Shown here: positions 1 through 48,989 of the stretch, piece by piece
How positions within the stretch are numbered: position 1 is the stretch's first letter
Layout of the letters: each line of letters starts with the position of its first letter
Source of the DNA: Acidobacteriota bacterium
GTDB taxonomy: Bacteria; Acidobacteriota; UBA6911; JACOSC01
Direction: 5' to 3'
Length of the DNA stretch: 48,989 nucleotides
Assembly (NCBI GenBank): GCA_016179055.1
Contig: JACOSC010000079.1
Location: 1 to 48,989 of the forward strand
Notes under the pieces: generated by a model
Told to the model about the DNA's origin: nothing
The model's input: the letters and a program-made list of their open reading frames with translations, nothing else
Database searches by the model: none
Position numbers and translations under genes: made by a program

Positions 1-36
1 ATAGATCGTAGGCGCCCCCTTACGATACTGCGTCAT
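1..36 (-). CDS. tnpA: IS200/IS605-type transposase TnpA, N-terminus only (cut by window edge)
   Basis: Twelve codons on the minus strand read MTQYRKGAPTIY, which matches the usual opening of IS200/IS605 TnpA proteins (a short xxYRxGxxTVY segment before the first beta strand). The ATG is preceded by a strong AGGAGG sequence with a 9-base spacing (plus-strand bases about 43-50). TnpA is the Y1 HUH transposase that moves single-stranded DNA using hairpins at the element ends; an 11-bp hairpin lies about 100 bases upstream. The remainder of the gene is outside the window, so the catalytic HUH and tyrosine cannot be checked. It could also be a REP-associated tyrosine transposase (RAYT), which shares this fold. 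Confidence 0.65.
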   Translation of the reverse strand, partial: MTQYRKGAPTIY

Positions 37-137
37 GGTCGATGCCTCCTGGTCGGATTCATTCTACCATGCTCAGAAGCCGGGACGCTGAAAGGCTTTT
101 CCGCCTAAAGGCGAAGGTTTTAAACCGAGCGAGGGAC

Positions 138-167
138 TAATCAAATGTGCGGCGGAACATTTGATTA
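138..167. repeat. 11-bp perfect hairpin, candidate IS200/IS605 left-end structure
   Basis: TAATCAAATGT and its exact reverse complement flank an 8-base loop (GCGGCGGA). It lies about 100 bases upstream of the transposase start, where IS200/IS605 elements carry the subterminal hairpin recognised by TnpA. The role as element end is inferred from position. Confidence 0.55.
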
Positions 168-188
168 CATGTGGAACGCCAATCGAAT

Positions 189-326
189 TTACCGGACACT
201 TTTTTGGTCTGGAGGAGGTCCAGGCTTGGGGAGCGGAATTTTGTAATACACATCCACCCGCCAGTCTTTGGCCACCACCTTGTCCAATGCCATTCTTAGA
301 AGTCTCTGTTTGTTTTCAAACGACAT
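189..326 (-). pseudogene. Serine recombinase, C-terminal fragment
   Basis: Minus-strand frame of 45 codons starting MSFENKQRLLRMALDKVV and containing VYYKIPLPKPGPPP before the stop. This pattern (a helical segment followed by a YYKIPLPxP tail) is typical of the extreme C-terminus of large serine recombinases of transposons and phages. The reading frame is closed just upstream by a stop, and sequence in another frame (NNLKHNV) looks like the continuation, so this is a frameshifted and truncated remnant. The catalytic serine domain is not present in the window. Confidence 0.5.
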
Positions 327-525
327 TATGTTTCAGATTGTTGGAAAAGTAGGCTTGCAAGAGGAACCGGGTGGAACTGGTTCACTCGCTACTCAACGGA
401 TAGCCCAGTCGACGATAGTTGATGCGGGCACGGGGGGAGAGCCAGTTGGAGATCGGCGCCACCACGATCAACTGCAGTGGGCACGTCCCGCCGCCAAGCC
501 GCGTGACGAGCAGATTTGTCCAAGA
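327..525. other. No intact gene; probable transposon debris
   Basis: Between the recombinase tail and the GxxExxY cassette there is no open frame with a convincing start or family match. The bases immediately upstream of the recombinase fragment may be its decayed continuation. Confidence 0.4.
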
Positions 526-945
526 GATTGGCCACATAAAGCACATAAGTCACAAAATTAGTTTCTTGAATTGGATTTTAGGCGCGCCGAAGTTGATCAG
601 CAAGGCGTGCCGATGTCCCGCGGCACGTAAATATCCGAGCACCTGAGCCGTGTGTTCATCGACGAGGGTTTTACAGGCCTTGAGTTCGACAATCAGGTTA
701 TTCTCCACGAACAAGTCACCCAAGACCGCGCCGTCTTCCTCCTGCACCTGAAGCCGATGCTGCGGCTCGACCTTCAATCCCTTTTTGCGTAAACGATGGC
801 CCAGTCCGTTTTCGTAGACCTTCTCCATATGGCCATGCCGTAAGAATGTATGTCGATCAAAGGCGGCCTGCCTTACTCCGTCGCGCAACTCCAGTATCTC
901 TTTCTCGTCCATTTTGTGTCTTCTGTGCCTTTTTGTGGCTCAATC
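526..945. mobile_element. GxxExxY cassette with imperfect inverted ends (copy 1)
   Basis: The GxxExxY gene is bracketed by imperfect inverted repeats. The left end, about 526-554, contains CCACATAAAGCACATAAG; the right end, about 915-945, read in reverse, contains CCACAAAAAGGCACAGAAG. About 20 of 24 core positions agree, and a short ATTG(A) extension outside the core also matches. The same ends flank the deleted second copy at 22371-22567. GxxExxY genes are widely found next to repeats of this CCACAAAGGCACAAAG kind, so a mobile or repeat-borne cassette is plausible. No transposase is encoded inside, so movement would depend on another enzyme. Confidence 0.45.
550..912 (-). CDS. GxxExxY family protein
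   Basis: A 120-residue protein with the GxxExxY fold: the family signature near residues 27-34 reads GHMEKVYE (G-x-x-E-x-x-Y is here H-M-E-K-V-Y around the expected spacing), followed by LRKKGLKVEPQ, a LGDLFVENNLIVELKA strand and the hallmark C-terminal LLINFGAPKIQ. The family is a PD-(D/E)XK-like fold of unknown biological role, often found in several copies per genome. Length and order of motifs match the family, and the ORF is intact from ATG to stop. The gene sits within inverted ends and has a deletion derivative 22 kb away. No operon partner is evident; the next gene is divergent. Confidence 0.85.
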   Translation of the reverse strand: MDEKEILELRDGVRQAAFDRHTFLRHGHMEKVYENGLGHRLRKKGLKVEPQHRLQVQEEDGAVLGDLFVENNLIVELKACKTLVDEHTAQVLGYLRAAGHRHALLINFGAPKIQFKKLIL

Positions 946-1066
946 ATGCTTCAAGCGCGAAGCTGTCGAGGCCAGCTCTCCGTCAAAGAACCACCGGCCC
1001 GACCATCGGAAAAGGATATTGAGGCGGACCCACTGAGCGGGAATTCCGGAGCCCGTCATTTTTCTG

Positions 1067-1095
1067 TTGAGTTCTGTTAGGCCCTGCACTATACT
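1067..1095 (+). promoter_or_regulatory. Predicted sigma-70 promoter of the sigma/zinc-finger gene
   Basis: TTGAGT (1067-1072) and TATACT (1090-1095) are separated by exactly 17 bases. The expected transcription start near 1102 leaves almost no leader for a GTG start at 1107 but a normal leader for the GTG at 1182. Prediction from consensus match only. Confidence 0.5.
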
Positions 1096-1181
1096 GATAA
1101 CACTGGGTGGTGGGGTCCAGGCATTGGGATTTTCAGCCCGAGTTCGGTTCCGCGATCGAAGGTAGGGGTCAGAGAAAAAAC

Positions 1182-2450
1182 GTGCAAACGGTCATTGGAA
1201 GACAAGAGCGGAGGGGTTCCCTCAATCAGCAGATAGCGGCTTATAAATCTCACATACAAAATTGGTGCCTACAGATCTTTCCAGATGATGTCGGACTCGC
1301 TCGAGAAGTAGCCGAGCACACCGTAGCCCGCTTACTCGACCGTCTGAAGGACGAGGAGTCAGCAAAGCTGCCGGAACTGGTATACGTCACTACTTGGAGT
1401 CTTGGCTTGCAGCGTCTGGCCGACCTTCATCGTCAAAACCATCACGAAAAACGGAAAGTGGATTATGGGGAAGTGCACGTGGACCTGCCCTGGCCGCAGG
1501 CCATTAAAATCATTAATGGCCTCGAGGAGAAACAACGAATTGCCGTCAAACTCAGAGATCTCCGTGGCCTGACGGTCGAAGAAATTTCCCGCGTAACCGG
1601 AAAATCGCCCTCAGAAGCTCAGACGCATATAAACGACGGTCGACGCAATTTTTTGATCAAGTGGGACAAGCTCAATAACCTGGGTAATAAAGGCATACGC
1701 ACGAACTCCACTCAACAGATCACTCAAGAAATTGAAAAGGAACTACGTATCATCTTTCCCGAAATGAGATCGGAGATCAAGGATTGCCCGGTGGAAATCA
1801 AGCTCTTGCGATTCTTCGACGGGGCGCTGCCCCGTGCGGAGAGCGATGCGCTTAATCGGCATACGCGCGTCTGCGGAATTTGTGATTTATTACTGCTCCG
1901 TATCTCTGAATTTAACCGCGAAGAATTAACCGGCGCCCCGATGAATGAATCTGGGACTGTCAGAGAGAATGCGGAAAGAACGGCCCGGGACATGGAAGTG
2001 GGGAGCAACCTAGGCGCGCGGGTTGAGACCACTCAGACCAAATCCACGTCAAACACTACGGGTAAGTCGAAGAGACCAACCGCAACCTCGAGTGCAGCGG
2101 GGATTCCTACGCCGCCCGGCGCCAACCCGACCCAGGTAACCGAGAATGCACAGGTCTCGCCGCCGGCTGACCGTCGTCCCCCCAAGAGCTCTCAATCCGT
2201 CTCGGCGGAATCATCACATCCGTCCGCCTGGGACCCTGCCGAAGAGATCCGTGCCGCCGTTTTACGCGCATCGGAATCCGAAACTCTACGGAGCCATGAG
2301 CCGGAACCCCCGTTAACACCAGATATTCCAATTCCCCGCATCGAGCCTCGATTCGGGCGTGACGCCACTTGGTGGACCATGGGGGCCATCGTGATTCTCT
2401 TGCTGGGTCTGCTCGTCGTGCTATTTCTCACAGGCGGGATCCAGAAATGA
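1182..2450 (+). CDS. Membrane-anchored ECF-like sigma factor fused to zinc-finger anti-sigma-like domain
   Basis: A 422-residue protein with, in order, a sigma-70 region 2-like helical part (residues about 15-90), a region 4 helix-turn-helix (about 104-160, with LEEKQRIAVKLRDLRGLTVEEIS), a zinc-finger anti-sigma-like segment (about 198-245) whose H-x3-C-x2-C is HTRVCGIC at residues 227-234, a long Pro/Ser/Thr-rich linker, and one C-terminal membrane helix (about 398-416, MGAIVILLLGLLVVLFL). A sigma factor and its inhibitor domain in a single chain suggest a DNA-binding regulator held at the membrane and freed or exposed by a signal; that is inference. An upstream in-frame GTG at 1107 would add 25 residues, but GTG 1182 has a GGTAGGGG sequence upstream and fits the predicted promoter. 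Followed by a glycosyltransferase 86 bases downstream. Confidence 0.75.
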   Translation: MQTVIGRQERRGSLNQQIAAYKSHIQNWCLQIFPDDVGLAREVAEHTVARLLDRLKDEESAKLPELVYVTTWSLGLQRLADLHRQNHHEKRKVDYGEVHVDLPWPQAIKIINGLEEKQRIAVKLRDLRGLTVEEISRVTGKSPSEAQTHINDGRRNFLIKWDKLNNLGNKGIRTNSTQQITQEIEKELRIIFPEMRSEIKDCPVEIKLLRFFDGALPRAESDALNRHTRVCGICDLLLLRISEFNREELTGAPMNESGTVRENAERTARDMEVGSNLGARVETTQTKSTSNTTGKSKRPTATSSAAGIPTPPGANPTQVTENAQVSPPADRRPPKSSQSVSAESSHPSAWDPAEEIRAAVLRASESETLRSHEPEPPLTPDIPIPRIEPRFGRDATWWTMGAIVILLLGLLVVLFLTGGIQK

Positions 2451-2536
2451 TTGTAGTTGGCCAGTAGTCCTATAGCGCGTAATTTGAGCAGACTCGTCAT
2501 TGAATGCTCATCCGGTTGAGATCGTCGTCAACGCCC

Positions 2537-3487
2537 ATGCGCAAAATCCTAATTATCCATGCCGGCGCGGTCGGCGACTTTATCTTAGCGTTGCCCGCTC
2601 TCGCCGCGTTGCGGCAGGCTCACCCGTACGCCCACATTGAAATTATCGGCCATCCCGCCATTCTTGAGTTGGGCAGACTGGCGGAATACGTCGACCAAAT
2701 TACACCGCTCAGTCGCAGCGAGCTGCATCACTTATTTGTGACCGGCCAAGAGCTGTCAATCGACTTGGCCTTAAGACTGTCGGCGTATGACGGCGTGGTG
2801 TCTTGGTTTGGCGCGGCAGATCCTTCCTATCGGGCCGCGCTGACCGCGCGTTCCCCGCACGCGATCATTGAAAGAGGGCTCCCGCGGCCGGATCGCGCGC
2901 AACACGCCACCGATTATCTGTTGGATACGATTAAGCCGCTCCTGCCGCCCCACTTTATTGTTACCGAGCGCGCGCCACGCTTGCCCATTCCATTGGCTCA
3001 CCGGCGTGCAGCGGCCACTTTTCTAGCGGAGCGGGGACTCCTTCGGGAGGACCAATATATTTTGGCGATTCATCCCGGCAGCGGCAGCCTTAGGAAGTGT
3101 TGGCCGGCCGAGCAATTTGCCGAATTGGCCAACGAGCTGGAAGACCGTCGCCAAGCCAAAGTCCTACTCATTGAAGGACCGGCCGACGCGGCGCCGTGCA
3201 GAAGCGTAGCGGCGCACCGAGGCCATAGGCCAACGGTTCATCTGCGGCAACCCTCCCTCACCGATCTGGCGGCGGTCCTGTCGCACTGCACACAATTTGT
3301 CGGCAATGATTCCGGCGTGACGCACTTGGCGGCCGCCGTCGGCATCCCAACCTTGGCATTTTTCGGGCCCACCGATCCGCAGATTTGGGGACCCCGCGGA
3401 TCATCGGTTAGAATCCTACATCAGCCGCTCGGCCAATTGGCCACGGCCGCCGCCTTGGCCGCGATTTCCACGACTGGCAGCCCTTAA
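2537..3487 (+). CDS. Glycosyltransferase family 9 (heptosyltransferase-like)
   Basis: 316 residues with the two-Rossmann GT-B layout of ADP-heptose:LPS heptosyltransferases. The N-terminus MRKILIIHAGAVGDFILALP holds the G-x-x-GDFIL acceptor-side motif; the C-terminal half has HPGSGSLRKCWPAEQFAELA, followed by CTQFVGNDSGVTHLAAA and PTLAFFGPTDPQIW, the nucleotide-sugar binding motifs of the family. The enzyme probably adds a heptose or similar sugar to lipopolysaccharide core or another glycan at the cytoplasmic face. The ATG at 2537 is preferred over an upstream in-frame start at 2504 because the motif begins immediately after it. No other LPS gene is nearby, so the exact sugar cannot be assigned. 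Confidence 0.85.
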   Translation: MRKILIIHAGAVGDFILALPALAALRQAHPYAHIEIIGHPAILELGRLAEYVDQITPLSRSELHHLFVTGQELSIDLALRLSAYDGVVSWFGAADPSYRAALTARSPHAIIERGLPRPDRAQHATDYLLDTIKPLLPPHFIVTERAPRLPIPLAHRRAAATFLAERGLLREDQYILAIHPGSGSLRKCWPAEQFAELANELEDRRQAKVLLIEGPADAAPCRSVAAHRGHRPTVHLRQPSLTDLAAVLSHCTQFVGNDSGVTHLAAAVGIPTLAFFGPTDPQIWGPRGSSVRILHQPLGQLATAAALAAISTTGSP

Positions 3488-3928
3488 TCTCGGTCCACTC
3501 ATCACGATTGGGGTGGTGACTCTGGGATTTCCCGTGACGCGTGACCGTAAAGCCATCCGGCCGATAAAGGGCCCGCACGCCAATAAGTCTCTACGGCTGT
3601 GCAGGAATCAATTTGTATGGCCGGCAGGCGCTGTCTATGACCTCCCGAATCTTTCCCGCCGCGCCTTACACCCAGCCAAATTCGATTCGCTTGTTTCTAA
3701 CCCGCGGCCATTTTTGTTAGAATGAACATAATGGTTCACGCGGTCTGAACTGATACAGACCCCTTGAGCCATTACGAATGAGCTAAGTCGGAAAGAGAAG
3801 AATCCGATGCAAAAGGCTAGGAGATTTTCGGGGCCCCAGCCTTGGGTTTGGTGTAATGACCTCCGTAGGCAGAGCGACGCGCCAATAACCGCTTTGACAT
3901 CTTGCCGCCGCGGGTCGAACGAGTAGGT
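3488..3928 (+). promoter_or_regulatory. 441-base gap upstream of the envelope cluster, with possible extended -10 promoter
   Basis: No convincing gene is seen. TG-T-TAGAAT at 3715-3723 is a good extended -10 element, but no clear -35 is present. It could drive the VWA gene from about 200 bases upstream. The gap contains none of the palindromic repeats found elsewhere. Confidence 0.3.
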
Positions 3929-6214
3929 ATGGAGCGATTGTTCGAGACCCTTCTTAAGTATCCGCGCGTAGTCTTTGAAAAAGGCCAGTTTTTGCTAAAG
4001 ACAGGCTCGCTGCCCATTTTTTGGCTGAGCGTTGTCCTCATTTTCCTCGTGATTCTCCTCGCCTATCGACCCGTGCTAAGGCATATGCCGGCGTCGCGCG
4101 GCGGCATCCTGGTGCTGTTGCGCGTCCTGTCGATGGCGCTGTTGCTGTTTTGCAGCCTGCGCCCGGTGCTGCTAATTTCATCGGCCATTCCTCACAAGAA
4201 TTTCGTGGCCATTCTCTATGACACTTCCCTGAGCATGACCATTCGCGACGGCGACGGCCAGCAGCGCCGGGCCGATGATGTAGCCGACCTCTTAACCCAC
4301 TCAAAGTGGCTGCCGCGGCTGCAGGAAAAATTTCAAGTCCGTTTCTTCCAGTTTTCTGATGGCGCCGAGCGCCTGCGCGCGTTCGAGAAATACGAGCCGG
4401 AGGGCCAGGTCAGCCACCTCGAACGCAGCCTGCGAGACGCCGTGGAGGAATTAGGTCCGGTTCCATTGGCCGGTATCATTCTCCTCACCGATGGCGCCGA
4501 TAATCGCTCCGCCCGACTGCCCGATTTGATACGCGACTTTAAGGCCCGTCGCATTCCCATTTATCCTATTGGCATTGGTCAGGAAGAAATCCCCCGGGAT
4601 ATTGAGGTTCAGAAAGTAGCGGCGCCGAAATCGGTCCTTAAAGATTCCGTGGTGACCGCCGATGTCATGGTGCGTCAGACGGGCTACGCCGGTCAGCGCG
4701 TGAGAGTCGATGTGCGCGAAGACCGGACGATTATCCAATCCCGTGAAATCACGCTCAGCGGCGATCAGCAAGTCGCCAGCCACAAAATCAGTTTTACCGC
4801 CGCCACTCAGGGCTTGCATAATTATCGTGTCGAGATACGTCCAAAGCCGGACGAGGTGATCGCCGAAAACAACGCGCAGGAATTCCTGCTGCGGGTTGAA
4901 GATCAAAGAAAAGCCGATGTGCTCTACATCGAAGGCGAGCCTCGCTTTGAATACAAATTTCTGTTGCGTGCTCTGGAAGATGATAAGAGTGTACGCCTGG
5001 CCAGTTATCTGCAAACGGGCAAGAAGCAGCATCTTCGCCAAGGCCTACAGTCCCCGGAGGAGTTGCTAAATGGCTACCCCAAAGATAAGCAGGCGCTCTT
5101 TGCGTACAAAGCCATCATCTTTGGGTGTATGGAAGCCTCCTTTTTCACTCTCGGGCAGTTGAAGATGACCGAAGAGTTTGTCAGCCGGCGAGGCGGCGGG
5201 TTTCTGATGCTCGGCTGCCGTAGAACTTTTGCGGATGGCGGCTATGTGGGAACACCGCTGGAGGCTGTATTGCCGGCGCTGCCGTCGAGCGCGTCGGCCG
5301 GCCTCCAAGACGACGTGGAAGCGCGCGCGCAGGTCACCGAATATGGAAAGCGGCATACTATTACTCGGCTATCGTTGGACGAGGAAGATAATCCGCGCCT
5401 ATGGGACGCCTTGCCGCCTATACATATCAGCATACCCGTCACCACGCTCAAGCCCGGAGCCACGGCATTGCTCACGGCCACGCTTCAGGGCCCCTCGCGC
5501 CTTTCGCAGCCTTTGCTCGCCTTTCAGCGCTTCGGGCGCGGTCGGGCCTTGATTTTGGCGTCCAATGATACCTATCGCTGGCGGATGGAAGTTGAAAGCA
5601 CAAACCCATCGTTCGAAACGTTTTGGAAACAATTGGCGCGGTGGATGATCAGCCATGCCCCGGATCCCATCATGGCCAACGTTGATCGAGACATCGTACA
5701 TCCCGGCGGCAGCGTCACGATACAGGCCGAGGTAAATAATCACGAATTTACGCGTGTCAATAATGCGCGTGTAACCGCCCGCATCGTTAAACCCGGCGGA
5801 GCGACAGAGACGAAGTCGCTGGTATGGGTTGGCCGCGAGGAGGGCCTATATCAGACCGTTTATAAACCGGAAGCTGAGGGCATTTATTCGATTGAAATCC
5901 GCGCCGAAACCGCGGCGGGCGGGAAGCCGGACTCCGCTGCGCCGGTTGATTTCCGCATGGGACCTTCCAACATAGAGTATAGCAACCCCGGGCTCAATCG
6001 CGACTTGCTCATGCGGCTCGCCGAGGGAACCGGCGGAAAATATCACACGGCCAAGAATGTCGATCTTTTGCCGGAAGAGATCGCCTATAGCCCAACCAAC
6101 GCAGCCTCCATCATGGTGGAGAAAGAGCTATGGGACATGCCGCTCTGGTTTCTCCTCTTTATAGTGTTGGTAATGACGGAGTGGACCGTGCGCAAGCGCT
6201 ATCGACTAGCTTAA
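3929..6214 (+). CDS. VWA / glutamine-amidotransferase-like membrane protein
   Basis: 761 residues. Two N-terminal membrane helices (about 30-48 and 60-85) are followed by a von Willebrand A domain whose metal site D-x-S-x-S is DTSLS at residues 98-102, with LLTDGADN further on. A central immunoglobulin-like part and a class I glutamine amidotransferase-like fold follow (VLYIEGEPRFEYKFLLRAL, then GGGFLMLGC), and a last membrane helix near the C-terminus (WFLLFIVLVMTEW). Such proteins accompany MoxR ATPases and DUF58 proteins and are thought to act as envelope chaperones through metal-dependent adhesion. The ATG at 3929 follows GAGTAGG; an earlier TTG at 3902 is less likely. First gene of the co-directional cluster. 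Confidence 0.8.
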   Translation: MERLFETLLKYPRVVFEKGQFLLKTGSLPIFWLSVVLIFLVILLAYRPVLRHMPASRGGILVLLRVLSMALLLFCSLRPVLLISSAIPHKNFVAILYDTSLSMTIRDGDGQQRRADDVADLLTHSKWLPRLQEKFQVRFFQFSDGAERLRAFEKYEPEGQVSHLERSLRDAVEELGPVPLAGIILLTDGADNRSARLPDLIRDFKARRIPIYPIGIGQEEIPRDIEVQKVAAPKSVLKDSVVTADVMVRQTGYAGQRVRVDVREDRTIIQSREITLSGDQQVASHKISFTAATQGLHNYRVEIRPKPDEVIAENNAQEFLLRVEDQRKADVLYIEGEPRFEYKFLLRALEDDKSVRLASYLQTGKKQHLRQGLQSPEELLNGYPKDKQALFAYKAIIFGCMEASFFTLGQLKMTEEFVSRRGGGFLMLGCRRTFADGGYVGTPLEAVLPALPSSASAGLQDDVEARAQVTEYGKRHTITRLSLDEEDNPRLWDALPPIHISIPVTTLKPGATALLTATLQGPSRLSQPLLAFQRFGRGRALILASNDTYRWRMEVESTNPSFETFWKQLARWMISHAPDPIMANVDRDIVHPGGSVTIQAEVNNHEFTRVNNARVTARIVKPGGATETKSLVWVGREEGLYQTVYKPEAEGIYSIEIRAETAAGGKPDSAAPVDFRMGPSNIEYSNPGLNRDLLMRLAEGTGGKYHTAKNVDLLPEEIAYSPTNAASIMVEKELWDMPLWFLLFIVLVMTEWTVRKRYRLA

Positions 6215-6300
6215 TGGCCGTCGTAATTGTCACGTATCGGTCGGCGCCGCTTTAGAGGAAAGGCTGGCGGCTCATGGGGGTGTGATTTCGGCACGATGTA

Positions 6301-6465
6301 AGCTCCGTAGGAGCGACATGTTTATAGCAGGGGCTGCTCGCTTTATGACCCAAGCCCCGTGGGGGCGACATGTGAACTATCACGACCAACCACATGTCGC
6401 TCCTACGGAGCTTGAGGCCTCCTTCTAGGTACACTTGGCTATAAACATGCCGCCCCTACGGGGCT
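6301..6465. repeat. Palindromic repeat group, four A-type units in tail-to-tail order
   Basis: Four copies of a unit built as AGCTCCGTAGGAGCG or AGCCCCGTAGGGGCG followed by (A)CATGTTTATAGC: forward at 6301-6328 and 6353-6375, reverse at about 6391-6413 and 6438-6465. Each core is itself a short palindrome. The same arrangement occurs at 26188-26366. It lies in the gap between the VWA gene and the legumain-like gene. Confidence 0.85.
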
Positions 6466-6576
6466 GTTACTTATCCTGATCTGATGATATTTTTCATCTG
6501 GTCAAGTACATCGTACGGAAATCGCATCCCGTTCGAGGTCTGTATGGGAAGCGCATCTTGTCAAACACCGGGAGTC

Positions 6577-7617
6577 ATGCTGGAAATGACTAAGTCGATT
6601 GCGGTCCGCGTAGCTTTGCGTCTGTTGTGGATCACGGTCGCGGCTCTGAGCGTGTCGCCGGCGCCGGCCTTGGACTTTGCCCGGCCGCAGAAACATGCCG
6701 TCTTGATAGGAAGCGCCGGCGGTGACGCCGTCTACTCCAAGAAACATTGGGAACTCCTCTCCGGCATGCATCGAGTCTTGACGGAGAAAATGGACTTCGC
6801 CCCGGAACAAATTTATCTCCTGTTCGAGGACGCGTCACGCGATCCGAAAATCATCGGCGCGCGGTCCACCAAAGTGGAGGTTGAAAAGCTGTTCCGCGCG
6901 TTAGCGACAAAGCTTGGCGGCGAAGACTTGCTTTTCGTACTGATCATCGGCCACGGGACCTACGACGGTGAGGTCTCCAAAATCAATTTACCAGGCCCCG
7001 ACATAACCGATGGGGATCTGGCCCTTATGGTAAAAATGGTCAAAGCCAAGTATCGCGTCATCGTCAATGCCACCAGCGCCAGCGGCGAATTTGTCAAGAC
7101 ACTCAGTGGCCATAACACCGTCGTCATCACGGCAACCAAGAGCGGCTGGGAGAAGACCGATACGCGCTTCCCGAAGTTTTTTGTCGAAGCTTTTGAGACG
7201 GCTGAAAGCGATGCCAACAAGGATGACATGGTCTCCCTGGCCGAAGCTTATGAATACGCAGTGCGCAAAGTGGAGCAGGCCTTTAAGAATGAAGGTATGC
7301 TTGTAACCGAACATGCCCTGCTGGAAGACCGCGGCCACGGACCCGGTCAACATACGCTGGAAGGCCAGTCCGCCGCCGGCGCCTTGGCTCGCCGGTTGAA
7401 TCTTGGTGGCGCGGCAGCCTCGGCCGGCGTTACCGATCCGCAGCTCAAACGCCTTTTCGCGGAACGGCGAGAAGTGGAGAACCGTATCGCTGCGCTCAAG
7501 GCCAGAAAGAGCGAAATGGCGGCTGTGCAGTACCAGACCGAATTCGAGTCACTGGCGGTACAGTTGGCCAAGCTCAGTCGGCAAATCCGACAGGCCTCAG
7601 GAAAAAAAGAACCATGA
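6577..7617 (+). CDS. Secreted legumain/C13-like protein with Ser in place of the catalytic Cys
   Basis: 346 residues with an N-terminal export signal (about residues 5-30, ending ALDFA) and a caspase/legumain-type alpha-beta core. HAVLIGSAGGDAVY opens the fold; the catalytic histidine position is in LIIGHGTYDG (His126). Where family C13 has A-C-x-S-G, this protein reads T-S-A-S-G, with Ser167 at the expected cysteine position. A helical, charged tail (about 270-345) may form a coiled coil. Either it is an inactive binding module or a serine-using variant; the sequence alone cannot decide. Start chosen at ATG 6577 (or 6586) because the signal peptide begins there; an in-frame start at 6484 would add 31 residues with no signal. 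It overlaps the next gene by ATGA, so the two are probably co-translated. Confidence 0.65.
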   Translation: MLEMTKSIAVRVALRLLWITVAALSVSPAPALDFARPQKHAVLIGSAGGDAVYSKKHWELLSGMHRVLTEKMDFAPEQIYLLFEDASRDPKIIGARSTKVEVEKLFRALATKLGGEDLLFVLIIGHGTYDGEVSKINLPGPDITDGDLALMVKMVKAKYRVIVNATSASGEFVKTLSGHNTVVITATKSGWEKTDTRFPKFFVEAFETAESDANKDDMVSLAEAYEYAVRKVEQAFKNEGMLVTEHALLEDRGHGPGQHTLEGQSAAGALARRLNLGGAAASAGVTDPQLKRLFAERREVENRIAALKARKSEMAAVQYQTEFESLAVQLAKLSRQIRQASGKKEP

Positions 7618-10022
7618 AGGCTAAGATTTTTTTAATTTTCATTTTCCTGCTGCCGGCAGGCTTTATGGTGGAGCGCACCCGCAAGGCGGTCGCATCGGCC
7701 CCCTTCCAACAAGGCGAAGCATCGTTACGTCAAGGTGATTTTAAAAGCGCCATCGCCGACTTCGAAAAAGCTATCGCAAAGAATGATAACGCCGGCCGCG
7801 CTCGACAGGGCCTCCTCTTGGCTTATATGGAAACGGGACGCTATGAGGAGGCGATACGGGCCGCCGAAGGTTTTCCGGCGACCGAAGCGGCCAACCCGTG
7901 GCTATCCGCGTACCGCGGGGATGCCGAGCGACGCCTGGGCCGCTACGCCGAAGCGGAAATATCTTTTAAGAGATCCCTGGAACTGGCCCAAGGTCAAATG
8001 GCCGGTAGAGATTCTCAGGCGGTGATGGACGCCCGGCTGCGCTTGGCCGACCTTTATGCCTTCCGCGGACGCGCACAGGAGGCCGATGCGCAGAGCCGGG
8101 AAGTCGTAACCCGGCTGTCAGGCCAAGAAGGCCCGCGCACGGCGGCTGAGTATTTGGCGCTCGGCCGGTCGCTCCGTCGCTTAGCTCTCTACCATGAAGC
8201 CAACGAAACACTGCGCGCTGCCGTTGCCGCTGATCCGGAAAGTGCGGCCGCATTTATCGAGCGCGGGCGTCTATTCCTAGAAAAATATGATCACCCTTAC
8301 GCGGCCGAGCTTTTTCAGCAGGCACTGAAAATCAATCGCCACGCGACGGGCGCCCTCATCGGTCTTGCCGAAAGCAAACGCGTGGACAATGGCGCAGAGG
8401 CCGCAGAGCTCTGCCGCCGGGCCTTGGCCATAAATCCCAGGCTTGAAGAAGCGCAGAATCTATTGGCGACGCTGCTCATCGAGGCGGAGGATTATACAGA
8501 AGCGCTGGTGGAGATCGAAAAAGTATTGCAATGGAATCCGCACGCGCTCGAGACCCGTGCGCTGCGGGCCGTCTGCTATTACTTTCTCAATCAGCCCAAA
8601 AATTTTAACGCGGAAACGGAAAAGGTTCGGGCGATCAACTCGCAATACGGACGACTCTATCATCTGCTGGCCGAATTCAGCGGGTATCGGGCGCGTTACG
8701 CTCAGGCGGTGGAATTTAGTCGTCAGGCGATTGCGCGTTCGCCCGATTTGTGGTCCAGTTACGCCGCCCTTGGCATCAATTTGCTGCGACTGGGCGACGC
8801 CCGTGGGGGCCGGGAGAATCTGGCAATGGCGTTCGCCAAGGACCCTTTCGACGTGCGCGCCAAGAATACTTTGGACTTGCTCGACACGGTTTCGCAATAT
8901 CACGAGTTCACCACGGAGCATTTCCGCGTTCAGCTTCATCAACGGGAGGCCGCCGTCTTGCAGCCGTACGTCGCCGATCTGTTGGAGAAAGCTTACCGCG
9001 CGTTGGCGCTCCGTTTTCGCTTTCAGCCGCCGGCGCCGATTTTTGTTGAAATGTACCCGAATCACGCGGATTTTGCGGTAAGAACGTTTGGCTTGCCGGG
9101 CATTGCCGCGTCGGGCGCCTGTTTTGGCAAAGTCGTGGTGATGGATTCTCCCAGCGCCAAGGACCTCAAGGATTTCAATTGGGGCAGCACGCTGTGGCAC
9201 GAGCTTACGCACGTCTTTACGCTACAGTCGACGGAAAATCGCCTGCCGCGCTGGTTCTCCGAAGGCCTCTCAGTGTTTGAGGAGCAACGCGCCCACGAAG
9301 GCTGGGGCACGAGTTTCAAAAAGGCCTTTCTCAAAGCGTTTGCTCAGAAGTCCCTGCTTAAGCTGAAGGACCTCAACCGCGGATTTGTTCGCCCCCAGAC
9401 GCCGGAGCAAGTTCCTGCCTCTTACCATCAGGCCGGATTAATCTGCGACTATATCGACCGGCGATACGGATTCGACCGGATTCTTGGCTTGTTGGAACAA
9501 TATCGAAATCAAGTTCCCACCGATCAGGCGTTCAAGAACATACTGGGCGTCTCGCTGGAGGAATTTGATGCCGACTTTTTTAAATATGTTGATACGCTTA
9601 AGCTCGTACCGCCCGAGAAAGCCACCGAAGATCCAGAAGAATTAATCCGCACAAGTGAGGCCAACTTTGAGGCCCATCTAAAGTTGGCGGAGGTGCAAGT
9701 CAAGCAGGGAGGGGCGCCGGCGATCCGCCGCGCCATCGATCTGCTGAGCGCGGCGCTCTATATCAACCCTTTCGAGCAGAAAGTCCATGAGACGTTGGCC
9801 GGCTTGTTCATGCAACAAAATCAAGTCGACGAGGCCATACGCGAATATCGGGTAATCGTGGCGCTAACCCCGGTTGATATGGCGAAGGCGCATTACGATC
9901 TCGCCCATGCCCTGCACGTCCGCGGAAATAAGAAGGAGGCCAGGATCGAGGTTCTCAAGGCTCTGGAAATTGCGCCAAAATTCGAGTCGGCGCAGGAGTT
10001 ATTGCTCAATTTGACTCCGTAG
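7614..10022 (+). CDS. TPR-repeat protein with peptidase MA-like (gluzincin) domain
   Basis: 802 residues. After an N-terminal export or anchor segment (IFLIFIFLLPAGFMV), about a dozen tetratricopeptide repeats run to roughly residue 430. A metallopeptidase domain follows with HELTH at residues 529-533 and a glutamate in WFSEGLSVFEE (Glu550), the HExxH...E arrangement of gluzincins. More TPRs fill the C-terminus (about 680-800). It likely acts in the periplasm as a scaffold that also cuts a partner protein. It starts inside the stop of the legumain-like gene (ATGA) and is followed by the DUF4159 gene after 38 bases, so it belongs to the same transcription unit. Substrate unknown. Confidence 0.8.
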   Translation: MKAKIFLIFIFLLPAGFMVERTRKAVASAPFQQGEASLRQGDFKSAIADFEKAIAKNDNAGRARQGLLLAYMETGRYEEAIRAAEGFPATEAANPWLSAYRGDAERRLGRYAEAEISFKRSLELAQGQMAGRDSQAVMDARLRLADLYAFRGRAQEADAQSREVVTRLSGQEGPRTAAEYLALGRSLRRLALYHEANETLRAAVAADPESAAAFIERGRLFLEKYDHPYAAELFQQALKINRHATGALIGLAESKRVDNGAEAAELCRRALAINPRLEEAQNLLATLLIEAEDYTEALVEIEKVLQWNPHALETRALRAVCYYFLNQPKNFNAETEKVRAINSQYGRLYHLLAEFSGYRARYAQAVEFSRQAIARSPDLWSSYAALGINLLRLGDARGGRENLAMAFAKDPFDVRAKNTLDLLDTVSQYHEFTTEHFRVQLHQREAAVLQPYVADLLEKAYRALALRFRFQPPAPIFVEMYPNHADFAVRTFGLPGIAASGACFGKVVVMDSPSAKDLKDFNWGSTLWHELTHVFTLQSTENRLPRWFSEGLSVFEEQRAHEGWGTSFKKAFLKAFAQKSLLKLKDLNRGFVRPQTPEQVPASYHQAGLICDYIDRRYGFDRILGLLEQYRNQVPTDQAFKNILGVSLEEFDADFFKYVDTLKLVPPEKATEDPEELIRTSEANFEAHLKLAEVQVKQGGAPAIRRAIDLLSAALYINPFEQKVHETLAGLFMQQNQVDEAIREYRVIVALTPVDMAKAHYDLAHALHVRGNKKEARIEVLKALEIAPKFESAQELLLNLTP

Positions 10023-10060
10023 CGGGCGGGCCATCATCGCCCGCGCTGAGGATGACATCG

Positions 10061-10792
10061 ATGAAAGACAAACCTAACCGGCGTCTCGCTTGGATTGGCT
10101 CGTCGGCGCTCTTGCTGGCCGGCAGCCTGGCATGGGCGCCGGCGAAGATCGACGATAAAGGGAAGCCCACCCAATTCAAGTACGCCCGCATTAAATACGA
10201 GGCCAATAGCCCTTTCTATGATCCCCGCTATGGGCCTCCCTATAGCCATGATTTTCCCACAGCCGAGCGAAACTTGATGCGAGCGGTGAGCGAGTTCACA
10301 CGGACCGACGTCTATCACGACGGCGTTATCGTCGATTTGGATAGTCCTGACCTTTTCAAATACCCGTTTGCCTACCTTTGCGAAGTCGGTTACTTTACGC
10401 CGTCGGAGAAAGAGGTCAAGAACCTCCGCGAGTATCTGCTGCGCGGTGGGTTCTTGATTGTCGACGACTTCGCCGGTGGGTCCGATTGGCAGCATTTCCA
10501 AGCGCAAATGCGACGCGTTTTCCCCGACAAAAAAGTTGAGCCGCTGACCTTGGAGCATCCCATCTTCCACGCTTTTTTTAATATCGAGACTCTGGAATTT
10601 CACAGCTACCGCGGCTGGGGAACATTTTACGGACTGTCTGACGACAAAGGCCGCTTGATGATGATCATCGATGTAAACAACGATGTCAGCGAGTACTGGG
10701 AGTGGGCCAACACGCCATATATGAGCGTGTCGGAAACCAACGAGGCCTTTAAGCTCGGCATCAACTATGTAGTATACGCGCTCAGCCATTAA
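10061..10792 (+). CDS. DUF4159 domain protein
   Basis: 243 residues with an N-terminal membrane or signal segment (IGSSALLLAGSLAWAPA) and the DUF4159 core: YGPPYSHDFPTAERNLMRAV, YPFAYLCEVGYFTPSE, LREYLLRGGFLIVDDF, and the ending FKLGINYVVYALSH. The family has a glutamine-amidotransferase-like fold and appears beside MoxR and VWA genes in Acidobacteriota and Planctomycetota; no enzyme activity is established. ATG 10061 has GAGG nine bases upstream; ATG 10052 is an in-frame alternative but lies directly on that GAGG. The MoxR gene follows after 69 bases. Confidence 0.85.
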   Translation: MKDKPNRRLAWIGSSALLLAGSLAWAPAKIDDKGKPTQFKYARIKYEANSPFYDPRYGPPYSHDFPTAERNLMRAVSEFTRTDVYHDGVIVDLDSPDLFKYPFAYLCEVGYFTPSEKEVKNLREYLLRGGFLIVDDFAGGSDWQHFQAQMRRVFPDKKVEPLTLEHPIFHAFFNIETLEFHSYRGWGTFYGLSDDKGRLMMIIDVNNDVSEYWEWANTPYMSVSETNEAFKLGINYVVYALSH

Positions 10793-10861
10793 ACCGGCGC
10801 GAGGGGAATGGTGCGGTAACAATGACGGTAACCAAGGATAAAACGGTTAAAGGAGTTTCCC

Positions 10862-11896
10862 ATGCCTAATCAAGAAGCGGCCTCAGGCCACAAGAATGAT
10901 GCCGAACTGGTTGACAAATTTAAAGAGAGCCGCGTGCGCGTCATGCAAGAGCTGCGCAAAGTGATCGTCGGCCAGGATGACGTCATTGAACAGGTTTTAA
11001 TTTCACTTTTTGTGGGCGGCCACGCCATCGTGACCGGAGTGCCGGGTCTGGCCAAGACGCTGCTCATTCAAACGCTGGGCGACACCCTCACCCTGCAATC
11101 TCGCCGTATACAGTTCACCCCGGATCTGATGCCGTCGGATATCACCGGAACCGACATCATTGAAGAGGACAAGACCACCGGCCGGCGGGAGATGGTTTTT
11201 ATGCCCGGGCCCATTTTCACGAACATTCTACTGGCCGATGAAATTAACCGCACTACGCCCAAGACCCAATCGGCGCTGCTCGAGGCCATGCAGGAGTCTC
11301 GCGTTACCGTGCAAGGAAAAACTTATCCGATCGAGCCGCCATTCTTCGTGCTGGCCACGCAGAATCCCATCGAGCTGGAAGGCACGTATCCCCTGCCCGA
11401 GGCTCAGCTTGATCGTTTTCTTTTTAACATTGTGATCGATTACCTGTCCGAGGACGAGGAATTGGAAGTCGTCGGACGAACCACATCGCCGCAGAACTTG
11501 CAGCTTACACGCGTCTTGGACGGACGAGAAATCCTGGCCTTCCAGTCGCTGGTCCGTCGGGTCCCCGTGGGCGAGCCGGTGGCGCGCTTCGCGATACAGT
11601 TGGTCCGCAGCACACGACCATCCAAGAATGGCGACGGCCGCTTGCCTTTCATACAGGATTGGGTGAGCTGGGGCGCCAGCGTGCGCGCCTCGCAGAATCT
11701 GATTCTGGGCGGCAAAGTACGCGCCTTGTTGCGTGGACGGTACAACGTCGCCTTTGAGGACATCGAGGCCTTGGCGGCGCCGGTACTGCGGCATCGCATT
11801 CTGCTCAATTTCCATGCGGAATCGGAGAAAGTTACCACGGATGATATCGTCAAGAAGTTGCTCTCCGCCGTGCCTAAACCGAAATCCGGTCTATAG
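10862..11896 (+). CDS. MoxR family AAA+ ATPase
   Basis: 344 residues, normal length for MoxR proteins. Walker A is GVPGLAKT (residues 59-66), Walker B LLADEINR (Asp126-Glu127), followed by the MoxR signature TPKTQSALLEAMQE and sensor 1 in LATQNPIELEGTYPLPEA. The C-terminal lid domain includes the usual tail of the family. It is a cytoplasmic ATPase that remodels or activates partner proteins, usually with DUF58 and VWA proteins as here. A good AAAGGAG site lies just upstream of the ATG. The DUF58 gene follows after 77 bases. Confidence 0.95.
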   Translation: MPNQEAASGHKNDAELVDKFKESRVRVMQELRKVIVGQDDVIEQVLISLFVGGHAIVTGVPGLAKTLLIQTLGDTLTLQSRRIQFTPDLMPSDITGTDIIEEDKTTGRREMVFMPGPIFTNILLADEINRTTPKTQSALLEAMQESRVTVQGKTYPIEPPFFVLATQNPIELEGTYPLPEAQLDRFLFNIVIDYLSEDEELEVVGRTTSPQNLQLTRVLDGREILAFQSLVRRVPVGEPVARFAIQLVRSTRPSKNGDGRLPFIQDWVSWGASVRASQNLILGGKVRALLRGRYNVAFEDIEALAAPVLRHRILLNFHAESEKVTTDDIVKKLLSAVPKPKSGL

Positions 11897-11973
11897 ATGA
11901 CGCGCCGGGTGAGCCCGCGCGCATTTCATCGCCCGTGGCCACGTAGCACACCCACCGCGGAGCTTATTGCGCT

Positions 11974-12891
11974 ATGAGCCCTATTAGAAATACCCGAGGA
12001 GCCGAATCGGCCTGCTACATAAACCCGTTGGCCTTGAGTAAAATCGCCCAGATCGATCTCATATCGCGCACCGTCGTCGAAGGTTTCGTACATGGGTTGC
12101 ACCGGTCGCCACATCTCGGCTACAGCACCGATTTTGCCGAGCACCGCGCTTATAATCCCGGCGACGACATTCGCAAGATCGATTGGAAGCTCTTCGGGCG
12201 CTCTGACCGGCTCTACGTAAAAAAATATCGAGGTGAGACCAATACCAATTGCTACATTTTTATGGATGTCAGCCGATCCATGGGCTACGGCTCCGGCGCG
12301 GTTACCAAGCTCGAGTACGGCCGGTATCTCGCCGCGTCGCTGGCGTATTTGATGACGTTGCAGGTTGACGCCGTCGGCTTCGTGACTATCGATGAGAAGG
12401 TGTGCGACTTCATTCCGCCGCGCCACCGACGCGGCCATCTACCGATGATATTGCGCCGTATCGAGCGCCTGGAACTGGGGGGCGGAACCGGCTTGTTAAG
12501 GCCGCTGTCCGATCTGGCACAATCTATCAGCCGCCGCGGACTGGTCGTGCTGATCTCCGACCTCTATGATGACCCGGCCGATGTGGTAAAAGGCTTGCGG
12601 CATTTTCGTTTTACCGGCCAAGACGTAATCCTTTTTCATCTGATGGATGATTATGAATTGGAGTTCCCCTTTGAGGCGCCGGCGCAATTTACCGATTTGG
12701 AAACAAATCAGGAGATCCATGTGGTTCCGCAGGCCCTAAGGGCCGAATATCTCAAGGCGTTGCAAGAGCATCTGCAGGATTACAAGAAGGAGTGCTCCAG
12801 CGATCGCATTGACTATGCGCTGATTCGCACTTCTCAGCCGTTGGATTTTGCTCTGTACTCCTATTTACTGCGACGGAGCAAGCATAAATAG
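11974..12891 (+). CDS. DUF58 domain protein (VWA-like)
   Basis: 305 residues. The family core GHSTDFAEHRAYN-type segment is present as GYSTDFAEHRAYNPGDDIRK, then DWKLFGRSDRLYVKKY. A VWA-like metal site D-x-S-x-S appears as DVSRSMGYGS. DUF58 proteins are standard partners of MoxR ATPases, and the order MoxR then DUF58 is the usual one. Function is probably adaptor between the ATPase and the membrane VWA proteins. It ends at a TAG, after which about 870 bases of repeats separate it from the BatA-type gene that would normally follow directly. Confidence 0.9.
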   Translation: MSPIRNTRGAESACYINPLALSKIAQIDLISRTVVEGFVHGLHRSPHLGYSTDFAEHRAYNPGDDIRKIDWKLFGRSDRLYVKKYRGETNTNCYIFMDVSRSMGYGSGAVTKLEYGRYLAASLAYLMTLQVDAVGFVTIDEKVCDFIPPRHRRGHLPMILRRIERLELGGGTGLLRPLSDLAQSISRRGLVVLISDLYDDPADVVKGLRHFRFTGQDVILFHLMDDYELEFPFEAPAQFTDLETNQEIHVVPQALRAEYLKALQEHLQDYKKECSSDRIDYALIRTSQPLDFALYSYLLRRSKHK

Positions 12892-13071
12892 GGTGGGCGC
12901 CATGGTGGAAGCGGCTTCCAGCCGCTTTCTGGAGATTGGACATTTTATTTGGTTCCGCAGGGCGGGAGAACCGGTTTGTCTTCGAAGCCGACCGAGCCCC
13001 GCAAGGCGGGGCGTGATTTCTGTGCGAAGTATCCGTATTGGTGGTAATGCACTGCCAGATCTATTTAACAA

Positions 13072-13609
13072 TTAGCCCCGGTAGGGGCGACATGTTTATA
13101 GCAACGGCATCCGGTATAAGAGCCAAGCTCCGTAGGAGCCCCCCAGCTTGGCCTAACGGCACGCAGATAACAAGGAGAAACTGGGGAAGTTTCAAAGGAG
13201 CTTGGCGTTTCGACATTTTGGAGCGGGCCGGCGCCGATCCTACGAAGCAGGCGAACCATAAAGTCGCAAGCGCCCCGGCCGGGGCGCAAGGAGATTAGCC
13301 TGGGGCAAGCGCAGCGCCGCCCCAGGACTCATGGGCCCATCCCCCTCGAGCGCCCCGGCAGGGGCGCGGAGAGGGGGTTGGCTTACCAGAAACCATAGCG
13401 CTGAAGATGAGCTGATGATGCAGACCCCGATGAGTCGATGACCACTCGGCGCCCCTGCCGGGGCGCCGGTGTTCTAGGGAACTCGCGACCTGGGGCGCTC
13501 TGGAGATTGGACATTTCAAAGAGCAAGTATTACCGGTCAATCACGATTGTAGTCGAACTTTAACGACACGCAGAATAAAGAAGAAGCTGGGGGACTCCTC
13601 CGGAGCTTA
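13072..13609. repeat. Composite palindromic repeat (copy 1) splitting the MoxR cluster
   Basis: A mosaic of A-type units (CCCCGGTAGGGGCG with CATGTTTATAGC), a longer hairpin around GCTCCGTAGGAGCC...AACTGGGGAAGTTT, a GGACATTTTGG segment with GAAGCAGGCGAACC, a B-type hairpin (GCCTGGGGCAAGCGCAGCG), and GGAGATTGGACATTTC near the 3' end. The order and sequence match 33528-33945 closely apart from an extra B-type block here. The bases 12892-13071 and 13610-13759 hold no gene that I can recognise. Confidence 0.8.
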
Positions 13610-13759
13610 CAACGTACGGAAATCACATGCGTTGCGTCAGGCCCTTCGAGCCTGACGAAACTTTGAACATGGCAAGACACTTGCCTCGACGTATTGAAAA
13701 GATACGCAGGCAGCGGGAACAGCAATGACTATAGCCCGTCGAGTCGGCAAGCGAGGACT

Positions 13760-15847
13760 ATGAGCTTTTTAAATCCGCTCTTCTTGGCGGGATTCGTCAC
13801 TTTGGCTATTCCCATTCTCATACACCTGGTGAAGCGAGAGCGCGCCCAGAAACTTTATTTCAGCTCCTTGCGCTTTTTGCGTCCCGTCCATCAGCGGACG
13901 CTAAAATACCTACGATTGAAGAACCTGTGGTTGCTGCTGCTACGCATGGCCGCGCTCGCCTTGATCGTACTGGCCTTTGCCCGCCCCTATAGCCGGTCCT
14001 GGGAAAAGCCCCCACGAGTGGCGCGTGCCAGGCTCGTCGCAATACTAATCGACCACTCCTTCAGCATGGGCTACAAAGATACTTTTCTAAGAGCCAAGAA
14101 TAAAGCCCGCGCCGTCATTGCCGGCCTGACGGCCGCGGATAAGGCCTTCGTCGCCGCTTTCGGGACTCGTTTGTCGAACCAAAGCCCGCCGCTGTCCGAT
14201 CATCATCAATTAAACGCTTGGATCGATAAGATCGAACTGACTCCGTCAGCCACGGATTATGTCAATGGGCTGAGCGCGGCCGGCCGTATACTCTCAGAAC
14301 ACGGCGAAGGACGCCACAAAGTCATCTACTTGATCTCTGATTTTCATAAAACCGGTTTTCGCCGTCAGGACGAATTCGTCCTGGGTCATGAAATTGAGCT
14401 GAAGCCGATTGATGTCGCCTACGAGAGCCCCGAGAATTTAGCCGTCAGCCGAGCGGATTTTGTCAAAGATGGGCAACTCGGCGATAGCGGACACATCAAC
14501 GTACGGGCGGTCAATTTCAGCGCGCAGCGGAAATCGGCAACGCTGCGTTTAGTGATCAATGGTAAGGAGCTCGGGCGCAAGGACGCGGTGATCAACAAGG
14601 AATCGGCGGAAGTCGTCAGCTTTGATAAGATCACTTTGTTCCCGGGGAGCAATCGCGGCCGGATTGAATTGTCCGACGATGACTTGAAGATCGATAATAC
14701 TTATCACTTTACCATCGATACCGATTACAAAGTAAAGGTGCTCATGGTAACGCAGGCCGGCAAGAATCGCCGCGCCCTAATCTTCGCTGAGCAAGCCCTG
14801 AGCATTGGCGCCTACCCGCCGAACGCGCTGACGATTAAATCCGCGCCCGCGGTCAAGGCGGCTGATTTTGAAGAACATGATTTGATTATTTTAAACGAGA
14901 TTGATGCATTGCCGGCCGATCATATCAAGAGCCTCCGCTCTAGTCTGGAGCGCGGAAAAGGAGTATGGTTCGTCATGGGCGAGCCGATGGATGCCGCCCG
15001 CTTTAACGCGGCGTTTGGCGGAATCTCTCCGGCGAAGCTGGTTCCGACAAACTCTGCGTCATCGGCGCCGATGAAGGCCGGCCGCGTCGATCGTGAGCCG
15101 CGTATGCTCACCTTCCTTAAAACCGATCATCCGATTTTCCGACCCTTCGCTGAACGGCACAGCGGTAATTTTGCTGCGTCGGTTTTTTTCGCCATTATGC
15201 CGCTCGAGCCCAAGCCTGAGGCGACGATCCTGGCCAAATTTGACGATGGCAGCCCTGCGCTTCTCGAAGCCAAGGTCGGCAAAGGCGTCGTGTTGCTATA
15301 TTCCTCCACGCTGGATGATCGCTGGAATAATTTACCGCTGAATCCGGTTTACTTGCCGTTCATGCACCAGGTGGCGAGGCATGCCGCCCATGCCTCGCAA
15401 ACGCGCCACGCGTTCACGGTGGGCGAAGCCATCCCCCTGGAGCGCCTATTGCCCATCAGCGTCGAAGATATGATGTCTGAAAAAGTGACCGTGCTCGATC
15501 CGGACGGGAGCCAAGTTCGGACGCCCGGCGCGGTTATCTTCGCGGAAAAGCCGGGTTTTTATGAAGTGCGGTCCGAAAAACTGATTAAATACGTGGCCGT
15601 AAATCCTGACCCGTTGGAATCGGATTTGCGACGCATGGATATTAATGAATTGGCGTCCGCCGTAACCAAGCTGAATTCACGTCGGTCGGAAACTCGGGAG
15701 GCCGCTACGCCGGCGGACGAAGAACAAACGAAAGAAACGCAGGAGAAAAACCAAAGCTGGTGGATCTATATGTTGGCGGCCAGTATCGTCCTTCTCGCAG
15801 GCGAGACCTTCTTAGCCAACCAGGCCGCCTCCCTGCCGACCCGATAG
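13760..15847 (+). CDS. BatA-type VWA membrane protein
   Basis: 695 residues. The N-terminus MSFLNPLFLAGFVTLAIPIL, continuing IHLVKRERAQ and a second membrane helix (LLLLRMAALALIVLAFARPY), is the BatA domain that opens Bacteroides aerotolerance-type proteins. A VWA domain follows with DHSFSMG as metal site, then a glutamine-amidotransferase-like part similar in plan to the 3929 gene, and a C-terminal membrane helix (WWIYMLAASIVLLAGETFL). It would present a large periplasmic domain to partners of the MoxR/DUF58 pair. The ATG at 13760 with GCGAGGA upstream is chosen; 22 extra in-frame codons exist before it without a ribosome site. Confidence 0.85.
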   Translation: MSFLNPLFLAGFVTLAIPILIHLVKRERAQKLYFSSLRFLRPVHQRTLKYLRLKNLWLLLLRMAALALIVLAFARPYSRSWEKPPRVARARLVAILIDHSFSMGYKDTFLRAKNKARAVIAGLTAADKAFVAAFGTRLSNQSPPLSDHHQLNAWIDKIELTPSATDYVNGLSAAGRILSEHGEGRHKVIYLISDFHKTGFRRQDEFVLGHEIELKPIDVAYESPENLAVSRADFVKDGQLGDSGHINVRAVNFSAQRKSATLRLVINGKELGRKDAVINKESAEVVSFDKITLFPGSNRGRIELSDDDLKIDNTYHFTIDTDYKVKVLMVTQAGKNRRALIFAEQALSIGAYPPNALTIKSAPAVKAADFEEHDLIILNEIDALPADHIKSLRSSLERGKGVWFVMGEPMDAARFNAAFGGISPAKLVPTNSASSAPMKAGRVDREPRMLTFLKTDHPIFRPFAERHSGNFAASVFFAIMPLEPKPEATILAKFDDGSPALLEAKVGKGVVLLYSSTLDDRWNNLPLNPVYLPFMHQVARHAAHASQTRHAFTVGEAIPLERLLPISVEDMMSEKVTVLDPDGSQVRTPGAVIFAEKPGFYEVRSEKLIKYVAVNPDPLESDLRRMDINELASAVTKLNSRRSETREAATPADEEQTKETQEKNQSWWIYMLAASIVLLAGETFLANQAASLPTR

Positions 15848-16029
15848 CCGGTAGCGGCGAAGCGCTCGTTGATTCGCTATGGCGATAATCCCTGAGATCC
15901 TGGGACAAAGGGCGGCGCTAAGGCTCGGGCCCGTTACATTCACTGTCCAAGCCCAGGGAATGTATGATATTCTGAAGTTCGAGCATAAGAAACGTGCGGA
16001 TGCCAAAATCCACCCCCCTGTGGGCCCTT

Positions 16030-16422
16030 GGAGTTTGGACATTTGTATGGAGTAGGGTGCTGCCTACAATCCAAAGCTCCGAAGGAGCGAACTGTAATAG
16101 CCAGGGGCAAGCGAAGCGCAGCCCCTGGAAAGAAAGCGTCCCCAGTACGCCAGCCCTGAAGGGGCGTACTAATGGAGATCAATTCCTATGCCGCCATCGT
16201 TGTCTTCCATATGTATTCATCGAGCAAAAGGTTAGCGCGCCCTTTCAGGGCGCCTATCTTCGCCCATATTACGTACCAGGGGCGGCGCTGCGCTTGCCCC
16301 TGGCTAATTATAGACCGCTCCTACGGAGCTACGCGAACCAACTTCAGGCTATGGCGGGGCGCTCGCTCGAAGTGGTGGGGACAAAAGGATCGCGCGGGGC
16401 TGTGGCCAATGTCCAAACTCCA
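16030..16422. repeat. Nested inverted repeat cassette I (D-A-B-C-tail-C'-B'-A'-D')
   Basis: Symmetric nest around a 70-base centre: GGAGTTTGGACATTT (16030) pairs with AATGTCCAAACTCC (16408); AGCTCCGAAGGAGCG (16075) pairs with CGCTCCTACGGAGCT (16316); a CCAGGGGCAAGCG...CCCCTGG hairpin (16101-16128) pairs with one at 16276-16303; CCCTGAAGGGGCG (16154) pairs with CGCCCTTTCAGGGCG (about 16239). The centre, read on the minus strand, ends LLLDEYIWKTTMAA-stop, possibly the eroded C-terminus of a tyrosine transposase. The flanks 15848-16029 and 16423-16618 hold no recognisable gene. Confidence 0.8.
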
Positions 16423-16618
16423 GAGCCCCCGTGCGGGGTCGGCGCCGCTACTACTGTCTGATAGGCTTATGATCGAATCTCAGTATGATATTCTCAATGG
16501 TAGAGGAAATGCGGATCTCTTCTGCGATTGTCGAAATGATTAGCGGCAGACGCGGGCAGGGGCCGGCGTGCGCTCGGGAATTTCACAAATATACCTCTTA
16601 CACTGTTGGAGAACGCGT

Positions 16619-17299
16619 ATGGCACAAGTAGATGCGATCACCGCTCGAATTTCCTACCGCGACGTTTTATCAAACCATAAACTCTCGGGGCTTCTGGTGG
16701 GTTTCCTTATAGGCCTCTTGGGCGGCACGCTAAACTGCAGTCGTTCGCCGGTATCCAAGAGTTCCCCTGATTATATGAAGGCTGTTGAAGACGCGCGGAA
16801 GGCTAAGGACAAGAGCTTCAAAGAAGAAACGACTTCGCCGATTCCCGTGACCGCCAAGCCTAGCTTTACGGGCTTGGCCTATTATCCGATCGATCCGCAG
16901 TTCCGTATAGAAATCGTCGCCCAGCCATTCGGCCAACACGATACCGTTGAAATGTTGACTTCGTCGGGAGAAGTGCGCTCCTATCTGCGGTACGCTTTCG
17001 CCGACTTCCCCGTCGCCGGTCAGCGGGCACGCTTGACCATTTACGCGCTGAAGAAGGAAGGGCGCGTGCATTATTTTTTACCTTTCAAGGATTCCACTAA
17101 TGGCACGGAAACATACCCGGCCGGACGTTACCTCGAAGTGGAGATCGATTCGCAATGGAGAACAGTTTTAGATTTTAACAAGGCCTATAACCCTTATTGC
17201 GCCTATAACCGCGACTACTCATGCCCGATTCCGCCCGGCGAGAACTTTTTGAAAATTCCCATTCGCGCCGGTGAGCGGTATTTAGAAGTGAAGAGTTGA
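16619..17299 (+). CDS. DUF1684 domain protein, membrane-anchored
   Basis: 226 residues. An N-terminal hydrophobic segment (LSGLLVGFLIGLLGGTLNCS) could be a signal anchor or an unusual lipoprotein signal, with Asn just before the cysteine instead of Gly or Ala. The DUF1684 core is clear: FKDSTNGTETYPAGRYLEVE, then LDFNKAYNPYCAYNRDYSCP, then PPGENFLKIPIRAGER. The family has no established activity. ATG 16619 has GGAGA seven to eight bases upstream; an in-frame upstream start at 16568 lacks such a site. It is 52 bases ahead of the DUF4175 gene, so probably co-transcribed. Confidence 0.85.
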   Translation: MAQVDAITARISYRDVLSNHKLSGLLVGFLIGLLGGTLNCSRSPVSKSSPDYMKAVEDARKAKDKSFKEETTSPIPVTAKPSFTGLAYYPIDPQFRIEIVAQPFGQHDTVEMLTSSGEVRSYLRYAFADFPVAGQRARLTIYALKKEGRVHYFLPFKDSTNGTETYPAGRYLEVEIDSQWRTVLDFNKAYNPYCAYNRDYSCPIPPGENFLKIPIRAGERYLEVKS

Positions 17300-17351
17300 C
17301 CAGGCACGCGGGCCGCAGGCTGGGCAGACTTTGATTCGAGGATAGACGCTT

Positions 17352-20300
17352 ATGACACAGCCCTACGATTTGCTCATCGCCAAGATTAAGGCCGTGTCCC
17401 GCCGTTGGCGCGTCGCACGCTGGCTTAAAGGTCTGGCGATTACGCTGGCCTTCGCGTTGGCTAGTTTGTTCTTGAGCGTCTACATGGGACGACAACTTAG
17501 ATTCACTCCGGCGTCCATCTGGGTCTTGCGAGTTTTTGTCATCCTTTCGACAACCTTCGCCGCGGTGCGGTACCTGCTTTTGCCGGCGGGGCGGCGCGTG
17601 TCCTATGTCCAGGTCGCCCGCTTTATCGAAGAAAACTATCCGGAACTTCAAGAACGCCTCAGCAGCGCTGTGGAGATGGGAGCCGCGCCGTCCCAAGGGC
17701 CGAATATTTCGCCGGCGCTGACCGACAGGCTAATTGTGGATGCGCTTGAAAATACTCATCGAATCGATGTCCGCCGTCTAATTAAAAGCAGAGACCTCGC
17801 CGCCTTCGGCGGGCTCTCAGCGGCGATTCTCTTTGCCGCGATTTTCTCCTTGCTCCTGGGCCCCGCTTCGTTGCGCTATGGAGTAGGAAAACTTTTCCCT
17901 TACGGATCTCAGGCCGCGGCGCGGCCTACAGCCTATAAGGTCATGGTTACACCGGGCGATGTGGACATTGCTAAAGGCATTGACCTTAAGATCACTGCTC
18001 GGTTTGAAGGCTTAGTGCCGGAGAAGGTCGAGCTGATCAGTAAGGATTCCAATGCGGTCGAGTGGACGGCGCAGGCCATGACGACGGACTCGGAAAGCAA
18101 CGGTTTCACCCTAACACTGTTTAATCTAACCGCAAGCCGAGAATACTATGTCAGTGGTGAACAGATACAATCTCGTCATTTCCGAATCACCGTCGGCGAT
18201 ATACCACGCGTCGAGAAAATCAAGACGACTTACCACTACCCACCCTACACCGGCCTGCCGGAGCAAATCATCGAAAACGATGGCAACCTGTCGGCCGTTA
18301 AAGGAACGCAAGTGGATTTTCTCGCCGAAATCAATCAGTCCGTCACCGGCGCCAGGATCCTTTATAATGACGGCGCCTCTCAACCCATGACGGTCGCCGG
18401 GCAAGCCCTGCAGGCCCGTATCCCCGTTCTCAAGAACACCAGCTATGTGATACAAGTTACTGACCGGCGCGGTAAAATGTACCTCGCCTCGGAAGAATAT
18501 AGGATTGAAGCCCTGACCGACAATCCGCCTACCGTTGCGATGGTTAAGCCCGGCCGCGACCGCAAGGCCACTCGCCTGGAAGAAGTGCTGACCGAAGTAA
18601 AGGCCGAGGATGATTTCGAACTGTCTAATGTGGAGCTGGTTTATACCATCAACGGTGGCCAGGAGACCAGGGTCCTTTTGTTCGAGGGTCGCCGCGGCCG
18701 CGGCAAGAAAAATGTCTCGGCCACACACACCTTTTTTCTGGAAGATATGAGGCTCTCACCGGGAGATTTCGTTACGTATTACGCGCAGGCGCGTGATGGT
18801 GACCCGTCCCCGCGGCGGGTGGCTCGATCGGACATCTATTTTTTAGATATTACTCGCACGGACAAGGAATTTCGCCAGGTGCAGGCGGCCGACGGCGGGG
18901 AGTCCGAAGGCGGCAACGCCTTCCGTCAGTTGATCCAGCAGCAGCGTGAAGTTATTGCCGCCACATGGAAAGTCCTAAGCAATAAAGAGCAGTTTGACAA
19001 ACGGACTTACGCCGAAAATTTGCGGGCCCTGGTGTTGACCGAAGGGCGATTAAAGCAGGAAGCGAAAACGCTGGCGGAACAGATCAAGCAACGTATGCAA
19101 GTCTTCGGCGATGAGATGCTCAAGAAACTCTCAGAGTTTTTCAACCAAGCTTCCGAGAAAATGGGCGAGGCCGAATCGTGGCTTATGAAAGATCGACTGA
19201 CGGAAGCCTTGTCGCCGGAACGGGCCGCCTTGCAGGAACTGTTGAAAGCGGAGAGCCTCTTCAAGGAATTGCAGGTGGCTTACGGCAGCAGCAACAGTCC
19301 GAATAGCCGTTCGAGCGAGCGCTTGCTGGATGATCTCGAAGAGCTCTTCACCCTTGAGATGGACAAGTTGAAAAACCAGTACGAAACTTTGGCGCCGTCG
19401 CGGCGCGGCGATCGCGACGCACAGATGGATGCGATACGGCGCAAGCTCAAGGAATTGGCAGAGCGGCAGCAGAGAATCAATGAGCAGGCCCTGCAACTGG
19501 CGACAGGCCAGCCGGCGTTGAGCGGGGGCGGAAGCGGTCAGTCCATGCAAGCCCAGGCGCAAATGATGAAGGAGGTCGAAGAGCTCAAGCGACAACTCGA
19601 GCGACTCTCTCGCGATCAACCGGAGCGGGAAAAGCGCGCTCTGCAAGAGCAGCTTGAGCAGACTCTGACGGAGATGAAGAAATCGCTGGAGAAGCTGCGA
19701 CAGAATGACGCCGGCGCCGCCGCGGGCAGCGGCGCCCGCGCCCAACAACAACTCGAGCGCGCCCAGCGGCAGTTACAAAATACGCAGCAAGGCCGTTTGC
19801 GCGATCATATACGCGCGGCGCGTAAGAACATGGAGCAGATACTCGATCAACAAAACCAAATTGAAAAGGAAGTGCAGCGACTGAGCCGCAGCGACTCCGC
19901 GGCGACCCGATCCGCCGAGGCTACGCGCAAACGCCTCGCCAGCCGCAAAGAAAACCTGGCCGAGCAGGTTGAGCAGGCCAAAGCCGAAATCGATCGCATG
20001 ACTCAGGAGGCGCAAAGCGGGCGACGGCGCTTGCCATCTCCCGTGGGTGATAAGCTGAGGCAGGCCCGTGACACGCTGGCGCAAGAAAACCTGCCGGGGA
20101 AAATCCGTGAGGGAAAAGATCGGCTCGATCGAGGTCCTATGGAGCAAGCCCGCCGGCGCGAACACGCTATTTCAAGTGCGCTGGGCCAAGCGCTACAACG
20201 TCTAAAGGAAGCCGAGCAAAGCGCCGGCCAGTCGGAAGAGGAAAAGTTGGCGGAGGCGCTCTCCCGCACGCGCGACTTGATGGAAAATCTCAGTTCGCTA

Positions 20301-20966
20301 TCAGACCGTGTGCCGAGCCGGCAGGGCGATCGCCTCCGCCCGGAGGGAGCGGGGAAAGCGGAGGGTCGTCGGCCGGCCCAGGGACAGCCGTCCGCGAACC
20401 CGAGCACACCGTCCCCAAAGGATGGTCAGAACCGCTCGCCTCATGACGGCCAATCCGCTCAGAATGGTTCTCGCCGGAATCAAAACAGTCAAGCTCCCCC
20501 TCCTACCGGCTCGCCATCCGATCAAGGTCGCGGTACGCGGGGAAACCAGGGGCAAGAGCCGTCGCCTATGACGGGCACGATGTCCGGCAGCCCGCCCGTC
20601 GGCAGCCCGCCTGGCGCCGACTCGCTGGGTCGCCAAGTAGAGCGTGAACTGCAGGAGCGTATACGGGAAGCCGCGGAGCTGGCCGGTCGTATTCCCAATC
20701 GAGAACTGCGCGCCATGATGGAACAGATTCTTGGAGGCATGCGCCGCTTGGACGCCCAAGGCGCCGGCAACGATCCGCAATTTGTCGAGCGCCTGCGCAC
20801 GCAAGTTCTCGATCCACTGCAGCGCCTGGAATTGCAGATCAGCAAACAACTGGGCTTGATCATCGCTAAGAACAAATTGGCCACAATGGATGAGGATTCG
20901 GTACCGGAAGAATATCGCCGCTGGGTTGAACAGTATTATAAGGAGTTGGCGGAGAGGCAGAAATAG
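17352..20966 (+). CDS. DUF4175 family giant coiled-coil membrane protein
   Basis: 1204 residues. Three N-terminal membrane helices (about 25-45, 55-78 and 155-178), then immunoglobulin-like beta domains up to about residue 500. A very long charged coiled coil follows (about 520-1010) with many Gln/Glu/Arg-rich heptads such as LEQTLTEMKKSLEKLRQ. A Pro/Ser/Gly/Asn-rich linker (about 1010-1110) leads to a conserved helical C-terminus ending EEYRRWVEQYYKELAERQK. Proteins of this kind sit at the end of MoxR/VWA clusters. It may act as a long periplasmic strut or scaffold; no catalytic motif is visible. A GAGGA ribosome site precedes the ATG. Confidence 0.85.
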   Translation: MTQPYDLLIAKIKAVSRRWRVARWLKGLAITLAFALASLFLSVYMGRQLRFTPASIWVLRVFVILSTTFAAVRYLLLPAGRRVSYVQVARFIEENYPELQERLSSAVEMGAAPSQGPNISPALTDRLIVDALENTHRIDVRRLIKSRDLAAFGGLSAAILFAAIFSLLLGPASLRYGVGKLFPYGSQAAARPTAYKVMVTPGDVDIAKGIDLKITARFEGLVPEKVELISKDSNAVEWTAQAMTTDSESNGFTLTLFNLTASREYYVSGEQIQSRHFRITVGDIPRVEKIKTTYHYPPYTGLPEQIIENDGNLSAVKGTQVDFLAEINQSVTGARILYNDGASQPMTVAGQALQARIPVLKNTSYVIQVTDRRGKMYLASEEYRIEALTDNPPTVAMVKPGRDRKATRLEEVLTEVKAEDDFELSNVELVYTINGGQETRVLLFEGRRGRGKKNVSATHTFFLEDMRLSPGDFVTYYAQARDGDPSPRRVARSDIYFLDITRTDKEFRQVQAADGGESEGGNAFRQLIQQQREVIAATWKVLSNKEQFDKRTYAENLRALVLTEGRLKQEAKTLAEQIKQRMQVFGDEMLKKLSEFFNQASEKMGEAESWLMKDRLTEALSPERAALQELLKAESLFKELQVAYGSSNSPNSRSSERLLDDLEELFTLEMDKLKNQYETLAPSRRGDRDAQMDAIRRKLKELAERQQRINEQALQLATGQPALSGGGSGQSMQAQAQMMKEVEELKRQLERLSRDQPEREKRALQEQLEQTLTEMKKSLEKLRQNDAGAAAGSGARAQQQLERAQRQLQNTQQGRLRDHIRAARKNMEQILDQQNQIEKEVQRLSRSDSAATRSAEATRKRLASRKENLAEQVEQAKAEIDRMTQEAQSGRRRLPSPVGDKLRQARDTLAQENLPGKIREGKDRLDRGPMEQARRREHAISSALGQALQRLKEAEQSAGQSEEEKLAEALSRTRDLMENLSSLSDRVPSRQGDRLRPEGAGKAEGRRPAQGQPSANPSTPSPKDGQNRSPHDGQSAQNGSRRNQNSQAPPPTGSPSDQGRGTRGNQGQEPSPMTGTMSGSPPVGSPPGADSLGRQVERELQERIREAAELAGRIPNRELRAMMEQILGGMRRLDAQGAGNDPQFVERLRTQVLDPLQRLELQISKQLGLIIAKNKLATMDEDSVPEEYRRWVEQYYKELAERQK

Positions 20967-21077
20967 GCGGCCAAAACCGCGCGTGGCTCCTCATATCTCT
21001 TTGAAGGACGTCACGACTATTAAAAAAAGCGGAGGAGTTGTTCATTCCCCTTAGTGGGGCGCCGCGACGAATAAAGA

Positions 21078-21105
21078 ACAGAACCGCCTGCGGTAGCGGG
21101 CGGGG
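21078..21105. repeat. F-family 28-bp unit (copy 1)
   Basis: A unit of the form ACAGAACCG-CCT-GCGGTAGCG-GGCGGG sits just past the end of the DUF4175 gene. Related units occur at 45007-45034 and as an inverted pair at 24690-24769. Similarity between this copy and 45007 extends a further 25-30 bases downstream. Confidence 0.7.
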
Positions 21106-21147
21106 AGGCCGAGACAGGTAAGTCGGAGTGTGACATACCCGGCCGCA

Positions 21148-22143
21148 TTACAGTCTCGGCATTACGGGCTGCAAGAGACGAAAGATGAGCGCGGAAAGGA
21201 GCCCCGACAGCGGGATGGTTAAAATCCAGGCCCACAGGATGCGACGCGCCACCCCCCAGCGCACCGCGGTCAAGCGGCGTATAGAACCTACACCCATGAT
21301 GGCGCCGGTAATCGTATGGGTCGTGCTCACCGGAATGCCAAACCCGGCGCTGACCAAAATGGCAATGCCGCCCGCGCTCTCCGCGCAAAAGCCCCCTACC
21401 GGCTGCAACTTAGTTATGCGGCTCCCCATGGTATGGACGATCCGCCACCCGCCGGCCATTGTGCCGAGCGCAATCGCGAAGTGACAAATCAGAACCACCC
21501 AAAAAGGAATTGTGAATTTTTCGAGTTTGTGCGCCGTAAATAGCACGCCGGCAATGATACCCATCGTCTTCTGCGCGTCATTGGTGCCGTGCCCAAGGCT
21601 GAACAAGGCGGCGGAAAATAGTTGCAACCGCCGAAAATATTTATTCACTTTACCCGGATTGGAGTTACGGAAGAGCCAATAAACAATGGCTATCAGCGCG
21701 AAACCGAGCACCAAGCCGGCCACGGGCGCCAGTATGATGAACGCTATGGTCAGTCGCCATCCTTTCAGAATGATGACGCCCAAACCGGCTTTGGCGATAG
21801 CCGCGCCCGCATAGCCGCCCATTAGAGCATGGCTCGAGCTGGTCGGTAGGCCAAAATACCAAGTGATAATGTTCCATGCGGTCGCCCCAATCAGTCCGGT
21901 AAAGAGCACGTGCAGGTCAATCTGACTCAAGTCGATCATGCCGGAGCCTAAGGTCTTGGCGACGGCCGTGCCAAACGTAAACGCCGCAATAAAATTAAAA
22001 AACGCCGCCCAACTGACGGCTTGAAGCGGCGTAAGCACGCGCGTCGAAACAACGGTGGCTATCGAATTAGCCGCATCATGAAATCCATTACTAAAGTCAA
22101 AGGCGAGAGCGAGGAAAATGATGGCAATCACATAGTAGTCCAT
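21148..22143 (-). CDS. pit: Inorganic phosphate transporter, PiT family
   Basis: 331 residues with about ten membrane helices. Both PiT signatures are present: FDFSNGFHDAANSIATVVST near the N-terminus and SLGHGTNDAQKTMGI in the middle, each with the G-x-N/G-x-x-D-A motif that defines the family's inverted repeat. The protein imports phosphate, usually as a metal-phosphate complex, driven by the proton gradient. ATG has GGAGAGAG upstream on the minus strand. The PhoU-like DUF47 gene that often accompanies pit genes is absent on both sides. Convergent with the DUF4175 gene. Confidence 0.95.
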   Translation of the reverse strand: MDYYVIAIIFLALAFDFSNGFHDAANSIATVVSTRVLTPLQAVSWAAFFNFIAAFTFGTAVAKTLGSGMIDLSQIDLHVLFTGLIGATAWNIITWYFGLPTSSSHALMGGYAGAAIAKAGLGVIILKGWRLTIAFIILAPVAGLVLGFALIAIVYWLFRNSNPGKVNKYFRRLQLFSAALFSLGHGTNDAQKTMGIIAGVLFTAHKLEKFTIPFWVVLICHFAIALGTMAGGWRIVHTMGSRITKLQPVGGFCAESAGGIAILVSAGFGIPVSTTHTITGAIMGVGSIRRLTAVRWGVARRILWAWILTIPLSGLLSALIFRLLQPVMPRL

Positions 22144-22395
22144 ACGTAATAACTCTCTCCGATAGTAGGAGGCCTGTCTGCCGGTTTAGCACAATTTTAA
22201 TTCCGGTTCTAGTTTACATAAGGGTCGCATCCCCCGCAATGGGTACTGCGCCGGCCGGAAAGCTCAACCCCGAGGTTACTTGTTTCGTTTCTATTCTTGG
22301 CTTTGTGCTATACTCGCCGTTGCTCCATGATTATTTGGTTTTGGACCTGTACTGGTGCGAACTAATTGAACCACAAAAGGCACAGAAGACACAAA

Positions 22396-22549
22396 ATGGA
22401 CGAGAAAGCGATACTGGCGTTGTGCGACAGAGTAAGGCAGACCACATCGGCTTCAGGCGCTCGGATATTTACGTGCCTCGGGACATCGGCACGCCTTGCT
22501 GATCAACTTCGGCGCGCCTAAAATCCAATTCAAGAAACTCATTTTGTGA
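22396..22549 (+). pseudogene. GxxExxY family protein, internal-deletion copy
   Basis: The first 15 or so codons (ATGGACGAGAAAGCG...) match the start of the 550-912 gene at DNA level, and the last 100 or so bases (from GCTCGGATATTTACGTGCC to the stop) match its end, while about 210 bases of the centre are missing. The remaining 154 bases are not a multiple of three, so the frame is broken. The flanking inverted ends of copy 1 are preserved here (22371-22393 and 22545-22567). This is a decayed deletion derivative and would behave like a non-autonomous MITE if the ends are mobile. Confidence 0.8.
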
Positions 22550-22596
22550 TTTTTGTGCTTTATGTGGTCAATTTCTTGGGCTACTTGTCCGCTTCC

Positions 22597-22640
22597 GTCA
22601 TTTTGACCGAATCATTCAGTCATTATGACCGAATGATCCA
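22597..22640. repeat. 22-bp tandem duplication
   Basis: Two head-to-tail 22-base units, each GTCATT-T/A-TGACCGAAT-C/G-AT with 3 or so differences. Each unit also holds GTCATNNTGAC, a short palindrome, so it could bind a dimeric regulator. No gene start lies close by except the weak small ORF at 22808. Confidence 0.5.
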
Positions 22641-22807
22641 TCGAATCGCCTGCCCCAATTAATGCTCTTCCAGAAAAAATCGAGGCTTACGGACTTGGAC
22701 CATTTGTTGCTAATACCCGTATCAGAGCTTGGCGGTCAGACGATACTTAGTCGGCCGCCCTGATGGCGTCGAAACTAAGTCTGAAAAGGAATCAGGTATC
22801 AGAGGGT

Positions 22808-22978
22808 ATGGCGATAAAGCGATTGCTAACGACCGGAGCTATGTTGGCGATGTTGGCGGCCAGTTGTTCTTGGGGGTCATATGTTCTGACCAAAAGATTA
22901 TCGCCGGACGTGCTGAGAGAGATCGTATTGAGTTGCATTGCGATCCATACGAAAAGCATTTCCTCGGCGAGTGAGTGA
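22808..22978 (+). CDS. Possible small lipoprotein-like ORF
   Basis: Codes for 56 residues starting MAIKRLLTTGAMLAMLAAS, followed by CSWGS: a basic start, a hydrophobic stretch and a cysteine in a lipobox-like context. The rest has no family I recognise and ends abruptly, so this could be a truncated gene or chance. In-frame codons extend upstream to ATG 22763. No convincing ribosome site is seen. The surrounding interval 22641-23182 holds nothing else that I can support. Confidence 0.2.
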   Translation: MAIKRLLTTGAMLAMLAASCSWGSYVLTKRLSPDVLREIVLSCIAIHTKSISSASE

Positions 22979-23182
22979 CTTAATTGAACAGTGCTGTCGA
23001 CATGCAACACAGCACATCGCTCGGTAGGAGATGCTAACGGGCCCGCTGGGGCATGGTCAGTAGCGGAGGTACCTGACCAAACCGCGCGGGCCCTCAAAGA
23101 TATTCCCCCCTTACGGGACGACTATTCCAAGGCTGGGGCGTTTTCGGACGCCTCGGCCTTGGCCATTGCGCGCCGCTGTTTT

Positions 23183-24568
23183 CTACCGTTTGTAACGCGC
23201 GGCGAGTTCTTCATACAGGTAGATAGCGCCGGCAATCGATTTCTTGAAATCGCCCAGATGCAGGCTCTCGTTCTCTGAGTGTGCGTTCGTGTACGGATCC
23301 TCCACTCCGATCAGCAAGGCCGGCGCCCCGCCGAGTACATTCGCAAAAGGACCAACAAAAGGAATACTACCGCCGGCGCCGATATAAACCGCTTCTCGTC
23401 CAAAACCCTTCGTCATGGCGGCATGCGCCGCCTCAAAAGCCGGTCCTTCCGGCTTGGTTATCCACCAAGATCCCGCCTGTTCAGATATTATTTTTACTTC
23501 CACGCCCCAAGGCGCATGCGCTTTAAGATGGTCGGTAAGACGCTTGATGGTCTTGATCGGATCCATGTCGGGCACCGTGCGTATGCCGACCTTGGCCCAG
23601 GCGCTCTCGTTGATTATGTTGGCAACGGTCTTGCGATGGCTGGCCTCTATGGCGTTAACCGAGAGGGCCGGCAGGCGCCACAACTTTTCCAGAACGGACG
23701 CGTCGCCGCCGATGAACTGCACGCCTGGCAACAATTGCGCCTGTTCTCGGAATTCCTTTTCACCATATTCTAAGGACGCCAATGAAGCGCGCTCGACCGG
23801 CAACAAGGGGCGCACATCATCGTAGATTCCGGGGATGGTGATACGGCCGCTCGCATCAATCAAACTATCCAACATCTTGGCCAAGGCCAGCACCGGATCG
23901 GGACTCGGGCCGCCCCACATGCCGGAATGCACCGGATGATCCATGACGTGTACTTCCACCTCAACGGCGCTGATGCCGCGCAGCGACGTCGTTATCGAGG
24001 GAATGCCGACGTCAAAGTTGGCCGTATCGGTGAGCACAATCAGGTCTCCTTGGAGTTTGTTCTGATAGACCTGTAGGAAATGCTCGAGATGCTCTGAGCC
24101 GATTTCCTCTTCGCCTTCAATGACGACCTTGACGTTGACCGGCAGCTTGCCGGTTGAGCGCAGGTAGGAAACCACGGCCGATGTGTGTACGATAATGCCG
24201 GCTTTGTCATCCGCCGTTCCGCGTCCGAAGAGCCGGCCCTCTCGCTTGGTCGGCTCGAAGGGTGGAGATTTCCAAAGCTCGGCGCGGCCGGGCGGCTGCA
24301 CATCGTGGTGAGCATATAATAAGACCGTGGGCGCGTCAGGCGCGTGCAGCCAGTCACCGTAGACGTAAGGGTGCGCGTCTCCCACACGCAATACTTCAAC
24401 ATGGTCAAACCCAGCGGCAGTAAGCAAGGCGGCCACCGCCTGAGCCGATCGCTGCACTTCCTCCGGCGGGAACCCTGGAAAACTAACGCTCGGAATCCGC
24501 GCCAGGGACTTAAGTTCTTCCACGAATTTGTCAAAATGTTGGTCGGCATATTGTATAGCTTTATTCAT
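23183..24568 (-). CDS. M20 family dipeptidase
   Basis: 461 residues, the usual length for M20 dipeptidases of the carnosinase type. Metal and catalytic motifs: LLYAHHDVQPPG (His87, Asp89), FGRGTADDKAG (Asp120), and the glutamates in EGEEEIGSEH. A dimerisation domain lies in the middle (about 190-310), with the C-terminal IGAGGSIPFV loop carrying further active-site residues. It hydrolyses short peptides in the cytoplasm. ATG 24568 is chosen because GGAGGA lies five bases upstream; 20 in-frame codons before it lack one. Stands alone. Confidence 0.9.
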   Translation of the reverse strand: MNKAIQYADQHFDKFVEELKSLARIPSVSFPGFPPEEVQRSAQAVAALLTAAGFDHVEVLRVGDAHPYVYGDWLHAPDAPTVLLYAHHDVQPPGRAELWKSPPFEPTKREGRLFGRGTADDKAGIIVHTSAVVSYLRSTGKLPVNVKVVIEGEEEIGSEHLEHFLQVYQNKLQGDLIVLTDTANFDVGIPSITTSLRGISAVEVEVHVMDHPVHSGMWGGPSPDPVLALAKMLDSLIDASGRITIPGIYDDVRPLLPVERASLASLEYGEKEFREQAQLLPGVQFIGGDASVLEKLWRLPALSVNAIEASHRKTVANIINESAWAKVGIRTVPDMDPIKTIKRLTDHLKAHAPWGVEVKIISEQAGSWWITKPEGPAFEAAHAAMTKGFGREAVYIGAGGSIPFVGPFANVLGGAPALLIGVEDPYTNAHSENESLHLGDFKKSIAGAIYLYEELAARYKR

Positions 24569-24689
24569 AAAATCCTCCAATAAGATTAAGTAGGTTCGAC
24601 CGGCCCCCAGGCCATAATGATCATCCATCCATTAATGCGCCACTATACTTCGAGCGGGCGTAAACTATTATTTTAGGGGGCCCACTCTT

Positions 24690-24769
24690 ACAGAACCGGG
24701 AGCGGTAGCGACCGGGTGGCGAACCCTTTCACAACGGGCCAACCCGGTCGCTACCGCTCCCGGTTCTGT
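24690..24769. repeat. Perfect 28-bp inverted pair of F-family units
   Basis: Bases 24690-24717 and 24742-24769 are exact reverse complements over 28 positions, with a 24-base loop. The arm begins ACAGAACCGGGAGCGGTAGC and is related to the single units at 21078 and 45007. It is upstream of the dipeptidase gene in a gap of about 450 bases; no gene was found around it. No U-run follows, so it is not a classical terminator. Confidence 0.85.
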
Positions 24770-25024
24770 TACTTTGTGACCGTTCAAAGTATATACCTAC
24801 GGGTGTGACGATCGGCAAGTCATGGTCAAGACGAGAGCTGTTTCTTGTACGCGGCGAGATCCATCATTAGACGAAATATCCAGAAGATGTCTTGCCGAAG
24901 TTTCACGGTGCGTACAACTACGGCCAACCTTGTCATAGCCTTGGATGCTGTATCTTTCAATAAAAAGTTTTTGGAAAAGTGGCACAGGCTTCCCGACTGT
25001 GTGGACAGGCAAGAGACCTGCCCT

Positions 25025-25454
25025 CGGAGTTTGGATATTATCCACAGGCCACGCGATGCCCAGCCATAGCCCAAAGCTTGTTCTTGTAGCTCCGTAGGAG
25101 CGAGCTATAATAGCCAGGGGCAAGCGCAGCGCAGCCCCTGGTATGTAAGACTATAGAAGTTTTAAGCCCTGAAAGGGCGGGCTACCTTCTGCGAAACTAC
25201 CGACCTCAATCCCAGACATAACGTTCATCCAACCCAACCCCGTATTTCCGGTACAAGACGCGCAGCTCATCCTGAAACGCGTGGCGCTAGTGTAAGAATT
25301 GATCTTCCTTAGTGCGCCCTTTCAGGGCTTACGCGCGAGGGGCGGTTTCTTTCCAGGGGCGGCGCTTCGCTTGCCCCTGGCTATTATAGAACGCTCCTCT
25401 GGAGCTTTGGGTTGTAAACGGCACCCCGCTCGATACCAAATGTCCAAACTCCAG
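25025..25454. repeat. Nested inverted repeat cassette II carrying a transposase tail
   Basis: Same nested plan as cassette I: GGAGTTTGGA (25026) with TGTCCAAACTCC (25441); AGCTCCGTAGGAGCG (25088) with CGCTCCTCTGGAGCT (25392); B hairpins at 25114-25141 and 25353-25380; GCCCTGAAAGGGCG (25166) with CGCCCTTTCAGGGC (about 25315). The centre holds the end of a transposase gene, listed separately. Confidence 0.8.
25206..25286 (-). pseudogene. REP-associated tyrosine transposase (Y1), C-terminal fragment
   Basis: A minus-strand open stretch of 26 codons ends with LYRKYGVGLDERYVWD and a stop. Ending on (Y/F/L)DERY(V/L)WD is typical of IS200-like/REP-associated tyrosine transposases. Upstream the frame closes at a TAG at 25287-25289, so only the tail remains. 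It lies exactly at the centre of cassette II, between the two C units. Confidence 0.6.
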
Positions 25455-25565
25455 GGACAGGCAAGAGGCCTGCCCCACTGTCTTTGTCCCATTCTGATGC
25501 CAAATGTCCTTCCTTAAGGTCTATAGAACCTGCCGGAATCACCCCTTAGCACAAACGGCTGATTA

Positions 25566-25594
25566 TTGCTTTTGCTCTAAAGGTCAAATATACT
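25566..25594 (+). promoter_or_regulatory. Predicted promoter of the SCP2 gene
   Basis: TTGCTT (25566-25571) and TATACT (25589-25594) with a 17-base spacer, 48 bases before the ATG. Consensus-based prediction. Confidence 0.45.
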
Positions 25595-25641
25595 GATTCG
25601 CATATAGGGTTACCAGTGTATTCTTATTTACGAGGAGGAAT

Positions 25642-25959
25642 ATGCCGGAAAAAGCGCGTGACATATTTAAAGGGTTGAAAAAAAACTACAAGAAGGGAAG
25701 CATCAAAGAAGACCTTAGCTTTTATTTTTCGCTGGGCGAAAAGGACAAGTGGACGGTGAAGTTCGTTGACGGAAAGGTCACGGTCGAGGAAGGCAAAACC
25801 GTTGACAACGCGGATTGTGTCTTCGTTTCCTCCCCCGAACTCTTTGTCAAAATATGGCGCGGCGAGTATAAGCCGGGGACGCTCGACTTCATCTCGGGCA
25901 AGCTCAAAACCAACGACCCCACACTACTAAAACAATTTCAGGAAGCATTCAAGACTTAG
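25642..25959 (+). CDS. SCP2 sterol-binding domain protein
   Basis: 105 residues, the size of a single SCP-2 domain. The family pattern is seen in order: an amphipathic start, FYFSLGEKDKWTVKFVDGKV, DNADCVFVSSPELFVKIWRG, and the C-terminal ISGKLKTNDPTLLKQFQE (the G-x-(L/M)-K-(V/T)-x-G-D type turn). Such domains bind hydrophobic ligands in a tunnel; bacterial versions have varied or unknown ligands. A strong GAGGAGG ribosome site and a predicted promoter precede it. Single-gene unit between two repeat regions. Confidence 0.9.
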   Translation: MPEKARDIFKGLKKNYKKGSIKEDLSFYFSLGEKDKWTVKFVDGKVTVEEGKTVDNADCVFVSSPELFVKIWRGEYKPGTLDFISGKLKTNDPTLLKQFQEAFKT

Positions 25960-26162
25960 CGAGGCTCCGATTCATGCCGGCCAAGCGTCGGTGAAGCGGC
26001 AGATGGTAACCGGCAGACAATGAATACTTCGACGTGCAACTGTTCAGGGGCCTGCATTGATACAGTACCGGTCGCTACTGATCCCAGTACTATATCGGCT
26101 GGGTGGCAGAACAGTTTCGAAATGATTGGCTAAGTGCAACATTTCTTAATTACTATTTGTAT

Positions 26163-26388
26163 TGTAACTACTCAGGCAATGCGTCTCAGCCCCGTAGGGG
26201 CGGCCTGTTTGTAGTAGCGATTCCTATGGTAGGTCCTTCAGCTCTGTAGGAGCGACCTGTCCGGACACATTCGTCGACGAAATCAACCTTACACAGGCCG
26301 CCCCTACGGGGCTTGTTCGAACTCACGCATGGATTTGTGCTATAAACAGCTCGCTCCTACGGAGCTAAAGGCACTGGCTGAGTAGTTA
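26163..26388. mobile_element. A-type repeat group with inverted GTAACTACTCAG ends
   Basis: Four A-type units (26188-26210, 26240-26260 forward; about 26292-26313, 26339-26366 reverse) are enclosed by GTAACTACTCAGGC at 26164 and its reverse complement near 26375-26388. The same ends enclose a larger composite at 33507-34071. A MITE-like non-autonomous element is a reasonable reading. Confidence 0.6.
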
Positions 26389-26427
26389 CTTTGTATTTTA
26401 CTTGTCACTGGAGCTGTTTTTATTAAT

Positions 26428-26639
26428 GGCCCCGGAGGGGCCGTGGAGATTAGCCTGGGGCCAGCGGAGCGCAGCCCCAGGAATATGGCCAAGCCACCCT
26501 CCCGCGCCCCTGGAAGGGCGCCGGAGAGCCGCCGCGGGTGCCGTCCCGCGCCCCTCCAGGGCGCATCAGGGACGGGTCACACGGTCCAGGGGCGGCGCTC
26601 CGCTGGCCCCTGGCTAATCTCCACCGCCCCTTTGGGGCG
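26428..26639. repeat. GC-rich inverted repeat cassette
   Basis: GGCCCCGGAGGGGCC, then GTGGAGATTAGCC, and a CTGGGGCCAGCGGAGCGCAG hairpin are mirrored by CCAGGGGCGGCGCTCCGCTG, GGCTAATCTCCACC and CGCCCCTTTGGGGCG. Two CGCGCCCCT palindromes sit in the middle. Partly the same family as the block at about 13275-13370. Confidence 0.75.
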
Positions 26640-26767
26640 AGACCGCTACAAGTACCTCAGTAGTGATGGGCCTTTGTCTTAGATTAGGGGTGACCGTTAC
26701 CCCCTGAAATATACGTTCTCGTATTATTGAAATGCGGTACTAAAACTTTGGAGGAGAACATCACACC

Positions 26768-28849
26768 ATGACTGGAAAATTCTTTCTCGCGGCGACGTTC
26801 GTTGCCGGCCTGCTCACGTTTGGCGCACGGGCCGATGAAGGCCTGTGGACCTTTAATAATCCGCCGAAAGCCTTGTTGAAGTCACGTTATAATTTTGATG
26901 CGACAGCCGCATGGCTCGACCACGTGCGGCTGGCTTCGGTGCGATTCAATAACGGCGGATCCGGTTCGTTTGTTTCGGCCAATGGACTCGTCATGACCAA
27001 TCATCACGTCGGCGCCGATTGCTTGCAGAAAGTCAGCGCGGCCGGCCAGGATTTTTACCGCAACGGATACTATGCCAAGTCCGCCGACGAAGAGCGCCAG
27101 TGCCCCGATCTCGAGCTTAATGTGGTTACCGGGATTGCGGACGTAACGGCGCGTGTCAACGCAGCGGTCAAAGCCGGCATGGATGACGCAGCGCGCAACA
27201 CCGCGCAACGCGGGGCCATGGCGACCCTTGAAAAAGAATGCGCCGATCGTACGGGTCAGCGGTGCGACGTCGTCACGCTTTATCAAGGCGGAATGTTTAA
27301 TCTTTACCAATATAAAAAATACACCGATGTGCGTCTGGTGTTCGCGCCGGAATTTGATATAGCCTTTTTTGGCGGCGATCCGGACAACTTTATGTATCCG
27401 CGGTATGATCTCGATATTTGTTTCTTCCGGGTTTATGAAGGGGATAAGCCGGCGCGCATTGAGCATTATTTAAAGTGGAGCAAGCGCGGCGCCCGCGCCG
27501 ATGAATTGATTTTCGTCTCCGGCAATCCCGGTACGACCGGCCGCTTGCACACCGTGGCGCGGCTCGAGCAGTTGCGCGATCATGGGTTGCCGTTCGCCTT
27601 GCGGCGTCTGGAGCGAGAGCGGGCCGCCCTGCTGGCCTACAGCGCGAGCGGATCCGAGCCGGAGCGGCAAGCCAAGGAAGAGATCTTCAGTATCGAGAAC
27701 TCCTTGAAAGCGCTCAAAGGCGAATACGAAGGTCTCAAAACCAAAGCTCTGATGGACAAGAAAAAGGCCGAAGAGCAAGCGCTGCGCAAAGCGATCGCCC
27801 GTGACCCCCGACGTCGTTCGGAATACGGCGGCGCGTGGGACGCGGTTACCGCCGCCTGCAAGAAATTTACCGGCTATTATAAGACGTATACTCTGCTGGA
27901 GGGCGGGGCAGGATTTAACTCCACACTTTTCGGCATGGCTCGCCATCTTCTGCGTTTGACTGACGAGAAGCCGGCGCCTAACGAAAAGCGGCTGCGCGAG
28001 TATCGCGAATCCAACCTACCGTCGCTGGAACAGCAGCTTTTTTCGCCGGCGCCTATTTACGACGATCTGGAAGTCGCGAAGCTGGGAAGCTCGCTGACGC
28101 TTCTGCATGAAGAGCTTGGCGCGAACGATCCCTTGATCACGCAGATTTTTAATGGTCGTACTCCGGAGGCGGCGGCTCGAGCGTTCATCCAGAACACAAA
28201 ATTGAAAGACGTGGCGGTGCGCAAGGATTTAGCGCGGGGCGGCCGCACGGCCTTTGCCGAGAGCAACGATGCCATGATCAAGCTGGCGCAACTCGTCGAC
28301 GCGAAATCGCGAATATTGCGTAAGCAATACGAAGATGAAGTCCAGGGCGTGGAGCGCAGGAACTATGCGCTGATTTCTAAGGCGCTCTTTGATAGCAAAG
28401 GGACGCGCCTGTACCCGGATGCGACCTTTACGCTTCGGCTGAGTTTCGGAGTGGTGAAGGGCTACCGCGAGAACGGCAAGCCGGTACCCTGCACGACCGC
28501 GCTTAAGGGCGCCTACGAACATGCCTACGCTCATGGCGACCGGCCGCCCTATCAGTTGCCTAAAAGTTGGCTGGAGAAGAAAGCGACCTTGGATTTAAGC
28601 ACGCCGTTCAATTTCGTGGCCACGGCCGACATTATCGGCGGCAACTCCGGCTCGCCGGTCATTAACCGCAACGCCGAGCTGGTAGGGATCATCTTTGACG
28701 GCAACATTCAATCGTTGATATTGAATTATGTCTACGACGACCAGCAAGCCCGAGCCGTAGCCGTACATTCGGAGGGAATTCTGGAAACCTTAACCAAGAT
28801 CTACGATGCCCGCCGCATCCTGGAGGAATTGCAGCCGGTGGCTAAATAG
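26768..28849 (+). CDS. S46 family serine peptidase (DPP7/DPP11-type dipeptidyl-peptidase)
   Basis: 693 residues with a signal peptide (MTGKFFLAATFVAGLLTFGA, cut near ARA-DE). The chymotrypsin-like halves hold the catalytic histidine in VMTNHHVG (residues 79-80), an aspartate in YPRYDLDICFFRVY and the catalytic serine in IGGNSGSPV (Ser627). These enzymes release dipeptides from the N-termini of peptides in the periplasm. The residue 18 after the serine is glycine (Gly645), as in DPP7 (bulky hydrophobic P1), rather than the arginine of DPP11 (acidic P1); that assignment is inference. GGAGGAG lies upstream of the ATG. Convergent with the TonB-dependent receptor. Confidence 0.93.
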   Translation: MTGKFFLAATFVAGLLTFGARADEGLWTFNNPPKALLKSRYNFDATAAWLDHVRLASVRFNNGGSGSFVSANGLVMTNHHVGADCLQKVSAAGQDFYRNGYYAKSADEERQCPDLELNVVTGIADVTARVNAAVKAGMDDAARNTAQRGAMATLEKECADRTGQRCDVVTLYQGGMFNLYQYKKYTDVRLVFAPEFDIAFFGGDPDNFMYPRYDLDICFFRVYEGDKPARIEHYLKWSKRGARADELIFVSGNPGTTGRLHTVARLEQLRDHGLPFALRRLERERAALLAYSASGSEPERQAKEEIFSIENSLKALKGEYEGLKTKALMDKKKAEEQALRKAIARDPRRRSEYGGAWDAVTAACKKFTGYYKTYTLLEGGAGFNSTLFGMARHLLRLTDEKPAPNEKRLREYRESNLPSLEQQLFSPAPIYDDLEVAKLGSSLTLLHEELGANDPLITQIFNGRTPEAAARAFIQNTKLKDVAVRKDLARGGRTAFAESNDAMIKLAQLVDAKSRILRKQYEDEVQGVERRNYALISKALFDSKGTRLYPDATFTLRLSFGVVKGYRENGKPVPCTTALKGAYEHAYAHGDRPPYQLPKSWLEKKATLDLSTPFNFVATADIIGGNSGSPVINRNAELVGIIFDGNIQSLILNYVYDDQQARAVAVHSEGILETLTKIYDARRILEELQPVAK

Positions 28850-29011
28850 CCGGAAGTTGATACTACCCGGAAACTCGGATACGCAGAGAGAAGTGTGGGA
28901 TCCACATTCGTCGGGGTGCCTCCGCGTTTCTGCGATTAGAATGATACGCGGATCAAACGTGGAGATGATACGCCCGAAACGGAAGGGCTGCTACGTGAGA
29001 GCGAAAAATGG

Positions 29012-29045
29012 GCGGCCTCCTTCAAAGAGATCGGATGGAGGCCGC
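29012..29045. terminator. Possible bidirectional hairpin between convergent genes
   Basis: GCGGCCTCC (29012-29020) and GGAGGCCGC (29037-29045) form a 9-bp perfect stem with a 16-base loop, in the 220-base gap between the stops of the S46 and receptor genes. No U-run follows on either strand, so a rho-independent function is uncertain. Confidence 0.35.
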
Positions 29046-29072
29046 TCCTGCGTTATCGACTGCCCCGCGGCT

Positions 29073-32000
29073 TTAGAAATCGAGCCGAGCCGAGAACTGC
29101 ATAATACGCCCAGCGGACGCGCTACTAATCCGTCCGAAGGTGGTACTATTCACGCTCTGAAGGGTGGCACCGGACGTGAAAAAGAAGTTGGCACGGTTGA
29201 TCAAGTTAAAGGCTTCGGCGCGAATATTTACTTTAACTCGCTCCGTGATTGGGATCGTCCTAGTCAGTCCAGCATCCCAATTAAAGGTGACTGGACCACT
29301 GAGGAAGAAACGCTCCAGGTTACCGGTCTGGCCCTCGCAGGGATTGAAGAATACTTCTCCGCTGAAGGGTGTCTGGCCACAGGGGACCGCTCCGCGGCGA
29401 TCCGCCCCGAGTATATTCGGGTCGATATAATATACACCACCCGTTCCGGTCGTTATACGACGAACGCTCAAAAGGTTCTTGATCTGATCCTTGGTCAGCG
29501 AGGTGAAGGGGGTTTGCCGGCCCGCCCGACCCGCGCGATTTAGCGTGCCGGTCGGAGCGACGATCGAAAGAGGAGCGCCCGACCCAATACGATAGATCGA
29601 GCTCAACTGGAAGCCGCCCAATATATAGTGAAGCGGGGACGGATCGTTGAAATAACGCTGTCCTTTGCCGAACGGTAGGTCATAAATGAAATTAGCGTTA
29701 AAGATGTGTGCCTGGTCAAACTCTGCACGGGCATATTCTAGTTTCGGCTGGCGATTGTCCAGCACGGGATCGAAGCGCGTCTGGCCGGTGCCGCCGGAGT
29801 CGGTCAGTGTCTTCTGGAAGGTGTAGTTGGCCTGGATGGCAAGCCCCTGAGAAAAACGCCGACGAAGTTCAAGCTGCAACGCGTTGTAACGATACTTGGA
29901 ACTATTGTTCAGAAGGTCCGCAACGCCTGTATTCGGATTGGCCAGGAACCGGACATTGCCGGCTAGATTGTTCTGAATGTAAAGAATCGCCAGATCGGCA
30001 GCAGTACCGGCTTGTAGTTGGTTAATAATCGTCGGATTGTTAAGTAAGCCCCCACTCGACAGATTGGGGAACACCGTCAGCGGCTGGCTACCTGGAATGT
30101 TCGGATCATACGCGCCACTCCTACCGCCGGAAAGAATTAAGTTTTGACGTGCGCGGGTGAAGTCCGCTACAAAGCCGTTATCTCTGACCTCCACTTGATT
30201 GTAGTCGTTACCACGCACCAGATTATTACTGAAACTACCCACATAACGAGCCTCGATAGCCGTCTGCCAACCAAGTTCACGCTGGATACTAAAGTTATAT
30301 TCCACCGTGCGTGCGGCCTGTAAGTTCGGATCAATGGCAAACACCGTTCCGAAACGACCAGCTATCAGGTTATTTTGCAAGTAGGTACGCGGTACCTGCA
30401 GCGTAGGCGTGGTGAGCGTCGGTAGATTGTTCAAGCGCAAGTTAACATTCGGGGAGCCGCCGGGCGTAAGGGCATTGATGCTCTGCGACAAACCCTGATT
30501 GCCGCTCAGCGCGTTGTCGGCGCTGCGCACCAGCTCATCATTAACGTAGCTCATACGAAAACCGCCGCGAATCACCGTTTTGCCGTCACCGGGAAAGAGG
30601 TGATTCAAGAAGGCGTTCTCAAATTTCGGCGAATACGCCGCGTATAGTATAGGAGCGAAATTGTTTTTGTCTGTCTTGTAAAAATTCGTACCGCCGGCGT
30701 TACCCCCCACGAAGTTATACGTTCCATTCGGATTAAGAATAGCAGCAATCGGACTGGTTCCTGCCGGAATCACAGGCTCCAGCGCCAGACCGCTGGCGTC
30801 TCTCACCGGGGTATATATTTCGTAGCGAAGACCCGCACCCAGAGTCAAGCGCGGCGTGGCGCGCCATTGATCCTGAAAGTAGAAAGAGTAATTGTCATAG
30901 TTTAACCGGTTAATTTGGAAGGCGCCCGGAACAAAACCGGTTTCCTTGCTTGTGACGTTAAATCGCTGGTCACCAGCGCCGACGATGCCGCCGAGCAGCG
31001 CCAAAAGATTGTTGGCGCGGCCAAGCTGAACCGAGCTAATACCTCCTGGGAATTGGGCGGCCGTTAGTGACGGCGTGTTTTGATTAGTGCCTAAGGAGAA
31101 GGTTGGAACAATGTTAAAGGAAACGAAGGAGTTGATGCGGACAAACTGTGTCTGAGTGCCGAAGCGGAATGAATGCGTACCCCACTGATACACGGCGTCG
31201 TCCCGTAGAGAGTAAGTAAACGTAGATCGCCCCTGTGGTTGGAAACTAACCTCCGGACTGCTAATGAGCGGGACCGAAATATAATAAGCCGGCGGGGCTT
31301 GGGTCCGATCGAATGTGGCCCTGGACCGCAAAAAGCCGCCGGATACAGTGTTGGTAAGGTGGGCGCTGGGCGTCGCGCGATAACTGAGTGAAAGGAACTT
31401 TCTTTTGGCTGGCTGAATGATGACGGGCGTCGTAGAGAAACCCGCGCTGCCATCCGCATCCGGGCGCAAGTTCTCCTCATCGGCATAACTAAAAACACCC
31501 CGGATCGCGTGGGCCGCGCGAAGGTCATAATCGATGGACGTGGTGAAGTTATTACGGTTGCTATTATTTTTCTGATTGAAACTGAGGCCGGTTGTATTTA
31601 ACTGATCACCTAGATCAGATCTATTGCCACCGGTTGGTAAGCCGGAAAGAACACGGCTATTAACGATCGGATCGATGCCTGAAAAACCGGCTGTCGAAAG
31701 AACGTTTAGCGTACGCACTTGGCCCGAGTTATCACGATAAGTGAAAATTCCGCTACGGGCATCCTGCAGCAGAATAGTGCGTTCCCTCAAACTCGATCTG
31801 CGATCGCGCAGACCTTCATAATACCCAAAGAAGAACAGCTTTTCCTTGATAATGGGGCCGCCAATCCGTCCACCAAATTGATTGCGGTTGCGGAACGGGA
31901 CGGGTGAACCCACAAAGTTATTGAAAAAACTGTTGGCTTCGGCCGCCCCGTTGCGATTATATTCAAAGAGACTGCCGTGAAACTCATTAGTACCGCGCGG

Positions 32001-32714
32001 GGTAACCAGAGATACTTGTGACGCGCCGGAACCTTGATCGGCGCCGGCATTTTGCGTCGTGACCGTGAACTCGCCGGTATTGTCAATCGTCGGCTGATCC
32101 GGTACGAACGTGGTCGCATTGGAGCGGATAAAGTTATCTTGAATGTTGATACCATCGCGCGTGATGTTAGTAAATGAGGAACGTTGCCCATTGATGGTTG
32201 TGGGATAGGCACCGGTATTGGCCGAACCGGCTTGTAGAGAAATTAGTTCTAGCGGGTTACGACCGTTCAGTGGCAACGCTCGAATCTGCTCGGGAGTAAC
32301 TGTATTGCTCAGTTCGGCCGTCGTCGCGTTGAGAAGGTCAACGCCGGCGACGACAGTGACTTCGTCGCTGATGTTACCAACTGCCAGTTTTATATTCAAT
32401 GAGTATTCCTTACCCACTTCGATCTTCACGTTGGTCGCGGTAAAGGTTTTAAAATTGGGCACGGATACGGTGACCGTATAGGTACCCACATCAAGCTGTG
32501 GGAGGGAAAAACTACCGTTGCCGCCCGATACAAGGCCTATCTTTTTACCGGAATCATTATTGTTCACCGTGACCGTAGCGCCCGGGATAACGCCGTTCGC
32601 ATCGGAAACGGTGCCGACGAGACGACCCATGATCGCTTGCGCCAACCCACTTATAGTCAACAAACCTATCACCAAGTACGCCAGCAAAAATCTTCTGAGC
32701 ATAATTCTCCGCAT
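29073..32714 (-). CDS. TonB-dependent receptor with carboxypeptidase-regulatory-like domain (Oar-like)
   Basis: 1213 residues. A signal peptide (about 1-26, LLAYLVIGLLTISGLAQA) is followed by a carboxypeptidase-regulatory-like beta domain (about 30-115: LVGTVSDANGVIPGATVTV, LPQLDVGTYTVTV), a plug domain with LPLNGRNPLELISLQAGS, and a large beta-barrel to the end. The last residues QFSARLDF end in Phe, the usual outer-membrane barrel signature. Such receptors are greatly expanded in Acidobacteriota and import carbohydrates, peptides or other large substrates with TonB energy; the ligand is unknown. AGGAG lies upstream of the ATG. The large plus-strand frames over its 3' end are shadows. Confidence 0.93.
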   Translation of the reverse strand: MRRIMLRRFLLAYLVIGLLTISGLAQAIMGRLVGTVSDANGVIPGATVTVNNNDSGKKIGLVSGGNGSFSLPQLDVGTYTVTVSVPNFKTFTATNVKIEVGKEYSLNIKLAVGNISDEVTVVAGVDLLNATTAELSNTVTPEQIRALPLNGRNPLELISLQAGSANTGAYPTTINGQRSSFTNITRDGINIQDNFIRSNATTFVPDQPTIDNTGEFTVTTQNAGADQGSGASQVSLVTPRGTNEFHGSLFEYNRNGAAEANSFFNNFVGSPVPFRNRNQFGGRIGGPIIKEKLFFFGYYEGLRDRRSSLRERTILLQDARSGIFTYRDNSGQVRTLNVLSTAGFSGIDPIVNSRVLSGLPTGGNRSDLGDQLNTTGLSFNQKNNSNRNNFTTSIDYDLRAAHAIRGVFSYADEENLRPDADGSAGFSTTPVIIQPAKRKFLSLSYRATPSAHLTNTVSGGFLRSRATFDRTQAPPAYYISVPLISSPEVSFQPQGRSTFTYSLRDDAVYQWGTHSFRFGTQTQFVRINSFVSFNIVPTFSLGTNQNTPSLTAAQFPGGISSVQLGRANNLLALLGGIVGAGDQRFNVTSKETGFVPGAFQINRLNYDNYSFYFQDQWRATPRLTLGAGLRYEIYTPVRDASGLALEPVIPAGTSPIAAILNPNGTYNFVGGNAGGTNFYKTDKNNFAPILYAAYSPKFENAFLNHLFPGDGKTVIRGGFRMSYVNDELVRSADNALSGNQGLSQSINALTPGGSPNVNLRLNNLPTLTTPTLQVPRTYLQNNLIAGRFGTVFAIDPNLQAARTVEYNFSIQRELGWQTAIEARYVGSFSNNLVRGNDYNQVEVRDNGFVADFTRARQNLILSGGRSGAYDPNIPGSQPLTVFPNLSSGGLLNNPTIINQLQAGTAADLAILYIQNNLAGNVRFLANPNTGVADLLNNSSKYRYNALQLELRRRFSQGLAIQANYTFQKTLTDSGGTGQTRFDPVLDNRQPKLEYARAEFDQAHIFNANFIYDLPFGKGQRYFNDPSPLHYILGGFQLSSIYRIGSGAPLSIVAPTGTLNRAGRAGRQTPFTSLTKDQIKNLLSVRRITTGTGGVYYIDPNILGADRRGAVPCGQTPFSGEVFFNPCEGQTGNLERFFLSGPVTFNWDAGLTRTIPITERVKVNIRAEAFNLINRANFFFTSGATLQSVNSTTFGRISSASAGRIMQFSARLDF

Positions 32715-33249
32715 AGGAAAAACTCCTTCTGAAACACTCGCATTAATAGCATCGATCTAACCCCACTTAACGCGAGTTACTTCGTTAAAGTTATAAATAT
32801 ACTCTACCCTCTTCGAGAATGCCGTATACGTTTTGGTTTGACAATCACCGCCAATTACCCAGTTCCCAGGCTACTTGTTCATACTGTCTAGCAATCCAAA
32901 CGCCTAGAAAACTATCGCGTAACTAAAACATCATCGCTACCACCCGAGTTCTTAAATATTGGCCTGCTAGAAACCGTCAGGGAGGGTTTCTATTCCCCTT
33001 CGTAAAATAAAGTCGATCCGCGGACTGCAAATAGCGTACCAAAGAAGAGTCACACAACCAAGTATAAGAAAGCCCCCTTCCCTCAGTTAAATAGCATCAG
33101 AAAAGCTCTATCTCGGAAGAATATTGGGACGGCAATCCAAACTACTGAATTCCATTATTCAAATAGTTGAATCATGGCTTCTGTAAGCGTGTCGGAGATC
33201 AAACAAAATTGAGCATGCGGCGGCCCTCTATTGCTAAAGAATAGCCAGG
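32715..33249. other. AT-rich leader region of the receptor, no gene
   Basis: About 530 bases, clearly more AT-rich than the neighbourhood. No open frame with a family match and no palindromic repeat is present. It probably contains the receptor promoter, but I could not find a -10/-35 pair that stands out. Confidence 0.4.
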
Positions 33250-33420
33250 GTTATTTTCAGAGGGAGTTATTCATGCGCCCGGTGGGCGCACCATATCGAA
33301 TGAAAATATCAACGGCGCCCCTGGGAGCGCCCCGACTACCGCCGCGACAAGAGTGGACGCGATCCGCTACGGGGTTCGCCGGCAGGGATGCCGGCGCTCC
33401 CAGGTATTTTCAGAGGGAGA
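33250..33420. repeat. E-family repeat, copy 1 (about 170 bp)
   Basis: Starts and ends with the direct repeat TATTTTCAGAGGGAG (33252-33266 and about 33405-33419). Inside are ATGCGCCCGGTGGGCGC and an inverted pair CTGGGAGCGCC / GGCGCTCCCAG around GCCGGCAGGGATGCCGGC. A frame MRPVGAPYRMKIS... runs through it, and the second copy at 45097-45268 keeps the same frame. Confidence 0.8.
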
Positions 33421-33506
33421 ATACTCCGGCTCGGTCTGCGGCGACGCCTCATTACTCTTACCCATGTACATATACAATAGAGTTTAGTTATTATTAGATG
33501 CTCAGA

Positions 33507-34071
33507 GTAACTATTCAGGCATGCCTCTCAGCCCCGTAGGGGCGGCATGTTTATAGTAACTGGGATTCCGAAACAGTCAAGCTCCGTAGGAGTCCCCCAG
33601 CTTGTCTTAACGACACGCAGAATAATGAAGAAACTGGGGAAGTTTCTAAGGAGCCTGGAGTTTGGACATTTTGGCGCGGGCCGGCGCCAATCCTGCGAAG
33701 CAGGCGAACCATAAAGTCGCACGCGCCCCGACAGGGGCGCTGAGAGGTGCTTGACCTAAGGCCCTAGAGCTGAAGATGAGATGATAATGCAGTATCAAAT
33801 GAGTCTGTGACCTCTCGGCGCCCCTCTGGAGCGCTCTGGAGATTGGACATTTCAAAGAGCAAGTATGACCGGCCAATCACGATTGTAGGCGAGCTTTAAC
33901 GACGCGCAGAATAAAGAAGAAACAGGGAAGTTTCTAAGGAGCGGCATGTGCAGGCTTTGATAATAAAGACTCTGTACATGTCGCTCCTATGGAGCTTGAC
34001 TACTATGCAATGGCTTCTGGCTATAAACATGCCGCCCCTACGGGGCTATGGAGCGCCTGCTGAGTAGTTGC
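33507..34071. mobile_element. Composite repeat element with GTAACTA(C/T)TCAG inverted ends (includes composite copy 2)
   Basis: GTAACTATTCAGGC at 33507 and the reverse complement of GCAACTACTCAGCAGGC at 34055-34071 enclose A-type units at both ends and, between about 33528 and 33945, the same mosaic as 13072-13609 (GGAGTTTGGACATTTTGG, GAAGCAGGCGAACC, GGAGATTGGACATTTC, GCAGAATAAAGAAGAA). No transposase is encoded, so it would be non-autonomous. No gene was found in 34072-34148. Confidence 0.65.
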
Positions 34072-34148
34072 TTTTCAGAAATGATTCTGTTTGCACCGGC
34101 GAACGGAGGCTTGTCCCTGACTCTGCGTACTTACTGGGACGTAATGAT

Positions 34149-35159
34149 ATGAAAGCTTATGAGATTCAGAAGACGTTTGGCATGGACTCTCTAACACGAA
34201 CCGAGCGCGCCGAGCCGGAACCGCAGCCTTACGAGGTTCTCATACGGCTGCGGGCCGCGTCGCTCAACTTCCGCGACCTGCTCATGCTGCAAGGCCTGTA
34301 TAATCCCAAACAACGTTTGCCGCTGATTCCCCTGTCCGATGGCGTCGGCGAGGTCGTGAGCGTGGGAAAAGAGGTGACCCGCGTGAAAGTCGGCGAGCGC
34401 GTGGCCGGCATTTTTGCGCAGAAGTGGATTAGCGGCGCGCCGACTCGGGAAAAACTGACGTCCACGCTGGGCGGCCCGTATGACGGGATGCTCGCGGAGT
34501 ACATCGCCCTTAATGAAGAGGGCGTGGTCAGGGTACCCGATCATCTAACCGATGAAGAAGCGGCTACGCTGCCCTGCGCCGCCGTAACCGCCTGGAACGC
34601 GCTCATCAGCCAAGGCGACTTGAAAGCGGGCGACACCGTGCTCATACAAGGCACCGGCGGCGTCTCCCTTTTCGCCCTACAGTTTGCCCGAATGGTGGGC
34701 GCGCGTGTCATTGCTACGTCAAGCCGCGATGAAAAGCTGGCGCGGTTGGCCGTCTTAGGAGTCGCTGACGGCATTAATTATCAGACTACTCCGGAATGGG
34801 ATAAACGGGTACGCGAGCTCACCGGTGGCGCCGGTGTGGACCATATCGTGGAAGTGGGTGGCGCCGGCACGTTGGCAAGATCCGTACGCGCCATAAGCTT
34901 AGGCGGAAAAATCAGTGTGATTGGCGTTCTTTCCGGCGTCACCAGCGAATTCAATATCATTCCCCTGCTCATGCAGAGCGTGCGGTTGCAGGGCATTCTC
35001 GTGGGCGATCGGGAGACGTTTGAAGCGATGAATCGGGCGATCGCGCTGCACCGTATGCGTCCTGTCGTGGACCGCGTATTTCCTTTCGCCGAGGCGCGGG
35101 CCGCCTTCGACTATTTGGCGAGCGGCGCGCATTTCGGGAAGATCTGTCTACGTTTTTAG
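34149..35159 (+). CDS. Zinc-independent medium-chain oxidoreductase (quinone oxidoreductase-like)
   Basis: 336 residues in the MDR fold. The N-terminal GroES-like domain has RAASLNFRDLLMLQGLY and LIPLSDGVGEVVSVGKEV; the Rossmann motif is VLIQGTGGVSLFALQFA (about residues 160-176), followed by ARVIATSSRDEKL. The cysteine and histidine ligands of zinc alcohol dehydrogenases are missing at the expected points, so it is likely a zinc-free NADPH-dependent reductase acting on quinones or enals; the substrate is unknown. ATG 34149 begins the conserved domain; 27 in-frame codons upstream run into the repeat element. Monocistronic by appearance. Confidence 0.85.
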   Translation: MKAYEIQKTFGMDSLTRTERAEPEPQPYEVLIRLRAASLNFRDLLMLQGLYNPKQRLPLIPLSDGVGEVVSVGKEVTRVKVGERVAGIFAQKWISGAPTREKLTSTLGGPYDGMLAEYIALNEEGVVRVPDHLTDEEAATLPCAAVTAWNALISQGDLKAGDTVLIQGTGGVSLFALQFARMVGARVIATSSRDEKLARLAVLGVADGINYQTTPEWDKRVRELTGGAGVDHIVEVGGAGTLARSVRAISLGGKISVIGVLSGVTSEFNIIPLLMQSVRLQGILVGDRETFEAMNRAIALHRMRPVVDRVFPFAEARAAFDYLASGAHFGKICLRF

Positions 35160-35344
35160 CCGCAACGTGCGGCGCCCGTCCTTCACTGGCCGGCATTGCC
35201 ATGGATACTTTGAGCGGGCATAAATTAACATTTTTGTAAATGCTCAGGCTATGGGGCCGTATCTCTCGGTGAACTCTGTGTCTCTGTGGTGAGAAAGGAG
35301 AGGCCATGTTGGAGGGATTTCAAAACCATCAAACCCTCGTATGA

Positions 35345-35585
35345 ATAAAGGGCGCGCTAATGGGGACGAAGTCCTATGCCGCCGTCGTTGTCTTCCATAC
35401 GTATTCATCGAACAGAAGGGTATCACGCCCTTTCAGGGCTTATAACTTATATAATCTTACATACCAGGGGCTGCGCTGCGCTTGCCCCTGGCTATTATAG
35501 AACGCTCTTTCAGAGCTATGCGAACCCGCTTCGGACTATGGCAGGGCGCCGCGTGGCCTGCGGCAAATGTCCAAACTTCAGGGCC
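35345..35585. repeat. Half cassette III (tail-C'-B'-A'-D')
   Basis: Right half of the nested plan: a centre (35358-35425) nearly identical to that of cassette I and reading LLFDEYVWKTTTAA-stop on the minus strand, then CGCCCTTTCAGGGCT (35427), a B hairpin (35464-35491), CGCTCTTTCAGAGCT (35503) and ATGTCCAAACTTCAG (35567). The left half is missing. Upstream, 35273-35305 holds CTCTGTGTCTCTGTGGTGAG, a repeat type often found near GxxExxY genes. Confidence 0.75.
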
Positions 35586-35663
35586 ATGAAAGGACCCGAT
35601 GTGAACCCATCGTGACGGTGAGTTTCGGTTACGCAGGGCTACAGGCTCCCAAGGAGGCTGAGT

Positions 35664-38177
35664 ATGAACGACGAGAAAAGCAGCCATGTGCCGCCGCGTG
35701 CACCCCATGACCGCGTTGGAGAAAGTGGGGGGACCGCCAAAGATCCCATATGCGGCATGATGGTTAATCCCACCGCGGCGGCGGGTTCGCACGAACACCA
35801 AGGGCAGGTATACTATTTTTGTAGCTTGCACTGTTTGACCAAGTTCAGCGCCGAGCCGGAAAAATTTTTACGAACAGATCCGGCGACGTTGCCTCCCAAC
35901 CTGGTTTCCATTAGCCTATCACCGCCTGCCGCGGAGAAAAAAGCCGTCTATAGCTGCCCCGCGCATTCCGAAGTTCGGCTGGCGTCCTCCGGCCATTGCC
36001 CAAAATGCCGCGCCTGGCTTGAGCCGATCACCCCGGAACCAGTTACGAAACTACCGGCGCCCCTCGAGTATGTTTGTCCGATGCATACACAGATCGTGCA
36101 AATAGGGCCTGGTTACTGTCCGCTCTGTGGAATGGCTTTGGAGCCGCGTACCGCCACGGCGGAAGAGCCCGCCAATCCCGAACTGGTGGACATGCGCCGG
36201 CGCTTCCGCATTAGCCTGGTTTTGACGGTCCCCGTTCTTCTGCTCGGCATGTCGGAAATGATTCCTGGCCGGCCGGTTCTGCAGGCGTTCCCCGCTCACC
36301 TCCTCTCTTGGATTCAGTGGCTCCTTGCCACTCCCGTGGTATTGTGGGGTGGCTGGCCCTTCTTCGCGCGGGGCGCCGCTTCCATTATACATCGTCAATT
36401 GAACATGTTTACGCTTATCGCCATCGGTACCGGCGCCGCTTATGGCTATAGTTTGGTGGCCACGCTTTGGCCGTCGGTTTTTCCAGCCTCGTTTCGCAGC
36501 CATGGCGACGAAGTGGCCATCTACTTTGAAGCCGCCGCGGTGATCACGACGCTGGTGCTGCTCGGCCAGATCATTGAGCTGCGGGCGCGTAGCCGAACGG
36601 GGAGCGCCATCAAGGCCTTGCTGAGCTTGACGCCGAAAACGGCCCGCCGCTTAGGCGACCCTGGTATCGAAGAGGACGTTCCCCTCGACCGTGTCCAAAT
36701 GGGGGATCGCTTGCGTGTGCGTCCGGGAGAAAGCGTCCCGGTGGACGGCGTGGTCATTGAAGGCAACGGCTCCGTGGATGAATCCATGGTTACGGGCGAA
36801 TCCATGCCGGTGGAGAAGTCACCCAACAGTCGTGTGACCGGAGGAACCGTCAATGGCACAGGAAGCCTCATCATGCGTGTCGATAAGATCGGCCGTCATA
36901 CGCTGCTCGCCCAAATTGTTCGCATGGTCAGCGAAGCCCAACGCAGTCGCGCTCCGATCCAGCGCCTGGCCGACGTGGTTTCGTCCTACTTCGTGTGGGG
37001 GGTCGTGCTGACCGCCGCCGTTACGTTCGTGTTGTGGAGTTATATAGGACCGGAGCCGCGCATGGCGCACGCGCTGGTCAATGCCGTAGCCGTGCTGATC
37101 ATCGCCTGCCCTTGCGCGCTGGGACTGGCGACGCCCATGTCTATAATGGTGGGAACAGGCCGCGGGGCCTTGGCTGGAGTACTGATCAAGAACGCCGAGG
37201 CGTTGGAGGTCTTGGAAAAAGTAGACACGGTAGTGGTGGATAAGACCGGCACGCTCACCGAAGGCCGGCCGCGCTTGGTCTCCATCACGACGGCGCCGGA
37301 AATGGACGAGTTGGATCTTCTTCGCCTATCCGCCGGCCTCGAGCAGGCCAGCGAGCACCCTTTGGCGGCGGCTGTCGTCAATGCGGCTCGCGCTAAAGAT
37401 CTGCCTCTGGCGCGCCCCCAGAACTTTCATTACGTGACCGGACAAGGCGTGGCCGGCCAAATAGATGGACATAGCGTGGCTCTGGGAACGCCGTCGCTCC
37501 TGGGCGATGGGATTATCGTTCCGCACACTCTCCTCCAACAAGCCGAAGAGCGGCGGCGGATGGGGGAGACGGTGATGTTCGTAGCTATTGACGGCCGGCT
37601 GGCCGGCCTGCTGGGTGTGGCGGACCCCGTGAAGGAGAGCGCCAAAGAAGCGATAAAGCGCTTGCATGAAGATGGAGTGCGGATCGTCATGCTTACCGGC
37701 GACCATCGTGTCACCGCAGAGGCCGTGGCCCGTATCCTGGGGATCGATGAAGTTGTGGCGGAAGTGCTGCCGGACCAAAAAGGAAATGTTATTAAACGCT
37801 TGCAGGCCGAAGGGCGGATTGTGGCCATGGCCGGCGACGGCATAAACGACGCGCCGGCTCTGGCTCAGGCGCATGTCGGCATTGCGATGGGGACGGGCAC
37901 CGATGTCGCTATGGAGAGCGCCGGCGTGACCCTAGTCAAAGGCGACCTGCGAGGAATCGCACGGGCCCGTAAGCTGAGCCGAGCCACGATGCGAAACATC
38001 CGAGCGAATCTTTTCTTTGCGTTTGCTTACAATGCGGTTGGAATTCTGCTGGCGGCTGGGCTGCTGTATCCCTGGTTTGGGTTGCTGCTTAATCCCATGA
38101 TCGCCAGCGCGGCCATGACCTTCAGCTCGGTTTCGGTGATCAGCCACGCGTTGCGGTTAAATAAATTGAGTTTGTAA
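35664..38177 (+). CDS. copA: Copper-translocating P1B-type ATPase
   Basis: 837 residues. N-terminal YHS-like domain (about 22-70, [22 protein letters not shown]), then two heavy-metal-binding CPxH...CPxC segments: YSCPAHSEV...HCPKCRAWL (about 95-120) and YVCPMHTQI...YCPLCGMAL (about 134-158). The first lacks the GM of the usual CGM. The ATPase core has CPC at residues 482-484 ([12 protein letters not shown]), DKTGT at Asp526, the HP motif in [10 protein letters not shown], and [10 protein letters not shown]. The last helices carry YNAVGI and MTFSS, the metal-site residues of copper exporters. It pumps Cu(I) (possibly Ag(I)) out of the cytoplasm. AGGAGG precedes the ATG. Confidence 0.93.
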
Positions 38178-38273
38178 AGCGGTCGCGTTAGGGGATCGCA
38201 TGCTAAAAACACTAGCCTGGAAATCAATGGCAAAGATACGCGTGAAAGCGGCTGGAAACCCACCGGCAGAAGT

Positions 38274-38383
38274 ATCTTCTCAATAAATTCGGGTACAGGC
38301 CTTTCCCAAGATTCAGTAGTGGCATGTGGCCGTGCGCCCCTACATTTTTGGGATGATCCCATACCCCCGATTTATAGAGAAGA
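38274..38383. mobile_element. 110-bp MITE-like element, copy 1
   Basis: Begins ATCTTCTCAATAAATTCGGG and ends with CCCGATTTATAGAGAAGA, which are imperfect reverse complements. The body (CCAAGATTCAGT, TTGGGATGATCC) matches copy 2 at 38491-38599 in the same orientation. Too short to encode anything. Confidence 0.7.
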
Positions 38384-38402
38384 CTCGATGTCGGCCAATT
38401 AT

Positions 38403-38485
38403 ATCCCTGAAAGGGATACCTAAAATAGCCGGGGGTGGAGCGGAGCGGAACCCCCGGCTATCTTATTCGGCCCTTTCAGGGCCGG
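38403..38485. repeat. Palindrome between the two MITE copies
   Basis: ATCCCTGAAAGGGAT, a TAGCCGGGGGTGGAGCGGAG...CCCCCGGCTA hairpin (about 38426-38460) and GGCCCTTTCAGGGCC. It has the B/C architecture of the cassettes but a different sequence. Confidence 0.75.
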
Positions 38486-38490
38486 CGAGT

Positions 38491-38599
38491 ATCTTCTCAA
38501 TAAATTGTGTAAGGGCTTCTTCCAAGATTCAGTGACAACATGAGTCCGCGGGCCCTGACATTATTGGGATAATCCATTGCCCCGATTTATTGAGAAGAT
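38491..38599. mobile_element. 110-bp MITE-like element, copy 2
   Basis: Begins ATCTTCTCAATAAATT and ends AATAAATC-type inverted sequence (CCCGATTTATTGAGAAGAT), 16 or more bases of near-perfect inverted ends. It lies 18 bases past the sufR stop and might serve as its terminator hairpin as well. Confidence 0.7.
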
Positions 38600-38617
38600 G
38601 CCGGCAGAGGCTCTCCG

Positions 38618-39253
38618 TCACTTGGCGGTGTGTTGAATGATATAAGAACAGTAATTCTGTTCAGCCAAAAGATGATGGTCGCGAGTGACCTTGGCCTCCA
38701 GAAGCTCCGTAAGGTAAGATTGCTCACAACTACAAGTATCCGGGAAATTCTTGGCCACTTGCGCAATCGGGCAGTTGAACAACTTTAAATGGATTTCCAT
38801 TTCACTGACCGGCTGAACTTCCGGCTCATACCCATATTGGTCTAAGATATTACAGACGGTCTTAACCTTGGCAGGAAAATCTTTGCCGGCGAGCTTCTCT
38901 CGATGATTCTCGACGAAACGACGCGATCGCCTTTCGAATATCTCGCGTAGCTTAATGAATCCATCCGTTACATTAAGGTCCTCTAAAAGCTCCAGAAGCA
39001 TTTTCGCATAGGTCTTTGGGAAAAACTGGTCGGCGGCGTCCGTGAGTCTGTAGACGTGTGTAGGCCGGCCTCGGGGCAGCCGCACGAGCTGTGCGGTCAC
39101 CAGTCCCTGGCTATTAAGTATGGCTAGTTGCCGATGAACCGCCATGGTGGTAACCTGTAAAGCTTTGCAAAGCGCATCGGTGGTAAGACCGCCATCGCTC
39201 TTGCGCAGCAGTTCGAGAATCTGACGCTGAGTAGAATCCTTGCTCTCGTTCAT
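38618..39253 (-). CDS. sufR: SufR-like Fe-S sensing transcriptional regulator
   Basis: 211 residues. An N-terminal winged helix (about 8-70: ILELLRKSDGGLTTDALCKA, TMAVHRQLAILNSQGLV, PRGRPTHVYRLT) is followed by a helical linker and a cysteine-bearing C-terminal domain: FNCPIAQVA, DTCSCEQSY and NYCSYII, which match the cluster-ligand region of cyanobacterial SufR. It is expected to bind a [4Fe-4S] cluster and repress the divergent suf operon when the cluster is present. Its Shine-Dalgarno AAGGA lies in the target duplication of the 180-bp insert directly upstream of the ATG (see 39270-39449). Confidence 0.88.
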   Translation of the reverse strand: MNESKDSTQRQILELLRKSDGGLTTDALCKALQVTTMAVHRQLAILNSQGLVTAQLVRLPRGRPTHVYRLTDAADQFFPKTYAKMLLELLEDLNVTDGFIKLREIFERRSRRFVENHREKLAGKDFPAKVKTVCNILDQYGYEPEVQPVSEMEIHLKLFNCPIAQVAKNFPDTCSCEQSYLTELLEAKVTRDHHLLAEQNYCSYIIQHTAK

Positions 39254-39269
39254 AGGTTCAATTTCCTTA

Positions 39270-39449
39270 ACTGTTCACGGGGGTCATGGGTCGGGGATCG
39301 GGCGATATTGCTTGACTTTCTTTTCCAAAGACTTCCGCAATCCGTTAAGCATCCGCCCCACTACCAATCTCTAAATCACGATGATTCGAGACAGTCATCG
39401 GTACCACTGGGCCCTTGGCCCCTGATCCCCGATCCCTGTGAACAGTTAC
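39270..39449. mobile_element. 180-bp MITE-like insert with inverted ends and target duplication
   Basis: Left end ACTGTTCACGGGGGTCATGG and right end, reversed, GTAACTGTTCACAGGGATCG, continuing with GGGGATC on both sides: about 28 bases of imperfect inverted repeat. CAATTTCCTTA flanks it directly on both sides (39259-39269 and 39450-39460), a 9- to 11-bp target duplication. No ORF inside. It sits five bases beyond the sufR start codon. Confidence 0.8.
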
Positions 39450-39517
39450 CAATTTCCTTATCCTCTGAGGTGTCATATTACCACTGAAAATTTGATATGT
39501 CTAGCGAATATTTAAAT

Positions 39518-39532
39518 TATTTAGACTAAATA
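39518..39532. promoter_or_regulatory. Candidate operator between sufR and sufB
   Basis: TATTTAG-A-CTAAATA, a perfect 15-base dyad, in a strongly AT-rich stretch. A second perfect palindrome TGACATGTCA (39556-39565) overlaps the predicted -35. SufR or an IscR-like protein are the obvious candidates; neither site matches the cyanobacterial CAAC-N6-GTTG pattern exactly. Confidence 0.45.
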
Positions 39533-39554
39533 GTATATAATATATATTTTAATG

Positions 39555-39583
39555 TTGACATGTCACTAACTTTGCGATAACGT
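39555..39583 (+). promoter_or_regulatory. Predicted suf operon promoter
   Basis: TTGACA (39555-39560), 17-base spacer, TAACGT (39578-39583): a perfect -35 with a weak -10, 91 bases before the sufB ATG. Confidence 0.5.
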
Positions 39584-39673
39584 AGGCATTTGGAATAAGG
39601 CTCGGGCCAAATATAGCCCGCCGAAAGCACGCAATTTGACGGTGTGACACGTACGTCCTGGAGGATTACGCTT

Positions 39674-41119
39674 ATGGGGTCAAATCCCCTAATCCGAGAC
39701 CTGACAAGCCGTGAATACAAATTCGGGTTTGTTACAGAAATCGAGGCGGACGCCGCGCCGCGCGGACTCAACGAAGACACTATCCGTCTCATTTCCTCCA
39801 AAAAAAAGGAACCGGAGTTCATGCTCGAATGGCGTTTGAAAGCCTATCGGCATTGGCTGACGCTTGTCGAGCCCAAATGGGCGAGCGTGCACTATCCTAA
39901 GATTGATTACCAGGACATCATCTATTATTCAGCCCCAAAAACTAAATCGGACGGTCCACAAAGTTTGGACGAAGTTGACCCGGAGCTCTTAGCCACCTAC
40001 GAAAAACTGGGTGTACCCTTAAAAGAGCGAGAGATACTGGCCGGCGTGGCGGTCGACGCGGTGTTTGACAGTGTCTCGGTGGCTACGACCTTCAAAGAAA
40101 AGCTCGCCGGCATGGGAATTATTTTCTGTTCCTTCTCCGAAGCGGTGCGGAATTTCCCTGACCTGGTGAAGAAATATCTGGGAACGGTGGTGCCCTACAC
40201 CGACAACTTTTTTGCGGCGCTGAATTCCGCTGTGTTTAGCGACGGATCTTTTTGCTATATTCCCAAGTCCGTCCGCTGCCCCATGGAGCTTTCCACATAC
40301 TTTCGCATCAACGCCGCCGATTCCGGCCAGTTTGAGCGGACTTTGATTATCGCCGACGAAGAGGCCAACGTGAGCTACTTGGAGGGCTGCACGGCGCCGA
40401 AGCGGGATAAGAATCAATTGCACGCGGCGGTGGTTGAACTGATTGCGCTCAATCACGCCCAGATCAAGTATTCCACAGTGCAAAACTGGTACGCCGGCGA
40501 CAAGGAAGGCAAAGGCGGCATTTATAATTTTGTCACCAAGCGCGGAAAATGCCTCGGAAAAAATTCGAAGATCTCCTGGACGCAAGTGGAGACCGGTTCG
40601 GCCATCACCTGGAAGTATCCCAGCGTGATTTTGCTGGGGGATAACTCCGTGGGCGAGTTTTATTCCGTAGCGCTGACCAATCATCGTCAACAAGCCGATA
40701 CCGGCACCAAGATGATTCATATCGGGCAACACACCAAGAGCACGATCATCTCCAAAGGCATATCCGCCGGTCATGGCGGCAATACCTACCGTGGCTTGGT
40801 TAAGATATTGCCGAACGCCGCCGGTGCGCGCAATTACTCGCAGTGTGATTCATTGTTAATTGGCAATCAATGCAGCGCCAACACGTTCCCTTATCTTGAA
40901 GTGCAGAATAGCTCGTCGCATTTGGAGCACGAAGCCTCCACTTCGAAGATCAGCGAAGCGCAATTATTTTATTGCAAGCAACGCGGCATTTCGGCAGAGA
41001 ACGCCGTGTCCATGATTGTAAATGGATTCTGCAAGGAAGTGTTTCGCAAGCTCCCTATGGAATTTGCCGTGGAAGCCACCAAACTGCTCAGTGTCAGCCT
41101 CGAAGGGACCGTCGGCTAA
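39674..41119 (+). CDS. sufB: Fe-S cluster assembly protein SufB
   Basis: 481 residues, normal for SufB. The parallel beta-helix core has the family motifs [56 protein letters not shown] and the C-terminal [19 protein letters not shown]. SufB forms the SufBC2D scaffold on which clusters are built. The ATG at 39674 has GGAGG ten bases upstream; a GTG at 39644 lies before the ribosome site and is rejected. First gene of the operon, 28 bases before sufC. Confidence 0.97.
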
Positions 41120-41147
41120 TTAGGTTATACTGGTTAAGGAGTTCATA

Positions 41148-41918
41148 ATGCTGGAAATTCGTAATCTCGTTGTGTCGATTAACAACAAGCAAATCCTCAA
41201 CGGGATCAACTTGACCGTAGACGCCGGGCAGGTGCACGCCATCATGGGTCCCAACGGCTCCGGCAAGAGCACGCTGGCCTACGTTTTGGCCGGACATCCT
41301 TCCTACACGGTAACCGCCGGCGAGATACTTTACGAAGAGAAAAACCTGCTGGCGATGGCTCCCGAAGACCGAGCCCGCGCCGGAATTTTTCTGGCGTTTC
41401 AGTACCCCGTCGAAATCCCCGGCGTGAGCAACGCCTATTTCTTGAAGGCGGCGGTCAACGAAATTCGCAAGCGCCGGGGACTGGAAGAATACGATGCCAT
41501 GGAATTCCTGGAGCTTCTCAAAGAAAAAACTCGGATTGTAGAAATGGATCCGGCCCTGATGAACCGCATGGTCAATGAGGGTTTTTCCGGCGGCGAGAAG
41601 AAGCGGAACGAGATCTTGCAAATGGCGGTGCTCGAGCCCAAACTGGCGATTCTGGACGAAACGGACTCCGGTCTGGATATCGATGCGCTGCGCATTGTCG
41701 CCAACGGGATAAACAAATTGCGCAGCCCCAACAATGCCATTATCGCGGTAACCCACTATCAGCGCCTGCTTGATTATGTCATACCGGATTTTGTGCACGT
41801 TCTTTTTAACGGCCGAATTATCAAATCGGGCGGCAAGGAACTAGCCTTCGAGCTCGAAGCGAAGGGATACGATTGGACCAAGGATCGATCGGAAACCACT
41901 CAGACCGAAATTGTGTAA
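41148..41918 (+). CDS. sufC: Fe-S cluster assembly ATPase SufC
   Basis: 256 residues, ABC-type ATPase. Walker [10 protein letters not shown] (residues 34-42), signature [11 protein letters not shown], Walker [13 protein letters not shown]. The E-T-D-S-G-L-D sequence with [14 protein letters not shown] is specific to SufC. It powers conformational change in the SufBC2D scaffold in the cytoplasm. AAGGAG lies upstream of the ATG. Confidence 0.97.
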
Positions 41919-41933
41919 GAGGAGACCCTCGTG

Positions 41934-43277
41934 ATGCTCCCAGTTTCTCTTGAAAAGGATAAGTTCCGCGGGGATTTCGAACGGCTCCAGCGCACCGGAG
42001 CCAGGACAGCGCCAGTTTGGCTCCACCAGTTGCGCGCCCAGGCGATGCGCGGGTTTGAGGCTCTGCCTTTTCCAACCGTGCGCGATGAAGATTGGCGATT
42101 CACCAACGTGGCCCCCATTCTGGCAACTCCGTTTCGTTCCGCTAACGGCGACGGCCGCCCGGGGCCGGCTATTGATCAAATTTTGCCGCAGGGCTTGGCC
42201 ACCCTAAAAGGAAATCGGTTGGTATTTTTGAACGGCCTCTATGCGAAGGAACTTTCTTTCCAGGTGCAATCGCCGGGCGAGGCGGTCATCATTTCTCAGG
42301 CCGAAGCGATCAGTCGTGATCTGGAGATCCTCAGAACGCACTTGGCGCAGCAAGCGCCTTACGAAAAAGATGTGTTCACCGCGCTCAATACGGCCTTCGT
42401 ACAAGATGGCGGCTGTGTGTATATTCCCAACGATGTCGATGTGACCGACCCCATTCACTTGCTCTTCGTCTATGGCGGCGGCGAGACCGCAACGGTTTCC
42501 TACCCACGTAATCTCTTCGTATTGGGCCGAGGCAGTCGGGCGACCCTGATCGAAAGCCACGTCGGTCTATACGGCAGCCCAACGCTCAGCAATTCCGTAA
42601 CCGAAATTGTGGTCGGCGAGGGCGCCAGCTTGGATCATTATAAAATCCAAGCCGAGAACGATGCCGCCTTTCACCTGGCGACCACGCACGTGCGTCAAGC
42701 GCGCGGTAGCCATTACTCAAACTTTTTGCTATCGATGGGCGCCGCCATTGCGAGAAACAATTTGACCGTGCAGTTGGCGGCCGAAGGCTGTGGGTGCGTC
42801 CTCAACGGGCTTTACTTGGCCACCGGCAAGCAGCATGTCGATAACCATACAACGATTGATCACGCCCAGCCCCAGGGCACGAGTCAAGAGTTGTATAAGG
42901 GGATCTTAGCGGGGCGAGCCAAGGCCGTGTTCCATGGGAAGATCGTCGTCCGAAAGGACGCGCAGAAAACCGATGCCCAGCAAACCAACAAGAACCTGCT
43001 GCTCTCCGATGACGCGCAAGTCAACACCACGCCGCAACTGGAGATCCTGGCCGATGACGTGAAATGCGCCCACGGCGCCACTGTCGGCCAGTTGGAAGAG
43101 GACGCCATTTTTTATTTCAAGAGCCGAGGGATCGGCGATGCGACGGCTCGGCGTCTGTTAACCTATGGATTTGCCGGCGATGTAATCAACCGGATTCAGT
43201 CTGAGCCCATACGGGCGCCGCTGAACCGTATGATCCTGTCGACGATTGCCGGCCTGGGAGCCAAGGAGAGCGTATGA
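41934..43277 (+). CDS. sufD: Fe-S cluster assembly protein SufD
   Basis: 447 residues. N-terminal helical part with FPTVRDEDWRFTNVAPI, then the beta-helix shared with SufB (VFTALNTAFVQDGGCVYIP, GRAKAVFHGKIVVRKDAQKT, and QTNKNLLLSDDAQVNTTPQL). C-terminal ATARRLLTYGFAGDVI is typical. It pairs with SufB in the scaffold. ATG 41934 directly follows a GTG at 41931 that could also initiate; AAGAGGAGA lies upstream. Overlaps sufS by ATGA. Confidence 0.95.
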   Translation: MLPVSLEKDKFRGDFERLQRTGARTAPVWLHQLRAQAMRGFEALPFPTVRDEDWRFTNVAPILATPFRSANGDGRPGPAIDQILPQGLATLKGNRLVFLNGLYAKELSFQVQSPGEAVIISQAEAISRDLEILRTHLAQQAPYEKDVFTALNTAFVQDGGCVYIPNDVDVTDPIHLLFVYGGGETATVSYPRNLFVLGRGSRATLIESHVGLYGSPTLSNSVTEIVVGEGASLDHYKIQAENDAAFHLATTHVRQARGSHYSNFLLSMGAAIARNNLTVQLAAEGCGCVLNGLYLATGKQHVDNHTTIDHAQPQGTSQELYKGILAGRAKAVFHGKIVVRKDAQKTDAQQTNKNLLLSDDAQVNTTPQLEILADDVKCAHGATVGQLEEDAIFYFKSRGIGDATARRLLTYGFAGDVINRIQSEPIRAPLNRMILSTIAGLGAKESV

Positions 43278-44545
43278 TTCGCACGAATGAAATAGGCGCC
43301 CCGCCAGGATTGCTAAAGAGGGCTGCCATGTTCGATGTTCAAAAAATCAGGCAAGATTTCCCGATTCTGAATCAAAAAGTGCATGGCCGGCCGCTTATCT
43401 ATCTGGATAACGCGGCCACCTCGCAAAAGCCGCAAGCCGTTATCGATACCATCACACGCTACTACTTGGAGCAAAACGCCAATATCCACCGCGGCGTTCA
43501 TTATCTTAGCGAGTGGGCCACGCGCGCGTATGAAGAATCTCGTCTTAAGGCTCAAAGGTTTTTAAATGCGACCGACGCACGGGAAATTATTTTTGTCCGC
43601 GGCGCCACGGAAGCCATCAATCTGGTGGCCCATAGTTACGGCTTGAAATATATTACGGCCGGCGACGAGATATTGATTTCAGCCATCGAGCATCATTCCA
43701 ATATTGTTCCTTGGCAAATGCTGTGCCAAACCACCGGCGCCATTTTGCGAGTGGCGCCCATGAACGACCAGGGCGAACTGTTATTGGACGAATACGAGCG
43801 ACTGCTCGGTCCGCGAACCAAGTTGGTGTCGCTGGTTCACGTATCGAATGCGCTGGGCAGCCTTAATCCGATTAAGGCAATGGTTGCGATGGCCCGCCGC
43901 TGGAACGCCCGCGTGATGGTTGATGGCGCGCAGGCGGCGCCGCATCTCGCCATTGACGTACAGGAACTGGATTGTGATTTCTATACTTTCTCCGGACACA
44001 AAGTGTTCGGTCCGACCGGAATTGGCGTGCTCTATGGCAAGCGGGAATGGCTGGAGCAAATGCCGCCCTATCAAGGCGGCGGCGACATGATTATCTCTGT
44101 GAGTTTTGAGAAAACCGAGTATAACCATCTCCCATTCAAGTTTGAAGCGGGCACGCCGCACATTGCCGGCGCGATCGGCCTGGGGGCTGCCCTTGACTAT
44201 GTTAATCAAATTGGTTTGGATACCATTGCGCGCTACGAGCATGATTTGCTGGCGTATGCCACGGAGGCGGTTGCCGCGATTCCCGGCCTACGCCTGATAG
44301 GGACCGCTCGGGAAAAGGCCGGCGTCCTCGGTTTTGTGCTCGACGGAGTGCACGCGCACGATATTGGCACGGTGCTCGACCACGCGGGCATTGCGATACG
44401 CGCCGGCCATCATTGCGCCATGCCGGTGATGAAACGTCTCGGCGTGCCGGCCACGGCACGGGCGTCCCTCGCCTTCTACAATACCAAAGAAGAGATCGAT
44501 GCGCTGGTGCAAGGAATATACAAGGTCAAGGAGATGTTCGATTGA
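43274..44545 (+). CDS. sufS: Cysteine desulfurase SufS
   Basis: 423 residues of the class V aminotransferase type. YLDNAATSQKPQAVID near the start, the PLP lysine in TFSGHKVFGPTG (Lys243), histidine in SAIEHHSNIVPW, and the catalytic cysteine in RAGHHCAMPVM (Cys381). It converts cysteine to alanine and passes the sulfur to SufU. The RAGHHC environment and the context mark it as SufS rather than IscS. AAGGAGAG precedes the ATG; a second in-frame ATG at 43328 is where many homologs begin. Overlaps sufD by four bases and sufU by one (TGATG). Confidence 0.96.
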   Translation: MIRTNEIGAPPGLLKRAAMFDVQKIRQDFPILNQKVHGRPLIYLDNAATSQKPQAVIDTITRYYLEQNANIHRGVHYLSEWATRAYEESRLKAQRFLNATDAREIIFVRGATEAINLVAHSYGLKYITAGDEILISAIEHHSNIVPWQMLCQTTGAILRVAPMNDQGELLLDEYERLLGPRTKLVSLVHVSNALGSLNPIKAMVAMARRWNARVMVDGAQAAPHLAIDVQELDCDFYTFSGHKVFGPTGIGVLYGKREWLEQMPPYQGGGDMIISVSFEKTEYNHLPFKFEAGTPHIAGAIGLGAALDYVNQIGLDTIARYEHDLLAYATEAVAAIPGLRLIGTAREKAGVLGFVLDGVHAHDIGTVLDHAGIAIRAGHHCAMPVMKRLGVPATARASLAFYNTKEEIDALVQGIYKVKEMFD

Positions 44546-44997
44546 TGTCTGATCTTGGTGAGCTCTACCAACAGGTAATTCTTGATCACAACAAAAGGCC
44601 GCGCAATTTCCGTAGATTGGAAGAGGCTAATCACCGTGCCGACGGGCACAACCCTCTCTGCGGAGACCAATTGACGGTTTATTTGCAAATGGAAGGCGAC
44701 GTAATTCGAGACATAGCTTTTCATGGCGCCGGGTGCGCCATCTCTAAAGCCTCCGCGTCTTTGATGACGGAGAGTGTGAAAGGCAAGACCAAGTTAGAGG
44801 CTGAGCAGATTTTTGAGAAGATGCACAAATTGCTGACCGGCGACCCGTGCGCGTTGGTCGAAACTGGGGGCCTGGGAAAGCTGGCCGTCTTTTCCGGTGT
44901 CTGCGAATTTCCGGTGCGCGTCAAGTGCGCTAGCCTGGCCTGGCATACCTTGCGGGCCGCCCTCGAACAAATCAAGGAAGCGGTGTCGACGGAATAA
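44545..44997 (+). CDS. sufU: SUF sulfur-transfer protein SufU
   Basis: 150 residues. The start MSDLGELYQQVILDHNKRPR and three conserved cysteines, in NPLCGDQL, GAGCAISKAS and RVKCASLAW, match SufU, which uses zinc to accept sulfur from SufS. The long insert before the third cysteine (KMHKLLTGD...) distinguishes SufU from IscU. Start codon overlaps the sufS stop; translation is probably coupled. The in-frame extension upstream of 44545 lies in the sufS gene and is rejected. Confidence 0.95.
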   Translation: MSDLGELYQQVILDHNKRPRNFRRLEEANHRADGHNPLCGDQLTVYLQMEGDVIRDIAFHGAGCAISKASASLMTESVKGKTKLEAEQIFEKMHKLLTGDPCALVETGGLGKLAVFSGVCEFPVRVKCASLAWHTLRAALEQIKEAVSTE

Positions 44998-45006
44998 TAT
45001 TGAAAA

Positions 45007-45034
45007 ACAGCACCGCCTGCGGTAGCGGGCGGGT
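45007..45034. repeat. F-family 28-bp unit (copy 2)
   Basis: ACAGCACCG-CCT-GCGGTAGCG-GGCGGG, ten bases after the sufU stop; compare 21078-21105, also just past a gene end. Downstream, GGTTGC-TACC-GCAACC (about 45065-45080) is a small hairpin. Confidence 0.7.
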
Positions 45035-45096
45035 AGGCCGAGATGGGAAGGCCGTGGCACACTCGGTTGCTACCGCAACCTGTACTGTTTCGCCGG

Positions 45097-45268
45097 AGTT
45101 ATTTTTAGAAGAGTTGTACATGCGCCCTGTGGGCGCACTACGACGTATGAAAATAGCAACGATACTCCTGGGAGCGCCCCGACTACCGTCGGGGCAAGGG
45201 TGGACGCGGTCGGCGACGGGACTCGCCGGCAGGGATGCCGGCGCTCCCAGGGTTTTTCAGAGGGAGTG
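45097..45268. repeat. E-family repeat, copy 2, placed between sufU and the sufT-like gene
   Basis: About 170 bases matching 33250-33420: ATGCGCCCTGTGGGCGC, CTGGGAGCGCCCCGACTACC, GCCGGCAGGGATGCCGGC, GCGCTCCCAG and the terminal TTTTTCAGAGGGAG. The last bases give the ribosome-binding site of the next gene. Its internal frame (MRPVGALRRMKI... to RDAGAPRVFQRE) continues without a stop into that gene. Confidence 0.8.
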
Positions 45269-45272
45269 GCAC

Positions 45273-45596
45273 ATGGATAAGAGTTCTGTTGGCACGGCGG
45301 AAATCCATAGCAACGTGATCGAGGCTATACGTACTTGCTTCGACCCGGAAATCCCGGTCAACATTTACGAACTCGGGCTGATTTATGACGTTACGGTGAA
45401 TCCTGATGGCGCGGTGAGCATACACATGACCTTAACTTCGCCGGGCTGTCCGGTGGCAGGAACGCTGCCCGCCGAGGTGCAAGCCAAGGCCCAGGCGGTC
45501 GCGGGCGTCACCGAGGCCAAAGTAGAATTGGTATGGGAGCCTCCGTGGGACCCCAGCCGTATGAGCGATGCGGCCAAGTTGCAACTGGGTATGTAA
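45273..45596 (+). CDS. sufT: SufT-like metal-sulfur cluster assembly factor (MIP18/DUF59)
   Basis: 107 residues of the MIP18/DUF59 family. The motif FDPEIPVNIYELGLIYDV (about residues 22-40) and the cysteine in LTSPGCPVAGTLP are diagnostic; VELVWEPPWDPSRMSDAAKL is the usual ending. Members help mature or deliver Fe-S clusters and stand at the end of many suf operons. ATG 45273 has AGAGGGAG six bases upstream, supplied by the E repeat. The same frame is open from 45000, so gene callers may extend it through the repeat; the family match begins only after 45273. Confidence 0.92.
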   Translation: MDKSSVGTAEIHSNVIEAIRTCFDPEIPVNIYELGLIYDVTVNPDGAVSIHMTLTSPGCPVAGTLPAEVQAKAQAVAGVTEAKVELVWEPPWDPSRMSDAAKLQLGM

Positions 45597-45705
45597 GCGC
45601 CGCTGCTTGGTTAATCCTTTAAAAAGATCGTGAGCCAAAGTCCACGCGGCCTTCCGGAGGGCCTCTGTCACTCATAACCTACAATCACCACCGGCAGGGA
45701 TAAAG

Positions 45706-46052
45706 CTACTCCGCTGGGTCGTCATACAAGCTGGCATAAATCTTACTCTCGTAATCTACCAGCCCTAACCGTAACTTATCCAGCCAGCCAAGCTGTTCAA
45801 GAACATTGCGAGCTACGTCAGCAAAGAAAACTTCCGTATCAAAATTGAACTCCAGGGCCGACAGGCTCACCCAATGGCCATACGCCGTGCTAAATCGCTT
45901 CGCATTGCCCTTCTCAATCTCAAGGCCAAGGGCCTCCCCGATCGCTCGCTTAAAAATACAATGCGTCGCTAGGGTCCCTTCGCATTATGCTCCTGTTTGC
46001 ATAGTCGGCACCGTCCATCGTTGAAGGCCAGCGTGTTGCGGGTCATTGGCAT
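45706..46052 (-). pseudogene. Frameshifted small CxxC protein gene, unrecognised
   Basis: A minus-strand start at 46052 (ATG, giving MPMTRNTLAFNDGRCRLCKQ then EHNAKGP) runs into a stop at about 45970. In the next frame an open stretch of 91 codons without a start continues as THCIFKRAIGEALGLEIEKG, FSTAYGHWVSLSALEFNFDT and ends YESKIYASLYDDPAE. Joined by a single-base shift within a GGGTCCC run, they make a protein of about 115 residues with a C-x2-C...H-x8-C-like pattern. Both halves have coding-like composition. I do not recognise the family. A sequencing error instead of true decay is possible. Confidence 0.45.
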
Positions 46053-46099
46053 TCCTGCCATCATCTCCATGCCCTCCCTCTCTTGCCATTGAGTCAAGG

Positions 46100-46436
46100 T
46101 CCCCGCCGACCGCCCGCCGCGGAACGCTGTTCTGGAACAGAAGCGTGCGCTTCATCTACAGCCCTGCCGCTCCGGCCCGCCGCGGCACTGCTCCACCACT
46201 TTACCGAGCGATGCGATTCCCCGCGTGGATTAACCCCGCCGCTCCACCCACCGCGACGCGTACTTCTCTGTGAGTTCACTGCGAACAATCCGCCGGACCG
46301 CGTGGCTACAAGCATGAATGGGAACGTGTCGGTAATAAGCCACTCCTCCTTGCATCAAGGACTCTCAACAATTCGGTGGGCCGCACTGCGTGGCCCCGCA
46401 TAAACTGGCTGGCATGCACAGTGCTGAGGCCGTCTC
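46100..46436. repeat. Left copy of ~300-bp direct repeat with GC-rich ~60-bp units
   Basis: Three diverged units begin at 46100, 46161 and 46232, each with a CCCGCCGCTCC...CCGCGG core; on the plus strand they read SPAAPARRG-type peptides. A tail follows (from about 46338: GTCGGTAATAAGCCACTC, ATTCGGTGGGCCGCACTGCG, AAACTGGCTGGCA) that matches the right copy at 47430-47538. No real gene is visible in 46053-46521. Confidence 0.6.
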
Positions 46437-46521
46437 CACCGGGGCCGGCGGTTTCCTGTAAAATGCTTACCCCTTATCCATCAAACACACGCCGCTACCG
46501 GCCGCCGCCGCTCACCCCTCT

Positions 46522-46944
46522 CTAGGTCCAATAGATCACTTTAAACGGTTTGATAGCCCGTATCTTCTCAAACTCATTTCGGTTGCTCGTGATTAAATAC
46601 GCGCCAATCCGCCGGGCCGTCAGTGCAATGAGCACGTCAAAATGTAGCGCCCGCAGTTTATTGATGTCGAACCCATGCCGCCTTGCCAGTTGCGCCGCCA
46701 ACTCGCCCGACGCGAGCCAGTCGCTTTCTTCCGGTGCAACGATCTGAAGATTCTTAGCTAAGCTCTCCACAAATTCCCGTGAGGGCTTTGATACGACACC
46801 TCGCCCAAGTTCCGCTAACACTACGGCGCTGGCGCGGACCACGAATTTCAAATCCAGCAATTCGTTTTGGTATTTGCCGGAGCGGAAATTGTCGATGTAA
46901 ATCGACGTATCAAGGATAGCCTGGTTAACTACGGGCGAAGTCAT
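46522..46944 (-). CDS. vapC: PIN-domain toxin, VapC family
   Basis: 140 residues. The PIN-domain acidic residues are visible: Asp in AILDTSIYIDNF, Glu in VVLAELGRG, Asp in ALHFDVLIALTARRIG, followed by LITSNRNEFEKI. VapC toxins are Mg-dependent RNases that cut tRNA or rRNA. ATG 46944 is chosen because the domain begins here and it overlaps the antitoxin gene by about 20 bases, as is usual; an in-frame start at 47001 would lie deep in the antitoxin gene. Downstream of vapB on the same strand. Confidence 0.88.
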   Translation of the reverse strand: MTSPVVNQAILDTSIYIDNFRSGKYQNELLDLKFVVRASAVVLAELGRGVVSKPSREFVESLAKNLQIVAPEESDWLASGELAAQLARRHGFDINKLRALHFDVLIALTARRIGAYLITSNRNEFEKIRAIKPFKVIYWT

Positions 46945-47116
46945 CGGGTTTTCCCTTGCCGCTGAATCGATCGATGATCTTGCGGTGTTTGTCCATTTCA
47001 ATAATAGCGGCCAGCGACGCTTCGATGGCCTCCGTGCGATCTTTGGCGTTAAGAATCCGCCGGGCTTTATCGACCAGCCGAAAATCCAAGCGCAGTGAGG
47101 TTAAGGTCTTTGGCAT
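46925..47116 (-). CDS. vapB: VapB-type antitoxin
   Basis: 63 residues, basic. The N-terminal MPKTLTSLRLDFRLVDKAR and DRTEAIEASLAAIIEMDKH fit a ribbon-helix-helix DNA-binding domain, and the tail (IIDRFSGKGKPDDFARS) would bind the toxin. Good AAGGAGC ribosome site upstream of the ATG. First gene of the toxin-antitoxin pair; it should repress its own promoter. Confidence 0.82.
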   Translation of the reverse strand: MPKTLTSLRLDFRLVDKARRILNAKDRTEAIEASLAAIIEMDKHRKIIDRFSGKGKPDDFARS

Positions 47117-47131
47117 AATTCAGCTCCTTTG

Positions 47132-47141
47132 TGTATATACA
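47132..47141. promoter_or_regulatory. Candidate vapBC operator
   Basis: TGTATATACA, a perfect 10-bp palindrome, 15 bases upstream of the vapB ATG, next to an AT-rich stretch (TTGATAAAATGTATATAC on the minus strand) that probably holds the -10 element. Confidence 0.5.
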
Positions 47142-47238
47142 TTTTATCAAGAAAGTAATACAAATACAAGCACTCGGCGGAAGGAACCTGATACCAGAGC
47201 ACGGAATTTTAGAGCGGATTCAGGGGATGATATGTGCC

Positions 47239-47538
47239 GTCCCGCCGCCCCGCCTGCAGCGGCGCGCGTTCCTACCACTGGAATTTCACATTCATCCAGA
47301 GTCCCGCCGCTCCCCCCAGCCGCGGCGCTATTCTTGCCGTGAAATCTCTCGGTTATTTTCAGCCCCACCGCGGAGTCCGCCGCGAACCATCCGGCGCGCC
47401 ACGTAGCTACCGGCGTACCTAGGGACTAGTCGGTAACGAGCCATCACTACTGGCATCAAAGATTCTCGACCATTCGGTGGGCCGCACCGCGTGTGCCAGC
47501 ACAAACCGGCTGGCACGTTCGATGCTATGGGCCGTCTC
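47239..47538. repeat. Right copy of ~300-bp direct repeat with GC-rich ~60-bp units
   Basis: Units begin at 47239, 47301 and 47361 (spacing 62 and 60). The tail GTCGGTAACGAGCCATCA, ATTCGGTGGGCCGCACCGCG, AAACCGGCTGGCA and GGGCCGTCTC parallels the left copy at 46338-46436. No gene recognised in 47142-47933. Confidence 0.6.
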
Positions 47539-47555
47539 TCTCTTGATGCGCCCTT

Positions 47556-47587
47556 GAAAAGATCCAGATTTTTGTGGGGATCTTTTC
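47556..47587. terminator. 10-bp hairpin GAAAAGATCC/GGATCTTTTC
   Basis: Perfect 10-bp stem with a 12-base loop containing TTTTT. Terminator-like in shape but without a gene end close by on the plus strand. Confidence 0.3.
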
Positions 47588-47933
47588 AGCGGCTTGGGAT
47601 TGGGAGGAGGTTGGGAAGGGGACACATTAAGAAATTGCCATCGAAGCCTCCTGCGCGAGTCCTCCGGGCTCTACTCATCGTCGGCGGGCGAGCGAACGCG
47701 TCAACGTCGCGCGGCATTGGAAACACGGACCGATGCGCCGTCACGGCCGCTTACTGCATATCGCGCACCGGCTTCGGCCCCCGCTGACGTCGCTCACGGT
47801 TCTTAGTGGATTAAGGTCCGTCCCAACGTGATTAAGGAACTCCGTAAGCCCGTCGGTCTGGAACATTCAGTAGAGTGTTAGAAATGATGAGCTCTTCGTG
47901 ACACACTGTGGCAAAGATTGGAGCGACGTGACT

Positions 47934-48251
47934 ATGAAACAAATGCCTACGGTACTGTGGCTGTGGATATTGCCGGTGCTACTGTTGGCGCAGGCCACCC
48001 CCCATCCCGAACCCAAGCCATTGGCCCTAACCCATGTGACAATCATTGATGCCACCGGCGCCACCGCCCAGCCCGACCGGGCCGTAGTGGTGACCGGCGA
48101 TCGCATAATAGCGCTAGGCCAAACCGGGAAAGCCAAAGTACCGAAGGATGCGCACGTGGTGGATGCCTCGGGTAAGTTCCTGATTCCTGGCTTATGGGAC
48201 ATGCAAGGACATCTTGGAGACGAAGATTTCGACCAGACCGCAGCCTGCTAA
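47934..48251 (+). pseudogene. Amidohydrolase, N-terminal remnant
   Basis: A signal peptide (MKQMPTVLWLWILPVLLLA, then QATP) and the first part of an amidohydrolase: LALTHVTIIDATGATAQPDR, VVVTGDRIIALGQTG and ASGKFLIPGLWDMQGHLGDE. The metal-binding H-x-H that should follow GLWDM is Q-G-H here, and the frame stops at codon 106 where a complete enzyme would need about 400 residues. Transposase-like sequence begins right at this point. The gene is truncated, and even the remaining metal site is mutated. Confidence 0.7.
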
Positions 48252-48766
48252 ATTTTCAACGCCACATGGCGCGCGCCCGGCCGCGCTGTAATCTACAGAT
48301 GATCTTTAAGGTGCACGCCGCGCCGTCGGACACGCAGATGCGGACGATCTTGGACGGGGTGCCGACCGAGCCCCTGCGGGCACTGCTCCGACTCGTCGGG
48401 GTGGTTTGAGAAGATCCGCCGGGCGGGGTGGGCGGACCAATTCAAGATCCCGACCTTGGCGGGACCGAGAACCGCTGGCACCACGGTGCGCTATACCCGG
48501 ACGGAAGAGTACTACATCCCGACCTTGTCGAGACAATGTCCACAAGAATCAGGGCTACGAGTTCGAACACAACTTTGGTCATGACCAAAAAGACGCTGGC
48601 GATGGTGTTCTACTTGCGCAACCTGTTGGCATAGGTCGCCCACATCATTCTGGATATGGGCGATCGGCTGTATGCGGATTGTCGCGTGCTCGCGTCACGT
48701 AAGGAACTGTGGCCTATCTTGCGCGCGGCGATGCAACTGCGCTTGTTTGACAGTTGGGCGGCGATC
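48242..48766 (+). pseudogene. Decayed ISNCY-like transposase, internally deleted
   Basis: Three frames together follow the order of one transposase: IFKVHAAPSDTQMRTILDGV and PTEPLRALLRL (48302-48400), FEKIRRAGWADQFK after a frameshift (48405-48446), KNQGYEFEHNFGH (48544-48582), then LAMVFYLRNLLA, HIILDMGDRLYADCR and LRAAMQLRLFDSWAAI (to about 48766) after another shift and an in-frame stop. The middle with the catalytic DDE residues (about 250 codons) is missing between 48446 and 48543. Resembles transposases with the SDTQMR...KNQGYxFEHN motifs. Family name from memory. Confidence 0.6.
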
Positions 48767-48989
48767 CCGACAAGGCCGAGACTATCTGGATGACGGCAAC
48801 GCCCGCGCCCCGTATGCGGTGAAGGCCCCAGCCAGGCCCAGAACCGGGTGGCTAAATGACAACCCTCTAACCCGGCGGCGAAGACCGCCGCTGGCCGCCA
48901 CGAAAGGAGAAGCACCGAAGACCGCAAAGACACTAGGCTCCGTTCACCCCCCCCAATACTTTCCATTCCACGGGCCGCTGGGGGGGGGC
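48767..48989. other. No gene; G-rich contig end
   Basis: Possible 3' flank of the decayed transposon. The last bases are homopolymer-rich (CCCCCCCC at about 48945 and a final GGGGGGGGG), which suggests an assembly end. Confidence 0.4.

Follow-up and report, generated by a model that had tools for sequence, protein, structure and literature searches.

The origin of REP- and REPIN-like repeats has so far been argued by analogy; the 2011 proposal, of descent from the hairpins that flank an IS200-like element, was put forward as one possibility, and the associated RAYT genes were described as single copy (Bertels and Rainey 2011, PMC3116915). In TnpAREP systems cutting is guided by a GTAG foot and commonly falls at C|T (PMC8266576). 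IS200/IS605 elements are reported to carry no terminal inverted repeats and to make no target duplications of any size (PMC2817692), and the IS200/605 MITEs described in PMC3852290 have neither inverted nor direct repeats; the PATEs of Haloquadratum appear to be a further example of an IS200/IS605-type MITE (PMC3119063). The TnpA_Y1 transposases of subclass 1.2 are defined by the motifs DH[IV]H, WQ and Y..NQ..HH, a length of ~148 residues and a short C-terminal domain (motif table, PMC6006769), and their published description is of low-copy genes that lack both REP-like sequences and the properties of insertion sequences.

The window analysed here, a stretch of 48,989 nucleotides from an Acidobacteriota bacterium, contains a discrete repeat, cassette II, at 25024-25454. 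It is a non-autonomous element with CTGGAGTTTGGACATTT/AAATGTCCAAACTCCAG as its ends, in which three hairpin pairs are nested around the remnant of a Y1 (HUH) transposase gene, its last ~26 codons; the hairpins A, B and C lie on either side in inverted order, with the coding tail between the two C hairpins. The genome (G000; 5.3 Mb, 334 contigs) contains many relatives with 81-87% identity, and conservation from copy to copy ends at CTGGAGTTTGGACATTT and, on the other side, at the inverted form of this motif. The original prediction had the place right but the start wrong by assigning the extent 25025-25454. We think it probable that cassette II is a MITE-like derivative of a subclass 1.2 Y1 transposon, deleted once, copied, mobilized by a Y1 enzyme and inserted with duplication of a hairpin. 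Its features are as follows.

25003-25023, plus strand: left member of the flanking direct-repeat pair (GGACAGGCAAGAGACCTGCCC), which is a hairpin in its own right and a presumed target-site duplication; 20/21 identical to 25455-25475, the pair abutting both ends, with a hairpin energy unlikely by chance
25024-25040, plus strand: left end module D, a variant of CTGGAGTTTGGACATTT, at which copy conservation ends (motif at 262 genomic sites, reversed control 0)
25088-25101, plus strand: left hairpin A, seen in the sequence and conserved in copies
25110-25113, plus strand: guide-like ATAG foot ahead of hairpin B (a TAG or AGG foot occurs in 35/98 hairpins beside subclass 1.2 genes)
25114-25141, plus strand: left hairpin B (CCAGGGGC...GCCCCTGG), seen in the sequence, in copies and in hairpins beside relatives
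25166-25178, plus strand: left hairpin C (GCCCTGAAAGGGC), on the same three lines of evidence
25206-25286, minus strand: Y1 transposase coding tail of ~26 codons, stop at 25206-25208, matching the intact gene in protein and DNA
25292-25293, minus strand: deletion junction (consensus TTCCTA|CACCAGCGCC), with parental reference positions 192-556 missing; common to 23 retrieved copies
25316-25328, minus strand: right hairpin C, seen in the sequence and in copies
25353-25380, minus strand: right hairpin B, from the sequence and inverted-repeat pairing, with the inverted foot CTAT at 25381-25384
25393-25405, minus strand: right hairpin A, seen in the sequence
25438-25454, minus strand: right end module D (AAATGTCCAAACTCCAG), from comparison of D motifs
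25455-25475, plus strand: right member of the flanking direct-repeat pair (GGACAGGCAAGAGGCCTGCCC), pairing with 25003-25023

Read on the minus strand the tail gives (TAG)-RHAFQDELRVLYRKYGVGLDERYVWD-stop, and the TAG directly ahead of it closes the upstream frame in cassette II. Compared with an intact gene of the same genome, the tail is 70% identical over 40 amino acids (E 2.8e-11), and the DNA of the tail-bearing side is 87% identical to the intact element over 268 bp; the predicted combination of a hairpin nest with a Y1 coding tail is indeed present at this place. As single-stranded DNA, cassette II and its flanks fold into one long nested hairpin (z = -10 against shuffles). The arrangement is not a product of chance, as it is common to 23 retrieved copies. 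All copy counts given here are lower bounds, based on searches and ~303 kb of retrieved DNA.

A search of the genome for the Y1 family returned 19 places. Three of the loci found in the genome, C74:7401-8213, C15 and C256, encode a protein of 150 amino acids whose last residues are CRKYGVGLDERYVWD, and two further copies of the gene, at C190:9406 and C230:27181, are broken off by contig ends after 43-44 codons. Each of the three intact genes lies between the two cassette halves, the element at C256 being cut by a contig end. The check proposed with the original prediction, a full-length copy in which D-A-B-C modules flank an intact Y1 gene on either side, is answered by C74:7401-8213 (loci L037/L059), whose 3' end aligns with 25206-25286. 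At C15:4684-5379 (L035) and C256:7636-8216 (L032) the order A-B-C is retained, but the outer end is not D and consists of a hairpin around CCCCGTTAGGG, then GGAAACAATCCGCC; elements seem to have exchanged their outer ends. The three intact genes are under purifying selection (dN/dS 0.13-0.15). A second Y1 gene, at C208, is 38% identical to the main one and shares its D ends, with other hairpin modules.

In an alignment of 32 proteins the 150-residue transposase displays DHIH, WQ and Y..xQ..HH, with H55, H57, W95-Q96, Y115, Q119 and H122-H123 at the motif positions. By these motifs the protein fits TnpA_Y1 subclass 1.2 and is not a RAYT proper: in place of the Y---NP motif of TnpAREP/RAYT (class 2) stands YITGQKDHH / YIANQKEQH. 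The label 'REP-associated tyrosine transposase' in the original prediction is thus inexact. Pfam recognizes a Y1_Tnp domain (E 4.9e-23). A sequence search against solved structures gave no match; an AlphaFold model built with 32 sequences (pLDDT 88.7) found IS608 and ISDra2 TnpA as the best solved structures in a fold search, with the REP-bound RAYT 4er8 further down.

The nearest relative in the genome collection, 50% identical, is from a Verrucomicrobia MAG, and others come from Planctomycetes, Bacteroidetes, Acidobacteria and more. Inverted hairpin arms also enclose many of these relatives' genes and, in the clear cases, have the same order: first a hairpin, next a short spacer with TAG or AGG at its end, then hairpin B, which is rich in GC, and last a gene-proximal hairpin. 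Beside 43 subclass 1.2 genes the foot triplet was TAG in 18/98 and AGG in 17/98 hairpins, AG making up 5.4% of the dinucleotides in those arms; the foot is a strong trend and not a rule, since about half of the loci had no such hairpin at the settings used. Derivatives were sought in one planctomycete and one Bacteroidetes genome with relatives, and only a single copy or a few arm pieces were seen. At four Bacteroidetes loci (L166, L178, L192 and L153) the hairpins beside subclass 1.2 genes are ACCCCGAAGGGGT and CAGGGGTGTAAACCCCTG, which may link other intergenic repeats of the Bacteroidetes to Y1 genes.

The alpha and beta deletions were mapped on a reference of 831 bp from C74, in which the gene occupies 191-643. 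Class alpha, the type of cassette II, lacks ~192-556 of the reference and keeps the end of the gene, while class beta lacks ~214-656 and keeps its first codons. Class gamma, found in at least 12 places, consists of the arms of C208 joined without the frame (~191-642 missing). The two other cassettes of the window belong to class beta.

16028-16423, plus strand: cassette I, class beta, which keeps the start of the gene (ATGCCGCCATCGTTGTCTTCCATA, 16188-16211) and lies inside another palindromic repeat (Z)
35338-35581, plus strand: cassette III, class beta, without the left arm

The earlier proposal that the cassettes keep the 3' end of the gene is therefore right for cassette II; cassettes I and III keep the beginning, so the three are not one lineage. 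The window also holds, at 24666-24793, a palindrome of the type ACCGGGAGCGGTAGCGACCGGGT; at C279 the loop of a palindrome of this type contains an alpha copy.

A direct repeat of 21 bp, absent from the original prediction, flanks cassette II on both sides (25003-25023 and 25455-25475). Among 43 D-ended elements, 11 had direct repeats above the 99th percentile of mispaired flanks and a twelfth lay at that percentile; all of these repeats are within 4 bp of both element ends. They are 15-29 bp long and mostly hairpins, which in most cases fold more readily than shuffles (combined p ~1e-13, with a floor of 1/400 per test; C302, C66, C279 and C53 alone are not significant). Such duplications are unexpected for a Y1 enzyme, as IS200/IS605 elements are reported without them (PMC2817692). 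It should be emphasized that clear direct repeats are absent at both intact D-ended elements (C74 and C208), which counts against a simple insertion story.

It could be argued that an unrelated DDE-type transposase, recognizing the D ends, moves all D-ended elements and that the Y1 gene is a passenger. Terminal inverted repeats together with direct repeats are indeed the usual mark of DDE enzymes, and Y1 elements are reported to make neither (PMC2817692). The distribution of the ends, however, makes this explanation unlikely. The D motif occurs at 262 sites in the genome at <=1 mismatch (none in the reversed control), and of the 161 distinct D ends in retrieved DNA 140 could be matched to one of the two Y1 elements or to the end of beta, and thus belong to two Y1 elements and their derivatives. 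Another 12 represent a composite class, delta, and nine match nothing listed, most of those resembling the other delta end. None of the 161 ends was seen, in this fragmented assembly, to form a pair of insertion-sequence size around another transposase or to enclose a DDE gene, and no D-ended insertion sequence of 1-3 kb was found among the listed D sites. In addition, the duplications vary in length (~15-29 bp) with the hairpin and are not fixed, and the same ends occur at two quite different Y1 genes.

Several other repeats of the window touch on these families. Class delta is represented at 13176-13606 and 33629-33942, with D motifs in direct order and repeats TTAACGACACGCAGAATAA.GAAGAAACTGGGG on both sides; a parent gene, if there is one, was not found. 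A palindromic nest at 26164-26389 (also 6292-6466, 33507-33592 and 33967-34069) is 94% identical to the stretch upstream of a Y1 gene at C225:3286-3726, which is 33% identical to the main Y1 gene, and these nests are probably derivatives of the C225 lineage. In the nest at 38272-38601, which has inverted ends ATCTTCTCAATAAATT, the ends match the arms around the C146 Y1 gene, and the hairpin in the centre (38401-38457) matches the arm found with the Y1 genes of C67 and C302. A further repeat family is seen at 520-933 and 22375-22579, as inverted repeat pairs of 127 and 69 bp, 93-94% identical and 21 kb apart.

Empty sites were looked for because palindromic flanks could mimic direct repeats. 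The target ...GGGTG-GCGCAGACCTTTAGGTCTGCGA-TTAACTGATGAG... occurs without interruption at C50:20504 and also, apart from small differences, at C162:6897; these related empty sites each hold a single GCGCAGACCTTTANGTCTGCGA, with one mismatch at C162. The alpha copy at C278 and the gamma copy at C23:11937 break the same target right after the hairpin and have the hairpin on both sides, the duplicated hairpin being 22 bp long and exact at C278. Repeat Z gives a similar picture for beta and for the alpha copy at C221; beta perhaps entered Z once, as it is always in one orientation there. All of the insertion evidence comes from one fragmented assembly, and cross-species empty sites gave no useful match, the closest relative compared being of the same class only.

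These sites also bear on the suggestion that the cassettes spread without transposition, by homologous recombination or gene conversion between hairpin repeats. In a tree of the arms alpha and beta cluster, yet neither is a clean clade, a sign of exchange between arms or of weak signal; such mixing is what recombination would give, and the single orientation of many beta copies in Z would suit one insertion followed by spread of the composite. Alpha and gamma copies, however, have dissimilar surroundings and duplications that abut them, and empty targets exist, which leaves recombination an improbable account of the dispersal.

The single origin of each class rests on the junctions and not on the arm tree. 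One junction, TTCCTA|CACCAGCGCC, is present in 23/23 retrieved alpha copies, and one beta junction is common to 18 complete copies, besides the truncated cassette III. As a common junction recurs at many places, each deletion was a single event followed by copying; no fewer than two deleted forms, alpha and beta, have multiplied in this way. Since they keep opposite ends of the gene, the full form is the ancestor of both, and the original proposal of descent from a full transposase element by loss of most of the gene is borne out, for alpha as a single deletion. The alpha consensus is 93.5% identical to C74 (88% for individual copies), which fits a C74-like source. The alpha tails are no longer maintained, as indicated by stops in 8/23 of them and a pN/pS of 0.66. 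Internal deletion, dispersal and duplication of the hairpin between empty and occupied sites are thus all recorded in this genome.

The reverse order, in which the cassettes came first and one of them later captured a transposase gene, could draw on the loss of almost exactly the open frame in class gamma and on the hairpin arms beside many subclass 1.2 genes, but is very improbable, and is refuted for alpha and beta: these retain different coding parts at parental positions, for which deletion accounts and capture does not. That every cassette is a full copy that decayed independently, to which an age implied by copies ~13% apart might lend some colour, is scarcely credible and refuted by the common junctions (23/23 alpha, 18/18 beta).

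On the account we favour, the history of cassette II is as follows. A single internal deletion took out the catalytic three quarters of the gene and spared both inverted arms and the last ~26 codons; the deleted form then reached at least 23 places by copying, and class beta goes back to a deletion of its own. The enzyme is most likely provided in trans by the intact Y1 copies of this genome, and it would recognize as its signal the NTAG-footed hairpin B in each arm; by analogy, the NTAG foot may work here as GTAG does in TnpAREP systems. Insertion would take place beside a pre-existing hairpin, which becomes duplicated. As a palindromic target presents the same hairpin foot on both strands, nicks could fall one hairpin length apart, and repair after the two foot nicks would duplicate the hairpin; nicks at hairpin feet would account for the varying length of the duplication. 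A broader claim is more tentative, and we would sooner doubt than assert it: that subclass 1.2 Y1 elements make up a mobile-element type of their own, whose A / NTAG-B / C arms are conserved in several phyla and whose insertion into palindromes proceeds through foot nicks on each strand, with gap repair duplicating the whole hairpin.

This case shows how hairpin-rich bacterial repeats can arise from a mobile gene, as one genome holds the full element, two partly gutted forms (one with the end of the gene, the other with its start) and one fully gutted form. A Y1 subclass thought to be neither mobile nor linked to REPs gains hairpin arms and derivatives. There is, in addition, a hint that insertion duplicates a whole hairpin at the target, and the hairpin duplication seen between empty and occupied sites makes the mechanistic question directly testable.

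Similar to REPINs and the REP-RAYT system (Bertels and Rainey 2011, PMC3116915; Nunvar 2010, PMC2817692), the cassettes consist of two inverted hairpins with a TAG-type foot, are dispersed between genes and are related to a Y1 gene with the same flanking hairpins; the inverted B hairpins, with an ATAG-type foot in both arms, are dispersed as a unit in 23 alpha copies. In contrast with that system, the foot is ATAG here and NTAG or AGG in relatives, instead of GTAG, and the enzyme is of subclass 1.2 and multi-copy, not a cognate TnpAREP; long terminal inverted repeats, flanking duplications and gene pieces inside the derivatives are further differences. As in internal-deletion MITEs, the elements are short, have terminal inverted repeats, contain no full gene and have an autonomous source element in the genome. 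The IS200/IS605 family has an HUH/Y1 enzyme of the same fold and known internally deleted derivatives, but IS200 itself (subclass 1.1) is marked by W[TS], Y[IV]ENQ and a lack of terminal inverted repeats and target duplications, whereas the present elements have WQ and Q..HH motifs, D ends as terminal inverted repeats, hairpin duplications and no tnpB between the element ends. TIRtrons (Di Nocera 2013, PMC3733652) likewise place a Y1 gene between terminal inverted repeats that also form a repeat family; their TIRYTs, however, are mostly of subclass 2.1 with a C-terminal helix-turn-helix, and many have GGGGWSAS, whereas the protein here has 150 residues with Y1_Tnp as its only Pfam domain, and the D end lacks that motif. 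TnpA_Y1 subclass 1.2 (Quentin 2018, PMC6006769) agrees in its DHIH, WQ and Y..xQ..HH motifs and ~148 residues, yet the low copy number and absence of REP-like sequences described for it do not hold in this genome, which has three intact and two contig-end copies and inverted hairpin arms of the kind also found beside relatives. Internal-deletion MITEs and REPINs are already known kinds. As far as the open-access literature shows, there is no earlier description of a Y1 element whose target duplications are variable and measured by structure, and the new contributions are the intermediate stages within one genome, the hairpin arms and derivatives now tied to subclass 1.2, and duplications the size of a hairpin.
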